A stretch of DNA of 64,000 nucleotides. Origin: Verrucomicrobiia bacterium (GTDB lineage: Bacteria > Verrucomicrobiota > Verrucomicrobiia > Limisphaerales > UBA11358). The stretch covers positions 1 to 64,000 of the forward strand of contig JARLJW010000073.1 of assembly GCA_031290985.1 (NCBI GenBank). The letters are read 5' to 3'. Of this stretch, positions 1-64,000 are shown piece after piece; positions within the stretch are counted from its first letter, which is position 1; every line of letters begins with the position of its first letter. The notes under the pieces were generated by a model. That model did no database searches. It was not told the DNA's origin and was given only the letters and a program-made list of their open reading frames with translations. The position numbers and the translations under genes were made by a program.

Positions 1-86
1 ATTGTTTTCTGCCCGTTATGGATTTCAATCAAGTCGGTCACCGTTTGGGGACCCGATGCGTCGGCGTGCTGGGTGGTTCTTTTCAT
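1..86 (-). CDS. Possible N-terminal fragment of a truncated minus-strand gene (MKRTTQHADASGPQTVTDLIEIHNGQKT...)
   Basis: Open reading frame from ATG at 86 (reverse strand) to the window edge; too short to classify. Confidence 0.3.
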   Translation of the reverse strand, partial: MKRTTQHADASGPQTVTDLIEIHNGQKT

Positions 87-261
87 TGTAAACACAAGCA
101 CACCCTAAACGGTGGCTTTTGGCAACTGCATGGATTGGGCTAAAGGCGGAACTCCAAACCCGGCATCAATTTTCGTCGCGGACAGTGTCAAGATGCGCCC
201 GCAGCCAGCCTTCCCATTCCTTTGTCTCGACAAGCGGCGAAATTTGCGGCAGATTTTTTTT

Positions 262-353
262 GTCAGGGCCCATGGAATGTGGACTTACGAACCCCGCCAG
301 GGCCGGAAGGCAGCAACGGCAGTTTGCTCCGCATCTGCCGTGGTCACCCTGAC
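262..353 (+). ncRNA. ffs: Bacterial signal recognition particle RNA (small 4.5S type)
   Basis: Core GCCAGGGCCGGAAGGCAGCAACGGCAG resembles the conserved SRP domain IV loop; ends GTCAGGG...CCCTGAC are complementary; lies immediately upstream of dnaX. Confidence 0.9.
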
Positions 354-365
354 ACTTTAATTTTC

Positions 366-2201
366 ATGAGCTACCAGGTCATTGCCCGCAAGTACCGGCC
401 GCAGAAATTCGCCGACGTCGTCGGGCAGGAACATGTTACCCAGACGCTCGCCAACGCCATCAGCCAGAAACGCATCGCCCACGCCTACCTGTTCTGCGGG
501 CCGCGCGGCACCGGCAAGACGACCATCGCCCGCATCTTCGCCAAGGCCCTGAACTGCACCGGCGGACCCCGGATCGATTTCGATGACAGCGATCCCCGCG
601 TCCAGGAAATCACCGAAGGCCGCTCGCTCGATGTGCTGGAAATTGACGGTGCCAGCAACAACGGCGTGGAACAGGTCCGCGAACTGCGTGAGACCTGCAA
701 ATACGCGCCGGCCAATTCCCCCTTCAAGATCTACATCATCGACGAAGTTCACATGCTCTCCACGGCGGCGTTCAATGCGCTGCTCAAGACCCTTGAAGAA
801 CCGCCCGCGCATGTGAAGTTCATGTTCGCGACGACCGACCCGGAAAAAGTCCTCCCAACCATTCTCTCCCGCTGCCAGCGGTATGACTTGCGCCGGATTC
901 CCGCCGCGCTCATCACCAGGCATCTGGCGGAAATCGCCGGCAAGGAAAAAGTCACCATTGACGCCGCCGCCCTGCACGCCATCGCCCGCGGCGCGGACGG
1001 CGGGATGCGCGATGCCGAATCCACGCTCGACCAGCTCATCAGCTTTTGCGGCGACAAGATCGAGGAAGCCGACGTGCTCTCCATGTTCGGCCTCGCCGCG
1101 CAGAACCAGATTCTCATCCTCAGCCGCGCCGTCCTCGCCGGCGAGATTTCCACGGCCCTCACCCAGTTGGACGAGCTCGCCCGCGGCGGCAAAGACCTCG
1201 GCCGCCTGCTGGGCGACCTGCTGAACCATTTCCGCAACCTCCTGATCTATCAAGTTTCCAAAGGCGACTTGAACCTGCTCGAAGCTTCGGAAGCCGAGGT
1301 CACCGCGCTCAAGGAGCAAGCGGGGCTGGCGACCACCGATGCCTTTACGCGCGTGCTGGAAGTCCTGGCCGATGCCGAGCTTCGCCTGCGCGATGCCGCC
1401 TCCAAGAAAATTCTGCTGGAAGTCACCCTGCTCCGCGCCATCGAGGCGCGTAATTCGCTGTCGCTCGACGCGGTGCTGAAACAGCTCAACCAGCTTCGCG
1501 GTGAAGGTGGCCCAGCGGCCGCCGCGCGCCCTATCGCCACACCGGCCGCCGCCAGCACTCCGCGTGCTGAGACTTCAATCGCCACCGCGCCCGCCACCGC
1601 TCCGACATTCTCATCATTGCGCGAAGCCGTCGCCGCACAAGCTGCTGCCAAACCTGCCGCCCCGGCTCCGGTCGCCCCCCCGGCTCACGTTGCCGCCGCG
1701 CCCGCGGCCGCCGTACCGGCTGGCAATCTGAACGAACTGTGGACCCGCCTGATTGATGCCGTGGGCCGGGTCAGCGCCTTCACCCGCGGATATCTCCTCG
1801 ATGCGCACCCCGTGTCGTTCGAGAAAAGCATTCTCGTGATCGGCTACGACCCCGAGTTTCAAGATCACCTTGGCCTTGTCGATAATTCACGCAACCACAC
1901 GTTGCTGGCCACCAAGCTCGCGGAACTCGGCCACCCGAATGCCATGATCAAGTTCGTCAAGGCGGAAGCCCCCGCCGGTTGGCAGCGCCCCGTCGCCACT
2001 CCGCCTCCGGCCCCGGCTCCCGCCGCTCCGAAGGCCGCCCCCGCGACGCCAACGACCAAGACCACCGAAACCACGCCCGCGCCCGCCGCCGAAAAGAAAC
2101 CCGCGCCCATCGCCTTCAACAAGGACGATTTCAAGAACGACCCGCTCATCAAAAAGGCGCTGGAGATATTCAAGGGCACGATTGTCGAAGTCCGCGCCTG
2201 A
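366..2201 (+). CDS. dnaX: DNA polymerase III subunit gamma/tau
   Basis: MSYQVIARKYRPQKFADVVGQEHVTQTL, Walker A GPRGTGKTT, EVHMLSTAAFNALLKTLEEPP; Ala/Pro-rich linker and C-terminal domain. Start moved from the ORF start (222) to the ATG at 366. Confidence 0.96.
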   Translation: MSYQVIARKYRPQKFADVVGQEHVTQTLANAISQKRIAHAYLFCGPRGTGKTTIARIFAKALNCTGGPRIDFDDSDPRVQEITEGRSLDVLEIDGASNNGVEQVRELRETCKYAPANSPFKIYIIDEVHMLSTAAFNALLKTLEEPPAHVKFMFATTDPEKVLPTILSRCQRYDLRRIPAALITRHLAEIAGKEKVTIDAAALHAIARGADGGMRDAESTLDQLISFCGDKIEEADVLSMFGLAAQNQILILSRAVLAGEISTALTQLDELARGGKDLGRLLGDLLNHFRNLLIYQVSKGDLNLLEASEAEVTALKEQAGLATTDAFTRVLEVLADAELRLRDAASKKILLEVTLLRAIEARNSLSLDAVLKQLNQLRGEGGPAAAARPIATPAAASTPRAETSIATAPATAPTFSSLREAVAAQAAAKPAAPAPVAPPAHVAAAPAAAVPAGNLNELWTRLIDAVGRVSAFTRGYLLDAHPVSFEKSILVIGYDPEFQDHLGLVDNSRNHTLLATKLAELGHPNAMIKFVKAEAPAGWQRPVATPPPAPAPAAPKAAPATPTTKTTETTPAPAAEKKPAPIAFNKDDFKNDPLIKKALEIFKGTIVEVRA

Positions 2202-2246
2202 TTTTTTCTATCAACCATCAACTAAGAACCATCAACTTTTTTTAAT

Positions 2247-2555
2247 ATGTCCCTCGGCAAACTCATGAAGCAGGCTGCGAAAGCGCAGCAACAGATGGCC
2301 CTCATCCAGGCTGAACTCGCCGTGCGCACCGTGGAAGCCACCAGCGGCGGCGGCGCCGTGAAGGTCGTCGCCACCTGCGACGGCACGATCAAGTCCATCA
2401 AGATCGACCCGCAGGCGCTCAACCCGTCCGATGCGCAGGTCGTCGAGGACATGGTGCTCATCGCCGTCAACCAGGCGCTCAACCAGGGCAAGGAGATTTC
2501 CAACACCGAGATGGGCAAGGCGACCGCCGGCTTTAGTTTGCCCGGGATGATGTAA
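2247..2555 (+). CDS. ybaB: YbaB/EbfC family nucleoid-associated protein
   Basis: Small protein MSLGKLMKQAAKAQQQM...SGGGAVKVVATCDGTIKSIKIDP; position between dnaX and recR. Confidence 0.93.
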   Translation: MSLGKLMKQAAKAQQQMALIQAELAVRTVEATSGGGAVKVVATCDGTIKSIKIDPQALNPSDAQVVEDMVLIAVNQALNQGKEISNTEMGKATAGFSLPGMM

Positions 2556-2578
2556 AGTTCGTTGCATACTTACATGGC

Positions 2579-2632
2579 TACATCGTGCATCGTTAAATTG
2601 GCACGATGTAACGATTCAACAATTTAACGATG
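2579..2632. repeat. Two overlapping inverted repeats between ybaB and recR
   Basis: TACATCGTGC (2579-2588)/GCACGATGTA (2601-2610) and CATCGTTAAATTG (2588-2600)/CAATTTAACGATG (2620-2632). Confidence 0.8.
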
Positions 2633-2647
2633 TAACGTGTTTTAAAA

Positions 2648-3244
2648 ATGCTTCCTGAATCCATCACCACGCTGACCGCCGCGCTAAGCAAGCTGCCGGG
2701 CATCGGACCGCGCTCCGCCGAGCGCGTGGCATTGCATATCGTGCAGACGGATTCCGCCATCGTGAAGCAACTGGCCGACGCCATCCTGGTCGCGCGTGAA
2801 AAGATTCAGTTTTGCACCACCTGCGGGGCGTTGACCGAGCAATCCCCCTGCCCCACCTGCGCGGACACGCGTCGTGACGCCTCGCTGGTGTGCGTGGTCG
2901 AGCGCGCCGTGGACATCTTGAGCGTGGAAAAATCCGGCACCTATCGCGGCAAGTTCCATGTGCTCGGCGGAAAAATTTCACCGCTCGACGGCGTGGAGCC
3001 GGATGATTTGCACATCGCCGGCCTCGAACAGCGCCTGACCACCGAGCCCGTCAAGGAAATCATCATCGCGCTCGGTACGGATGTGGAAGGCGATGCCACC
3101 AGCAACTACCTGGCAAAACGGCTCGCGCGGCCCGGGCTGAAAATTTCGCGCATCGGGTTCGGCTTGCCGGCCGGTAGCGGGCTGGAATTTGCGGATGAAC
3201 TGACGTTGAATCGGGCGTTGGAGGGCAGACGGGAGATGTTGTGA
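2648..3244 (+). CDS. recR: Recombination mediator protein RecR
   Basis: LPGIGPRSAERVALHI, CxxC zinc finger (CTTCGALTEQSPCPTC), Toprim-like C-terminal domain. Confidence 0.95.
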   Translation: MLPESITTLTAALSKLPGIGPRSAERVALHIVQTDSAIVKQLADAILVAREKIQFCTTCGALTEQSPCPTCADTRRDASLVCVVERAVDILSVEKSGTYRGKFHVLGGKISPLDGVEPDDLHIAGLEQRLTTEPVKEIIIALGTDVEGDATSNYLAKRLARPGLKISRIGFGLPAGSGLEFADELTLNRALEGRREML

Positions 3245-3257
3245 AAAAACTCCAGCT

Positions 3258-3397
3258 AAAGCTCCAAATTCCAAGCTCCAACATCCAGAGAAGCTTCAAT
3301 TTTCAAACACCAAACATGAGCACCGCGATTACCGCTCCGGATTGGAGCTTGGTTCTTGGATGTTCTCTGGAGCTTGGATGTTGGAATTTGGAGCTTT
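3258..3397. repeat. Imperfect long inverted repeat, GGAGCTTGGAATTTGGAGC type
   Basis: Left arm AAAGCTCCAAATTCCAAGCTCCAACATCCAGAG (3258-3290), right arm CTCTGGAGCTTGGATGTTGGAATTTGGAGCTTT (3365-3397). Confidence 0.8.
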
Positions 3398-3407
3398 CCC
3401 CGTCGCC

Positions 3408-4016
3408 ATGACAGCTTCTCCGGTTTTCATATTCGATTTGGGCAAAGTCCTCGTCGACTTCGATTACTCCATCGCCGCGCGGAAGATCGCCGCGCGCAGC
3501 GACAAGTCACCGCAGGATTTGCATGCGTTTCTGGGCGCTTCGCCGCTGCTCGTGGATTACGAAAGCGGACGACTGACCCGGCAGGCCTTTTACGAGGCCA
3601 TCTGCGAGGCCATCCATTTCCGCGGCGACCTCGCGGAATTTGGCGGCTACTTCGCGGACATCTTTTCGGAAATGCCGGGGACGATTGCCCTGCACGCCGA
3701 GTTGCGCCAGCGCGGTTTCAAGACCTACATTTTCTCGAACACCAACGACCTCGCCATCGAGCACGTCCGCCGCAATTTCCCGTTCTTCGCCAATTTTGAC
3801 GGCTACATCTACTCCTACGAAGTCGGCGCGATGAAGCCCGAAACGGCCATCTACGAAGCCATGGAAAAGATGTGCGGCCGACGCGGTGCGGATTTGATCT
3901 ACATTGATGACCGCTCGGAAAACATCACCGCCGGCGCGGCGCGGGGCTGGCGGATAATCCTCCATGAGTCATCGGAGAAAACGCGGAAGGCGCTGGCCAA
4001 ATTCGACGCGTTATGA
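3408..4016 (+). CDS. HAD family hydrolase
   Basis: FIFDLGKVLVDFD (motif I), IFSNTND, KPETAIYEAMEK, YIDDRSENITAG; start chosen at MTASPVF. Confidence 0.85.
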   Translation: MTASPVFIFDLGKVLVDFDYSIAARKIAARSDKSPQDLHAFLGASPLLVDYESGRLTRQAFYEAICEAIHFRGDLAEFGGYFADIFSEMPGTIALHAELRQRGFKTYIFSNTNDLAIEHVRRNFPFFANFDGYIYSYEVGAMKPETAIYEAMEKMCGRRGADLIYIDDRSENITAGAARGWRIILHESSEKTRKALAKFDAL

Positions 4017-4028
4017 AATAAATTTACG

Positions 4029-4433
4029 ATGAAGCCGAGTGAAAAGTATGGCAATGAGTTCTTTTACCACCCGTTTACCGTAAAAAAGGCAGACGGACGT
4101 GAGTTCCAATGTCATGACATTGGCGTTTGCATCACTCCGAAGCAGGACGCGGCAATTACGTTAAATTATGCGTGGGGAGTGCTTCGCGAATTGGCAACGT
4201 GGACTTGTGATGAGTTTAAGGACCGTCCAACAACAGAGACATATCGGATTGTCATAGCTTGGAGTAAAAAAGCGCGTGAGAACCAAGGCCACATTGTAAA
4301 AATTTGGTCTGATCTTGCGAAGGTTCGCGAAGTTGCTGGATGCATTACACCCGAAGAATGCTCAAAACGTTTTGGGCCTGGCTGGACACCTTTTGCAAAT
4401 TGGCAAAAAGATGTCTTTGAACAAAAGGGCTGA
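4029..4433 (+). CDS. Hypothetical protein
   Basis: 134-aa ORF directly after the HAD gene; no family recognised. Confidence 0.55.
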   Translation: MKPSEKYGNEFFYHPFTVKKADGREFQCHDIGVCITPKQDAAITLNYAWGVLRELATWTCDEFKDRPTTETYRIVIAWSKKARENQGHIVKIWSDLAKVREVAGCITPEECSKRFGPGWTPFANWQKDVFEQKG

Positions 4434-4450
4434 GTTATCCGACAAGTTCC

Positions 4451-4505
4451 CGCTCATTCCGCAGCAACGTGAGGCCGCCGCCACGATCAAGGGCCCAGTC
4501 CATAT
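4451..4505 (+). pseudogene. Diverged remnant of a pcrA/uvrD 5' end
   Basis: 45/55 nt identical to 11594-11648 of the intact helicase; encodes PLIPQQREAAATIKGPVHI versus SLNPQQRLAAATINGPVLI. Confidence 0.7.
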
Positions 4506-4511
4506 TTAATT

Positions 4512-6743
4512 TTACCGGCACCGCACCAATATACGCAGCCGCACGGCCCGGTAATTTCCAGCATTGCCGGCAAACGTCCAATCGGGATTGTCCTTTGGTT
4601 GATTGCCGATGCCGATGTCCGCGTGCGTGCCTTCACGCCAGTGATTGACCGCGATCAAGGTTTGCCGGGCCGCATGGTCATGGATCTGCAGACAGCCATA
4701 ACCATCCTCCACGTCAGTCATTTCATCCCCGAAATCAAACGCATCGCCGGATGCATTTGGCACCTTCGCAGCATTTTGCTGGTCATAATTGTTCGGCCAA
4801 AATTCAATGTTGCCGCTGTTTAATTGCGTTCCGGCCGTGATCGTCTTGACGTTGGAATACACATTCATGTTGGTCACGTTTTGCTGAAAACGCGCCCCGG
4901 ATCCGAAGACGGGAATGCCGATCTTGCCGGGATCATCTGTGAACGCATCCATGGAGACATAAATGTCCCGGGTATTCCAATCCGGGTCTTGTAATTCCAG
5001 AAAATAAGCGATCCGGTCGAAGTGCGGGGGCAGGTTCGTGTGGTTATCAATTTTATATTTGATGGCCGGGCCGAGACCGGCCAGATCCAGGTCATAAACC
5101 ACTTGATAATCCTTCGCTTCCGGAACGTGCCGGCCGAGCCAGTCGCGTTTGGGCACTTCTCCGGCGCGGAAGGCACCGGCCGGCAGTCCGTCCTTGTTCA
5201 TTAAATTGGGCTGCGCCAGGCCGCTCCAGGCAAAGCGCATCGCGGCGGGACGTTTCACCTCGGGCGACGAAAGCACCACGCTCGAACCTTCAATGCGGGC
5301 ATCGGCCTTCACAAAGCCACCCTCATCCGCGTCGATGATTTCAAACCAATTCAGCGGCTTGCCGTCACGGCTCACGAGACCGCCACCGACGTTGTCAAAG
5401 TTGACGCGCATGGTATTGCTGGCCACGGTCATGGATTTGAATGTCGGTCCTGAATCGACCAGCTCATTGTGCCCGTAGGTTTCGGCCAGGGCACGTAAGG
5501 CGAGCCGGTGCCCCACATCCTGCTTATCCGTGGGATGGACATTTTTAAGGTCGGCAATGTCATTGATGACCACCATGCCCGTCTTGGGAATGGTGTTGGC
5601 CGCGACCGTTTGGGCCTCCCAGATTTCGGCCTCCTTTTTGGGATCGCCGCCATAATCGTAGGGGGCAATTTGCACAAAATAGCAGGGAAAATCACCTTCA
5701 CCCCACAACGTGCGCCACCCGGCCAGCAGGGCTTTCAGGTGTTCCGCATATCGCATTTCGTGGCCCACATCGGATTCGCCCTGATACCAAATCGCACCGC
5801 GGATGGCGAACGGGATCAAAGGATGGATCATGCCATTGTATATCGAAGTCGCCGAATAGAGACCATGCGGGGGCAGCAATTCATCCGGATAGGATGGCAT
5901 GGGCGGAACGGCTTCCCGGTTGGTCATCGCTTGATGAGCCGCCCGTGACCATTGGTCAAACTGATCCAGCGCCAAGGCCAGTCGCTGTTGGTGCGAGGCT
6001 GTGTGCGGATCGCCCTGCTCAATCCGTTCATACTCGTCGTGCAGGGCCGGCACGGCGGCAAATCCCTCCGGCGGTGTCCACAGTTCGATCAGCGTACCGC
6101 CCCGATGGACATCAATTAAGCCAACGGCCACACCGAGTCTGGCATTAAGCTCACGCCCAAAAAAATAGGCGACCGCCGAAAATCCCTGCCAGCCACCCTC
6201 CGCGACGGTCGCCGGGGTGCATGCTTTCCAAGTCCCTTCCATGTCGCTTTGGGGTTGCGACGCCCAATCGCTCTGCTCCATCAGCAGGCGAATGCCCGGA
6301 TGATTGGCGGCGGCAATTTCCGCTTTGGCGTTATCGCTGCGACCGATGCCAAATTCCATGTTCGACTGGCCGGCACACAACCAAACCTCACCCACCATGA
6401 CATCCTCGTAGATTAAAGTGTTCGAACCGCTCACGGTGAGCGTGTAGGGCCCGCCCGCCGACATGATTGGCAGCACCACTTTCCATTCGCCGCTGCCATT
6501 GGCTTTAGTGGTTTTGATTGTGGCACCAAGCTGGACGGTGACTTTATCGCCCGGGGTGGCCCAACCCCAGATGGTGATCGGTTTTTCTCGTTGCAACACC
6601 ATGTGACTGCCAAAGATATGCGGCAGACGGATCTCCGCCAGGATGGTGGCCGGACTGGCCAGACAACCCAAAAACGTCAGCATAAGGATCAACCGCCTCA
6701 AAATCATAATCCGGTGCCTTGCCAGTGGGATGGCCTGTTTCAT
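4512..6743 (-). CDS. Sialate O-acetylesterase-like SGNH protein
   Basis: IRLPHIFGSHMVLQREKPITIWGWATPGDKVTV, GEVWLCAGQSNMEFG, GAIWYQGESDVGH; signal peptide at the N-terminus. Confidence 0.88.
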   Translation of the reverse strand: MKQAIPLARHRIMILRRLILMLTFLGCLASPATILAEIRLPHIFGSHMVLQREKPITIWGWATPGDKVTVQLGATIKTTKANGSGEWKVVLPIMSAGGPYTLTVSGSNTLIYEDVMVGEVWLCAGQSNMEFGIGRSDNAKAEIAAANHPGIRLLMEQSDWASQPQSDMEGTWKACTPATVAEGGWQGFSAVAYFFGRELNARLGVAVGLIDVHRGGTLIELWTPPEGFAAVPALHDEYERIEQGDPHTASHQQRLALALDQFDQWSRAAHQAMTNREAVPPMPSYPDELLPPHGLYSATSIYNGMIHPLIPFAIRGAIWYQGESDVGHEMRYAEHLKALLAGWRTLWGEGDFPCYFVQIAPYDYGGDPKKEAEIWEAQTVAANTIPKTGMVVINDIADLKNVHPTDKQDVGHRLALRALAETYGHNELVDSGPTFKSMTVASNTMRVNFDNVGGGLVSRDGKPLNWFEIIDADEGGFVKADARIEGSSVVLSSPEVKRPAAMRFAWSGLAQPNLMNKDGLPAGAFRAGEVPKRDWLGRHVPEAKDYQVVYDLDLAGLGPAIKYKIDNHTNLPPHFDRIAYFLELQDPDWNTRDIYVSMDAFTDDPGKIGIPVFGSGARFQQNVTNMNVYSNVKTITAGTQLNSGNIEFWPNNYDQQNAAKVPNASGDAFDFGDEMTDVEDGYGCLQIHDHAARQTLIAVNHWREGTHADIGIGNQPKDNPDWTFAGNAGNYRAVRLRILVRCR

Positions 6744-7021
6744 AGTGATGCTATCATTGGCATTTTAGCCCGGCACAACTGGTGGTGAACGCAATTATCG
6801 GGCAAAGCGGGCTGCCGCAACTTCCAAAGTAATGATGTTTGAGCATAAAGCTTCCATCGCGTTCGCACAATGCTTTGGTGGCTACGGTTGAAATTTACCC
6901 CGTAAAGTTCCATGGCGTCTTGTCATTTTATTCGGCGAAGCAAATTGAACAGCGTCAAGACTTGCCGGCAAAAATAAAATCAATGATGCCACCATTTCTG
7001 ATTGGGATTTCATGTCCTCGC

Positions 7022-7134
7022 AATTAAACTCCGCGCCCGATGGTGAACCTGAACTCGCTCAATCCGCAACAACGTCTGGCCGCCGCGACGATCAACGGCC
7101 CGGTGCTGATCCTCGCGGGCGCCGGCACGGGCAA
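7022..7134 (+). pseudogene. Truncated duplicate of the pcrA 5' end
   Basis: 113 bp with no mismatch to 11560-11672; covers 18 bp of leader plus codons 1-31, ending inside the Walker A motif AGAGTGK. Confidence 0.95.
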
Positions 7135-7257
7135 ATTGCATCGCTGCTATAACAGCCCCCCTCGGCAGTCATAAGAAAGTTTAAAGGTTGAACCAATGTG
7201 AACTAAAATATTTTCCGCTTCATGTGTTCTTAAGGTTGATTGGAGCAAGCTTGCCGC

Positions 7258-8511
7258 ATGAAAGCACATGCCATCACCTTCACACTACTCTCCGTCTGGT
7301 TCGCAGCCAACGCGTCTGCACAGGATCCAAATCCACCCCATTCAAATCAAGCCGGTCATTACTCCATTGAACAGGCGGTGTCGGACAATGCCCAGCTCCA
7401 TACCATCGCTTTTGACGGACTGGCGTTCCTGACCGGCGACTTCGGCCTCGATACTTTTCTGCCCCCGGGAAAGGTTTCCGACTACTTCGGCTTCCAGTAC
7501 ATGCGTGACATCGACGCCAAGGAAGGCGGGCATAACACGTCATTCTTGACACAGATCGCCAACAATATGCTGTCAGTCTTGAACACCAACCAAAAGGTGC
7601 AGTTGTTGACATTGGCAACGCAACAACAGCAAGATGTCCGGCACTTCGCCGAAAAGCGGCTGCCGTTGATCAAGGCGTTCCGCCGAAATCTGGAGAACGA
7701 TCTTCCCGCCGGCAGCAAAGGGTTGGACAAGGCAGCCGTGGTGAAATACTCGGCCGACCTCTATGAACTGGATGGCTTGCTTGCTTTTCAACGGGCGCAG
7801 GTCATGGGCGGCATCATCAACAGCTTCACCGACGCGCAGAAAGCGGCTCTGGCCAAATTAAAGTTCGGGGACTCCCGGACCTGGCCGACGTTGCCGGAGC
7901 AGCTCGACAAGCGCAGCATGTCGCACGAGGTCAACGTGGCGATGATGACCTACGCCAGTGAGATGTTTGCATGGTACGCCGGTTCACTGGAAGCGGACAC
8001 CTACTTCTGCCCGGAGCGGCACGGGATGTATTTTGGCGGCTTTGGCATGAAGACCGCGCCCGCCATGGGCAAGCAGAATTATTCCATCAGCACGGCGCTC
8101 ACTGGCGACAGTGGCGCGGCTTTTCTCGACGCGCTGACCAACCCCCAGCGCAAAATCGTCACCGACGTGATTGATCAACAACGCAAGGACCTGGCCGAAA
8201 TCGTCACCACGCGCCGGGCCATCGCCACCGAACTTCGCCGCTTCCAAAAAAATGAGATGGCAGACCAGGCGAAAGTTCTGTCCCTGTCGAAACGTTACGG
8301 GGAATTGGATGGTGGATTGTCGTATCTCTATGCTAGGGCCTTTGTAGATGTCGCCCGGACACTCACCCCACAGCAGAAGGAAAAACTTGCGGCCATGCGC
8401 ACGATAAATCCTTTGGATCCGAAAGGCCCTTTCCTGTATTCATCCCCCATCGCCATGCCAAAGATCGAAAACGCAGATTTCCTTTTTGGCGGGCGGGTTG
8501 GCATCGATTGA
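7258..8511 (+). CDS. Secreted protein of unknown function with Spy/LTXXQ-like helical segments
   Basis: Signal peptide MKAHAITFTLLSVWFAANASAQ; repeated segments such as LTNPQRKIVTDVIDQQRKDLAEI and LTPQQKEKLAAM. Confidence 0.6.
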   Translation: MKAHAITFTLLSVWFAANASAQDPNPPHSNQAGHYSIEQAVSDNAQLHTIAFDGLAFLTGDFGLDTFLPPGKVSDYFGFQYMRDIDAKEGGHNTSFLTQIANNMLSVLNTNQKVQLLTLATQQQQDVRHFAEKRLPLIKAFRRNLENDLPAGSKGLDKAAVVKYSADLYELDGLLAFQRAQVMGGIINSFTDAQKAALAKLKFGDSRTWPTLPEQLDKRSMSHEVNVAMMTYASEMFAWYAGSLEADTYFCPERHGMYFGGFGMKTAPAMGKQNYSISTALTGDSGAAFLDALTNPQRKIVTDVIDQQRKDLAEIVTTRRAIATELRRFQKNEMADQAKVLSLSKRYGELDGGLSYLYARAFVDVARTLTPQQKEKLAAMRTINPLDPKGPFLYSSPIAMPKIENADFLFGGRVGID

Positions 8512-8532
8512 ACCAACCCAGATTGATCCAGC

Positions 8533-10080
8533 ATGAGCCTTGAAACAAACCGCCGGAAATTTCTTACCCTGCTTTCCTCGACTCTGTTCTGGTTCGTGAC
8601 GCCGGCGATGGCGCAACAAAACCCAAACCCGAACCAGCCCCGACCACGCGGCCCGGGTGGCGGCCGGCGGCGTAGCGCCGATGATTATGTGCTCCCCAAA
8701 GAACTGTCGGCCTTCAACTGGCTCTCGCTCGTCCTCGGACGGGTCAGCGACCGGTCAGTGACGGTCAGTTCGCTCGCCCTGGAGACCATCGAGGGATTTT
8801 TTGAACATGGAACCGTGCCCGGCCATTATACCGAAAAAACCGCGCTGTTGACGCTCGTGGCAGGCAAACCGGTTGAAACGATTTTCAACCAACTGCAGCC
8901 GAACACCGAGTACTTTTACCGGCTGAATTACCGCAAACCGGGGGAGGTCAATTTCCAAACGCGATCGGAATGCCGCTTCCACACTCAGCGCGCCCTCAGC
9001 AGCACTTTCACATTCGCGATCCAGGGCGACTCGCATCCGGAGCGCCCGCAGATGAGCGACCCGGATCTGTATGCCCGCACCTTGCTCAACGCGGCGGCGG
9101 ACCGGCCCGATTTTTACATCTGTATGGGCGATGATTTCAGCGTGGCCCCGGTCCACGAAGTGAATTTTGAATCAGTTGCCCAACGCTACACGTTGCAACG
9201 TCCTTTTCTCGGGCTCGTGGCGCAGTCCGCGCCGGTTTTTTTGCTGAATGGAAATCATGAGCAGGCGTCACTGTTCAACTTCAACCAGGCTGATGAGCGC
9301 CATGCGGTCGCGATCCATGCCCAAAATGCGCGCAACCAGTTTTATCCTACGCCCGCACCGGATGCCTTTTATTCCGGTGATCGCGAGCCAATGAAAGCCA
9401 TCGGCCTGCCGAGGGATTATTGTGCCTGGACGTGGGGCGACGCGCTGTGTGTGATCCTGGACAACTACTGGCATTCGCCGGCACAGGTGGACAGCGGCTT
9501 TCATGAGGAAGAAGCCGGCGGCAATCGCGGACGGGGCAAGGATCGCGACTGGTGGTCGCTCACTTTGGGCGATGCCCAGTATCAATGGTTCAAACGCACC
9601 CTCGAACAGAGCAAAGCGAAGTATAAATTCGTCTTCGCGCATCACGTCATGGGTTCGGGCCGGGGCGGCGTGGATCAATGCGACCTGTACGAGTGGGGTG
9701 GGCGCAACCGGCGGGATGCTTGGGAATTTGCCCAACGCCGGCCCGGCTGGGAGCTGCCGGTGCATCAGCTCATGGTGAAACATGGCGTCACGATTTTTTT
9801 CCAAGGACATGACCATCTTTTTTGCCGTCAGGAACGCGATGGCATCATTTATCAAGCAGTGCCGATGCCGGCCGATCAAGGGTATTTCGCCTACAACGCC
9901 GACCGGTATCAATCCGGCGTCAAGCTGCCAAACTCCGGGCATCTGCGCGTAACTGTCGCTCCCGAAGGGGTGAAGGTCGATTATGTACGCAGCTATCTGC
10001 CGAAAGACGAGACCGCACAGAATAAAACCGGCGACATCGCACACAGTTATACGGTCAAGGCAAAGGGGCTGCATGCGTAA
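8533..10080 (+). CDS. Metallophosphoesterase (purple acid phosphatase/PhoD-like) with Tat-like signal
   Basis: NRRKFLTLL Tat-type motif; metal-ligand motifs GDSH, GDD, GNHE, AHH, GHDH all present. Confidence 0.85.
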   Translation: MSLETNRRKFLTLLSSTLFWFVTPAMAQQNPNPNQPRPRGPGGGRRRSADDYVLPKELSAFNWLSLVLGRVSDRSVTVSSLALETIEGFFEHGTVPGHYTEKTALLTLVAGKPVETIFNQLQPNTEYFYRLNYRKPGEVNFQTRSECRFHTQRALSSTFTFAIQGDSHPERPQMSDPDLYARTLLNAAADRPDFYICMGDDFSVAPVHEVNFESVAQRYTLQRPFLGLVAQSAPVFLLNGNHEQASLFNFNQADERHAVAIHAQNARNQFYPTPAPDAFYSGDREPMKAIGLPRDYCAWTWGDALCVILDNYWHSPAQVDSGFHEEEAGGNRGRGKDRDWWSLTLGDAQYQWFKRTLEQSKAKYKFVFAHHVMGSGRGGVDQCDLYEWGGRNRRDAWEFAQRRPGWELPVHQLMVKHGVTIFFQGHDHLFCRQERDGIIYQAVPMPADQGYFAYNADRYQSGVKLPNSGHLRVTVAPEGVKVDYVRSYLPKDETAQNKTGDIAHSYTVKAKGLHA

Positions 10081-11500
10081 CGCCGCTTTGGCTGCCCTGG
10101 CACTGCTCGGAATGCTTTCACTGTCTGCCCCCGGTGCTCCCGGCGATGACAGGAAGTCAAACGCCAGCCGGGGCAACCGTGCACCGACGGGCACCAATGT
10201 GTTCAACGTCGCCGTTCCCACACACCCGTATGATTTGATCCTCGCCCGCCCGGAAAAAGACTCCATCACGCTGAGCGCGCTGGCGTATCAGGGCATGGAA
10301 GGTTTTGTGGCTTACGGAACGGGTGCCGGCGCATGCACCAATCGTACGCCGATCCGGCAATTCAAGGCCGGGATACCCGTTGAATTTTTAATGGGCACGT
10401 TGCAGGCCAATACAAAATATTCCTACCAATTCTGCTTCCGAACTGCCACCGCGATGCCATTCACCATCAGCCCTGAATTTTCATTTCATACTGCGCGACC
10501 GCCCGGCGGCAGTTTCACTTTCACCATGACGGCGGATGCGCATCTGGATGAACACACGAGCGCGGCAGTCTATGCGCAGACGCTGGCAAACATCCGCACC
10601 GAACAGCCGGATTTCCACATCGACCTTGGCAACCTGTTCATGACGGACAAGCATGCGACGCGCGATGAAGCCGGCCGGCAGTATCTCGCCCAGCGGTATT
10701 ATCTCGGCCATATCGGGTCGACCACCCCGCTGTTACTTGCACTGGGTGTGCACGACGGCGAGAGCAGCCGATATGATGACGGCTCGCCTGATAGCCTGGC
10801 AGTCTGGTCGAATACGATCCGGAAAAAATATTTCCCCAATCCCGTGCCCGATGGTTTTTACACCGGGGACGGCACACCCAAGCCGCCATGTGGGCTGCTG
10901 GAAAATTATTATGCCTGGACCTGGGGCGATGCCCTGTTCGTGGTGCTGGATCCCTACCGTTATTCCCTGCGGCAACGCAGCGGCGGTGACGGCTGGCTGT
11001 GGTCGCTCGGTCTGGAGCAATACCAATGGCTGGCGCAAACGTTGGCCGCCAGCCAGGCCAAATATAAATTCATCTTCATCCACAACCTGCTGACCGGCGA
11101 TCCCGCCTCCCGCGGCGGCGTGGAGATCGCGCCGTTCAACGAATGGGGTGGTAAAAATGCGGATGGCAGCGATGGGTTTAAGGAGCACCGGCCCGGCTGG
11201 GAGATGCCGGTTCGCCAACTGCTGGTGCGCAGCCACGTCACGGCGGTGTTCCGGGCGCATGACAACTTTTATGCACGGCAGGAACTGAATGGCATCCTTT
11301 ATCTGATGGTTCCCCAACCGAGCTTCGCCGGCAACGACCGCATCCGCGACCTGCAAAACTACGGTTATAAACAAGGCGTTTTTCTGGGCAACTCCGGGCA
11401 TGTGCGCGTGACCGTCTCGCCGAAAAATGTAACGGTCGACTATGTGAAGTCTTCATCCGTTGAGCAGATCGCGGACCATCATGTCATTTTAAGGAGATAG
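10073..11500 (+). CDS. Metallophosphoesterase paralogue with degenerate active site
   Basis: Strong full-length similarity to the preceding protein (WTWGDAL, RPGWE(L/M)PV, NSGH(L/V)RVTV); ligand motifs replaced by ADAH, GNL, GVHD, AHDN. ATG overlaps the upstream stop by 8 nt. Confidence 0.8.
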   Translation: MRNAALAALALLGMLSLSAPGAPGDDRKSNASRGNRAPTGTNVFNVAVPTHPYDLILARPEKDSITLSALAYQGMEGFVAYGTGAGACTNRTPIRQFKAGIPVEFLMGTLQANTKYSYQFCFRTATAMPFTISPEFSFHTARPPGGSFTFTMTADAHLDEHTSAAVYAQTLANIRTEQPDFHIDLGNLFMTDKHATRDEAGRQYLAQRYYLGHIGSTTPLLLALGVHDGESSRYDDGSPDSLAVWSNTIRKKYFPNPVPDGFYTGDGTPKPPCGLLENYYAWTWGDALFVVLDPYRYSLRQRSGGDGWLWSLGLEQYQWLAQTLAASQAKYKFIFIHNLLTGDPASRGGVEIAPFNEWGGKNADGSDGFKEHRPGWEMPVRQLLVRSHVTAVFRAHDNFYARQELNGILYLMVPQPSFAGNDRIRDLQNYGYKQGVFLGNSGHVRVTVSPKNVTVDYVKSSSVEQIADHHVILRR

Positions 11501-11577
11501 GTAGTGGCGAATTTTTAAAAAAGTATTTTTGGCTGCGCGCTTGCATCCGCTTCCGGGCAAATTAAACTCCGCGCCCG

Positions 11578-13605
11578 ATGGTGAACCTGAACTCGCTCAA
11601 TCCGCAACAACGTCTGGCCGCCGCGACGATCAACGGCCCGGTGCTGATCCTCGCGGGCGCCGGCACGGGCAAGACGCGCGTCATCACCTATCGCATCGCC
11701 CACATGGTGGACAAGGGCGTCAAGCCGGGCAACATCCTCGGCGTGACGTTCACCAACAAGGCCGCGCGGGAGATGCAGGAGCGCGTCACCAAGCTGCTGC
11801 CCAAACGGCCGCGCGCCAAATCCGACGAGGAAAAGGCCAACCGCCCGACGATCTGCACGTTCCACTCCCTGTGCGTCCGCATCCTGCGGCAGCACATCGA
11901 GAAGCTGGGTTATAAGAAAAGTTTCGTCATCTACGATGAATCGGAACAGCTCGCGGCGGTGAAAAAAATCCTTTCCGCCATCTCCGCCAAGGGCGAGAAG
12001 ACGGATCCCGGCGCGGTGCTGGGGATGTTGAGCAAGTTCAAGAACGGCGGCGAGAATTCCGCGACCTTCGGCGACCCGAGCGTCCGCGCCCTCGCGCAGC
12101 ACATCGCCAAGCGCTACGAATCCGCCCTGCACGCCTGCAACGCGGTGGATTTCGACGACCTCATCCTGCTCACGTTGCGCTTGTTCCGCGAGCATCCCGA
12201 TGCGCTCGAAGCCTGCCGTGCGAAATACAAGTACGTCATGGTGGACGAATATCAGGACACCAATGCGGCGCAGTTTGAGCTGGTGCACTCGCTCACGAAA
12301 GAGCACCGGAATTTCTGCGTGGTCGGCGATGACGACCAAAGCATTTATGGCTGGCGCGGCGCGGAGGTGGCCAACCTGCTGAACCTCGAAAAACATTTTC
12401 CCGAGGTCAAGATCGTCAAGCTGGAGCAGAATTACCGCAGCACGACGACCATCCTTCACGCGGCGAACGCCATCATCAAGAACAACGTCAACCGGCGCGG
12501 CAAATCGCTGTGGTCCGACAAGGGTCCGGGTGCAAAAATCCTGCTGAACGCCTACAACCACGACGAGGACGAGGCGCGCGAAGTCGTGTCCCAGATCGAA
12601 TTCAAGCGCATCGCCCACCGCGTTCCCTGGCAGGACTGCGCGATCCTGTTCCGCACCAACCAGCAGTCGCGCCCGGTTGAAACCGAGCTGCGCAAGGCCG
12701 GCGTGCGCTATCATTTGATCGGCGGGCAGAGCTTTTTTGACCGGCGCGAGATCAAGGATTTCATCGCCTACGTGAAGATGTTTTTGAATCCAAACGATGA
12801 CATCAGCCTGCTGCGCATCGCGAACACCCCCGCGCGCGGCCTGAGCGATGTGACCATGGAACGCCTGCTGGGCGCGAGCCACGACCGGAAATGCTCCGTC
12901 TTCGCCGCGATGAAAAATCCGATGGTGACGACGACGTTCCAGACGAACACGCGCAACAGCATCGAGGCGTTTGTGGAATTCGTGGAACGCGTGCATGGCG
13001 AGCTGTTGAACCCCGCCAGCGGCCTGATGCTGGCAACCTGGGCCGACAACTTCCTGAACGAGACCGGTTATCTGAAAGAACTCACCCGGCTGGACAAGGA
13101 CCCGGAAGTGTCGGAAGGCCGCATCCGGAACATCCGCGAAATGCTGCCGACCATGGACGGCGTCGGCAACGCCCCCATCGAACGGCTCGAAAACTTTTTG
13201 GAAAACATCACCCTCGACAGCGACCGCGAGGAAGACAAGGAGAACACGAGCGACGCCGTGACGCTCATCACCATGCATTCCTGCAAGGGACTGGAATTCC
13301 CGCATGTCTTCATCGTGGGGCTGGAGGATGGGCTGCTGCCGCACACCCGTTCAAAAGTGGAGGGCACGCTGGACGAGGAACGACGGCTGTTTTACGTGGC
13401 CGTCACGCGCGCGATGCAGACGCTGGCCATCAGCCATTGCGGCGGGCGCAAAAAATACGGACAGTTGCTCCCCTGCCATCCCTCGCCATTCTTGAAGGAG
13501 CTGCCCGAGGAACTGGTGGAACATTCCGACCCCAAATCGCGGACACCCATCGCGGCCGAATCCGGCAAAAGCCTGTTTGCCGCCCTGCGCGAATCAATTT
13601 CGTGA
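11578..13605 (+). CDS. pcrA: UvrD/PcrA-type superfamily 1 ATP-dependent DNA helicase
   Basis: LNPQQRLAAATINGPVLILAGAGTGKTRVIT, VDEYQDTNAAQFEL, GDDDQSIYGWRGA, TMHSCKGLEFPHVFIVGLEDGLLPH. Confidence 0.94.
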   Translation: MVNLNSLNPQQRLAAATINGPVLILAGAGTGKTRVITYRIAHMVDKGVKPGNILGVTFTNKAAREMQERVTKLLPKRPRAKSDEEKANRPTICTFHSLCVRILRQHIEKLGYKKSFVIYDESEQLAAVKKILSAISAKGEKTDPGAVLGMLSKFKNGGENSATFGDPSVRALAQHIAKRYESALHACNAVDFDDLILLTLRLFREHPDALEACRAKYKYVMVDEYQDTNAAQFELVHSLTKEHRNFCVVGDDDQSIYGWRGAEVANLLNLEKHFPEVKIVKLEQNYRSTTTILHAANAIIKNNVNRRGKSLWSDKGPGAKILLNAYNHDEDEAREVVSQIEFKRIAHRVPWQDCAILFRTNQQSRPVETELRKAGVRYHLIGGQSFFDRREIKDFIAYVKMFLNPNDDISLLRIANTPARGLSDVTMERLLGASHDRKCSVFAAMKNPMVTTTFQTNTRNSIEAFVEFVERVHGELLNPASGLMLATWADNFLNETGYLKELTRLDKDPEVSEGRIRNIREMLPTMDGVGNAPIERLENFLENITLDSDREEDKENTSDAVTLITMHSCKGLEFPHVFIVGLEDGLLPHTRSKVEGTLDEERRLFYVAVTRAMQTLAISHCGGRKKYGQLLPCHPSPFLKELPEELVEHSDPKSRTPIAAESGKSLFAALRESIS

Positions 13606-13641
13606 TGGATTTCGGCCCCGGATTCCCGAACACTTTTCCGC

Positions 13642-16485
13642 GTGACCGAAAATCGGATGCGATTTCCTAAAATCGTTGCGCTGACCGCTTTCATCCTCTA
13701 TGCCCTGACCTTGAGCCGGGGCATGACGTTGAACAGCATGGGGCTCGCGGCAAAGATCGCCGGCTGGGACTGGCTCCCGATGACCAACCGCCCGCTGACC
13801 TGGCTGCTGACGCTGCCGCTTCATCTGCTGCCCGCGGGCTGGATCCCCGTCGCGCTGAATCTTTTTTCCGCCGCCATGGCGGCGCTGACGCTGGGACTCC
13901 TGGCGCGGTGCGTGCAACTGTTTCCGTGGGATTGCCCGCCGGACACCCAAAAGCCCTGGGCCGCAAAACTGCCGGCGCTGCTGGCGGTGGCGGTGTGCGG
14001 GCTGGAATTTTCCTTCTGGCAGGAGGCGGTGGCCGCGACGGGCGAAATGACGGACCTGCTGCTGCTCGCGCTGGCGGTCTGGTGCCTGCTGGAATATCGC
14101 GTCGAAAAAGAAACCCGCTGGCTGGGCGCGGCGGCGCTTGTGTGGGGCCTCGGCATGGCGGAGAACTGGTTGATGCTGGCCACCCTGCCGCTGTTCGTGG
14201 CCGCCTTGATCGCATTGCGCCAGATGCGTTTTTTTAAGGTGAATTTTCTGCTGCGGATGGCGCTGTGGGGGCTGGCGGGATTTTCCCTTTACGTGCTGTT
14301 GCCGCTGGTGAACTGGCTGGCACCGCATTCGCCGTATAGTTTTGCGGAGGCGTGGTTGGCGGCCCTGCATTCCACCAGCAGCGTTTTCCACACATTGTAC
14401 TTTGGTTTCTGGATGCAACACCGGCTGCTGGTCGTGGCCGTGCTGCTGTATTTCCTGGTGCCGGCGCTGCCGTGCTTCCTGCGGCTGAAGACCCAGACCA
14501 CCATCAATCTGTCCAAGATCGACCGTTTCCAGGTCAACCTCTTTCGGACGCTGCGCGTGGCGCTGTTGCTCGCATGCCTGTGGCTGGCGTTCGACCCCGT
14601 GATTGGCCCGCGGGAAATGGTCCGGCAGCAGCTCGGCATGGCGCTGCCTCTGCTCTCGTTCGACTTGGTGAACGCTCTGGGCATCGCGTTTCTTGCGGGC
14701 AATCTTTTATTCGCGTCGCAAGTGCCGCCCCGGCGACGCTCGCGCGGCCCGCTGGAAAAATTAAGTTCATTGCTGCGGCGCCAGACAGTGACGTTGCTCG
14801 CGGGGATTTCCCTGGTGGTCATCGCGGGCCTGGCGGCGCGCAACCTGCCGGCAATCCGGTCGTTCAACCACCAGCCGCTGTCCGCCTTTGGCGGGCTGCT
14901 GGCGCGCTCGCTCCCGCCGGGCGGCGGCATCGTGCTCGGCGGAGACCTGGCGAAGCTGACCGTGCTGCAGGCGACGCTGGCCGGCGGCGCCGAGCGCCGG
15001 CGTTGGCAGGTCGCAAACCTGCGCTTGCTGCCCAATCCAAAATACCGGGCGCGGCTGGAACGCCTGGCCCCGGAAGTCTGGGCCGGCACCGCTGGCGACG
15101 GCGAATTAAAGCCGAACCAGCTCTTGCAACTGCTGGACGGGCTGGCCCGCACGAACCGGATTTTTTTCCTGCAACCGCGCCATGGGGATCCGCTGTTCGA
15201 GCGGTTCAACGCATCGCCGCTGGGCGCGGTGCATGAACTCAAGCATTACGCGGTGCGTCGCTTTGACGGCGCCGCCCTGCTGCCAAAAGACATCGCCAGC
15301 CAGGAACAATTTTGGGACGACGCCTGGCGGGCCGGGGCGGCGGATCTTGCCGAGACGGACTCGCGGCCATCCCGGGCCGAACTATTTCTGAGAAAACATT
15401 TCGCGATCCAGCCGGCCCGGCGGGATCAAAGCCTGCAGCTCGGGCACTGGTTCTCGGCGGCGTTCAACGACTGGGGCGTGGCCTTGGAGCAGGCCGGCCT
15501 CGCCGCCGGGGCACAGCGGCGGTTCGAGCAGGCGCTGAGGCTCACCACCAACAATGTGGCGGCGGAAGTGAACCTGAACTGCTGCACCAACCTGCTGGCG
15601 GGCAAAAAACTGCCCTTTGTGGGCGCCGCCCAGACCGAGGAAAAATTCCGCAACCTCCGCCAGTTGGAGCAGTTCATCAGCTTGTATGGCGAATTTGACG
15701 AGCCCGGCATCCGCTGCGTCCTCGGCAATGCCTGGCTGGAGGCGGGCTGGCCGCGCCAGGCGTGGCAGGAGTTCGCCCGCGCCGGGGCGCTGGCACCCGA
15801 CGCCATCACGCCGCAACTGGCCCAGGCACAAATTTATTCACGCTTCCGTTTCGACGCCGAGGTCTTTGAAACCGTCGGCCGGCTGCGGCCCTTGGTGACG
15901 AATTCGCCCGCCGGCCAGGCCCTGGAAGTGGAACTGGCCATGTTGGAGGCCAAATCGTGGATCTCCCAGACCAACCCGGCGCACGCCAACCGGATCCTCG
16001 AAAACCTCCTGCTCGCCCATCCCGAGTCGCCCGCGTTCACGGAAATGGTGTTCAAGGCCTATCTGGCTTTTGGCGAACTCACCAATGCCCTGGCGATCAC
16101 GGAAGCGCAATTGGCCAAGACGCCGGACAGCATCGCAGCGCTCAACAACAAGGCCGCGCTCCTGATCCAGGCCCGGCAGGCGGCGGTGGCCATCCCCGTG
16201 CTCGACCGCGCCCTGACGTTGACCAACCTCCCCTCCATCCGGCTGAACCGCGCCATCGCCTACCTGCAGGTGACGAACCTGGCCGCGGCAGAAAAGGATT
16301 ATGGCCTGTTGCTGGACGCGGCCGTGGACCAGTTCAGCGTCCATTACGGCCTCGGGCAGATCGCGCTGGGCCGGGGCGACACCAACCTGGCGGTGCAACA
16401 TTTCACGCTTTGCCTCTCTAATACGCCCAACGACGGCCCCAAACGCCGCGAAATCCGGGCTCGTCTGGAGGCGCTGGCGCATTGA
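13642..16485 (+). CDS. DUF2723-like multi-pass membrane protein with C-terminal TPR region
   Basis: Many hydrophobic helices in the N-terminal half, TPR-like repeats at the C-terminus (ALNNKAALLIQARQAAVAIPVLDRALTL). Confidence 0.7.
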   Translation: MTENRMRFPKIVALTAFILYALTLSRGMTLNSMGLAAKIAGWDWLPMTNRPLTWLLTLPLHLLPAGWIPVALNLFSAAMAALTLGLLARCVQLFPWDCPPDTQKPWAAKLPALLAVAVCGLEFSFWQEAVAATGEMTDLLLLALAVWCLLEYRVEKETRWLGAAALVWGLGMAENWLMLATLPLFVAALIALRQMRFFKVNFLLRMALWGLAGFSLYVLLPLVNWLAPHSPYSFAEAWLAALHSTSSVFHTLYFGFWMQHRLLVVAVLLYFLVPALPCFLRLKTQTTINLSKIDRFQVNLFRTLRVALLLACLWLAFDPVIGPREMVRQQLGMALPLLSFDLVNALGIAFLAGNLLFASQVPPRRRSRGPLEKLSSLLRRQTVTLLAGISLVVIAGLAARNLPAIRSFNHQPLSAFGGLLARSLPPGGGIVLGGDLAKLTVLQATLAGGAERRRWQVANLRLLPNPKYRARLERLAPEVWAGTAGDGELKPNQLLQLLDGLARTNRIFFLQPRHGDPLFERFNASPLGAVHELKHYAVRRFDGAALLPKDIASQEQFWDDAWRAGAADLAETDSRPSRAELFLRKHFAIQPARRDQSLQLGHWFSAAFNDWGVALEQAGLAAGAQRRFEQALRLTTNNVAAEVNLNCCTNLLAGKKLPFVGAAQTEEKFRNLRQLEQFISLYGEFDEPGIRCVLGNAWLEAGWPRQAWQEFARAGALAPDAITPQLAQAQIYSRFRFDAEVFETVGRLRPLVTNSPAGQALEVELAMLEAKSWISQTNPAHANRILENLLLAHPESPAFTEMVFKAYLAFGELTNALAITEAQLAKTPDSIAALNNKAALLIQARQAAVAIPVLDRALTLTNLPSIRLNRAIAYLQVTNLAAAEKDYGLLLDAAVDQFSVHYGLGQIALGRGDTNLAVQHFTLCLSNTPNDGPKRREIRARLEALAH

Positions 16486-16622
16486 CCTGTTAAAAACTTC
16501 TACAAGCCCGTGAAAAAGCGGGGGCAGCTAATGCTGGTTTGACCGCATTTTTCGAAATGATTTATTGCACAGAGGAAACATTTTTGTAAAAAATAAAGGA
16601 ACGCAGGCTTATCAGCCGTACG

Positions 16623-19600
16623 ATGACCAGCAATTCAACAAAAAATTCTAATAACCAGCAGGCGGAACCCCGGATTTCCGCGCCGCTGAAACAGGGCCTT
16701 TACGACCCGCAATTCGAGCACGACGCGTGCGGACTCGGTTTCGTCGTCAACATGAAGGGGAAGAAATCCCATTCCATGGTGAGCGACGCCCTGCAGATCC
16801 TCGTCAACCTCGACCATCGCGGCGCGACTGGCTGCGAGGCGAACACCGGCGACGGCGCGGGCATCCTCATCCAGGTGCCGCATGAATTTCTCGCGGCCCA
16901 GGCGGCGAAGCTCGGCTTCAAGCTGCCCGCCCCCGGACAATACGGCGTCGGCCAGTTGTTCCTGCCCAAGGATTCCACCCAACGCGAAGTCATCAAGGCG
17001 GAACTCGCCAAGATCATCGCCACCGAAGGCCAGACCGTCCTCGGCTGGCGCGATGTGCCCGTGGATAATTCATCGCTCGGCAAAACCGCGGTCGCCGCCG
17101 AGCCCTTCATGGCGCAGGTCTTCGTCGGCCGCAACGAGAAGATCAAGGACGACCAGGCGTTCGAAAGGAAACTCTTCGTCATCCGCAAGGTGGCGGAACG
17201 GAAGATCCGTTACGGCGGCAAGATCGCCGGCGGCGGCATCTTCTACGTGTCCAGCCTGTCGGCGCGCACGCTCATCTACAAGGGCATGTTGATGTCCGAG
17301 CAGGTCGGGAAATATTATCTGGATCTGGGCGACAAGACGATGGTCACGGCCATGGCCTTGGTGCATTCACGCTTTTCAACCAACACCTTCCCAAGCTGGG
17401 ACCGGGCGCATCCCAACCGCTGCATCGCGCACAACGGCGAAATCAACACGCTGCGCGGCAACGTCAACTGGATCAAGGCGGCCCAGGCAAATTTCAAGTC
17501 CGCCACGCTCGGCGGCGACATCAAGAAGGTCGTCCCCGTCATCAACGCGGACGGCAGCGACTCCGCCCAGTTCGACAACTGCGTGGAACTGCTCGTCATG
17601 GCCGGCCGCGAACTGCCGCACGCGATGATGATGATGATTCCCGAACCGTGGGAAAATCACGAGAGCATGGACGCCGAACGCCGCGCGTTCTACGAATTCC
17701 ATTCCTGCCTCATCGAACCGTGGGACGGCCCCGCCTCGATGGCCTTCACCGACGGCATCCGGATCGGTGCGTGCCTCGACCGCAACGGCCTGCGCCCCTC
17801 GCGCTATTATGTCACCAAGGACGACGTCGTCATCATGGCGTCGGAAGCCGGCGTGCTGCCGGTCGCCCCGGAACGCGTGGCCGTAAAAGGCCGCTTGCAG
17901 CCGGGCCGGATGTTCCTGGTGGACACCGAGCAGGGTCGTATCATCGCCGACGAGGAGCTGAAGCAGAAATACGCGGGCGCGTATCCGTACCGGCAGTGGC
18001 TGGACGAGAACCACGTTTTGCTGGAACAACTGCCCGAGCCGGCCCAGCACACCGACCCGGCGCATCGCAAAATTTTGCAGATGCAACAGGCGTTCGGCTA
18101 CACCTTTGAGGACCTGCGCTTCATCATCGGCCCGATGGCCAATGACGGCGTGCAGCCGCTCGGCTCGATGGGCACGGACACGCCGCTGGCGGTGCTCTCG
18201 GTAAAGCCGCAACTGCTCTACAATTATTTCAAGCAGTTGTTCGCGCAGGTGACCAACCCGCCGATCGACCCCATCCGCGAGGAGATCGTCACCGCCACGC
18301 ACACGATGGTCGGTTGCCGCGGCGGCCTGCTGAATCCCGGACCGGAAAGCTGCGCGCTCATTCGGCTCGAACAGCCCATCCTGACGAACGATGAGCTGGA
18401 CAAGCTGCGTTTCATCGACCGCGCCGGCTTCAAGTCCGAGACGCTGCCGATCCTGTTCAAAGCGGCGGATGGCGCAGATGGCTTGGAGACCGCGCTGGAG
18501 AAACTGTTCGCCTCCGCCGATGAAGCGATCCGCGACGGCGCCAACATCTTGATCCTGTCCGACCGCGGCGTTTCCTCCGAAATGGCGCCCATCCCCGCCC
18601 TGCTGGCGATGGCGGGCTTGAACCATCATCTCATCCGCACCGGCACGCGGGGACGCACCGGCCTCGTGCTGGAGTCCGCCGAACCGCGCGAAGTCCATCA
18701 TTTTGCCCTGCTCATCGGCTACGGCTGCAGCGCCATCAATCCGTATCTCGCCTACGAGACGATTGACGACCTCATCCACGAGGGCATGTTGCAGAAGACC
18801 GACCACAAGACGGCGATCAAGAAATACATCAAGGCCACGATCAAGGGCGTCGTCAAGACGATGGCCAAGATGGGCATCTCGACCATCCAAAGCTATCGCG
18901 GCGCGCAGATCTTTGAAGCCGTCGGCCTCAACAGCAAGGTGGTGGAAAAATATTTCACCTGGACGCCCACGCGCATCCAGGGCGTGGGCCTGGAGGTCAT
19001 CGCGGAAGAAGCGCTGTCACGTCATCGCCGGGCCTTCCCGCCGATGCCGGTCAATCCCGAGCTCGAAGCGGGCGGACAATATCAGTGGCGCGATGGCGGC
19101 GAACAGCACCTGTTCAACCCGCAGACGATCCACAAGCTGCAGACGGCCTGCCGCACCGGCAGCGAAAAGATCTATCGCGAATACGCGGACCTCATCAACG
19201 ACCGCGCGAAGTCCCTCTGCACCCTGCGCGGCTTGCTGGATTTCAAGTTCATTGAAAAACCGCTGCCCATCGAGGAAGTGGAATCGGTGGAAAGCATCGT
19301 CAAGCGCTTCAAGACCGGGGCGATGAGCTACGGCTCGATCTCCAAGGAAGCGCACGAAACGCTGGCCGTGGCCATGAACCGCCTCGGTGGGCGCAGCAAC
19401 ACCGGCGAAGGCGGCGAAGACGCGACCCGCTACGTGCTGGAAGCGAACGGCGACTCGAAGAATTCCGCCATCAAGCAGGTGGCCTCCGGACGTTTCGGCG
19501 TGACCAGCCATTATCTGGTCAATGCCAAGGAAATCCAGATCAAGATGGCGCAGGGCGCGAAGCCCGGCGAAGGCGGCGAGCTGCCCGGCAAGAAAGTTTA

Positions 19601-21248
19601 TCCCTCCATCGCCAAGGTGCGCGGCACCACGGCGGGGGTCGGCCTCATTTCGCCGCCGCCGCACCATGACATCTACTCCATCGAAGACTTGGCGGAACTG
19701 ATCCATGACTTGAAGAACGCCAACCGCGATGCGCGCGTGAGCGTCAAGCTCGTCGCCGAGGTCGGCGTCGGCACGATCGCCGCCGGCGTGGCCAAGGCCC
19801 ATGCGGACGTGGTTTTGATCTCCGGTCACGATGGTGGCACGGGCGCCTCACCGCTCTCGTCCATCAAGCACGCGGGCGGCCCGTGGGAGCTCGGCCTGGC
19901 CGAGACGCACCAGACGCTCGTCTTGAACAATCTCCGCAGCCGCATCTACGTCGAGACGGACGGCCAGTTGAAGACCGGCCGCGACGTGGCCGTGGCCGCC
20001 TTGCTCGGCGCGGAGGAATTTGGTTTTGCCACCGCCCCGCTCGTCGTGATGGGCTGCATCATGATGCGCGTGTGCCATCTGAACACCTGCCCCGTGGGCG
20101 TGGCCACGCAAAACCCGGTTTTGCGCAAGCGCTTCACCGGCGAGCCGGAACATGTCGTGAACTTCATGCGCTTCATCGCGCAGGAATTGCGCGAGATCAT
20201 GGCCAAGCTCGGTTTCCGCAAGCTGGAGGACATGGTCGGCCGCACGGACAAGCTGGTTCCCTGGAAGGCCATCGAGCATTGGAAGGCCAACGGCCTCGAC
20301 CTCACGCCGATTTTGTACCAGTCGGACATGGGCCCGGAAGTGGGCCGCTTCCGCTCGCAGGACCAGGATCACGGTCTGGAGAAATCCCTCGACGTGACCA
20401 AGCTCCTCGAGATCTGCCAGCCGGCCATCAAGCGCGGCGAAAAAGTGCGCGCCGAACTGCCGATCATCAACGTGAACCGCGTGGTCGGTACCATCACCGG
20501 CAGCGAGATCACCAAGCAGCACGGCCCGGCGGGATTGCCTGAAGACACGGTGCAGTTGAAATTCAACGGCAGTGCCGGCCAGAGCTTTGGTGCCTTCGTG
20601 CCCGGTGGCATGACGCTCGAACTGGAAGGCGACGCCAACGATTATTTCGGCAAGGGCCTGAGCGGCGGCAAACTCATCGTCTATCCGCCGAAGGGTTCGA
20701 CCTTCGTGTTCAAGGACAACATCATCATCGGCAATGTGGCGCTGTACGGCGCGACGGCGGGCGAGATTTTTGTCAACGGCATGGCGGGCGAACGCTTTGC
20801 GGTGCGCAACTCCGGCGTGAACGCCGTCGTCGAAGGCGTGGGCGACCACGGCTGCGAATACATGACCGGCGGATGCGTGATCGTGATCGGCAAGTCGGGA
20901 CGCAATTTCGCGGCCGGCATGAGCGGCGGGGTGGCCTATGTGCTCGACGAGGAGGGCGATTTCGCCTCGCGCTGCAACATGGAGCTGGTCGCGCTCGAAA
21001 AACTGGTGGATACCGATGAGATCGAGCTGGTCTGGAAACTCATCCAGCGCCACCAGACTTACACCCAGAGCGTCAACGCCGCCCGGATTCTGGCGGACTG
21101 GAAAGCTTTCGTGCCGAAATTTGTGAAAGTCATGCCGCAGGATTACGCCCGCGTCCTGTCCTCGCTCAAGCGGGTGCAGTCGCAGGGCTTGACCGGCGAC
21201 GAAGCCATCATGGCCGCGTTCGAAGAGAACGTCAAAGGTGGGCATTGA
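16623..21248 (+). CDS. gltB: Glutamate synthase large subunit
   Basis: [15 protein letters not shown] (class II GATase Cys), [82 protein letters not shown]-terminal GXGXG domain. Confidence 0.97.
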
Positions 21249-21262
21249 AGATGAAATCCGAG

Positions 21263-21289
21263 AAACGCAGAGGCGCGGAGAACGCAGAG
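21263..21289. repeat. Left copy of inverted repeat AAACGCAGAGGCGCGGAGAACGCAGAG
   Basis: 25/27 nt match to the reverse complement of 21861-21887. Confidence 0.85.
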
Positions 21290-21353
21290 AGAGACGCAGA
21301 ATTTTAGTAAAAATTCCCTGCGGGCCTCGGCACCCTCCGCATCTGCGCGTAAA

Positions 21354-21782
21354 ATGGAATCGCACGATATGCACGAGAACGAGGTTTCGGAGCGGATTAT
21401 CGGCGCGGCGATTGAAGTGCATAAGTTTTACGGGCCGGGTTTGATCGAACAGGTTTACGAAGAGGCGTTGTGCCACGAGTTCAGCTTGCGTGGCCTCCGC
21501 TTCGAGCGGCAGAAACAGGTGTCCATCTTTTACAAGGGTGTAAAACTGGGCGTGCCGTTGCGGCTGGATTTGATCGTCGAAGAGCTGGTGATCGTTGATT
21601 TGAAAGCCAAAGAAGAAGTGAATGCGTTTGACCGGGCAAAGCTCCTGAGCTACCTGCGCCTGTCAGATTTGCGGCTGGGCTTGATCATCAACTTTCATGA
21701 AGTTGTATTGAAAGCCGGCATTGCGCGGGTGGTCAACGGCTTGAAATCGTCGCCGCCCGAACCCGGTTCGTTCCGGATTTAA
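21354..21782 (+). CDS. GxxExxY family protein
   Basis: IIGAAIEVHKFYGPGLIEQVYEEALCHEF with the GLIEQVY motif; LDLIVEELVIVDLKAKEEV. Confidence 0.9.
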   Translation: MESHDMHENEVSERIIGAAIEVHKFYGPGLIEQVYEEALCHEFSLRGLRFERQKQVSIFYKGVKLGVPLRLDLIVEELVIVDLKAKEEVNAFDRAKLLSYLRLSDLRLGLIINFHEVVLKAGIARVVNGLKSSPPEPGSFRI

Positions 21783-21860
21783 TTTAACATGAAGTTCAAC
21801 ACAAAGACGCAGCGGACACCGAGGCTCGCGGAGCGGAATTTATATTCCTGCTCTGCGCCA

Positions 21861-21887
21861 CTCTGCGTCCTCTGCGCCTCTGCGTTT
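21861..21887. repeat. Right, inverted copy of the AAACGCAGAGGCGC repeat
   Basis: CTCTGCGTCCTCTGCGCCTCTGCGTTT; a degenerate direct copy also lies at ~21803-21833. Confidence 0.85.
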
Positions 21888-21917
21888 ATTCCGATTCAAC
21901 CAAGCACATACTAAATC

Positions 21918-23402
21918 ATGGGAAAACCCACTGGATTCCTGGAGTTCAACCGCGAACTGCCGCCCGACCGCTCACCGCTCACGCGCATCGGCGACTGGCA
22001 GGAGATTCACCTGCACCAGTCCGAAGGCGACCTGAAGAAACAGGGCGCGCGCTGCATGGACTGCGGCATTCCGTTCTGCCACACCGGCCAGCTCGTCAGC
22101 GGCATGGCCAGCGGCTGCCCCATCCACAACCTCATCCCCGAGTGGAACGACCTCGTGTATCGCGGCCTGTGGAAGGAAGCGCTCGAACGCCTGCACAAGA
22201 CGAATAATTTCCCGGAATTCACCGGCCGCGTATGCCCCGCCCCCTGCGAAGGCTCCTGCGTGCTCGGCATGAAGGCCCCGGCGGTCACCATCAAGAACAT
22301 CGAGGTCAGCATCATCGACCACGGCTGGGCCAACGGCTGGGTCGTGGCTGAACCGCCGAAAAAGCGCACGGGCAAAAAGGTCGCCATCGTCGGCTCCGGT
22401 CCCGCGGGGCTTTCCGCCGCCGCGCAGTTGAACAAGGCAGGCCACGAGGTCACCGTGTTCGAACGCGCCGACCGCCCCGGCGGCTTGCTCATGTACGGCA
22501 TCCCCAACATGAAGCTGGACAAGAAGGAAGTCGTCCTGCGCCGCATCGCTTTGCTGGAAAAGGAAGGCGTGAAATTTGTCTGCAACACCGAGATCGGCAG
22601 GGATTACCCGGCGGAAAAACTGCAGCGGGAGTTCGACGCCGTCATTCTCGCGACGGGTGCGACCAAGCCGCGCGATTTGCCAATCGAAGGCCGGCTGTTA
22701 AACGGCATCCATTTCGCGATGGATTTCCTCACGGCGAACACGAAGAACCTTTTGGATGGCGTCAAGCCCGGCACGGCGATCACGGCGGAAGGCAAGGACG
22801 TCGTCGTCATCGGCGGCGGCGATACCGGCACGGACTGCGTGGGCACCTCGCTGCGGCACGGCTGCAAGAGCATCGTGCAGGTGGAGATTTTGCCCAAGCC
22901 GCCGCTGGAGCGCGCCAAGGACAATCCGTGGCCCGAATGGCCCAAGACGCTCAAGGTGGATTACGGCCAGGAAGAGGCCGCCGCGAAGTTTGGCAACGAT
23001 CCACGCATCTACCTGACCACCGCGACCAAGTTTGAAGCCGATGCCAAAGGCCAGGTCAAGGCCGTGCACATCGTGCAAGTCGAGTGGACAAAGAACGACA
23101 AGGGCCAGTTCATCCCCAAGAACGTCCCCGGCACGGAAAAGGTCCTCCCCGCGCAGCTCGTGCTGCTGGCGATGGGCTTCCTCGGACCTGAACAGCCGCT
23201 GCTCGAGGCGCTCAACATCGAACGCGACCCGCGCACGAACGCCAAGGCGGACTTCGAGAAATACCACACCAACCTCAAGGGCGTGTTCGCCTGCGGCGAT
23301 TGCCGCCGCGGCCAGAGCCTTGTGGTGTGGGCCTTCAACGAAGGCCGCGGCGCGGCGCGCGAATGCGACCGCTTCCTGATGGGCAAGACGGATTTGCCGT
23401 AA
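21918..23402 (+). CDS. gltD: Glutamate synthase small subunit
   Basis: [74 protein letters not shown]. Confidence 0.97.
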
Positions 23403-23417
23403 GGGTTGATCTTAATA

Positions 23418-23453
23418 AAAGCCGCCCGGTAATAAATGCCGGGCGGCTTTTTT
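23418..23453 (+). terminator. Rho-independent terminator after gltD
   Basis: AAAGCCGCCCGG-TAATAAATG-CCGGGCGGCTTTTTT hairpin with T tract. Confidence 0.92.
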
Positions 23454-23494
23454 ATTTTGCTGGTGAAGTTCAAAATCCCACTACGACAAGCTCG

Positions 23495-24442
23495 TCATGC
23501 TTCGTTCGCAAAATACGGCGTCTGCCGGTTGCGACGGCGATCTAGTTCACTGGCATAGCGCAACCCCAGCGTGGCAGCATTTGTCTTCATCCAACTTGTC
23601 AACTTTGTCCGCCCAACCGCCGGGGTGTCCACATGAAGCAACCCGGCCATCAACCCGCGAATCTCGTCACGGGTGATAAAAGTATCGCGCATGAACCAAC
23701 CCACAATTTTCCCCAGCAAGCAACCCAGGCCCGGCGGTACATTTACCAACGGCCTTGACCGGTCAATCGCATCGCCAACCGCCTTCACCAACTCCCGATA
23801 AGTGAACGTTTCCGGGCCAATGGCGTTGATGATCACATTTTCAGACCGCATCCCCTGTTCAACCGCCAAAGCAGCCAAGTCATCCACATGAATGGGCTGC
23901 AACTGATATGTCCCGTCGCCAAAGACCGCAAAAAAGGGAAAACGCCGGAGCGCCCAGGCAATGTTATTGATAAGAATATCCTCGCGCCCGAACAAAACTG
24001 TTGGTCGTAGAATGGCATGGGAAAGTCCGCTCGCCTGCAATGCCCCTTCCAACCGCGCCTTGCCGGAAAAATACTCCAGCGGCGAATCTTCCGCCGGATT
24101 TGTAATGCTGACGTGCACCACACGCCGCACGCCAGCGCGCCGCGCCGCCTCAAACAAAACCAGCGTGTTTGCCACCGCCTGCGCATGGGTGAACAGGCGG
24201 TGATTGAAGCGCACCCAGTAGGTGTTATAGAGCACATCAACGCCAGCCAACGCCGCCGTCAATTTACCAAGGTCGTCAAAGGCAAGTGGAAATGACCGGA
24301 CTTTGCCTCCAAACGGATTTACACGGTTCCCTGAATTCGTCAGTGTGACCACGCTCTGCCCCTGGTCCAGCAACCGGGATGCGATATACCGTCCGGAATA
24401 ACCATACGCCCCGGTGACGGCGTGAAGTGTGCTTTTGTCCAT
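23495..24442 (-). CDS. NAD(P)-binding SDR/NmrA-type epimerase-like protein
   Basis: VTGAYGYSGRYIASRLLDQG Rossmann motif; VSITNPAEDSPLEYFSGKARLEGAL; start placed at MDKSTLHAV. Confidence 0.82.
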   Translation of the reverse strand: MDKSTLHAVTGAYGYSGRYIASRLLDQGQSVVTLTNSGNRVNPFGGKVRSFPLAFDDLGKLTAALAGVDVLYNTYWVRFNHRLFTHAQAVANTLVLFEAARRAGVRRVVHVSITNPAEDSPLEYFSGKARLEGALQASGLSHAILRPTVLFGREDILINNIAWALRRFPFFAVFGDGTYQLQPIHVDDLAALAVEQGMRSENVIINAIGPETFTYRELVKAVGDAIDRSRPLVNVPPGLGCLLGKIVGWFMRDTFITRDEIRGLMAGLLHVDTPAVGRTKLTSWMKTNAATLGLRYASELDRRRNRQTPYFANEA

Positions 24443-24488
24443 ATTTCTGTTTTTCCTGTATTTTATGAAAATTAGATCCAAAAAAAAA

Positions 24489-25010
24489 TTACTTCAACCA
24501 ACCCCGGATCCGTGCCCCCCATTTCACCAGCTTGACCCGGGATTCCAAGGGCATCCGCCGAACTTCGCCGAACCAGCCGTCCATCAATTCAAAAAACTCC
24601 AGCATCTCCCTCAACCGCTCCCGGGTGTGAGGATCGGTCTTGACGTCGTCATCAAGCAAAGCCTGCGTTTCTCGAAGCATTTTAAGCGTTGGATCCATCT
24701 CCCGTCGTTTGCGCTCATCCAGGAGGATTTCAAATAATTGCCACACGTCCTTGATGGATTGGAAGTGCTCGCGCCGGTCGCCAATGACGTGAACCACTTT
24801 GACAACACCCCAAGTCTGAAGTTCCTTAAGACTATTGCTAACATGGGAGCGGGCAACGCCCAAGGCCTCCACAATTTCGTCCGCGGCCAATGGTTTGGGC
24901 GAGAAATACAGCAAGGCATGAATTTGCGCGACCATGCGGCTGATGCCCCAACGCGCGCCCATTTCGCCCCAGTGCAAAACCAGCTTTTCAATGACAGGGT
25001 CGGATTTCAT
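24489..25010 (-). CDS. GbsR/MarR-type winged-helix transcriptional regulator
   Basis: GRWGISRMVAQIHALLYFSPKPLAADEIVEALGVARSHVSNSLKELQTWGVVKVVHVIGDRREHF-like architecture. Confidence 0.82.
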   Translation of the reverse strand: MKSDPVIEKLVLHWGEMGARWGISRMVAQIHALLYFSPKPLAADEIVEALGVARSHVSNSLKELQTWGVVKVVHVIGDRREHFQSIKDVWQLFEILLDERKRREMDPTLKMLRETQALLDDDVKTDPHTRERLREMLEFFELMDGWFGEVRRMPLESRVKLVKWGARIRGWLK

Positions 25011-25166
25011 TTCTGTATTTACAGGAATAACATAAATCTATGCCGGGTCAAGTTTTTTCACCGCCCAAATTCCACCAAGCCTGCAACCGCCAGAAGCCAG
25101 GAGCCGGAAAGTGCGCCGGTTTTATTTGCTTCCCCGCCCCACCCCCGCCTGCGATGATACTGTGAT

Positions 25167-26381
25167 ATGTCTACAATCACGGATGCCATACCAACTGTCC
25201 TGCTCAAGCCCGGTGAAGCTGACCGCATCGTCGCCGGCCATCCTTGGGTCTACTCCAACGAAATCCTCCGCCTCACCCAGCCCGCCGCCGATGGCGACCT
25301 GGTGCAGGTCAAGGATCACCGCCAGCGCCTCCTCGGCACCGGCTTTTACAACTCCAAATCCAAGATTGGCGTCCGCCTCCTCGCGCTCGACCGCATCCGC
25401 CCCAACGAGGAATTTTTCGAGGAACGCATCCGCGCCGCCCTCGCCGTCCGCGAACGCCACCTGCCCGGTGCCACCTCCTTCCGCGTCGTCAACGCCGATA
25501 GCGATTTCCTGAGGGGCCTCATCGTCGACAAATACGAGGATGTCCTCGTCGTCCAAATTTCCTCGCTCGGCATGGACCTGCGCAAGGCCAACATCGTCGC
25601 CGCCCTGCAAAAAATCTTTTCGCCGCGCGCCATCATGGAACGCAGCGATGTCGCCTCGCGCAAATTCGAGGGCCTCACCGAATCGAACGGCCTGCTCGCC
25701 GGCGAATCGGACGGCAAAATCTCCGTGAACCTGAACGGCCTGAAATTTGAGACCGACCTCATCGCCGGCCACAAGACCGGCATGTACCTTGACCAGCAGG
25801 CCAACTATCAGGCTGTCTCGCAGTTCGCGCGGGGTGGCAATGTCCTCGATTGCTTCAGCTTCCTCGGCGGCTTCGGGCTCCACGCCGCCCGCGCCGGTGC
25901 CGGCCACGTCCATCTGCTCGATCAGAGCGCCGATGCCATCGCCGCCTCCGAACGCAACGCCAAGACCAACCAGCTGGACAAGACCTGCACCTTCGAGACC
26001 ATCAACGTCTTTGACTGGCTGAAGACCGCCACCGCCGTGAAGCCGCACGAACGCGTCATCCCGCGCTTCGACCTCATCATCCTCGACCCGCCATCCTTCA
26101 CCCGCAACCGCGCCTCCGTGAACGACGCCCTGCGCGGCTACAAGGAAATCCACCTGCGCGCCTTGAAGCTGTTGAAGACCGGCGGCACCCTGGCCACTTT
26201 CTGCTGTTCGCACCACGTCGGCACCGAACTGTTCCAGGACTCGCTGCTCTCCGCCGCCTATGACACCCGCAACGTCCTGCGCCGCGTCGCCACCTACGCC
26301 CAGAGCCCCGACCACCCCATCATTCCGATGATTCCCGAAACGGAATACCTCAAGGGCTTCGCCTTTGAAAAGGTAAGGTAA
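25167..26381 (+). CDS. Class I SAM-dependent rRNA methyltransferase (RlmI-like, PUA domain)
   Basis: N-terminal PUA (LKPGEADRIVAGHPWVYSNEI), NVLDCFSFLGGFGLHAARAGAGHVHLLDQS, LIILDPPSFTRNR. Confidence 0.9.
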   Translation: MSTITDAIPTVLLKPGEADRIVAGHPWVYSNEILRLTQPAADGDLVQVKDHRQRLLGTGFYNSKSKIGVRLLALDRIRPNEEFFEERIRAALAVRERHLPGATSFRVVNADSDFLRGLIVDKYEDVLVVQISSLGMDLRKANIVAALQKIFSPRAIMERSDVASRKFEGLTESNGLLAGESDGKISVNLNGLKFETDLIAGHKTGMYLDQQANYQAVSQFARGGNVLDCFSFLGGFGLHAARAGAGHVHLLDQSADAIAASERNAKTNQLDKTCTFETINVFDWLKTATAVKPHERVIPRFDLIILDPPSFTRNRASVNDALRGYKEIHLRALKLLKTGGTLATFCCSHHVGTELFQDSLLSAAYDTRNVLRRVATYAQSPDHPIIPMIPETEYLKGFAFEKVR

Positions 26382-26386
26382 GCGTT

Positions 26387-29008
26387 TTATTGCGCACCCA
26401 CGCGATAAAAATATGACCCGCTGTTGGTGGCCGTCACATCGGTAAAACTTGTCGTGCCCGCCTGCCCAATGATGTCGCTTTGCACCGTGGCGAACGGTGG
26501 CCTGGCGGACAAATCAGAGCCGCGTTGGACGCAATACTTCACGCCGGCCACGCTTTGCCAGCTCACAGTCAGCCCGGTCGATTGCCCGGCCTTTGCGGGG
26601 CAATACATTTGCAGCAACGAGAGGCAATTGGTGGGATTTGTTCCCGCACGCCATTCCTGCCAGTTGCTCATGCCGTCGCCGTCGGAATCCAGGGCATCCG
26701 CCGAACCGTCGGTCGGCAGGGCATATTGTTGCGCCCAGGCATAAGACAAGACCGAGGCCGGTGATTGGACTTCATACGCGCCAATGTCCACCGTGCCGCC
26801 GGCTATCCGCGCGTTGCCATCCAGGTCGGTTAAACCTGCGACGTAAGCATTATTCCCGGCATTGATGCAGGGCGAACCGGCTTGCAGATGAAAATCGCCC
26901 GCTGCGGCATTGAGAAAGACGGGATCGTTTGTGATATTGCCCGTCCCGCTGGCCGGCAGCGGAGTCGTATCACAAAAAGACAGAACACTGTCGCCGGTGA
27001 AATTGGCCGCCTGCGGGCTGGAATTGCAATAAATGATGCAATTATTCAACAGGGCGGAGATGCATCCCCCACCCGAACCGAACGCGGCCGTATTACTGAC
27101 GACCGTGCAATTATTCAAAACCCCCTTGTAAACGCCGCCACCGTCCATGGTCGCCCGATTATTTCGCACCACGCAGTTATTTAGCGCGTTGGAGCAGGCG
27201 CCGCCGCCGGAACTGGAGGCGCGATTGCTCGAGATGAGCGAATTGTACGAGCCGCCAAAGCAAACGCCGCCACCGGAGGCGGCGCTGTTGTTGCTTACCA
27301 CACAGCCGGTCAGCGTGCTGAAACACGCGCCGCCGCCGGTGCCTCCGTTACAGACATTACCGACCACCAGGCAATTGCTCAGCGTACAATCGAACGCGCC
27401 GCCGCCACTGTTAAACACTTGCTGATTGGCGGTGTTTCTCACCAAAGTGCAATTGATCAAAATATTCGAACAGGCCCCGCCGCCAAATCCTGCCCAATTG
27501 TTCGCCAGCGTGCAGTTCAAAAGCGTCCCGCGATAAGCGCCGCCACCGTAGGCCGGGGCGGTGTTACCAGCCAGCACGCAATCGGAAATCATCACACTGT
27601 TGTCTTCACACCAGATGCCGCCACCGCTTTCTTCTCGCACCACATCGCCGGTGTGCCAGCACCCTCCGTTCGTCACGGTAAATCCAATCAGCACCGCCCC
27701 CCTGGCGAGATACACCCCCCGGACCTGGTAATCGGAACCGGAGAACGTTGCGCCCGCGATGGTTGTCGCGCCGGCGCCATTGACGCTTTGCACGGTGACG
27801 GACTTGTCCACGGTCACCCGGTTGGTGGCGATTCCGTAAGCCGCGCGACCGCCGGTTTGGTACATCCCGTCGCCGACCACAATCCAGTCGCCCGCATTCG
27901 CCACATCGATGGCATCTTGAATATTCGTCGCCGCCGTGCTCCAGTTGGTGAACGGGGACACCGGCGCGGCATTGCCCAGGCTCACAAACCGCACTGGTGC
28001 CTTGAATTCATATGCCCCAATGTCCACCGTGCCGCCGGCCACGCGCGGATTGCCGTCCAGGTCGACGGCATTGGTAATGAAGCCGTTGTTTCCTGCATTG
28101 ACACCCGGACTCCATGGTTGCAGGTGCAAATCGCCCCCGCTCAAATTCACGAAGTCCGGCGGATTGGTGACATTGAGACCATTGAAATTGTTGGTGGGGT
28201 AGGTGCAACAATTGCTGACCAATGACGTGTTGAAGATGTTGCTGCCATAGCTCGATGTATTGTCGTAGACAACACAATTCGCCAGCACCCCGGCATACAC
28301 TCCGCCGCCCTCGGCACCGGCATTATTACCGACAACCGTGCAGTTCACCAGGCTGCCGGGGTAGTAGGCTCCGCCGCCTTCCGACTTGGACGCGTTGCCC
28401 CTCAGGACACAATTGATAAACGACCCGCCCGAATTGCCGCCGCCGTTCGAACCCGCCGTGTTGCCGCTGATGATGCAGCTTACGTACGTGCCCGAATAAC
28501 TTCCGCCGCCGTCACTGCTGCTGCTGTTCCCCGTGACGACGCAGTTGGAGACCGTCACGGATCTGGACTGGCAATTGATTCCCCCGCCGCTCCCGCTGGT
28601 GGAACCATTCGTGAGCGTGAAGCCCGAAAGTATCGACCCGCTGGCCAGATAGACGCAACGCACGGAACTTGTGCCATTGGTGGTTCCCGGCACCTGATAA
28701 CCCTTGATGACCGTGACCGCCGGGCCGTTGACGCTCTGCACGATGAGCGCCTTGCTGTCCACCGTCACCCGGTTTGTTCCCGCTAACGAGCGGCCTCCCG
28801 TTTGATATGTCCCGTTCGTCACCAAGATCGAATCGTTGGACACCGCAACATCCACGGCGCTTTGAATGTTCGTGGCCGCCGTCGCCCAACTCGTGTAGGG
28901 CGATACCGGGTTCGTGGAATCCAGGCTCACATAGTGCATCGTGGCCTTGACCGTAAATGGGAAGATTAACAGGTAGATGATTACCAGCTTTGAACTCAGG
29001 GATTTCAT
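26387..29008 (-). CDS. Secreted parallel beta-helix protein with PMP-like/choice-of-anchor repeats
   Basis: Signal peptide; repeats SNCVVTGNSSSSDGGG, NCTVVGNNAGAEGGGVY; DSDGDGMSNWQEWRAGTNP; ends YFYRVGAQ. Confidence 0.8.
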   Translation of the reverse strand: MKSLSSKLVIIYLLIFPFTVKATMHYVSLDSTNPVSPYTSWATAATNIQSAVDVAVSNDSILVTNGTYQTGGRSLAGTNRVTVDSKALIVQSVNGPAVTVIKGYQVPGTTNGTSSVRCVYLASGSILSGFTLTNGSTSGSGGGINCQSRSVTVSNCVVTGNSSSSDGGGSYSGTYVSCIISGNTAGSNGGGNSGGSFINCVLRGNASKSEGGGAYYPGSLVNCTVVGNNAGAEGGGVYAGVLANCVVYDNTSSYGSNIFNTSLVSNCCTYPTNNFNGLNVTNPPDFVNLSGGDLHLQPWSPGVNAGNNGFITNAVDLDGNPRVAGGTVDIGAYEFKAPVRFVSLGNAAPVSPFTNWSTAATNIQDAIDVANAGDWIVVGDGMYQTGGRAAYGIATNRVTVDKSVTVQSVNGAGATTIAGATFSGSDYQVRGVYLARGAVLIGFTVTNGGCWHTGDVVREESGGGIWCEDNSVMISDCVLAGNTAPAYGGGAYRGTLLNCTLANNWAGFGGGACSNILINCTLVRNTANQQVFNSGGGAFDCTLSNCLVVGNVCNGGTGGGACFSTLTGCVVSNNSAASGGGVCFGGSYNSLISSNRASSSGGGACSNALNNCVVRNNRATMDGGGVYKGVLNNCTVVSNTAAFGSGGGCISALLNNCIIYCNSSPQAANFTGDSVLSFCDTTPLPASGTGNITNDPVFLNAAAGDFHLQAGSPCINAGNNAYVAGLTDLDGNARIAGGTVDIGAYEVQSPASVLSYAWAQQYALPTDGSADALDSDGDGMSNWQEWRAGTNPTNCLSLLQMYCPAKAGQSTGLTVSWQSVAGVKYCVQRGSDLSARPPFATVQSDIIGQAGTTSFTDVTATNSGSYFYRVGAQ

Positions 29009-29211
29009 AATTACTACTGGTTACACGGCCCTCATTTCATTAGCCATTATAATTTCATAACAGATTTATAATTAGCTGCAAACCAACTCAACATTAGAAA
29101 CACCAAGCCCAAAACCCACGGCGTTTGACTTTTATCTGGAACATTAATCGAAGGGGTTAATATTGTGGCCTTGAATCTGCAGCCTGCACACAGCAACCTA
29201 CGGCTCTATTT

Positions 29212-30045
29212 ATGCAGGTAAACCAGTTGCGTCATGTTCTCGGCAGATTTCTCTGCGTCTTTATTGTTCTGCTCCAGGCGGTAACCTTTGCCGCCGAATC
29301 TCCCTGGTCGCGCGTCGTCGTCATCGGTGCCAGCGCGTCCGGCGGCTTTGTCCTCGCCGAACCTTTCGGCGGGACCAATACCACCAACTGCAAGCTGCAT
29401 TACTATCTCGATGCCGCCCTCACCACACCGCATGCGCCCCTGAAAAATTTCGGCACCGCCATGTTTTTCCTGAGCCCCGATGCCATGGCCGTGCAGGAAA
29501 TCCAAGCCGTCACGAATAATCGCCCCACGCTCGTGGTGGCCGTGGATTTTCTGTTCTGGTTCTGTTACGGCGAGCAGGATTCCGAGGCCGCCCGCGCCCA
29601 ACATTTTGAGTATGGCCTGAAGCTGCTCGAACAGATCCCCTGCCCCCTCATCGTCGGCGATATTCCGGACGCCTCGTCCGCCACGAACACCGGCATCATC
29701 GGCAGCGAACAGGTGCCCGGCGAACCGGCCCGGCGCGCGGCGAATGAACGTTTAAAAAAATGGGCGGCCGCTCATCCCCATGTGACCATTGTTCCGCTGG
29801 CCGAATTCATGCGCGCCGTGAAATCGGATGAAGCCATCAAACTGCATAACGCCACCCTGCCCGCCGGCTCGACCCGCACCCTGCTCCAGGCCGACGGCCT
29901 GCATCCCACCCCGCGCGGCGCCGCCGTGTTATCCTTGGGCATCTGGGACGCCTTCATCAAAGCCCATCCGAAAATCTCAGCGAAGGAAATCAACTGGAAC
30001 GCGACCGAAGTTTTTCAGGCCGGCCTGAAAAAAGCCGCCCCCTAA
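29212..30045 (+). CDS. SGNH/GDSL-type hydrolase, secreted
   Basis: VVVIGASASGGFVLAE, DGLHPTPRGAAVLS. Confidence 0.65.
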   Translation: MQVNQLRHVLGRFLCVFIVLLQAVTFAAESPWSRVVVIGASASGGFVLAEPFGGTNTTNCKLHYYLDAALTTPHAPLKNFGTAMFFLSPDAMAVQEIQAVTNNRPTLVVAVDFLFWFCYGEQDSEAARAQHFEYGLKLLEQIPCPLIVGDIPDASSATNTGIIGSEQVPGEPARRAANERLKKWAAAHPHVTIVPLAEFMRAVKSDEAIKLHNATLPAGSTRTLLQADGLHPTPRGAAVLSLGIWDAFIKAHPKISAKEINWNATEVFQAGLKKAAP

Positions 30046-30254
30046 ACCCGGTGCCGCTGGACACTGCCGCGTTGCGACAGTGTATGCCCGCGCAGCGGGC
30101 ACTTTGTGGCTGGATATTCCCTGAATGAAAATAATTACCGGCACCGCAGCCCTGCCCAAAATCGTCATGGACCGCGGTGGCAAAGCGGAGCGGCGACACC
30201 GCTTTCGAACATGCGACAGTCATTCTTTATCCCCGCCATCATCCATCCTCGCCC

Positions 30255-31319
30255 CTAACCCTTCGGCGACAACAACTCCCGCTGCCATTTCATCAATTCC
30301 GGCGCATGTTTCTCCCAATCCCGCGCCAAGTCGCCCAGCACGGATTTGGGCGCGATGAGCGTGGGGTCGATCTGCAACTCATGCGCATGACGATCTCTCA
30401 CCTTCTCCAGTTCCCGGAACCGGCGGAACTCCGCCTCGGTCGGTCGTTGGGAACGATGCTGGATTTTTTTTGGAAATTTCTCCGGCGGCACCGCCTGCGC
30501 GGCGCGGATGGCTTCCATCAGGTTTTCCCGGCGGCGCGGATGCATCCGTTGCGGGATCAACTGCTCATACGGCTGATGTTCGGCCACGGCCACGCAGATG
30601 GCGATCATCGTTTCATGCGCCAGCACAAAAAACGGCGGCCGGCTCGCGGCGACCGCCTCACGTTCGCGCCAGGCCCAAAGTTCGCGCAGGATGGCCAGCG
30701 CCGGCCGTTCCAGAAAGGTGCTGCCCTTGATGCGCCACACCTCGTCCGGATTAATGACCGGCGGCAGCGAGCTCTCGGCGATGAGCCGCGCGCAGCTTTC
30801 CTGATGCCACGTCAGCCGCCCCTTGGCAGTAAGTTCGGCCCGCAATTTTTCCTCGAGCGTCTTGAGGTGACGCGTGTCGTTGCGGGCGTATTCCTCCATG
30901 CGCGCCGTGAGCGGGCGCTGGGCCCAGTCCGCCTTTTGCGGGCCCTTGTCAAGCTTCACCCCCAGGTAATGTTCCACCAGTGAACCCAGCCCGAACTGCC
31001 GCTCGCCCAACAGGCGTGAGGCCAGCATCGTGTCAAAGATTTCAGAGGGCGTGAAATCGTGGTGTTTCCGCAGCAGCCGCAGATCATAGTCGGCGGCGTG
31101 AAAAATCAGCTCCCGCCCCGACAGTGCATCCAGCAGCGGGGCGATCTCCATTTCCGCCAGCGGATCCACCAGCCGGTCGCCGGCGGCGGTGCTGATCTGG
31201 ATCAAACAAACCTTCTCGGGGTAGGCGTGGAGGCTGTCTGCCTCGGTGTCAATCGCCAGCCAGGCGGCGGATTTCACCACGGGCAGAAATGCCGAAAGCT
31301 TTTCTTTTGTGTCAATCAC
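30255..31319 (-). CDS. rnd: Ribonuclease D-like 3'-5' exonuclease with HRDC domain
   Basis: WLAIDTEADSLHAYPEKVCLIQIST, IFHAADYDLRLL, EYARNDTRHL. Confidence 0.9.
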   Translation of the reverse strand: MIDTKEKLSAFLPVVKSAAWLAIDTEADSLHAYPEKVCLIQISTAAGDRLVDPLAEMEIAPLLDALSGRELIFHAADYDLRLLRKHHDFTPSEIFDTMLASRLLGERQFGLGSLVEHYLGVKLDKGPQKADWAQRPLTARMEEYARNDTRHLKTLEEKLRAELTAKGRLTWHQESCARLIAESSLPPVINPDEVWRIKGSTFLERPALAILRELWAWREREAVAASRPPFFVLAHETMIAICVAVAEHQPYEQLIPQRMHPRRRENLMEAIRAAQAVPPEKFPKKIQHRSQRPTEAEFRRFRELEKVRDRHAHELQIDPTLIAPKSVLGDLARDWEKHAPELMKWQRELLSPKG

Positions 31320-31391
31320 GGTCGCCTAGTCTGGCAGAAGCCCGGCCCGATGAAAAGTTTTCCCGCCACATTTGCAACCATTCCGGGCCCG

Positions 31392-32522
31392 TCACGCTGG
31401 CAAACGGGCCCGGTCGGGCCGTCGTTTCAGACTCAGAAAGGGGCGTTCCACCCAATGCCAGCTTAACCAGCCCGCTAGGCAGCTTGCCCCCAGCGCGGCC
31501 GGGAACAACAGCCATGGGGTCAGCCATGGCAGGTACCACAGCAACAATTTCTGGGCCGGCCAGCCATACAGGTACACCCCATATGAGATATCCGGACAGG
31601 TCTGGAAACGTTCCAGCCAGGGAACGCGGGCGAACGCGAACCAAAAAAGCAGGTAAGCACCAGCCGTCGCCAGGGCGATTTCCGCCGTCCTGGCCCAGAA
31701 CAGGCACGAAATCAAGATCGCGATCGCCACCAGCGCCCAGATGGATTGGCGCGGGATGCGATCTCGAAACATGTAAAAAAATCCGCCCGCGGAAAAAAAG
31801 GCGAAGAATTTTGCAAGCTCCACCGGGTTGACGGTCACCACCTCCAACCATCTCAAAAATGGGATGCGATTCAAAACGTCCAAAACCAGCGCCATAACGA
31901 TCACGCCGGCGGTCAAAACCGCCCAGCACCAGCGCCGGTAAAACACCCCGCACAGGCCGAGCAACGCCGCGAGCAGATAACACCGGAATTCGTATGTGAT
32001 CGTCCACAGCGAACCGTTCACGAACTGGAATGGTTGCCCCGCAAAGACGGTGGGAACCACGGGCATGTTCAACAGGCAGACGCTTTTGACATACTGCCAG
32101 CCGCTGAACTGCCCAAAATACACACCCGGGTCCGAACCCAGCGGACCAACCACCAATGCGGAGAGAAGCGAGGCAAAAACAAATGCCGGATAGATCCGCA
32201 GCACGCGGTTCTTGATGAAATCCGGCAACCACGGGTTGCTCCGCCAGCTTTGCACGATCAGGAAACCGCTGATGAGGAAAAAACCGTCGACCGCCACGCC
32301 GCCCAGTGTTTCCGTGTGGAATAGCCACATCAGGATATCCCGGTGAGAATCACCATCGATCAGCGCAGACGAATGCGATAAAATGACCAGTGACGCGAAC
32401 AGCAGCCGCAGCACGTTGAAATTGTTGCTTCGGAGGGCCGTGTCCGGGTTGGGCGGCAGAGAGCAAGCAACTGGATTTGCGGCAAGCCCACCCTGTGGCG
32501 GTTTGTCTTGGTTGCCAGACAT
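31392..32522 (-). CDS. Acyltransferase 3 family membrane protein
   Basis: NNFNVLRLLFASLVILSHSSALIDG, GVAVDGFFLISGFLIVQSW; start placed at MSGNQDK. Confidence 0.88.
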   Translation of the reverse strand: MSGNQDKPPQGGLAANPVACSLPPNPDTALRSNNFNVLRLLFASLVILSHSSALIDGDSHRDILMWLFHTETLGGVAVDGFFLISGFLIVQSWRSNPWLPDFIKNRVLRIYPAFVFASLLSALVVGPLGSDPGVYFGQFSGWQYVKSVCLLNMPVVPTVFAGQPFQFVNGSLWTITYEFRCYLLAALLGLCGVFYRRWCWAVLTAGVIVMALVLDVLNRIPFLRWLEVVTVNPVELAKFFAFFSAGGFFYMFRDRIPRQSIWALVAIAILISCLFWARTAEIALATAGAYLLFWFAFARVPWLERFQTCPDISYGVYLYGWPAQKLLLWYLPWLTPWLLFPAALGASCLAGWLSWHWVERPFLSLKRRPDRARLPA

Positions 32523-32624
32523 GTTGGCCGATTCTGCCAAATCCAAGGCATATGAAAAGATTTTACGCCAAGTTTGAACGTCCCGCCGCTTGTCAAATCA
32601 AAGGCTGTGGTCTAATTTCATCAA

Positions 32625-33575
32625 ATGTCGTTGAAGAAACACCTCATCATCGCCGCCCTCCTCGTGGGCGGTATGCAATTGAATTTTGCCGACACCCTCC
32701 AGCTTAAGGATAAATCCGCCGTCACCGGCAAGATCCTTGCGGAAAAATCCGACTCCGTCGTCGTCGACCTCGGCTACACCGTCCTCATCGTCCCCCGCAA
32801 TGCCATCACCCGCATCACCAAGGCGAATGAAACCAATGCGCCCGCCATCGTGACCGCCCCGGCCGCCGGACAATTTTACGCCGCCACTACCAAAACCTCG
32901 GCCCCGCGCGACGTCAGCACGCTCGTCAAGCAGATCGGTGAGGCCGTCGTGCAGGTCAAGACCCCGGGCGGGCTGGGCTCCGGCTTTTTCATCAACGATG
33001 ACGGCTATCTCATCACCAATTTCCACGTCATTGAAGGTGAGACCGAGATCTCCGTGGAAGTTTATCATCAGACCGATGGCCAGCTCGACCGCGAGACCTA
33101 TCGCGCGGTCAAGATCATCGCCATCAACAAATTCCACGACCTCGCGCTCCTGCACATCGAAGACAAGAATGCGCCCCGGTTCAAGCCCGTCACGCTCGGC
33201 AGCTCCGATGCCCTCAACGTCGGCGACGGCGTGTTCGCCATCGGCAGCCCGCTCGGCCTCGAACGCACCGTCACGCAGGGCATCTTGAGCACCAAAACCC
33301 GCCAGCTCGAGGGCGAGCTTTACCTCCAGACCAGCACCCAGATCAATCCCGGCAACAGCGGCGGCCCGTTGTTCAACCTCGCCGGCGAAGTCGTCGGCGT
33401 CACCAACATGAAGATCACCTTCGGCGAGGGCCTCGGTTTTGCCATCCCCGTCGAACTCGTGAAAAGTTTCCTCGACCACCGCGATGCCTTTGCCTATTCG
33501 ACCGATAACCCGAACAACCCGTTCCGCTACCTCGAACCGCCCAGCCGCACCAAACAGCCGGTGGAGGCAAAATGA
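32625..33575 (+). CDS. Trypsin-like serine protease (S1C/DegP-like) without PDZ
   Basis: GGLGSGFFINDDGYLITNFHVIEG, DLALLHIE, INPGNSGGPLFNLAGEVVGVTNMK. Confidence 0.88.
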   Translation: MSLKKHLIIAALLVGGMQLNFADTLQLKDKSAVTGKILAEKSDSVVVDLGYTVLIVPRNAITRITKANETNAPAIVTAPAAGQFYAATTKTSAPRDVSTLVKQIGEAVVQVKTPGGLGSGFFINDDGYLITNFHVIEGETEISVEVYHQTDGQLDRETYRAVKIIAINKFHDLALLHIEDKNAPRFKPVTLGSSDALNVGDGVFAIGSPLGLERTVTQGILSTKTRQLEGELYLQTSTQINPGNSGGPLFNLAGEVVGVTNMKITFGEGLGFAIPVELVKSFLDHRDAFAYSTDNPNNPFRYLEPPSRTKQPVEAK

Positions 33576-33612
33576 GCGTCCCCGGGCTTTTCCGGGTCAG
33601 AAATACTTTATC

Positions 33613-35487
33613 ATGATCACAAACTTGTTGCGCCTCGCTTTTGGCGGCGTTTTCCTGACAACCGCCGCCCTGCTCCACGCCGCCATCGCCCCTGCGGAAA
33701 ACCTGCTGCCGGCCGATACCATCGCGTTTTTCACCGTGCCGGACTGTAATGCGCTCCGCGCCGCCAGCAAGGTTTCGCCGCAGTTGATGTTTTGGAATGA
33801 CCCGGCCATGAAACCGTTCCATGACAAGTTTATGGGCAAGGTCACCGAGAAATACATCGCGCCCCTCGAAAAGGACCTCGGCCTCAAGGCGGATGACTTC
33901 ACCGCCCTGCTTCAGGGACAGTTCACCGTGGCTGCGACCGTCAACGGCTCCAACGGACACGACGACGTCCCGCCCGGCGTGGTCGTCCTGCTGGACGTGA
34001 AGGATAAAAGCCTCCAGCTCAAGACGAACCTCGCCACGCTCACCAAAAAAATGACCGACAGCGGTCGCGCGCTCCGCACCGAAAAGATTCGCGGCCTCGC
34101 CTTCACGGTCGTGACGCTGTCCACCAACGAGCTTTCCAGCCTGTTCGGCCAGAAAACGCCGGTCTCGGAGATCGGCAAGGAACCCAAACCGGAGCAGCCC
34201 GTGAACATCTATTTCACCCAGTATGAATCGCTGCTCATCGCCGCGAATTCCTCGAAGCTGGTCGATGCCATCGCCGCGCACCTCACCGGCGGCTCCGTGC
34301 CGGCGCTGGCCGACGACGCCAATTTTGCCGCCGACAAGCTCTCCCAGTTCCGCACCCCGCCGACCTATTACGGCTGGTTCAACGGCAAGGTCTTTTTCAA
34401 CCTCGTGTCCCAGACCCCCGACAGCAGTGACTCTGATTCCCCGGCCATGATGCCGAAAATGTCCGTGACCAAGATGCTCGGCGCCACCGGCCTGGGCAGC
34501 ATCAAATCCGCCAGCTTCGCCATCCGCGATGCCAGCGATGGCTCGACCGCCGATGTGCATATCAGCGTCCCCGCCGATGACCGCAGCGGCATCTTGAAGA
34601 TCATTTCCCTGCCCGCCAAGGACGCCAGCGCTCCCGCCTTCGTCCCCGCCGATGCGATCAAGTACACGCGCATCCGTCTGGACGGCAAGCAGGCGTGGGA
34701 TGACCTCCAGAAAATGTTCGCCGGCATTTCCCCGCAGGCGCTCGCCGGCGTCAACTCCGTCGTGGACATGGCCAACGCCAGCGCCCAGCAGAAAGACCCG
34801 AGCTTCGATCTCCGCAAAAATCTCTTTGGCAACCTGGGCGATGACCTCATCACCTATGCCAAGGCCCCCATCGGCGATTCTTTGAAGGAGATGGCCAACC
34901 CGCCGGACATCATCCTCCTTGCCACGCCCAAACCCGACGAGATGATCCAGGCCGTCAAGGTGCTGGGCGCCTTGATCGCCACCCAGGATTCCGCCGTGCA
35001 GCCGCGCGATTTCCACGGCCACAAGATCCATTCCATCGCCCTGCGCGCCAAGCGCACGGCCAATGGCAACGAGCCGCAGCCGCCGTTGCTGGTGAGTTCC
35101 GCCAGCGGGTACATCGCCTTCACCACGGATGCGGGCATCATGGAGGAATTTTTGCGCAGCGCCGACGCCAACGTGAAACCGCTGCGCGAGACCGCTGGCC
35201 TCAGCGAGGCCGCCGCGCGTGTCGGCGGCACCAGCACCGGCCTGTTCAGCTACCAGAACCAGCGCGAAGGCATGCGCATCTCCTTCAAGCTGTTCAAGGA
35301 TGCAGTCACCCTGGATCCGGCCATGCGGGCAATCCCCCAGGAGTTCCGTGAATGGGCCGATTTTACTCTCCTGCCCGATTACGACAAAGTGTCGAAATAT
35401 TTCTACATGTCCGTCTTCACCGCCGGCGCCACCGCTGACGGCCTGACCCTGCGCGTCTTCACTCCCCGCCCACCGCAGTTGAACTAG
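33613..35487 (+). CDS. Secreted protein of unknown function
   Basis: Signal peptide MITNLLRLAFGGVFLTTAALLHAA; long ORF with GC3-rich codon use; start placed at ATG 33613. Confidence 0.75.
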   Translation: MITNLLRLAFGGVFLTTAALLHAAIAPAENLLPADTIAFFTVPDCNALRAASKVSPQLMFWNDPAMKPFHDKFMGKVTEKYIAPLEKDLGLKADDFTALLQGQFTVAATVNGSNGHDDVPPGVVVLLDVKDKSLQLKTNLATLTKKMTDSGRALRTEKIRGLAFTVVTLSTNELSSLFGQKTPVSEIGKEPKPEQPVNIYFTQYESLLIAANSSKLVDAIAAHLTGGSVPALADDANFAADKLSQFRTPPTYYGWFNGKVFFNLVSQTPDSSDSDSPAMMPKMSVTKMLGATGLGSIKSASFAIRDASDGSTADVHISVPADDRSGILKIISLPAKDASAPAFVPADAIKYTRIRLDGKQAWDDLQKMFAGISPQALAGVNSVVDMANASAQQKDPSFDLRKNLFGNLGDDLITYAKAPIGDSLKEMANPPDIILLATPKPDEMIQAVKVLGALIATQDSAVQPRDFHGHKIHSIALRAKRTANGNEPQPPLLVSSASGYIAFTTDAGIMEEFLRSADANVKPLRETAGLSEAAARVGGTSTGLFSYQNQREGMRISFKLFKDAVTLDPAMRAIPQEFREWADFTLLPDYDKVSKYFYMSVFTAGATADGLTLRVFTPRPPQLN

Positions 35488-35518
35488 GACGCGTTGTCAA
35501 AATCGAAAAACCTGCCCC

Positions 35519-35627
35519 GGAGTGCGCCCGTCCCCGGGCGCAGCAACTTTCATCCACCGGGCCGCGTGAAATTTACGGAAGCCCTCCGCACATAGGAAAT
35601 GGCTGCGGCTAGGACGACCGCACTCCG
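35519..35627. repeat. Inverted repeat pair CGGAGTGCG...CGCAGC
   Basis: CGGAGTGCGCCCGTCCCCGGGCGCAGC and, inverted, GGCTGCGGCTAGGACGACCGCACTCCG in the intergenic gap. Confidence 0.65.
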
Positions 35628-35690
35628 TATTTTGAATGTACCCCTTGGGACGTTTGAAAAAATGCCGCAACCATTCCGGGCGGAGATTTT

Positions 35691-37100
35691 TCACCTCGCC
35701 GCCTGGCTCGCCGTTCGATCAAAATAATCTGCCAGGAGATACACCCGCTCGTTCAATGGTTTCATCGCCTCCAGCAAGGTCGCATAGGGCTCGTAGCGGA
35801 AGGTGACGATGCCCTTGTTGGAGTCGCGATTGGACGGATCGGTGTTCGGCTCGGAAGGATCGTTGTCACTGTATTTGAACCAGTGCCAGCCCACGCAGAC
35901 CTTTGATTCGAGCAGCCCGAGCGTGAAGTTTTGGTAGAACAGCCCGCGGTCGTGCTGGGATTTCACAATCCAGCCGGCCCCGCTGTTGTTGGACAACCCG
36001 GAGTCTTCGCCTTTCACATACCATTCCGTGATCAGGATGGGCCGGCCGGATTCCTGCGACCACATCGCAAGCTTCTCCTGCGAAGGCGTCCAAGTGCGGT
36101 AATAGTTGACGGCCAGCACGTCCACATAAGCGCCGGCCGATTTGATGACTTCCGGATAGTTCAATTCCTCCCCGTGAAAACGTGAGCCCAGAAAGAGATG
36201 ATTCGGATCGTATTTTTTGATGGCTCGTGAAACGATCCCGTAATAACGGTCGGTGACGAGCGCGAGAAAATCTTTCTTGTCCTGTTCCGTGATGTCCTTG
36301 ACCGTCGCCGCCAGCCCATGACGCGCCTGCAACCACGCCAGCGCCGCCTGATGGCCGGGATCATTGTCGGGCAATTGCAGATAGTTGATGATGGCGTTGC
36401 GCTTGAACGGCATTTCATTGTCGGAGAAATGCCCTAGCAGCCAGGGATCATCCTTACCCTTGGCCAACTGGCGCGCATAGCTGTCGCAAAATTGTTCGAA
36501 TTGTGGATCAAAAACGAAGATGCAGTCCTTCGGGTAACCCACATGCCCTGACTGTTGATACGTCCCGCCTCGTTTCTGGCCGTAACTGCTCATAAAATCC
36601 CAGATGCGCGTGTAAACCAGCGGTTGCGAAGCCTGCCGCAGCCGTTCGGTGTCCGACCAGGCGCCCAGGCCGTTGAAGCCCTGTGCGTGCAACAGGCCAG
36701 ACGTGCGGGCGACCCAGTTCGAGTCGCTGCCGAATTTCTCTTTGAAAGCAGCCCTCCCGCCCGGTCCGCCCATCTGCGTCACGGCGACGACCCCCTTGTG
36801 CAGGAACCGGTCCCCGTCGGGATCGATCAACCACCAGCGGTCACCAATCTTTGTCGGGTAAAAAAATCCGGTGGCCTTTTCCTTGTGCGCCAGCAGCCCC
36901 CCGTACTGGTCCAAACCCAGATCTGTCTGGCTGGTCACCGCCGCCGGCAGCGCGGCCAGCGTGCGCGTGGGATAATTCGTCCAATCCTTGCCGGGGGCAA
37001 CTTGAACTTGCACCGGGACGATTCCCGGTTCAGCCCGGACCAGCGTGGCAACGACCAACAGGCAGAGGGCAAATGCCGGTTTCTTGATGAAAGTTTTCAT
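35691..37100 (-). CDS. Agarase-like glycoside hydrolase (GH50-like)
   Basis: WWLIDPDGDRFLHKGV, LGHFSDNEMPFKR, LITEWYVKGEDSG; signal peptide. Confidence 0.65.
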   Translation of the reverse strand: MKTFIKKPAFALCLLVVATLVRAEPGIVPVQVQVAPGKDWTNYPTRTLAALPAAVTSQTDLGLDQYGGLLAHKEKATGFFYPTKIGDRWWLIDPDGDRFLHKGVVAVTQMGGPGGRAAFKEKFGSDSNWVARTSGLLHAQGFNGLGAWSDTERLRQASQPLVYTRIWDFMSSYGQKRGGTYQQSGHVGYPKDCIFVFDPQFEQFCDSYARQLAKGKDDPWLLGHFSDNEMPFKRNAIINYLQLPDNDPGHQAALAWLQARHGLAATVKDITEQDKKDFLALVTDRYYGIVSRAIKKYDPNHLFLGSRFHGEELNYPEVIKSAGAYVDVLAVNYYRTWTPSQEKLAMWSQESGRPILITEWYVKGEDSGLSNNSGAGWIVKSQHDRGLFYQNFTLGLLESKVCVGWHWFKYSDNDPSEPNTDPSNRDSNKGIVTFRYEPYATLLEAMKPLNERVYLLADYFDRTASQAAR

Positions 37101-37106
37101 GTTGAT

Positions 37107-38930
37107 TTAATCAGTCAGGCCAAAACCAGTCTGGAACAGGGGGCGCTCCGGCTTTTCGAAGCTGTTGCTGCGGACGCCACTGGCCGGCCAGACGCGCGGA
37201 AGTTTGCCGGTAAATTTAAAATCCCCAAACAGCACGTCCGCCACCCCCAAACCTTCCGTGCCGGGCAGCCACGCGGCAACGAAGGCATCGCTGTCACTCA
37301 GGGCGGAATTCAAAACCAGCGGGCGACCGGATAATAAAATCGTCACCACAGGCGCGCCGGAGGCCTTGGCTTTGGCGATCAATGCCACATCCGCCGCCGC
37401 CAGGTTCAGCTCTTTGCGATCGCCCTTCATCTCGGCATAAGGCGGTTCGCCCACAACGGCAATCACGGCGTCAGCGTCTTTCAAATCGCTCGCATCAGGT
37501 GAAAAAGTAACTTGCGTCGCTGGTGAAATCGTCCGGCGAATCGCCGCGAGAATCGTCGTGCCGCCATGGGTCACATTGCCATGTCCGCCCTGCCAGCCAA
37601 TGGTCCACCCGCCGCATTGCACACCCAAATCATCCGCCGCCGCCCCGACCACCACCAGGCGCTTGATCGTCTTTGCCAGCGGCAGCACCTGCTTCTCATT
37701 TTTGAGCAGCACGAGCGATTCACGCACACATTCGCGCGCAACGGCGCGATGTTCCGATGAGCCGACGGTGGCCGTCAACTGCCGATCGGTCGCGGTGCTT
37801 TCAAATAGTCCCATCTGAAATTTGATGCGCAAAATGCGGCGCACCGCGTCGTCAATGCGTTCTTGCGGCACCCTGCCGGCCGCCACCAACGCTTTCAGGT
37901 CAGCGATGAATTCAACGTAGTTGTTCGCCTTGCCCGGGCCGTTTGGGATCATGATCATGTCCAGCCCGGCATTGATGGACTGTTCGATGTCGTGCTTGAA
38001 GTCGGGCGAAATCTGGTCGATCGCCGCCCAGTCGGAAACCAGAAAACCTTGGAAACCAAGCTCCCCCTTCAGCACATTGGTGAGCAAGTATTTGTTCCCA
38101 TGCATTTTCACTCCGTTCCAACTGCTGTAGGAAACCATGATGGAGCCGACGCCCGCCTTGATGGTCGCCTGATACGGTGGCAGGTGGATTTTCCGCAGCG
38201 TCGCCTCGTCGCAAACGGTGTTGCCTTCGTCAACGCCGTTGGTGGTGCCGCCGTCGCCGATGAAATGTTTGGCGCAGGCCAAAACCGAGGCCGGTTCGGC
38301 GGAAAGCTGCTTGCCCTGCAATCCAATCGTCGCCGCGACGCCCAGTTCGGAAACCAAGGCGGGGTCGTCGCCATATCCCTCGTACGTGCGGCCCCAATGC
38401 GGGTCCTGCGGGACGGTGATGCAGGGCGCGAACGCCCAGCGGATGCCGGTGCCGGCGACCTCCTCGGCGGTCACCCGCTCGGCGCGTTCGACGAGCTTTG
38501 GATCATGGGTCGCCCCCATGCCGATGTGATGGGGAAAGATCACCGCGCCATCGATGTTGTTGTGGCCGTGAACGGCATCGATGCCGTACAGCAGCGGAAT
38601 TTTCAGCCGCGTCTGCAGCGCTTGATCTTGAAACTCCGTCACGGATTTGAGCCAGGACGCCGCTGAATTTCCATCCGCCGGATCGGAGCTGCCGCCGCTC
38701 AAAACGGAACCGAGAAAATATTTTTGCACGTCGGCCCGGTCCTTGAGCGCCTTCGAATCCACCTGCACCATCTGGCCGATCTTTTCATCCAGCGTCATCT
38801 GCGCGAGCAGTGCTTCCGCCCGTGAACCGGGGTTGTTTTTTTCCGCCGCCGGAAGATTGACGCCCAGCAGGCAGATCAAACAACCTGCGGTTAAAATATG
38901 TTTTGGCGTCTTTGTGAAACTGGAATTCAT
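37107..38930 (-). CDS. Glycoside hydrolase family 3 beta-glucosidase
   Basis: [50 protein letters not shown]. Confidence 0.93.
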
Positions 38931-39790
38931 TTGTTGGTTGGTAAATTTTTGAGGTGTTTGTCCAAAAAGCCCAGCACCACCGGACGCAGGTCGCGTTGCA
39001 CGGGCTGGAGATCGAAACTGTGCGGCGCGTCCGGAACGGCGATGAACTCGTGTTCGACCCCGGCCTTTTCCAGGGCCGCCGCCAGCCGCTTCGACTGTTC
39101 GATGCTCACGAGCTTGTCGGCCGTGCCGTGCAAAATGAGGAAGGGCGGCGAGTTGCTGCGCACGTAGGTGAGCGGCGACGCCACCTGGTACAGTTCCGGT
39201 GCTTCGGCGGCGGTTTTGGGCAACATGCTCGGGTGCTGTTCGAACGCGGCAACGTCAGCTATGCCATACATGTCCACGCAGCAGCTCACGGCGCAGGAAA
39301 TATCACCATCCGGCCCAGCCGGATCAAGGCCGTCCGCTGGTGCCGTCAGCGCAACCATCGCCGCCAGATGTCCGCCCGCGGACTCACCCAGCACGCCGAT
39401 GCGGCTGGGGTCGATGCCCAACCGATCCGCGTTTTTTCGGAGCCAGCGCACGGCCGTTTTGCAGTCCCATAAATTCGTCGGCCACACAACATATTTGCCC
39501 CACGCGAGCTTGTAATCAATGCTCATGGCGACATAGCTGTTGCGCGCCAGCGTGCTGCCAGTGCTGATCTCTCGTCTGGCATCACGCTTGCCATCATTCC
39601 AACCGCCGCCATGGATGATCACGACGGCGGGCAGGCGCTTGCCCGCAGGCAGCTCCAGTGGAAAATACAGATCCGCGTGTTCCGTCCGGTCGGCGGGCAA
39701 ATACGCCACGTCACGTTCCACGCGGACATCGGCGGCGGTCACCACCCGACCGGCCGCCAGCAACAGACACAGCATGTGAAGCGGTTTCAT
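38927..39790 (-). CDS. Alpha/beta hydrolase (BD-FAE/esterase type)
   Basis: [48 protein letters not shown]; stop overlaps the GH3 start (ATGA). Confidence 0.9.
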
Positions 39791-39867
39791 TTCAATGGTT
39801 GTTACGCCGCGCCTTCAGGAACATGGCGCGGGAAACAGTGTCATTCTAAGCGGCGTGGGCGAACACT

Positions 39868-39890
39868 CCACCCTACAAAACAAAGGGGTG
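39868..39890. promoter_or_regulatory. Operator-like dyad motif, copy 1
   Basis: CCACCCTACAAAACAAAGGGGTG, 78 bp upstream of the esterase-GH3-agarase operon start. Confidence 0.55.
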
Positions 39891-39928
39891 CCGGAAACTT
39901 CCGTTGCGGCCGGCCCAAGCACCACCGA

Positions 39929-40579
39929 TCAGGATGGCGGGTTACGGGCCGGGGACTGGCGCAGTTTGTTGACCGCCTGCACCCGGCTCTGCACATGGAG
40001 TTTTTTGTAGATCTCGTGCAGATACCAGCAGACCGTGCTTAATGTGATCGCCAGCTTGTCGGCAATCTCCTTGTTGGCGTAGCCATTGGCCACCAGCTCC
40101 AGGATTTCCCGTTCCCGGGGCGCCAGCGCTTCCGTTGCCGTCGGCGCGGGTTTTGGCTCGTGAAACGCGGCGATGACTTTCCGGGCGATATCGCTGCTCA
40201 TCGGGGCCCCGCCCCGGTGGGCATCCGCCACCGCTTCGAGAATTTCCGCCGCCGTGGCTTGTTTGAGCAGGTAGCCGTCAGCGCCCGCCCGCAACGCCTT
40301 GAAGATGTGTTCGGCGTCGTTATAAACCGTGAGTATCACCACGCGGACATCGGGCAGTTGGGGCTTGATGCGGGCGGTCACTTCCGCGCCCGAGAAGTCC
40401 GGCAGGTTGAGGTCCATGAGCACCACCTCTGGACGATCGCGCGGAATGCCTTCGATCGCTTCCGCGCCCGCGCCATACTCCGCAATGCAGGACAGACCGG
40501 CCTTGGACTCAATCACGCGGCGCAGGCTCTGGCGAAAACGGGCGTCATCTTCAACAATGGCAATTTTGATCGTCTTCAT
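39929..40579 (-). CDS. NarL/LuxR-type response regulator
   Basis: REC domain (IAIVEDDARFRQSL, VVLMDLNLPDFSG), C-terminal HTH (LAPREREILELVANGYANKEIADKLAITLSTV). Confidence 0.94.
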   Translation of the reverse strand: MKTIKIAIVEDDARFRQSLRRVIESKAGLSCIAEYGAGAEAIEGIPRDRPEVVLMDLNLPDFSGAEVTARIKPQLPDVRVVILTVYNDAEHIFKALRAGADGYLLKQATAAEILEAVADAHRGGAPMSSDIARKVIAAFHEPKPAPTATEALAPREREILELVANGYANKEIADKLAITLSTVCWYLHEIYKKLHVQSRVQAVNKLRQSPARNPPS

Positions 40580-43500
40580 GTTTCGGGTTGGACCGGTATT
40601 AGAAATGTCACCACCGTGCCGCCGCCGGCGTTGCTGGTTAATTCACAACGTCCGCCAAGCCGGATCAGCCGTTCGCGCATCCCGGCCAGGCCGTGGTGCG
40701 CACCCTTGCCCGCCACCTCCTCCACGCCGCAGCCATTGTCGGCAATGCGGATCAACAGGCCGCCCGCCGCCGCCGCCATCGTCACCTGCACCTCCGTGGC
40801 GCCGGCATGGCGGATGATGTTGTTCAGGGCCTCCTTGTAAGCGTGGAAAAATTCATGGCGCTCTTCCGCGTTCAAGTTGCCCGCTGGCAGCGGTTCGGCC
40901 GCTTCCAACCGGCAGCGGATTCCGGCGCTGCCGAGCAATTTCTGCGCGTACGGAAACAAATAGTCCACCAGCGATTGCGACGTGTCGTTGGCCGGGTTGA
41001 TGGCCCAGACGATCTCGTCCAGCGACGCGGCCAGCGTTCGCGCCCGGCCGGTGATCTCCTCCAGGCGTTCCCGATCGGCCGGCGGCAGTTCATTGCTCGT
41101 GCCCGCCAGATCACCGAGCAGGCCGATTTCGGTCAAGCCCACGCCCAGGTCATCATGCAGATCACGCGCGATCCGGTTCCGCTCCAGTTCCAGGGCGCGC
41201 TGATGTTCCAGCCGTTCCACCACCAGCCGGTGACGTCGCCGCAGCACCAGCACCACGACCCCGAACAGGCTGGCGAAACTCACCAGGCTGATGGCCAGTT
41301 TAAACCAGAGCGTCTCCCAGAAGTAAGGTTCGAAGGTGACCGGCAGCGTATCCCCGATTTTATTCCAGATGCCATCATTGTTGCACGCGATCACCTTAAA
41401 ACGATAGCTGCCCGGCGGCAGATGGGTGTAGCTGGCCACCCGGCGCGTGCCGGCATCCACCCAGTTCTTGTCCAAGCCCTCCAGTTGATACCGGAACTGA
41501 ACATTCTCCGGGGCGACAAAACTCAACGCGGTGTACTCGAACTGCACCTGCTGCACACCCGGCGGCAGCCGGAGCCCCTCCTTGTTGCCGGCCGCGCCCG
41601 GCCGCGCCGGCGCGGGTGTGCTGGTCGGCGTTGATAGTTTGAGATCCTGGTAAACGGCGGACATCCGGCCATCGGCGATGACGCGTTCGATGAATACATC
41701 GGGTTGCCGGTAATTCAGCCGGGCAAAATCAAGCCGCACCTCGGCCAGACCTGAAAGCATGGAGAAATACAGCCGGTCGTCTGACGTCCGCAACGAGTCC
41801 GGACAGTAATCAAAGCTCGCCTGCAATCCCGGCAACCCTTCACTGCGGCCGTAAATGACCGGCCAGACCCGGGTGGCGGCACCATTGGCCAGATCATCAA
41901 AATCCTGTTCGCGCACCTCATAAATCCCCTGATTGCCCGCGAACCACACGCTGCCACGGTCGTCCGTCAGAATCTGGGCGACGTAATCATTCGGCAAACC
42001 CTCATCGGTGCTAAACCGGCTGATGTTCCCGTTCCGTAGCCGCCCGACCCCGGCCCCGGCAAAGCCGATCCATAAATCACCGTTCGCCGCCCCATGCAGG
42101 CAGCGGATGGACCAGGCGGCCTTAATTGGCTTGACGGTCTCGTTCACCAAGGCATCGCCCGTCACGCGCACCAGCAAGCCGTCCGACGCGCCGACCCAGA
42201 CATTTCCCGCCGCGTCCTCCGCCATCGCGCGGATAAAACGGTAGCCGGACGGCAAGTTGAACGGTTGCAGCGTGTCCCCGCGCAACCGGTATATGACTTC
42301 CGGCGAGTCCGTGCCGATCCACACATCGCCCCGGCGGGTCACCAACAACGAGCGCACCGCCCGCTCGTGCAATTCGACCCGGCGACCTAAATCCTTGAAC
42401 TCGCCGCCGGTCCAGCAATACAGGGCACCGCGCCGGCCGCCGATCCAGACTGAACCATTCGTATCAGCGGTGGCACACGTCACATAGGTTTTCGCCGGAG
42501 CGCCGGCCGGCGATTGCACGATCCAATTTGTTCCCTGGCCGCGAACCAGCACGCCGTTTTCGCCCACCAGCCAAAGTGTGCCGGTCGCGTCCTGACAGAC
42601 CGATTGCACTCCTTGAAACGGCAGCCCATCTGCCGGCCCGATCATGGAAGTCAGCCGCCGGTGCAGCCGGTTCAAACCGCCGCGCGTGCCCACCCACAAG
42701 TTGCCTTCCCGGTCTCCAGCCAGGCTGAGAATGGATGGATTGGACACTTCAACCCGCGCGACAGAGTTGCTGTCGCACCGAAACAAACCAGCGGAAACTG
42801 TGCCCACCCACACCGCCCCTTCGCGATCTTCAAACAACGCCGATGGCTCGAAACTCGATCGGCCACCGTCCTGGTCAGGCATGATTTTTCCCAGTTCGAC
42901 GGTTTCCACCCCTTCATCAAATTTCAGGACCTGCTGCCCGGCACAGACCCAGATGCCGCCGGCATGGGCGGGGGCGATGCGCAGCGCGGGGGAGCCAAAA
43001 TTTTCCAGGACGCTGAAGCGGCCGTTGCGAAACACGCCGACCTGGCTGCCTTTCGCAAACCACAAGGTTCCATCCCGGCTGGTGGTCAGCCAGCAGATGC
43101 CCATATCGCCGGGCAGGCCGTCTTTGCTGGTAAAGGTGTCCACCTTGCCATCCCGGGCGCAACGGATGACTTTGCCCGAGCTGTATGTGACCCACAGATC
43201 GCCTTTGCCGTCCATCGCCAGCGAACGTTGCGTGTCGTTTTTCGGCAGGCCTTGATCGGCCGAGAGCATCCGCACCTGCGCTCCGTCAAAACAAAACACG
43301 GCCCCGCCTTCATCCTTCGCCAGCCAGATACGCCCTTCCCGGTCCAGCAGCAGGACCCGCATCGTACCGGCGATGAGCCCCGGAGAACTGGCGATGCTCA
43401 CCCGCTGAAATCGGACCCCGTCAAAACGAACCGTGCCGCCCTGCGTGGCAACCCACAAAAAGCCATCCGCCGTCTGGGCCAGCCCCACCACGCGGTTATC

Positions 43501-43638
43501 CGGCAGGCCGTCTTCCGCCAGCCACGTTCGCGCGAAATAGGGGATTTCGTTGTCTGCCAGCGCGTGGGGAACCAGGCTGAACCAGACGACGCAGCATAAG
43601 CTGGAAAAAAATGTTTTCACGCGGACTTGGCTGATCAT
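40576..43638 (-). CDS. Two-component sensor histidine kinase with periplasmic reg_prop beta-propeller and Y_Y_Y domain
   Basis: Repeats such as DGFLWVATQGGTVRFDG and GNLWVGTRGGLNRLHR; Y_Y_Y segment; HisKA_3 ARDLHDDLGVGLTEIG; HATPase IADNGCGVEEVAGKGAHHGLAGMRER. Confidence 0.93.
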   Translation of the reverse strand: MISQVRVKTFFSSLCCVVWFSLVPHALADNEIPYFARTWLAEDGLPDNRVVGLAQTADGFLWVATQGGTVRFDGVRFQRVSIASSPGLIAGTMRVLLLDREGRIWLAKDEGGAVFCFDGAQVRMLSADQGLPKNDTQRSLAMDGKGDLWVTYSSGKVIRCARDGKVDTFTSKDGLPGDMGICWLTTSRDGTLWFAKGSQVGVFRNGRFSVLENFGSPALRIAPAHAGGIWVCAGQQVLKFDEGVETVELGKIMPDQDGGRSSFEPSALFEDREGAVWVGTVSAGLFRCDSNSVARVEVSNPSILSLAGDREGNLWVGTRGGLNRLHRRLTSMIGPADGLPFQGVQSVCQDATGTLWLVGENGVLVRGQGTNWIVQSPAGAPAKTYVTCATADTNGSVWIGGRRGALYCWTGGEFKDLGRRVELHERAVRSLLVTRRGDVWIGTDSPEVIYRLRGDTLQPFNLPSGYRFIRAMAEDAAGNVWVGASDGLLVRVTGDALVNETVKPIKAAWSIRCLHGAANGDLWIGFAGAGVGRLRNGNISRFSTDEGLPNDYVAQILTDDRGSVWFAGNQGIYEVREQDFDDLANGAATRVWPVIYGRSEGLPGLQASFDYCPDSLRTSDDRLYFSMLSGLAEVRLDFARLNYRQPDVFIERVIADGRMSAVYQDLKLSTPTSTPAPARPGAAGNKEGLRLPPGVQQVQFEYTALSFVAPENVQFRYQLEGLDKNWVDAGTRRVASYTHLPPGSYRFKVIACNNDGIWNKIGDTLPVTFEPYFWETLWFKLAISLVSFASLFGVVVLVLRRRHRLVVERLEHQRALELERNRIARDLHDDLGVGLTEIGLLGDLAGTSNELPPADRERLEEITGRARTLAASLDEIVWAINPANDTSQSLVDYLFPYAQKLLGSAGIRCRLEAAEPLPAGNLNAEERHEFFHAYKEALNNIIRHAGATEVQVTMAAAAGGLLIRIADNGCGVEEVAGKGAHHGLAGMRERLIRLGGRCELTSNAGGGTVVTFLIPVQPET

Positions 43639-43743
43639 ACCGGAAACCCCTTTTGCTTTCCAACTATACGACGAATTTCCGGCGCTGCCTGGACTTCACC
43701 AGGTCAGCGCCGGCCTTGGCTTGAACCGCCGCCACCCAACCTA

Positions 43744-46700
43744 TTATTGGGCGCTGATGCGGAAGAACTGCTGCGGATTGCCCGGCGTGATGGGGAAGGT
43801 GAAGTTCAGCGTCCCGCCCGTTCCGGCGTTGGTCTGGACGCCCGTCCAGACTGCGGGTGCCAGCGTCGGGGTCGCTTGCAGCACATAATTAAACCCAGAC
43901 TGCGAAGCCGCCACTTGCAGGGTGAAATTCGTCCCGCTAACCGCTGGCGACGTGATGAATGGCGTGGGCGGAACGTTGGCCCCCACCTTGATGATGCCGC
44001 TCGCCAGTTGCGAGACATCCCAATACTGGTTCGTCGAGGACAGGGCCGGCAGGTTCGTCACCGCAAACGCGCCGCTGATGGTGCCGGAAAACAAATGGAA
44101 CGTATCACCCGCCTGTAACGCGTCCCCCAAGTTCGTCACCGTCAGCGTGCCGCCATAGGCAAGTGTCGCCGCCGAGATCAGGTCTGCATTTTGCACATTG
44201 GTGCGGTTGAGTTCCATCAACGTCGTACCTGACAGCGTCAGGTTGCTGGAAAAGGTCAGGGTGCCCAGCGGACCCGGGCTGACCGTGCCGGTGACGTTGA
44301 AGCTGCCCGTGATATTGCCGGTGCCCGCGAGCGTTTGGGCCGCGCCGAGTGTGAATCCGCCTGAAACCCCGCTGACATCCAGCGTCGCCGGATTCTTGAG
44401 TTGGATGCTCGGGGTGCTGGCGATCGTGGCGCCCGCGCCCAGCGCCAGCGTGCCGTTTTGGACCACAGTCACACCGGAATACACGTTCGCGTTGTTCAAC
44501 GTCCATTTGCCCGTGCCTTGTTTGGTCAAGGCAGGGACGTTCGCGCCGTTGTCGTTCAACGCGCCATTCAACACGCCGTTGCCGGCGCCGCTCAGGATGA
44601 CGATGCGGCCCGTGACGCTCGGCGACACCGCGCCGTTCAAGGTGAGCAGGCCGCTGGCCACGTTGATTTCAGAATTTCCCGCGCCGGAACCCGGCGTGAT
44701 GCTGCCTTCGATGGTATTGTTCCCGCTTAGGTTACGAATCACCTGCGTGACGCCGGCGTTCGTGTCGGAAGGCGTGTTGCCGCTGCTCGTCACAAAGGAG
44801 ATCGCTTCCGGAATGTCGATGCCACCCTCCAGTTGCGCGCTGGCGTGGATAAGGGTCACGGTTTTCGCGGCGGTGCCATCACCCAGGGCGTAGCTGTTGG
44901 ACAAAACGAGGGTGCCGCCGAACACGGGCGTGCCCGCGCCGGTCGTGACATTGCCCGTGAATGTGTTGCTGGAAGTGATGGTCAAGATTCCATAGTTGAT
45001 CAAGCTCAGGCTGCCGGCCCCGGAGAGCTGGTTGTTCAACACGAAACTATTGCTGGAATTGATCGCCAGCTTGGTGGTGCTGCCGGCCAGATCGATGGTG
45101 CCGGGCGGCATCGAGCCGTTCGCCAGGCCGCTGCCGAGTTGCAAGGTGCCGCTGTTGACGGTGATGTCGCCCAACTGCGGCGCATTGGTGGTCGTGATCT
45201 CAAAGGTGCCGCCGTTCATGGTCACGCTGCCGCACAGATTGCTGTTGCCGGCCAGCACGATGGTGCCCACGCCGTCATTGGTCAGCGCCGCCAGCACCGG
45301 ATCATTGCCCAATGAGAGCGTGTTCTGAAAAGTCAGGATGTCGCCCGCGTTGACTTCCGAGCATTGCAATGCCTGCTGGTTGCCGGTCACGGAATTCGCC
45401 AGGGTCATCAGCACATTGTTGTTCACGATCCGGATCTGCGATGGGCTGCCCACCGTGATCGGCCCCGTCCAAGCCACCTGGTTGCTCGTGGTGTTGGCAT
45501 AGAGCGCCCCGGCGGAAACGGCGAGGCCGTAACCATTGATCGTCAGCGGTTCCGCCACGGTCCAGTTCCCAAAGCTGGTGAACCGGGCGCTGCCGCCCGC
45601 CTGCACCACCGTGCCGGCATTGGTGCTGCCCAGCGCATTGTTGTTTTGGATGTTGAGCTGGCAGCCGCTTTCGATCGTGGTCAGCCCCGTGTAAGAATTG
45701 GAGCCGGAAACGACCAGCGCGCCGCCGCCGCCCGTCAGCCGGATCGTGCCTGTGCCGCTGATGGCTCCGCTGACTCCGATGCCGCCGGAAGATAAATTTA
45801 GGAGCAATTGCCCGTTATTCGTGACCGGGCCGCTGCCCAGGCTGCCGGTGCTGCCGCCATTGCCGAGGGAAAGCGTTCCGGCCTCGATCAAGATGGGACC
45901 GCTGAAGTTGTTGCCGCTGGATGTCAGCGCGAGCACGTTCGTGCCGCGTTTATCCAGCAGATAGCTGGTGGAAATTCCCGAGCCGTCAAACGTGTAGGCC
46001 TCGGCCGTGTTGCTCACCGTGACTGTTCCGGGCGTGACCGCCACCGACACGTTGATGTCGGGCGTGGCCGAGCCGGAGTCATTGAACGTGACATTATCGC
46101 CCTGGTTAAAGTACAAGCCGGTCCAGTTCGGCGTGCCCGCCACATCCCAGACATTGCCCGAACCGTCGCCCGACCAGACCAGATTCTGCGGCGAGCCCGT
46201 AATAACCAAGTTCACCTGTCCCGGCGTGGAAGTGTCCAGCGCGAAGGTCTGGCTGGTGACCGGGGCGCTGAGTGCGAATGAACCGCCGCCCAACAGCGAG
46301 CCGGTGTAATTGATCAAGCGAAAAGTGCCGTTCCCCGCCACTCCGGTCGGCAAAAAAATCTGGATGGTGGTGGCGCCGTTAAGCGTCAACGAACCCGCCA
46401 CGTTCAGCACATTGTTCGGGCTGGTCGTGAAGTTATATTGGATGGTGTCCCCGCCGGCGAAGACAAGATTGTTGCTCAAGGCCAGCCGCTGGCCAAACTG
46501 GTTGGTGATCCCGGCTTGAATGATCGAACCCCCGGACGTGCCCACATTTCCCAGCACCGCGCCGCCGCCGCGCAGAACCTGGCCCGAACCCAGGGTAAGC
46601 CCGCCGGGCAGAGTGGCATCTAGCGTCCCGTTCGTATCCACTTCGATCACCGCTGTGTTGGCGAGGGAGGCGCTGGCGCCCAGCTTTAGCAATCCGTTGG

Positions 46701-47994
46701 TGATGATCGTATTTCCGGAGTAGGTGTTGGCGCTGTTCAGTGTCCAGGTGCCGCTGCCGTCCTTGGTCAGGGAAACCGTGGTGGCCGAGCCGTTGTCAAT
46801 GACGCCCGCAACCGAGCCGTTGCCCGCCCCTTCGAGCAAAACTCCGCGCGTGCCGGTCACCCCGCAGGTGATGCCGCTGCTCAAGGCCAGCGTCGTGCCC
46901 GCGTCCGCCTGAATGCCGACAAATGACGTGCCGCCGGAGGAGAGGCTGATCTCATCGCTGATGGCATTGTTGCCGCTGATGTTTTCGATCGCCACCGTCG
47001 GCCCGGTGCGCTGGGCCACGCTGATGGCGTTGCCGGTCGCAAGCGTGATATTGTTCGACAATTGTATCCCGCCCGTCTGGGCATTGTTCGGGCTGATCGT
47101 CAGCGTGGACGGGCTGGGCAACGCCGCGCTGTTGGCAATGAGCAACACGCCATTCGTGCTGATGGTGGTGACATTTTGGGTGCCGGTGCCGGTCAGCGCC
47201 AGCAGGCCGCCTTGAACGGACAGGTTGCCGGTCCAAACATTGTTGGCCCCAAGGAGAACGGTGCCCGTGTTTTGCTTGATCACCGAGCCCGCGCCGCCAA
47301 TCAGATTGTTGACGACCAGATTATTCGTGGTGTTGAACGTCAGTGAGGTTCCGCTGTTGAGCGTGACGTTGCCTGAACCGAGCGCATTGGTGGTGCCGCT
47401 CGCAATCTGGAGGACGCCGCTTGTATTCGTCCAATTGCCGGTGTAGGCGGTGTTCGTGCCGGAGACAATCAACGCGTTGGTCTGTGTGATCATGGCCACG
47501 GTCAGGTTGCCGCTGCCGCTTAGCGTGGACAACAGCCCGATGTCACGGGTGGCAACCCCTTGGTCAGTGGTAAAGGTGGAATTGGTCAGCACCTGCAGCG
47601 TTCCCGCAATCGGCGAATTGGAGCCGCCGGGTCCGCCGTGATAGGTGATCGTTCCCGGGTTCAGCACTAGGTTCACCGTCGCCACCCCGTTGTTGTGTTT
47701 CAGATACAGGGTGCCGTTGCTCAGCGTCAGGCTGCTGCCGGCAAAAGTGGAAGCGGTGGCAACATTGGGCGTGCGTACAAAAAATGTGTTGGTTGTGAAG
47801 TAGGTGTTGCCACCGGTGGCGACCGCCGCCGGCGTGCCCCAGATCGCTGAACTCCAGCCGTTGGCATCGGCCCCGGACTGGTTCACCGTCTGGTAGATGA
47901 CCGCCGCCGGGGCGGTCATGCCTGCCAGCAAAAAAATCCCCGTAAAAAATAATGTATTCCAAGCGGCGGTCTGCATCGGGCGGAAGTGTCTCAT
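43744..47994 (-). CDS. Very large secreted protein with autotransporter-associated beta-strand repeats
   Basis: Repeats such as [62 protein letters not shown]; ends QQFFRISAQ with no obvious beta-barrel. Confidence 0.88.
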
Positions 47995-48109
47995 ATCGGT
48001 TTGGTTCTGGGTGTTGGCGGTTGATTCTTTACGGCATCAGGCCGGAACGCTGTTAAGCGCTCTTAAGGCCGGATGGTTCACTCTAAACTAACGGTTCAAA
48101 AAAATTGTT

Positions 48110-48134
48110 CCACCCTACAAAACCATAGGGGGTG
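48110..48134. promoter_or_regulatory. Operator-like dyad motif, copy 2
   Basis: CCACCCTACAAAACCATAGGGGGTG, 116 bp upstream of the 47994 start. Confidence 0.6.
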
Positions 48135-48148
48135 AAAATCTCCACAGA

Positions 48149-51100
48149 TCAAGGCCCTGACCGGACCCGATAAAACTTTGCCGGGGCGTTGGTGGGGGCT
48201 GGGTCGGTGAATATGAAAACCCCTGATGGCACGGCATTGGTCACAAAAGCCGTCACCCATGCGATCAGATTGGTGGAGGACTGCACGGTGTAGCCGGACC
48301 CCCCATACGCGGTAACACTCATCTGAAACCGGCCATTGCCATACTGCACGCCCGAAAGCTGCGGAGGCGGCAAGGTTTGAACCGCCAAGTTCACGGTGTT
48401 TGTGGCGCTGAGCCCTCCAAGTTGCGCTACCGGAATGCCGCCCGCCAGTTTTGCGAGGTCCGAAGCGTTCAATGCGGCGCCATACAGCACCAGATCATCC
48501 AGATTCCCGGTGAACCAGCGCGACTGCCGGTCGGCGGTGACGCCACCGAAAACCAGCGGGTCAGCTTGGTCGAGCTGCCAGTTGACCGGTGCCACGCTGC
48601 CGACCTTGACGCCGTCAAGGTACAAACCCAACTGGCCGGCATTGCTGTTGGTCCGGGTAAACACCACGGCCACATGATGCCAAGCGCCGGCGGGAATGGT
48701 GCCCCCGATAAGATTCACGTCTTGCACACTGCTGGTGTTAAAGTGCTGCAACTGGATCTGGCTGCTGCTGTTGATATACAGACAAAGCTCATCTCCCGTG
48801 CCGCCAAACGCATCCCCTGCCCCCGTGTAAAATATGAAATCAACATTGGTGGCGTTGGGAACCGTGGTATGCCGGAACCAGGTGGCCAGCGTCCAGTCCG
48901 CGTTCGCCAAATTATAGGTGCTGGCGGGCAGCCAGGTCGCGAGGCGCGTCCCATTGCCGTCACCAACCGCCGTTAGCGCCAGCGATTGGGTGCTGCTGGT
49001 GGCCAGGGTTGCGGGCACGTTGGTGTCGTAAGCGCTGCTGCCGCCACCAAAATCTTCAACCGCGCCGGTCAATCCATAAATCGAGCTGTCGGTGACGCGC
49101 TTGTCCGCAGCCTGGCCCGGCGTTTCAAAATTGTAATATAACAGCCAGCGCGGGTCCGGACCCCGATCGGTTGCGACATAATTGAACGACGCCGCGCCAA
49201 CATGATTGGTGGCGGCGAACCGAGCGGTGTGGCCATCGCCCAACAAAGCCACCGCGCCGCCGGCAGGATTTGTGACGGTAAAAAACATTCCCGTCGCCAG
49301 TGTCTCGATGTCCGAAACCAGCGGACGCAAATCGAGGTCCACATAGGTGTTGGTCACCACCGTTAAATTGGTGCCCGCCGTCGCCGGGGGCGTGTTCACC
49401 GGTTTCACCGTGAGCGTAAAGGTTTCCGGCGTCTGGTTGGTGCCATCGCCCACCAGCAGCAGCACGCCGGCTGAACCATTTTGATTCGCCGCCGGCGTCA
49501 ACGTCACGGTCCGGCTCGCATTCGCGCCGCCCAAAACGATGTTCGCCGCCGGCAACAAATTGGTGTTCAACGAAATCGCCTGCACCGTCAACGACCCCGC
49601 CGGAGTTTCCGCGTCGCCCACCGTGAATGCATACGGTCCCGCCACCGCATTTTCATTGATGGATTGATCGGCAACATTGGAGATCGGCGGCGGCGTGTTG
49701 GTGTAAGCCAGCGGGGTGATGCGGATGTAATCGATTGTAACGTGATAACCACTTGAGTTCAGGTTGCTGCCCGTAACGGTGAAGCGAAATTTCCAGGTGC
49801 CGGCGTTGGTGAAGGTCGCGGTGCCCAGGTCAGTCACGTTCGCACCGACACCCGCAACGTAGGCATCCACCACGCTGCCAAGATTGCTGAAGGCGGGGCT
49901 GTTGGAGGCTGCGATGGCCGTCTGGAACTTGCCGGACGCGCCGCTCTGCCGGTAGCCGATCTTCACGTCCCATGGCCCCGGGAAAGGAACTGCCACTCCG
50001 AGCGTCATGTAGTCATTAACGCCGTTGGCTGCAAGTTGCAGCCCCGCGCCGGCGCTGAGCGTGTCCTGGCTGAACACGCCGGTCGTGTCGCCGCTGGAGA
50101 CATCGAGCACCGGGAGTTTTTCGGCCTGGTTGGCCAGCGCATTCCACAGGGCCCAATAGGCGGGCTTTTTCTGATAATTCTGGTCGAACGGAAATCCGCC
50201 GGTGTAGCCGTTGTCACTGGCATCCGTAAATCCCCAGGTTTGGAAAACGGAGAAATGCGGCTGGCTCAAAGCCACGCTCATGACGTTCCAATAAACTTCT
50301 GCCTGCGCCGCCAGGTCCACCGGTAAGGCCACCCCATTGGTTTCTGGTATGGGTACGGACATTTCAGTGATCTGCAAATCCAGGCCCAGATTGTTGAACC
50401 GCTCAAAATTCGCGAGCATGCTGCTGTAATTGAAACCGCCTTCGCCCACGTGCATCTGAAAACCGATCCCGTTCAGCGGCACGCCGCGGCCCAAGAAATC
50501 CTGCGCCATCGCATAGATGGCGTCGGATTTGGCGTTGGTGGTTTCCGTGGAATAATCGTTGTAGATCAGCCGTGCATCCGGGTTGGCGGCGCTGGCGCGA
50601 CGAAACGCGTCTTCGATGTAAAGCGTGCTGTTGGCTGGGTTAAAATCTCCAATGCCCGGATTGTCATACCAGAAATTTGTGGTCCGGATCTGGCCGCTGC
50701 TGTTGAAGGCTTCGTTCACGACATCCCAGCAGAAGGTGCTGCCCCGATACCGTCCGGCGACCGTGTCAATGTGATGAAACAGATAGTTCCGTATCTGATT
50801 GGTGGCGTAGCCCCCGTTGGTCAGCCAACTCGGAAGCGATTGGTACCACATCAGCGTATGGCCGCGCGCCGCCTGTCCGCCGGCGGCGTCAAACCGCAGG
50901 GTCGTGTCCGCGTTCGACCAGGTATAAAAGTATTCCTGCGTCCGCAGGGCCGCCCACTTCAGGTCATTTTCCGGCGAAGACAACGAGTATTGCCAGCGGA
51001 GGGTGCCCGCGTAGGCGGGAGTGGTCAGCATGGCGGGCTGGACGGCGGAACCGATCTTCAAGCCCGGCCAGTTTGTCGCCGCCTCCTTCAGCGTTTCAGC

Positions 51101-51184
51101 CTGGGTGGCGCAGGCCCGGGCCAGCAGCAAAATGATCATCGCAGCTCTTGCGAACAAACCGGGGCGCGCGCGGATAAAATTCAT
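48149..51184 (-). CDS. Endo-1,4-beta-xylanase (GH10) with C-terminal LamG-like domain
   Basis: GHTLMWYQSLPSWL, WDVVNEAFNSSG, LDLQITEMSVPIP; LamG-like WTLATWFRHT...WHHVAVVFTRT; ends FYRVRSGP. Confidence 0.92.
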   Translation of the reverse strand: MNFIRARPGLFARAAMIILLLARACATQAETLKEAATNWPGLKIGSAVQPAMLTTPAYAGTLRWQYSLSSPENDLKWAALRTQEYFYTWSNADTTLRFDAAGGQAARGHTLMWYQSLPSWLTNGGYATNQIRNYLFHHIDTVAGRYRGSTFCWDVVNEAFNSSGQIRTTNFWYDNPGIGDFNPANSTLYIEDAFRRASAANPDARLIYNDYSTETTNAKSDAIYAMAQDFLGRGVPLNGIGFQMHVGEGGFNYSSMLANFERFNNLGLDLQITEMSVPIPETNGVALPVDLAAQAEVYWNVMSVALSQPHFSVFQTWGFTDASDNGYTGGFPFDQNYQKKPAYWALWNALANQAEKLPVLDVSSGDTTGVFSQDTLSAGAGLQLAANGVNDYMTLGVAVPFPGPWDVKIGYRQSGASGKFQTAIAASNSPAFSNLGSVVDAYVAGVGANVTDLGTATFTNAGTWKFRFTVTGSNLNSSGYHVTIDYIRITPLAYTNTPPPISNVADQSINENAVAGPYAFTVGDAETPAGSLTVQAISLNTNLLPAANIVLGGANASRTVTLTPAANQNGSAGVLLLVGDGTNQTPETFTLTVKPVNTPPATAGTNLTVVTNTYVDLDLRPLVSDIETLATGMFFTVTNPAGGAVALLGDGHTARFAATNHVGAASFNYVATDRGPDPRWLLYYNFETPGQAADKRVTDSSIYGLTGAVEDFGGGSSAYDTNVPATLATSSTQSLALTAVGDGNGTRLATWLPASTYNLANADWTLATWFRHTTVPNATNVDFIFYTGAGDAFGGTGDELCLYINSSSQIQLQHFNTSSVQDVNLIGGTIPAGAWHHVAVVFTRTNSNAGQLGLYLDGVKVGSVAPVNWQLDQADPLVFGGVTADRQSRWFTGNLDDLVLYGAALNASDLAKLAGGIPVAQLGGLSATNTVNLAVQTLPPPQLSGVQYGNGRFQMSVTAYGGSGYTVQSSTNLIAWVTAFVTNAVPSGVFIFTDPAPTNAPAKFYRVRSGP

Positions 51185-51235
51185 TCACAGAGGCGGTTCA
51201 TCAGGCGGATTATGATCATCGCTGTGGAGATCAAA

Positions 51236-52105
51236 TCAAGGAGCTATCTGTAATTGCGAAAGGGTCGCCGGATTGATTTGACCAAGGTCTTCCTGGTAAA
51301 AGTAGAAAAGTCTCGAGCTGGTGCTAAAGGTTGTGATTTGCAACAACTTCTCCCATTTGATCCAGGCGACCGAACCATCCACGGTCAAATGATTGGCCCC
51401 GTCCGGAAATGCCGCGTTCGGACGTTGATGGGCCACCAACTTTAGCGGGCTGGTTACATCCGCCCATGGATTTCCAGAACTTATCGACGGATTCTTGCAA
51501 ACCAAATCCGCCGCCAGGACCCATGAAGGTCTGGACCGGCTCAATTTTGTGGGACTGCATGAGGCAATGCCGGTCGTATTGACCACGTTATACCACCAAT
51601 AAATCCCGCCCATATACTGGTAGCCGATATTCCACTGGGGAGGCGTTTGGCTGCTTAGGCCGTCGTTGTAGGCCACGCTGCCGATGCCCAGCGATGGACA
51701 GGCCCAGACGGAGGAGGCGTTCGTTTGCGTTGGATCCAGGGAAATATCCTTGGACAAGGTGGCCTGCGGCGGATTTATCGCATGTTGATTATAAGAGCCT
51801 TTGACGGTGGCGCTGGCGGTTCCGGTGGCCGAACGCGCCTCAATCACATAGTCGTTGTTGTCGCCGGCATACACCGTCATGCCAATGCCGATCTGGTGCA
51901 GGTTGTTCAAGCAGGAAATCCGCTTGGCCCGTTCCTTGGCGCGTGCCAGGGCCGGCAGCAACATCGCCGCCAGGATGGCAATGATGGCGATGACCACCAG
52001 CAGCTCAATTAAAGTAAATCCTCTTCCTCGGCCGCACCGCCGGCCGATACGCGACCCAGCAACGGTTTTGGTAGTCAATCGCGATTTCATAATTTGCATA
52101 GTCAT
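51236..52105 (-). CDS. Type II secretion/prepilin-like protein with N-terminal methylation motif
   Basis: [56 protein letters not shown] near the C-terminus. Confidence 0.92.
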
Positions 52106-52179
52106 GGGATGTCGAACAAGCTGTCCGAGGTGGCTGTGTTTGTTTTGGTAGTTAATAATACCCTGCCACGCCCATGGCT

Positions 52180-52203
52180 CTACCCTATAAAAGCATAGGG
52201 GCC
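52180..52203. promoter_or_regulatory. Operator-like dyad motif, copy 3
   Basis: CTACCCTATAAAAGCATAGGGGCC, with perfect arms CCCTAT/ATAGGG; 75 bp upstream of the 52105 start. Confidence 0.6.
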
Positions 52204-52265
52204 AAATCCCTTACGTCCCCACCAACACACCTATGGCAGTTGAACTTAATATTTGCACGGCGGCA

Positions 52266-52356
52266 GGTAGGGCGGGCAGTCCTCTGCCCGCCGCCGCTTG
52301 CCAACGAACACGTTCAGGCTTGCCACGACGGCGCGCACGGAGTGACGCGCCCTACC
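52266..52356. repeat. 91-bp bipartite palindromic intergenic element
   Basis: Terminal GGTAGGGCG...CGCCCTACC; inner hairpins GGCGGGCAG-TCCT-CTGCCCGCC (52271-52292) and GGCGCG...CGCGCC (52330-52351). Confidence 0.8.
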
Positions 52357-52548
52357 GATGCCAATGTTGGCAAGAACTGTTATAGATGATTAATAATGAA
52401 ATGGTGTGCGTGGTGCGCGCTCACTGTGAAATACCCCACGCAGTGTGATCTCATGCGGGGAAAGAAATCGTTTTCCACATCCCGAATGAGCCTGCCTGGT
52501 TGTGAACCATTGTCCCGCTAACGTCCCGGCCCTCCGCTGTCACGCTGC

Positions 52549-53307
52549 TTATTTTCCAGCCGCCTTGGGCTCGCCCGCCTCCGCCGTCTTCAGACAGGGT
52601 GCCAGTTCCGGCACCGACTGGGCCAGCCCCGTCACCACCAGCTTGGCAAAGACCGTGCTGCCCTCGGCATTCAAGTGCGTGTTGTCCACCGTTTCCACGG
52701 CATTGGTCCCCTTGACGCGCGCACTCAACTCATTGCACTTTTCAACGCCAAGCTGCTCGCACAATTCCTTGCTGCTGGCGTGCAGATCAATCAACGGCAC
52801 GTTCTTTTCCGCCGCGATCTTTTTCACCACCTCCACATAAGGCACCAGGCTCGACGTGATTTTACCGTCGCCATTTTTGTTCCATGACCGCCGCACGAGC
52901 GACGTGACCAGTACCGGCTTCGCGCCGATGGCCCGCGTCTCATCCACGTAGCGCGTCATGTTTTCGCGGTAGGTCGTCTCCGGCTGCGTCTCGCGCTCCG
53001 GCCCCTTCCCCGGCTCGTCATTGTGACCGAACTGGATGAGGTAATAATCCCCCTTCAAGGCCAGCGCGTTCGTCCACCGGCCCTCGGCCATGAAGCTCTT
53101 GGAACTGCGCCCGTTGGCCGCAGTATTGATGCACTCCGCCTTGTCAGTGAGTAATTGTTTAAAGCCCGTGCCCCAGCCGGTCCGGTCATTCACCGTCGAA
53201 TCGCCCACGAGGATGATTTTGACCTTCGCCGGCCTGGCGTCATCCGCCGCCATCGCTCCGGCGGAACAAAGCAAGGCGGCGGCCAAGAAAAGAAATTTGG
53301 ATTTCAT
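52549..53307 (-). CDS. Rhamnogalacturonan acetylesterase-like SGNH hydrolase
   Basis: KIILVGDSTVNDRTGWGTGF, YLIQFGHNDEPGKGPERET, VDNTHLNAEGSTVFA. Confidence 0.88.
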   Translation of the reverse strand: MKSKFLFLAAALLCSAGAMAADDARPAKVKIILVGDSTVNDRTGWGTGFKQLLTDKAECINTAANGRSSKSFMAEGRWTNALALKGDYYLIQFGHNDEPGKGPERETQPETTYRENMTRYVDETRAIGAKPVLVTSLVRRSWNKNGDGKITSSLVPYVEVVKKIAAEKNVPLIDLHASSKELCEQLGVEKCNELSARVKGTNAVETVDNTHLNAEGSTVFAKLVVTGLAQSVPELAPCLKTAEAGEPKAAGK

Positions 53308-53534
53308 GTCGCCATATTAGTCATCCGGCCCGCACGGCACATGTCGATTTTTTGCAAACCCGGTTGAATTTTTTGCGGCGCAACCATCCATCATGAATAG
53401 GTAGGGATGCCGCACTGCGTGGTGGCCGACTGCTAAGTCTCCCCGTCGCCGAGCGAAGCGTCAGGCGACGGAACCGGACGACCGGGACGCATATCTTTCC
53501 CTTCCGCAAGTGTGCGACAGGCCCCCTCTCACCG

Positions 53535-54317
53535 TCATTTTTCTACAACCACCTGCGCGCCATCCATCATCACATCAAACTTGTAATTATATCCGAAGTC
53601 CTTGTTCGTGGAGAGGATTCCCGTCACCAGCACGATGTCGCCCAGCTTCGCCGGGGAAGTGGTCGTGACGGCCAGGTCCAGATCATTTTTAGCGGGACTG
53701 CCGGAACCGTCCCGGATGTGCAGCCAGTTTTTCCCGAGGATCATCGCGTTATATTTGACCACCCGGCCGCGTACGGTGACCGGTTTGCCGGCCAGCGAGG
53801 GGGCGGCCGCAAAAATTTGCTGGATCGTTTTCCCGCCGGCAGCCGGTTTGATTCCCGTCAGGCTCAAGTCGGGGGTCGCGGTTTGACCGGCGAGGGGCGG
53901 ATGTCCCGGTGGCAGGACTTGCGGCGGAGCCTGGGCCGGCATGCCCGCCACGGGCGGATGTCCGGGCGGCAACGCTGCCTCCGGGCTGGCGGCACCGTTG
54001 ACCGAAATGCTGCCGGTGAAATAGACCAGGGCAAAATCGCGGTTCAACGTCTTGCTGTGGTAGTTTTGCATCGGGTCGCCCGCCGCGAATGTGACCGTAT
54101 CCCCCACTTTGACGGCAAACCGCGTCGAGGCGGCCCAAACTTTGTTCGTCCCGGTATCCGCCAATACGTACGTATAGCTGGAGGCGTCCATGGTTTCAAC
54201 CACCTTGCCCGTGAGGTTGCCTTCAGTGGCAAAAACGGCCGGAGCCGCCGGCTGGGCGCCGGCAAACGGGAGGGGGACGACCAGACAAGCAATCAACAGG
54301 AGACGTTTCATATTCAT
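53535..54317 (-). CDS. Periplasmic OB-fold-like protein associated with the cytochrome cluster
   Basis: Signal peptide; GKPVTVRGRVVKYNAMILGKNWLHIRDGSGSPAKNDLDLAVTT OB-fold-like; LPPGHPPVAG/LPPGHPPLAG repeats. Confidence 0.7.
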   Translation of the reverse strand: MNMKRLLLIACLVVPLPFAGAQPAAPAVFATEGNLTGKVVETMDASSYTYVLADTGTNKVWAASTRFAVKVGDTVTFAAGDPMQNYHSKTLNRDFALVYFTGSISVNGAASPEAALPPGHPPVAGMPAQAPPQVLPPGHPPLAGQTATPDLSLTGIKPAAGGKTIQQIFAAAPSLAGKPVTVRGRVVKYNAMILGKNWLHIRDGSGSPAKNDLDLAVTTTSPAKLGDIVLVTGILSTNKDFGYNYKFDVMMDGAQVVVEK

Positions 54318-54355
54318 GTTATGTTGGGTTGGTGGTTAAAATTTCGCCGCGTCTT

Positions 54356-56152
54356 TTAATAGGCACTGTTCTTGTGATCCACACCGTGGCACATCAGATT
54401 ACAAGTGCCCTTGAACGTGCCGGTGGAAATGTAGCCCAGCAGCCCCTGTGAATTTGGCGTGACGTAGCTGGTGTTGAAATTGATGAGGTGCGGCACGGTG
54501 GCAACCCCGTGGGAATCGTGGCAGGTCGTGCAGGCGGCCATGTCCTTCACGACGTGTGAATTGTGGAGCGGGAAGCTCCGGCCGCTCAAAACCACGTTCC
54601 GGTCATGGCATTTATAACAGAGCGCGTAAGCGACGGTGCTTTCAGGCTGGTTGTCCACCAGCGTGAGATTCCGTTCCAAGATGGGCCGGTAGATGGAACC
54701 GTGCGGGCCGTTGGCCCCGGCTCCGCCGGCTTTTGGCCCCGTATCACTGTTGTGGCAGTCGGTGCAGTACATCAGGCTGTTCCGCGTCCACGGGGTGATC
54801 AGGCTGGGCACACCGGCCGGGTTTTTACCAGGCATTTCAACCGGATGAAAGCTCTGGTTGGCGCTGGAAAATTGCAGGCGCGTATTCGTCTCGGGGAACT
54901 GCCGCGTGACTGCCGCCGGACCGCGCGCGACACTGTCCGCATGGCAGCGGTAGCACAATTCATATTCCTTTAACAGGGGCTTGATGACGCCGCCCGCGGC
55001 GGTGACTCCGGTGACCCCGGCCAGCGCGCCAGAGGCGTTGGGCACGGCCGCCACCGTGGCGTTGGCCGCGTGGGCATCATGGCAGTCCGCGCAGACCACA
55101 TGCCGTTCCTTCGGATTGATGGGGTCCTCCAACGGCGAATGCGCCCGGGGGTTGAGCGTGATGGGATGGATGCTGATCTTTTGAAAATCAGACGCGATGT
55201 TTTTCTTCACCGTGACGCCATCGTGGCAGTTCAAGCAATTTTGCTCCGGGACCGCCGACTGCAGCAGATGTTTGCTGGAACCGGACTTGTGGTTCATATG
55301 GCAGGTTTCGCAGCCCATGGCCTGGATGCTCGCGCCCATGGCCTTGGCCGACAACGCCGCCTTGCTGGAGGCGCCGGACTTTTTGGCGAACCGCGCCACG
55401 ATCGACTGCGGAACGGGCAGCGGCGAAATGGCATGGGCGGAGGTGGTCCACTGCCCCGGCTGATGACACACGGCGCACAGGGCCGAACCGCTGTTGTTCA
55501 TCACCAGGAAATTGTTAAACTGGTTGTCGTGGGGATTGTGGCAGGAGGTGCATTGCACATCGTACTCGCCGTTCAACAGCTCCAGCTTGACCGCTGGATT
55601 CAGCCCTAGCCGCGGCTGCAACGTGGAATCAGCCTGCGCACACAGGTCATAATTCATCGAAATGGGATGGTCACTGGATAGGTCCGTGCCGAGATTTGCG
55701 GGGTCTCCGACCGGCATGGTGGTGATGGTCGCACCGTTTTGAGTGACCGACACCGGCATCACGCTCGTGCTGATGCTGCCGAGCGCCACCGTGCCGTCGT
55801 GGCAGCTCAAGCAAAGCCGCGAGGAACCGCTCGGCTGCGGGATCGTGATGTTTAATGATTGCAGCCGGGAGCTGGTATACACCACGTAGTTGCTCACCGA
55901 AGACATGGAGTGATTCCACAGCGGCGTCACTCCGTTGGCCTTGTGTACCGTGTGGCAGAAGATGCACGGATTATTTTGGGAGGCGGACTTGATGGTGCCG
56001 GGGCCGCTGGCCGACAGGTTGTGGACGGAATTAATGACGCTGTCCGCCCTGACCGGACCGGCACAGGTGAGCACAACCAGGATCAAGCCCAGTTGCCGCC
56101 AAAAGGTCCGCAGACCATCCGGCACACCCAATAATGGAGGAAAATTTTTCAT
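54356..56152 (-). CDS. Multiheme c-type cytochrome, 11 CXXCH plus one CX3CH
   Basis: CIFCH, CLSCH, CTSCH, CAVCH, CETCH, CLNCH, CADCH, CYRCH, CTDCH, CYKCH, CTTCH and CNLMCH; signal peptide. Confidence 0.93.
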   Translation of the reverse strand: MKNFPPLLGVPDGLRTFWRQLGLILVVLTCAGPVRADSVINSVHNLSASGPGTIKSASQNNPCIFCHTVHKANGVTPLWNHSMSSVSNYVVYTSSRLQSLNITIPQPSGSSRLCLSCHDGTVALGSISTSVMPVSVTQNGATITTMPVGDPANLGTDLSSDHPISMNYDLCAQADSTLQPRLGLNPAVKLELLNGEYDVQCTSCHNPHDNQFNNFLVMNNSGSALCAVCHQPGQWTTSAHAISPLPVPQSIVARFAKKSGASSKAALSAKAMGASIQAMGCETCHMNHKSGSSKHLLQSAVPEQNCLNCHDGVTVKKNIASDFQKISIHPITLNPRAHSPLEDPINPKERHVVCADCHDAHAANATVAAVPNASGALAGVTGVTAAGGVIKPLLKEYELCYRCHADSVARGPAAVTRQFPETNTRLQFSSANQSFHPVEMPGKNPAGVPSLITPWTRNSLMYCTDCHNSDTGPKAGGAGANGPHGSIYRPILERNLTLVDNQPESTVAYALCYKCHDRNVVLSGRSFPLHNSHVVKDMAACTTCHDSHGVATVPHLINFNTSYVTPNSQGLLGYISTGTFKGTCNLMCHGVDHKNSAY

Positions 56153-57177
56153 GGCTGACCGAGGTATTTGTAAATCTGCACGCGGTGATTGAACGAGTCC
56201 GCCACGTAGATCCGGTTGTCTGCGCCGATGGCGATCCCGTTGGGCAGGGATAAATCACCGGGGCCGCTGCCCCCGGCGGCAACATTGAGGAGCAGCCGGC
56301 CGGCGTCATCAAAAATCTGAAAATTGTCAAACACCGCGTCCACCACGTAGCTGTGCCCCTCCGCATCCACCGCCACCCCCTTGGGCCGCGCGAAATGGCC
56401 GGAGGTGTCGCCGTTGCCGCCGAACTGCGACAGAAAATTCCCCTGCAGGTCAAACGTTTGCACCCGGCAATTCATCGTGTCGGCAACCAGCAGATGCCCG
56501 CGCGCATCGGCGGCGGCGCAGGTGGGAAAATTGAATTCGCCCGGCCCCGTGCCGCGCTTCCCGAAACTGGAGCGGAATTGGCCGTCCAGCCCAAAAACAA
56601 AAACGGCGTGCGCCTGTGCGTCCACGACGAACAAGGCATCACCGGCGATGGCCAGCCCCACCGGGCGCTTCAGCGGCGCGCTGATTTCAAAAACCGCCTT
56701 GCCGTCGTCGCGGAAGGCGAAAACTTTAGCCAGCTCTGAATCCGCCACATAAAAAACTCCGCCGCGCCGGGCCACGGCGACCGGTGACGCGAATTTAACC
56801 TTCCCCACCCCGGCATATTGCCGCCATTTCTTGCGGCCGAAATCAACGTAGCAGACCAGGTTGGCATCCGTATCCGTGAGACAAAGATTGCCGGCCTCAT
56901 CCAGCGCCACCCCGAACGGCTTGCGCAGATTAAACCTTTCACCTGTGTCCCCCGTCAACCAGCCCGCCAGCCTGTGCCATGCCCCCGGCTGCTGGCCGAT
57001 GTCCGCCGGACCGTGCAGGCTGTGGTCATAGCGGATGCGCGGCTCGTTGGGGGCCGGCGGCCAGACCGGGGCCGGCGTTTCCGTCGTCACCACCCGCGAC
57101 GACGGCGTGGCGCACGAGACCAGCAGGCTGGCCGTCAGGCCGGCCAGCATCATTTTCCATGTGGACCGTGCGTTCAT
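56149..57177 (-). CDS. NHL-repeat beta-propeller lipoprotein
   Basis: Start at MNARSTWK; lipobox LLVSC; NHL-type repeats (KPFGVALDEAGNLCLTDTDANLV, RPKGVAVDAEGHSYVVDAVFDNFQIFD). Confidence 0.88.
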   Translation of the reverse strand: MNARSTWKMMLAGLTASLLVSCATPSSRVVTTETPAPVWPPAPNEPRIRYDHSLHGPADIGQQPGAWHRLAGWLTGDTGERFNLRKPFGVALDEAGNLCLTDTDANLVCYVDFGRKKWRQYAGVGKVKFASPVAVARRGGVFYVADSELAKVFAFRDDGKAVFEISAPLKRPVGLAIAGDALFVVDAQAHAVFVFGLDGQFRSSFGKRGTGPGEFNFPTCAAADARGHLLVADTMNCRVQTFDLQGNFLSQFGGNGDTSGHFARPKGVAVDAEGHSYVVDAVFDNFQIFDDAGRLLLNVAAGGSGPGDLSLPNGIAIGADNRIYVADSFNHRVQIYKYLGQP

Positions 57178-57178
57178 G

Positions 57179-59206
57179 TCAGAAATTACGCCGCATGCGT
57201 ATGAAAAAGTAATCACGTTCGCGGGTCTCCGTCGAGAACTGCTGGTCATCATGCTGATAACCCGCGTGAAATTCCAGTTTGCCGACCGTCCAATCCAGAT
57301 AAATGCGCCCGGCAAACATATCCTCGTCATAACCGCCGCCGCGCTGCTGCTGAAAGCCCGCCTCCGCATTCACACTCAAGGGGCCGGGCGGATGCCAGTC
57401 ATAATGAAGCATATAACTGTAGAAAGCCAGATCTTGGGCCGGCGTGTCCCCATATTCGGTGCCCGCCGAAAAATGGTTCCATTGCTGGTTCAGATTGATG
57501 CTCATGCTGGAATGGAGGGAAAGCGGGGTCGCATAACTCTCCACCAGGGAATAGATCCGCGTCGAGGAATACGTGGCACGTTGATCAGTGTAAGTCGCAC
57601 CCGCATGCAGGTTATGCCAGTTGACATCGCCGCCAAAATCAACTTCTTCCATGTCCTGCAGAATAAACCCGGCGGCATTCGCGTGATTCATGGTCCGGCT
57701 GTAACCGGCATGAATCCCCGCCCGATCCCCCCAAAAACGCAGGCTGATCTGCCCCTGATAAGTGAACACCGAGTAGCTGCCCGAGGGGTTCGACTGCACG
57801 ACATACGTAATGGCGACCACGTCGCCATTGCTGACGTTATGCAGCCCGCCCGAAAAAAACTGGATCCGCCAAGGATCTGTGCCCGTGTTCGCCACCCATT
57901 CGTTGCTGTCCAGCGGGACACCATTTTTAGTGATGGTAGTAACGGCAATGTCCCCCGGTGTCCGCAGGGTGATGATCATCGGGCCCTGCGCGGGAATGGT
58001 GTAAGATTCACCCGGGACCGTCGTTTCCGGACCGGTGGCCTGCTGGTCCGTCAGGTCATAAGACATCCCGTTATCGATGGATAAATGCCCCCAATCACCC
58101 AGCCGCTTGGTGTAGTCCGCCGACTCCGAAGTCCCGATGCTCTTCGCATCAATGCTGGAGTCGTTGTAACTGCTGTTCACCGTCGACCCGTGCACATCCA
58201 TCTGGGATGCCAAGCTGTCAAAGAGCTCGTGACGGAGACCAGCCGAAACGTTGTTTTGAATTGCATCGTAGCCATTGCCAAAATTGTCGTTGAACGCGTA
58301 GTTGTAGAAATTTTGCAGGTGCGGCGTCAGCTCCATGTTGAAGTTCAACGCCGCATTCAGCGAGGAGGCGCTGGTGCCGCCATAATCCTGCTCCGTGAAA
58401 TATAACGATGAAGCCAGGGTGTTTTTATTAAAATGTTCGGAGTCCGTCAGGGCGACGTGCTGGGATCTGCTTTGGCTGGAATAAGACGTGCCGCCATTCT
58501 GGGTCTGGTTTTCATATTCGTTGAATTGGTAGCCAAGGTCCGTCTGGTCCAGTCCTTTTCGTTGATTGTTCGCGTGCAGGTCCAGCTTGAGCTGCGAGGT
58601 GTCGAAAGTCTGGCTGTAGGCGTCGCGTTGTTCATCGAGCTGTTCCAGACTGATCGTCACCGGCACCAGCCCATCGCGATAGCCCGTAAAAACCCCCCAG
58701 CCGCTCGAGTCCACGGTCTCCGAGTTGAAAAAATCATATTGCACGTCCTGATGCGACCGGTTGAAGGAAAACGTGGTGGCATAGGGCTTGACCTCCAGCA
58801 GGGTGACCGAGCCGTGGCCGTTCAACATCATCTCCTCCGTCTGGGAACTGGACGATCCCGACCGGGTTTGCTGCCAGTAATAACCCGGCTCAAACAGCAG
58901 CGAATAGGTCAGCAAATCCGGATGGTAAACGTAATTGTTCCATTGGATGCCGACGGCGGGCATCACGGACACCCAGAACAAATCCGGCACGTTGCCGCCC
59001 CCGGAGGACTTGTAAGTGCTGCGCTGCGACTCCACGTCTGTTTTAACATAGGTCACATGCGGAACCAGCATCGTCCACAGCGGGTCTTCCCGGTACAGCC
59101 CCCAACCGCCGCTCTGCGCCAGGCCGCGCGACGCCCCGGTCGCCAGCACCAAGGTGGCGATGGATGCCGGCAGATACCTGAGATATGGATGCGGGCGCGG
59201 ATTCAT
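57179..59206 (-). CDS. Putative outer-membrane beta-barrel protein (porin of a porin-cytochrome complex?)
   Basis: Signal peptide, alternating aromatic/polar strands, C-terminal ...RDYFFIRMRRNF ending in Phe; 675 aa; overlaps the upstream cytochrome stop (ATGA). Confidence 0.75.
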   Translation of the reverse strand: MNPRPHPYLRYLPASIATLVLATGASRGLAQSGGWGLYREDPLWTMLVPHVTYVKTDVESQRSTYKSSGGGNVPDLFWVSVMPAVGIQWNNYVYHPDLLTYSLLFEPGYYWQQTRSGSSSSQTEEMMLNGHGSVTLLEVKPYATTFSFNRSHQDVQYDFFNSETVDSSGWGVFTGYRDGLVPVTISLEQLDEQRDAYSQTFDTSQLKLDLHANNQRKGLDQTDLGYQFNEYENQTQNGGTSYSSQSRSQHVALTDSEHFNKNTLASSLYFTEQDYGGTSASSLNAALNFNMELTPHLQNFYNYAFNDNFGNGYDAIQNNVSAGLRHELFDSLASQMDVHGSTVNSSYNDSSIDAKSIGTSESADYTKRLGDWGHLSIDNGMSYDLTDQQATGPETTVPGESYTIPAQGPMIITLRTPGDIAVTTITKNGVPLDSNEWVANTGTDPWRIQFFSGGLHNVSNGDVVAITYVVQSNPSGSYSVFTYQGQISLRFWGDRAGIHAGYSRTMNHANAAGFILQDMEEVDFGGDVNWHNLHAGATYTDQRATYSSTRIYSLVESYATPLSLHSSMSINLNQQWNHFSAGTEYGDTPAQDLAFYSYMLHYDWHPPGPLSVNAEAGFQQQRGGGYDEDMFAGRIYLDWTVGKLEFHAGYQHDDQQFSTETRERDYFFIRMRRNF

Positions 59207-60210
59207 TTCGGTTTCGCCGCAGGTTTCAACAGGTTTTTATCCGTGCCGACGTGCGGATCGTGGCACAGCGTGCAGCTCTTGCCCTCCGCGCCGGCATGGC
59301 CTTTGACGGCTTTCAAATCCTTGTCGTCATGACAGTCGCCACAGAGCTTGAGGGTGTTCTTCAGGAGCAGCTTGTCCTCGGTGGATTGGTGCGGGTTGTG
59401 GCAGCCGGCGCAATCCTCCACGACGTCGTGCTGAAACTTCGCCTTCTCCAGGAAATTGTCGTGGCAATCCCAGCACAGTGCCGGTGTGTTTTTTTTCACC
59501 AGCTTCTTGTTGTTCGAGGCGTGCGGCGCGTGGCAGGCCAGGCAGTCACCGTCGCTGACGGGCTGATGGACAAATTTCTTCTTCGCGATGTCATCGTGAC
59601 AATCCATGCAGGTGTCCTTCACGGATTTCTTGAGCAGGCCCTTGAAGTTGGTCGCGTGCGGCGCATGGCAGTCCAGACAGTCGCCGGCCTCGACCGCCTG
59701 ATGCTTGAATTTCATCTTCGCCAGCGGATCGTCATGGCACGTCAGGCACAGATCGTTGCCTTTCTTGACCAGCAGATGCTGGTTGGGCGACTGGTGCGGC
59801 GAGTGGCAGCTGATGCATTCACCGTTTTCAACCGGCTGGTGCTTCACCTTCTGCCCGGCCAGAAAGTCCTTGTGGCAGTTGAAGCAAAGCTGGGGCGCCG
59901 GGGCGGTCAGTTGCTGCGAAAACGACGAGACATGGCATTCCGCGCATTTGTTCTGGATGAACGGCGGATGAAAATAGTTTCCCGGCGGCTTGGGCTTTTC
60001 CGCCGGCTGGGCGGTTCCGGCCACGGTGTTGGTGGTGACCACCACCCCCTTGACAACATTGGTGGAAGTGACCGAGGCATTTTCCGCCGGGACACCGTCA
60101 AAGAAAAAGGTCAGCCACTTCCGATTGGTCGCCGTGGTGCAGCCGCTGGTCAGCAACAGCCCCGCCAACGCGGCCATCAAGCCCCGGAAAAATAGCTGGT
60201 TCAATTTCAT
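59203..60210 (-). CDS. Multiheme c-type cytochrome, 11 CXXCH, probable lipoprotein
   Basis: CAECH, CFNCH, CISCH, CLTCH, CLDCH, CMDCH, CLACH, CWDCH, CAGCH, CGDCH, CTLCH in 335 aa; LLLTSGC near the N-terminus. Confidence 0.94.
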   Translation of the reverse strand: MKLNQLFFRGLMAALAGLLLTSGCTTATNRKWLTFFFDGVPAENASVTSTNVVKGVVVTTNTVAGTAQPAEKPKPPGNYFHPPFIQNKCAECHVSSFSQQLTAPAPQLCFNCHKDFLAGQKVKHQPVENGECISCHSPHQSPNQHLLVKKGNDLCLTCHDDPLAKMKFKHQAVEAGDCLDCHAPHATNFKGLLKKSVKDTCMDCHDDIAKKKFVHQPVSDGDCLACHAPHASNNKKLVKKNTPALCWDCHDNFLEKAKFQHDVVEDCAGCHNPHQSTEDKLLLKNTLKLCGDCHDDKDLKAVKGHAGAEGKSCTLCHDPHVGTDKNLLKPAAKPK

Positions 60211-60257
60211 GTTTGCGTTTCCCGGCCCCCGCCAGCGGACCGACCACCGTGAATCAT

Positions 60258-61367
60258 TTATTTTTTATGGCCAAAACCGTAGATGCTCACCTTGTGGGTG
60301 CCCATTTGATTGATCACAATCACGAGGTATTCCACCTTGAAATCCGGCGCGGCGTAGCTTTGAAAATAACCCACGTCGTCATAATCCAGTGCCACCTTGG
60401 CCGGCAGGTTTTGGATTTCCCGGGTCGCTCCCGGCTCGCCGAACCAGGTCAAAGGCCGTCCTTGCTCGTCAAAAATCTGGACCACCTGCGACAACGCATC
60501 GACCGCGTAAAGGCGGTTCTCCCGGTCCACCGCCACGCCTTTCACCCGCGCAAACTGTCCGGTGCTGTCGCCCATGCCGCCGACGTGCCGCAAATGATTC
60601 CCGTCGGCGTCATACACCTGCACCCGGAAGGCCCCCGTGTCCGAAACGTAAAGCCGGCCTTGCGAATCCAGCGCCAAATTGGTGGGCATGAACAGGCGGC
60701 GCGCCACGTTCGTACCATCCGATCCCCGGGGAATATCGAATAGATTGGTTCTTGTCGCCTTGTCGTAGACATGCACGCAGTGATTTTGGATGTCCGCCAC
60801 ATAAATCCGGTCCCGGCTCAACGCCACATCGCGCGGCTTCATTTCCCCGACCTTGCCCAGCGCCGCCACATAATCCTGGTTCTTGTCAAAAATCACCACC
60901 TGGTCGCGGCCCGAATCCGCGACATACAGGGCGCCATCCGTGTCCACCGCCAGGTTCAGTGGCACCCTCAGCCGTCCCTCTCCATCCCAGCCCTTCAGGT
61001 GCATCTCCCGCGTCTGCAAATCGACCACGATCAACCCGCCGTAGTCCGTGTCGCAAATGTAAAATTTCTTTCCACTGGCGGCCACGCCATAGGGCTTGGA
61101 GATTTCCTTGGTGGCCGGCTTCTGGCCGGTGACGTACGACATGAAACTGCGGTCATTCCCGCCACGAAACTCCTTCTCAGTATGAAAAGCGGTTAGGAAT
61201 TGGAGGTGCGGCTCGTCCGGCGGCGGCGGGAAAAATTCATAGGTCTTTTTGGCCGTCTGGTTGGACGTGGCGCAACCGGCGATCAGGCCCAGGGCTGCGG
61301 CCGCAATCACCACGCGCAAGCCCGTTAATTGTAAATTGTCCAACGTTTTTTGGATCGATTTATTCAT
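60258..61367 (-). CDS. NHL-repeat beta-propeller lipoprotein (second copy)
   Basis: Start at MNKSIQKT; lipobox LIAGC; repeats KPYGVAASGKKFYICDTDYGG, VPLNLAVDTDGALYVADSGRDQVVIFD. Confidence 0.88.
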   Translation of the reverse strand: MNKSIQKTLDNLQLTGLRVVIAAAALGLIAGCATSNQTAKKTYEFFPPPPDEPHLQFLTAFHTEKEFRGGNDRSFMSYVTGQKPATKEISKPYGVAASGKKFYICDTDYGGLIVVDLQTREMHLKGWDGEGRLRVPLNLAVDTDGALYVADSGRDQVVIFDKNQDYVAALGKVGEMKPRDVALSRDRIYVADIQNHCVHVYDKATRTNLFDIPRGSDGTNVARRLFMPTNLALDSQGRLYVSDTGAFRVQVYDADGNHLRHVGGMGDSTGQFARVKGVAVDRENRLYAVDALSQVVQIFDEQGRPLTWFGEPGATREIQNLPAKVALDYDDVGYFQSYAAPDFKVEYLVIVINQMGTHKVSIYGFGHKK

Positions 61368-61550
61368 ATGTCTGGTTTGGTTGTACAGGGGTTCTGCTCC
61401 CCGTTGGTTCTGCATAAGCATCTCCCACTCCGGCACGCATGACTAAACCTATCTTGTCTTTGTATCCGCATAATTTGTGTAGTCGGAATTTTGACGACGC
61501 TGGCCCCGTCCTCCGCCCATCGCCACCAATCGGTCTCCAAGCCGTGTCCC

Positions 61551-61585
61551 TAAAAAAGCGAGACCCTGTTTGATCAGGGTCTCGC
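61551..61585 (-). terminator. Rho-independent terminator downstream of the tetraheme cytochrome
   Basis: Minus-strand GCGAGACCCTG-ATCAAA-CAGGGTCTCGC followed by TTTTTT. Confidence 0.9.
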
Positions 61586-61627
61586 GCGATGACCGCGCCG
61601 AAACCGGTGCGGTTGTTTGCAATTCAA

Positions 61628-62389
61628 TTACTGTTGGTGGCAGGTTTCGCAGAGCGCCGCATTGTTCAGGTCCACAATCAGGTCGTGGCTGATCGTGGCC
61701 GACGCGCCGACGACACGATGGATGTCATGGCAGGAGGCGCACTCCACGGTTTGCTGCGGGCCCTTCAACATCTGCGCGAAGACCGTACCGGCTGCCGGCA
61801 AGGGACGTAAGGTCGGATCCGCGACGATTGCCGCCGAATAGCTGACCCCGATCGGGTGCATATGGGTCAGGTTGTTATTGCCCAGATAGGGGCCGCTGCC
61901 CGTGGCTCGCACAAAGTCGCCAGCGGTGGCGGCAGTCGTTTCCACGGCAAAGGTCGGGACATAGAACGCCGTGGCCCCGGCGGTCTTGCCGTTTTGGCTG
62001 GGCAGCGTCGCACCATAGCTCTGATTGACCGCCACGGAACCGTCGTGGCAGCTCAAACAGGCGGCCGATGAACCGAGTGTCGCGGTGAGGTTCAACGCAT
62101 TGAACGTGAGACTGTTGCCTTGATCATACGTGACATAGCTGCTGTTTTTCGAGGCGGCATGATTCCACAACGGGGCGTGGGTCTGGCCGGCATCCGGCGC
62201 TTTGTGCGGGATGTGGCAAATCTGGCAGGGATTGTTGTAGGTCGTCGTCTCGCCACCATAGATATAGGTCGCATATCCGTTGGTGCCGGAACTGAAGTCG
62301 TGGGTTGATCCAATTAACGTTGCCTTGCTGACCGATGGCATCAATGCCACCGTGGCTCCCAAGGCGAGGAGCATTGTTAGTTTTTTCAT
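61628..62389 (-). CDS. Tetraheme c-type cytochrome
   Basis: CQICH, CLSCH, CASCH, CETCH; shares PLWNH and CLSCHDGSVA context with the 54356-56152 protein. Confidence 0.9.
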   Translation of the reverse strand: MKKLTMLLALGATVALMPSVSKATLIGSTHDFSSGTNGYATYIYGGETTTYNNPCQICHIPHKAPDAGQTHAPLWNHAASKNSSYVTYDQGNSLTFNALNLTATLGSSAACLSCHDGSVAVNQSYGATLPSQNGKTAGATAFYVPTFAVETTAATAGDFVRATGSGPYLGNNNLTHMHPIGVSYSAAIVADPTLRPLPAAGTVFAQMLKGPQQTVECASCHDIHRVVGASATISHDLIVDLNNAALCETCHQQ

Positions 62390-62525
62390 AGTTGTATTGT
62401 GCACGTGCTGTTTTTAGTTAGTTCCATCCCGAAGTCGCCTGACGCCGGGCGGTTCCAGCGAAAAACCAAGCACGTACTCTGCGCCTGACTCTTCGTTGAA
62501 AATGTTTTGTTCATGACAAATTCTT

Positions 62526-63601
62526 TCAGGCGGCCACACCGCCCATGATCCAGCCGGGCAACAACTCCACGGCTTCCGGCGCTTTTTGCCGGGGGACGAT
62601 TCAAGCTTGCTCATCAGTTCGGCCGCGCGGCCGGCGATGATTTCATTGCAAAAGGAAAGCTCGTGTTCGCGGTTCTTCGTGTTTTCGCGGACCACGGCCT
62701 CCAGATCGTCGATGTCGTACAGGAATACATTTGGCAGTTCCGCCACGGCGGGGTCGATGTCGCGCGGCACCGCGATATCCACCAGAACGAGCGGGCGATT
62801 CCGGCGCGCGGGCAAAATCTTTTCAATGTCTTCGCGGCGCAGGACGATGCCCGGGCTGCCGGTCGAACTGACCAGGATGTCGGCCTCGGTCATCGCCGCG
62901 GCAGAATCCTCGATGCGCACGGCGCGTCCGCCGAATTCCGCGGCGAGCTTTTCCGCGCGCTCGACCGAGCGGTTGGCCACGAGCACCGTTTTCGCGCCGC
63001 GCTTGGCCAGATGTTTCACGCAGGCCTCGCCCATTTTTCCCGCGCCCACAATCATCACCGTCTTGTCGCTGAGGTCGCGGTCGAAAACTTTCTCGGTCAA
63101 TTCCACCGCCACGCTGCCGACGGAGGTGGCGCCGCGGCCGATCGCTGTGTTGGTGCGGATCTGCTTCACGACCTGGCAGGCGGTCTGGAACAGCCGGTTC
63201 ATCTTCTTGCCGGTCAGCCCCGCGTCTTTGGCGGCTTGATACGCATTCTTGACCTGGCCGGTGATCTCCGTCTCGCCCAGCACCATGGAATCCAGCCCGC
63301 TGGCGACCGCGAACAGATGTTTGGCCGCCTCGGCACCTTCCTTGACGTACAGATGGGGCGTGAAATCAAAATCCGTGTTCGTCAGTTCTTGAAAGAGCTG
63401 TTGCACCCGGCCGTGGATCCAGGGCGAGACGCCGTAGATTTCCACGCGGTTGCAGGTCGAGAGGAGCACCACCTCGGAGAGATTGCCGCGCAGTTTCAAA
63501 CGGCAGCCACAGCATTGGAGGCGGGCGCGTGACACGGCGAGTTTCTCACGCACCTCCACGGGCGTCGTCTTGTAGCTCAAACCTGCGACAAAGATTTTCA
63601 T
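62526..63601 (-). CDS. hemA: Glutamyl-tRNA reductase, apparent -1 frameshift near the 3' end
   Basis: MKIFVAGLSYKTTPVEVREKLA, LLSTCNRVEIYG, GLDSMVLGETEITGQVKNAY, VGAGKMGEACVKHL. The uninterrupted ORF runs to 62414; a -1 shift at CAAAAAG gives APEAVELLPGWIMGGVAA* ending at 62526. Confidence 0.9.
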
Positions 63602-63613
63602 GGTGTTGTTAAA

Positions 63614-63659
63614 TTAAACCGATTTTGTGCTGCCGCCCGGCAACTTCTAATCGGTTTAA
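63614..63659. promoter_or_regulatory. Perfect 11-bp inverted repeat immediately upstream of hemA
   Basis: TTAAACCGATT (63614-63624)/AATCGGTTTAA (63649-63659). Confidence 0.7.
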
Positions 63660-63729
63660 GATTTTCATATTAGAAATCTAGGTTCATCCCGCCCCCGCTG
63701 CTCACCATTCCTTGTGTAAGCATCAACAA

Positions 63730-64000
63730 TTATTGCTGCTTCCGGTCTTCGAGCGGGTGCTCGTGCTGTTGGAACTCCTCGGAGATCTTCCCGTCCAGAC
63801 ACGCCGTGTTCAGGGGGTACACATCCGGATCAAAAACGACGTGGTAGAAGTGCCAGACAACAATGGCGAGGCAGGCCAGCACGGCCTCGTAGTAATGGAT
63901 GGTGGTTGCAACCTCGATGGCCCAGCGCGGCAGAAAACGAGTCACGTCCAGTTTCAGCCAGATCATCAGGCCGGTGGCACCCATGAGGATCGTGCCCCAG
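63730..64000 (-). CDS. C-terminal part of a cytochrome-b-like membrane protein (truncated by the window edge)
   Basis: WAIEVATTIHYYEAVLACLAIVVWHFYHVVFDPDVYPLNTACLDGKISEEF; transmembrane helix with His residues; start lies outside or at the edge of the window. Confidence 0.65.
   Translation of the reverse strand, partial: WGTILMGATGLMIWLKLDVTRFLPRWAIEVATTIHYYEAVLACLAIVVWHFYHVVFDPDVYPLNTACLDGKISEEFQQHEHPLEDRKQQ

Follow-up and report, generated by a model that had tools for sequence, protein, structure and literature searches.

The question raised by this locus is whether its run of multiheme cytochrome, barrel and NHL propeller genes encodes a porin-cytochrome conduit analogous to the known ones, as the initial annotation had proposed, or a different kind of apparatus. 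We think it likely that these genes specify an apparatus for extracellular electron transfer in which an OmcE-type nanowire is coupled to an outer-membrane conduit, a reading that draws on homology, the hemes and their histidine ligands, synteny, the barrel model and the pattern of transcript terminators. The features of the cluster in the window, by which we mean the whole 64,000-nucleotide stretch analysed, are as follows.

63730-64000 in the window (63730-65409 on the contig, C33), minus strand: CbcL-like cytochrome, 559 aa (9 CXXCH, Ni_hydr_CYTB)
62414-63601, minus strand: hemA, glutamyl-tRNA reductase (TIGR01035, 371 bits against a cut-off of 210)
61628-62389, minus strand: tetraheme c-type cytochrome, OmcE homologue (profile against OmcE 7tfs and 9yuq)
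61558-61585, minus strand: intrinsic terminator at the boundary between the tetraheme gene and the remaining cluster (stem and T tail)
60258-61367, minus strand: NHL propeller lipoprotein 1 (Pfam NHL 1.2e-20, lipobox LIAGC)
59203-60210, minus strand: 11-heme lipoprotein cytochrome, candidate plug or periplasmic wire (Paired_CXXCH_1)
57179-59206, minus strand: outer-membrane beta-barrel, 675 aa (AlphaFold2 model, fold match to MtrB)
56149-57177, minus strand: NHL propeller lipoprotein 2 (Pfam NHL 4.2e-28, lipobox LVSC)
54356-56152, minus strand: dodecaheme cytochrome (OmcE 7tfs match, heme sites)
55460-56062, minus strand: OmcE-like domain inside the dodecaheme protein (tetraheme-profile match, E 2.1e-42)
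53535-54317, minus strand: exported protein, function not assigned (synteny in many relatives)

The gene coordinates first given hold, as do the tight junctions: the plug and barrel genes overlap (59203/59206), the barrel and NHL2 genes abut (57179/57177), and the NHL2 and dodecaheme genes overlap (56149/56152). The cluster extends beyond 62389, the end first given, since hemA and the gene for the 9-heme/cytochrome b protein are syntenic in relatives and belong to it too. An OB fold had been assigned to the product of 53535-54317, which has zero Pfam matches and gives that assignment no support; in relatives this is frequently the final gene of the cluster. Polysaccharide-degradation genes, judged by eye, adjoin the cluster. 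The cluster hemA was considered as the sole copy in the genome, an idea rejected because another copy, 45% identical, lies at 123194-124222 of contig C72; a frameshift suspected in the window copy was discounted because the syntenic copies likewise end near 370 aa. When the genome was scanned for CXXCH as a DNA pattern, chance matches predominated.

The initial annotation overlooked the homology of the 4-heme protein to OmcE. This protein has four CXXCH motifs and a signal peptide cleaved between SKA and T. Its profile matches OmcE (7tfs) in the PDB at E=1.7e-36 over positions 13-237 of 237, and 9yuq at 1e-37, while a single-sequence search against OmcE gives E 1.2e-7, the level of a distant homologue. 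The four proximal and four distal histidines (H30, H62, H178, H224) are invariant among 18 relatives, and the distal histidines and the four CXXCH align in register with OmcE, including the histidine before heme 1. In a phylogenetic tree, OmcE, 9YUQ and the tetraheme proteins form one branch (support 100/96), with OmcE nested within the tetraheme proteins and the dodecaheme domains outside. By homology the protein is an OmcE homologue and a candidate nanowire subunit. OmcE-type filaments polymerise through a heme ligated across subunits (PMC9473688), and H30 is likely to be the ligand donated to the heme of the neighbouring subunit; the tetraheme protein may form a filament in the same way. 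A heme-free AlphaFold2 model with an 18-sequence input reached a pLDDT of 38. An OmcE-like tetraheme protein need not polymerise; a 2026 survey cautions that OmcS-like genes are not to be presumed nanowires (PMC12977616), and titles in the literature point to a dispute over what cytochrome filaments do physiologically.

The context of the tetraheme gene is OmcE-like as well, in that a transcript terminator follows it in the window, with an 11-bp stem, 8 GC pairs, a TTTTTT tail and a fold z of -4.2. Our scan found terminators after 35/86 tetraheme genes (41%) and 11/11 OmcE genes, compared with 23/495 other cluster genes and 1-8% of neighbouring genes; the scan finds none after the majority of tetraheme genes. 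The Fisher p for 35/86 against 23/495 is 7.5e-18, a value that overstates the certainty because relatives are not independent samples. This distribution is the pattern expected for a filament subunit that is over-produced.

Both NHL lipoproteins are upheld by lipoboxes and by Pfam matches to the NHL repeat (E 4e-28 and 1e-20), with their gene starts best placed at 57177 (NHL2) and 61367 (NHL1). These propellers had been called an unusual addition to such an operon. They are instead recurrent throughout the module and beside Geobacteraceae OmcE-type genes; the close OmcE homologues of Geobacteraceae lie between two NHL genes in 11/11 loci, which argues against an odd addition. In the window, both NHL genes lie on the downstream side of the tetraheme gene, one directly after it and the second further along, instead of flanking it.

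The 12 sites counted for the 54356-56152 product are correct, since 11 CXXCH are joined by one CX3CH (C584xxxC588-H589), conserved without exception across the 20 relatives in the alignment. An N-terminal OmcE-like 4-heme domain is followed by an 8-heme C-terminal part that ends in this CX3CH, and the heme ligands are conserved among the relatives. The protein matches OmcE 7tfs at E 5.5e-26 as a single sequence and at 1e-42 as a profile. It has zero matches to TIGR03507 (OmcA/MtrC) at E up to 0.1, and it scores 51 bits for PF22113, the generic MtrC/MtrF domain. The idea that it is an exposed reductase had missed the OmcE-like domain; given this domain, the dodecaheme protein is probably more than a generic surface reductase.

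The prediction of a large 675-aa beta-barrel is borne out by an AlphaFold2 model (pLDDT 85) that has 28-30 membrane-length strands, not few, and whose C-terminal Phe, F675, is invariant. MtrB (6r2q_B) ranks first of 311 matches at E<=0.001 in a fold search of the PDB (E 2.8e-9), with a TM of 0.40 that makes the likeness one of fold level only; the modelled strand count would fit a cytochrome-sized lumen. None of 20 barrels matched the Pfam and NCBIfam MtrB/PioB models at E up to 1. The count of 11 hemes for the adjacent cytochrome also stands (11 CXXCH at a spacing of about 23 aa), in a two-heme repeat of about 45 aa (Paired_CXXCH_1, 8.7e-66). This cytochrome matches chain A of 6r2q, the Mtr complex, at E 1.7e-14 (the record label reads 'cystathionine beta-synthase'), and it scores 210 bits against a cut-off of 325 for decahem_GSU2203 (NF041028) and 136 bits against 192 for the DmsE type (TIGR03508). 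Its sequence places it as a DmsE/MtrA-type paired-CXXCH cytochrome below both decaheme-family cut-offs. The analogy to porin-cytochrome conduits thus survives in the barrel fold and the paired-CXXCH plug, which may sit within the barrel, but a close kinship to MtrAB/PioAB does not, since no barrel matches the family models and the plug falls under both cut-offs.

The order tetraheme-NHL-(cytochrome)-barrel-NHL-dodecaheme is found in at least 10 phyla, and cluster synteny is kept in the window's own family as well as in many phyla. Among the 41 dodecaheme loci with at least 9 kb 5' of the dodecaheme gene, to which our partner counts are confined, 40 have the tetraheme gene, 36 NHL1, 39 NHL2, 39 the barrel and 34 all four. 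Most clusters carry a multiheme gene just ahead of the barrel gene. The heme number of this barrel-adjacent cytochrome was counted at 3 to 21, with 11-17 in most family relatives; some clusters of Gammaproteobacteria and Verrucomicrobiota have no cytochrome beside the barrel, and in some such clusters an 8-heme gene follows the dodecaheme gene.

The product of 63730-65409 has 9 CXXCH at residues 28-272 and, after them, a cytochrome b561-like membrane part with hydrophobic segments at 308-528 (Pfam Ni_hydr_CYTB E 9.8e-17). CbcL is described as having nine CXXCH ahead of a membrane-embedded cytochrome b (PMC6295460), and CbcL, MtrH and MtoC share both elements with the window protein, a likeness in architecture. 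The protein is best described as a CbcL-like candidate for an inner-membrane quinol/quinone:cytochrome c oxidoreductase.

In the apparatus that we propose, the CbcL-like cytochrome would exchange electrons with the quinone pool, and the 11-heme lipoprotein would carry them across the periplasm and through the 28-30-strand MtrB-like barrel. At the cell surface, the dodecaheme protein would contact a filament whose subunits are the OmcE-type tetraheme proteins. In view of its OmcE-like domain, the most likely role of the dodecaheme protein is to dock on this filament or cap it, and so to join it to the conduit; in the predicted docking, its invariant N-terminal H44 would be offered to the heme left open at the terminal filament subunit, and its invariant H240 would close its own fourth heme. 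The NHL lipoproteins may anchor parts or aid their assembly, the operon hemA would supply heme, and the terminator would let the tetraheme protein be made in excess of the single-copy parts. Electron flow is most likely outward, given the likeness to CbcL and OmcE.

Other readings of the same genes have to be weighed. On the earlier one, the barrel, the 11-heme plug and a dodecaheme reductase form a plain porin-cytochrome conduit, and the tetraheme protein acts as a non-polymerising shuttle, either soluble or on the surface. The MtrB-like barrel, the MtrA/DmsE-type likeness of the plug and the signal peptides present on both the dodecaheme and tetraheme proteins would suit this, as would earlier proposals of porin-multiheme clusters in Verrucomicrobia (PMC5615132); we nevertheless regard it as unlikely, since the tetraheme protein falls with OmcE in the tree, retains every OmcE heme ligand, the N-terminal histidine included, and is followed by an OmcE-like terminator. 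It is improbable that the barrel serves chiefly as a port through which the cytochromes are secreted or assembled, that the NHL proteins assist in this assembly, and that electrons cross by another route. The constancy of the barrel, NHL1 and NHL2 with the tetraheme and dodecaheme genes points that way, as do the variable or missing barrel-adjacent cytochrome and the usher and LptD barrels among the fold matches. On the other side, MtrB is the best of those matches, the multiheme gene directly precedes the barrel gene in most clusters and overlaps it in the window, and some of the clusters that seem to be missing this cytochrome have an 8-heme gene after the dodecaheme gene.

We give similarly little credence to the same apparatus running inward, in which Fe(II), humics or a partner cell would be the electron donor. 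Both porin conduits and homologues of CbcL/MtrH/MtoC are known in Fe(II) oxidisers and metal reducers alike (PMC6295460), and sequence is silent on direction; the nearest named relatives, OmcE and CbcL, however, come from Fe(III) reducers, and the adjoining polysaccharide-degradation genes suit electron disposal.

If the nanowire-plus-conduit reading is true, the range of OmcE-type filaments would likely take in Verrucomicrobiota, Planctomycetota, Nitrospirota, Bacteroidota and further groups, where electrons passed to humics or minerals would influence the turnover of carbon in anoxic soils and lakes. In the module, a candidate filament subunit is kept in a single conserved block with a dodecaheme protein that has the matching domain, two propellers, a barrel and a plug, which opens filament assembly and wiring to the cell to genetic and cryo-EM tests in a cultured host. 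One such host is Desulforhopalus sp. IMCC35007, whose locus has the tetraheme, NHL1, barrel, NHL2 and dodecaheme genes together with a plug of 4 hemes; the module is also present in some Geobacteraceae. In the Geobacter loci examined, no OmcE-type gene lies beside a barrel gene. Tentatively, we suggest a widespread and as yet unnamed system, present in at least 10 phyla, in which the OmcE-domain dodecaheme protein would be the docking base or cap and the NHL lipoproteins fixed assembly or anchor parts.

The window tetraheme protein shares with the OmcE filament of Geobacter sulfurreducens (7TFS) and with 9YUQ its four hemes, its secretion and its histidines in register, and with the Geobacteraceae OmcE loci the adjacent NHL genes and the terminator after the gene. 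It differs in its linkage to a barrel and to an OmcE-domain dodecaheme protein, both absent beside the Geobacteraceae homologues, and in that it is known from sequence whereas OmcE is known as a filament. With MtrCAB, MtoAB and PioAB the cluster has in common a large barrel, a paired-CXXCH multiheme plug and an exposed multiheme protein. Unlike these systems, it has a barrel outside the MtrB/PioB family models, a plug that is a lipoprotein with 11 rather than 10 hemes and lies below the DmsE/MtrA cut-off, two NHL proteins, and a dodecaheme protein outside MtrC/OmcA by cut-off. MtrB has 26 strands, compared with 28-30 in the window barrel. He et al. (2017) described clusters from the same phylum in which a porin with at least 20 transmembrane motifs lies beside a multiheme cytochrome and sometimes an extracellular one; their periplasmic cytochromes have 8 hemes, outer-surface homologues of G. 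sulfurreducens cytochromes are stated to be absent (PMC5615132), and the window plug, compared with that description, has 11 hemes and not eight. NHL repeats are named together with porin and multiheme terms in a Gallionellaceae paper (PMC10734462), at least in part of its text, and beta-propeller genes are reported in OetABI/OmcX/OmcS-like operons (PMC12246660). The OetABI/OmcX/OmcS-like cassettes of the sulfate-reducing partners of methanotrophs pair conduit genes with putative filament cytochromes for which joint action is proposed; their filament candidates are OmcS/OmcX-like rather than OmcE-like, and the portions of that paper on which we rely describe no OmcE-domain dodecaheme protein (PMC10553843).

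The genes that the initial annotation grouped as a porin-cytochrome cluster at 53535-62389 were all confirmed on the minus strand at the claimed coordinates, but the cluster extends past 62389 into hemA and a gene for a CbcL-like protein. In order, the genes are:

L009:3730-5409 (locus covering this gene), ends outside the window: CbcL-like protein, 559 aa, nine CXXCH motifs and a cytochrome b561-like part
62414-63601, minus strand: hemA
61628-62389, minus strand: tetraheme cytochrome, four CXXCH
60258-61367, minus strand: NHL lipoprotein (NHL1)
59203-60210, minus strand: cytochrome with 11 CXXCH (plug)
57179-59206, minus strand: barrel
56149-57177, minus strand: NHL lipoprotein (NHL2)
54356-56152, minus strand: dodecaheme cytochrome
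53535-54317, minus strand: small exported protein

The layout of the CbcL-like protein fits that of CbcL as published (PMC6295460). Both NHL lipoproteins were verified, with starts at 61367 and 57177, as were the tight junctions: 59203/59206 and 56149/56152 are 4-bp overlaps, and 57179/57177 abut. A Pfam search gave no confirmation of the OB fold suggested for 53535-54317. Besides the operon's hemA, the genome has another glutamyl-tRNA reductase gene on a different contig (C72:123194-124222). Operon copies of hemA are about 370-395 aa, and in that of the window the match to the hemA model stops near residue 334, the usual C-terminal part being missing. Judged by eye, the cluster is adjoined by a GH10 xylanase-like protein that includes a LamG-like part (48149-51184) and by a GDSL-type esterase (52549-53307), a setting that looks like that of a plant-polysaccharide degrader; a single 1556-aa frame (L009:10328-14998) appears to be an RND efflux pump fused to a NodT-type outer-membrane efflux protein.

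The tetraheme cytochrome is related to OmcE, the Geobacter filament cytochrome. As a single sequence it matches OmcE (PDB 7tfs) with E 1.2e-7 and a second cytochrome, 9yuq, with E 6e-18; a profile of 18 relatives aligns over its full length with both (1.7e-36 and 1e-37, respectively) and matches OmcS weakly (3e-4). Its four CXXCH motifs and further histidines H30, H62, H178 and H224 are invariant and aligned in register with OmcE. The protein at 54356-56152, described as having 12 sites, carries 11 CXXCH and one CX3CH. The latter, an atypical heme site near the C-terminus (residues 584-589), is invariant among 20 aligned relatives, which confirms twelve as the heme count. Residues 1-230 of the dodecaheme score even better against OmcE than the tetraheme does (5.5e-26 as a single sequence, 1e-42 as a profile). 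A maximum-likelihood tree built from 143 domains, in which one row (L130) is a misplaced C-terminal dodecaheme fragment, groups the tetraheme proteins with OmcE and 9YUQ in a single branch (support 100/96) separate from the dodecaheme N-domains. Therefore, two paralogous OmcE-like proteins, the only two that a tetraheme-profile search found in this genome, have been retained side by side, one as a stand-alone protein and the other joined to a further eight hemes.

The gene order from the CbcL-like gene to the small exported protein recurs with few changes in the window's taxonomic family, where 21 of 49 genomes have the barrel. In relatives such as L043 (3871-6546), one of the loci L042-L050, the tetraheme and NHL1 genes are separated by an additional gene, whose product has 7-9 hemes and about 850-1100 aa; the product in L043 has cytochrome c554-like and PKD domains. 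Relatives of the dodecaheme are encoded at at least 423 places in a scan of 84,980 species. The best 80 of these, as named in sequence-record titles, fall in Verrucomicrobiota, Planctomycetota, Nitrospirota, Gammaproteobacteria, Alphaproteobacteria, Bacteroidota, Ignavibacteriota, Desulfobacterota, Geobacteraceae, Calditrichota, Zixibacteria, Neomarinimicrobiota and Acidobacteriota. For 41 loci, at least 9 kb of sequence lies upstream of the dodecaheme gene. Using neighbour models from the window's family alone, we detected the tetraheme at 40 of these, NHL1 at 36, NHL2 at 39, the barrel at 39 and all four at 34. Only 7 of 388 genomes evenly sampled from the window's phylum encode the dodecaheme, which is thus scattered across the phylum and not universal.

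In Geobacteraceae-related genomes, OmcE homologues are 37-55% identical, and all 11 loci read have the arrangement 9-heme, 8-heme, NHL, OmcE, NHL; in some of these genomes the barrel-dodecaheme module is a separate cluster. NHL propellers thus regularly accompany OmcE-type genes, contrary to the earlier view of them as an unusual addition. Beta-propeller genes are also reported from other extracellular electron transfer operons (PMC12246660). PMC10734462 mentions NHL repeats together with porins and multiheme genes. Porin-multiheme clusters were proposed for Verrucomicrobia in 2017, when homologues of Geobacter outer-surface cytochromes were not found there (PMC5615132). Within the literature searched, no published description was found of the block of OmcE-like tetraheme, NHL, barrel, NHL and OmcE-domain dodecaheme.

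A strong intrinsic terminator (61585-61558) lies 3' of the tetraheme gene in the window. After deduplication, sites of this kind were found behind 35 of 86 tetraheme genes, at a median of 34 nt past the stop, and behind 11 of 11 OmcE genes. Among the NHL, barrel, plug and dodecaheme genes nearby the count was just 23 of 495, and among crude shuffles 6 of 300. The p value for tetraheme against other cluster genes, 7.5e-18, is only indicative because the genes share descent. By analogy with filament subunits, an internal terminator in a co-oriented block would allow excess expression of the first gene, and the pattern lends independent support to the tetraheme as the putative major, many-copy part.

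Most likely, electrons would pass from quinol through the CbcL-like protein, the 11-heme lipoprotein, the barrel and the dodecaheme to a tetraheme filament, with humics or minerals as the most likely terminal acceptors. The parts can be read from the sequence; from them we infer the contacts, the polymerisation and the direction of flow. A plain conduit without a filament is a less likely rival, given the OmcE kinship and terminator pattern of the tetraheme. Subunits of OmcE filaments supply a histidine ligand to a heme of their neighbour (PMC9473688). The dodecaheme retains the N-terminal H44 and, in the alignment of relatives, has an extra invariant H240 directly past its fourth heme; it could thus donate a ligand to a filament subunit and close its own fourth heme, and would therefore be a base or cap. 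Inward electron flow, through the same parts, is a less favored rival to the outward route.

Another rival is that the barrel serves mainly in export or assembly. Clusters of the same type in which no cytochrome gene lies beside the barrel (L039-L041, L071, L078, L080, L084, L106 and L132) bear on the barrel's need for a dedicated plug. In most Verrucomicrobiota the cytochrome preceding the barrel carries 11-21 hemes. In other phyla it mostly has 5, and some clusters lack it. The cytochrome's heme number falls mostly on odd values (5, 7, 9, 11, 13, 15, 17, 19 and 21; 59203-60210, L031-L050 and L060-L073), while barrel length is steady near 650-750 aa. The additional hemes may make for a longer periplasm-spanning wire.

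The AlphaFold2 model of the barrel is good (pLDDT 85, pTM 0.64). It shows 28-30 long strands, plus a small beta domain inserted near 404-471. None of 20 barrels matches the MtrB or PioB family models, and the plug, with its DmsE/MtrA-type two-heme repeat of about 45 aa, scores under the family cut-offs. Although the barrel and plug are not MtrAB members by these tests, MtrB (6r2q_B) is the barrel's top match in all of the PDB (E 2.8e-9, with a TM of just 0.40), and plug and barrel may, by analogy, act in the manner of MtrAB.
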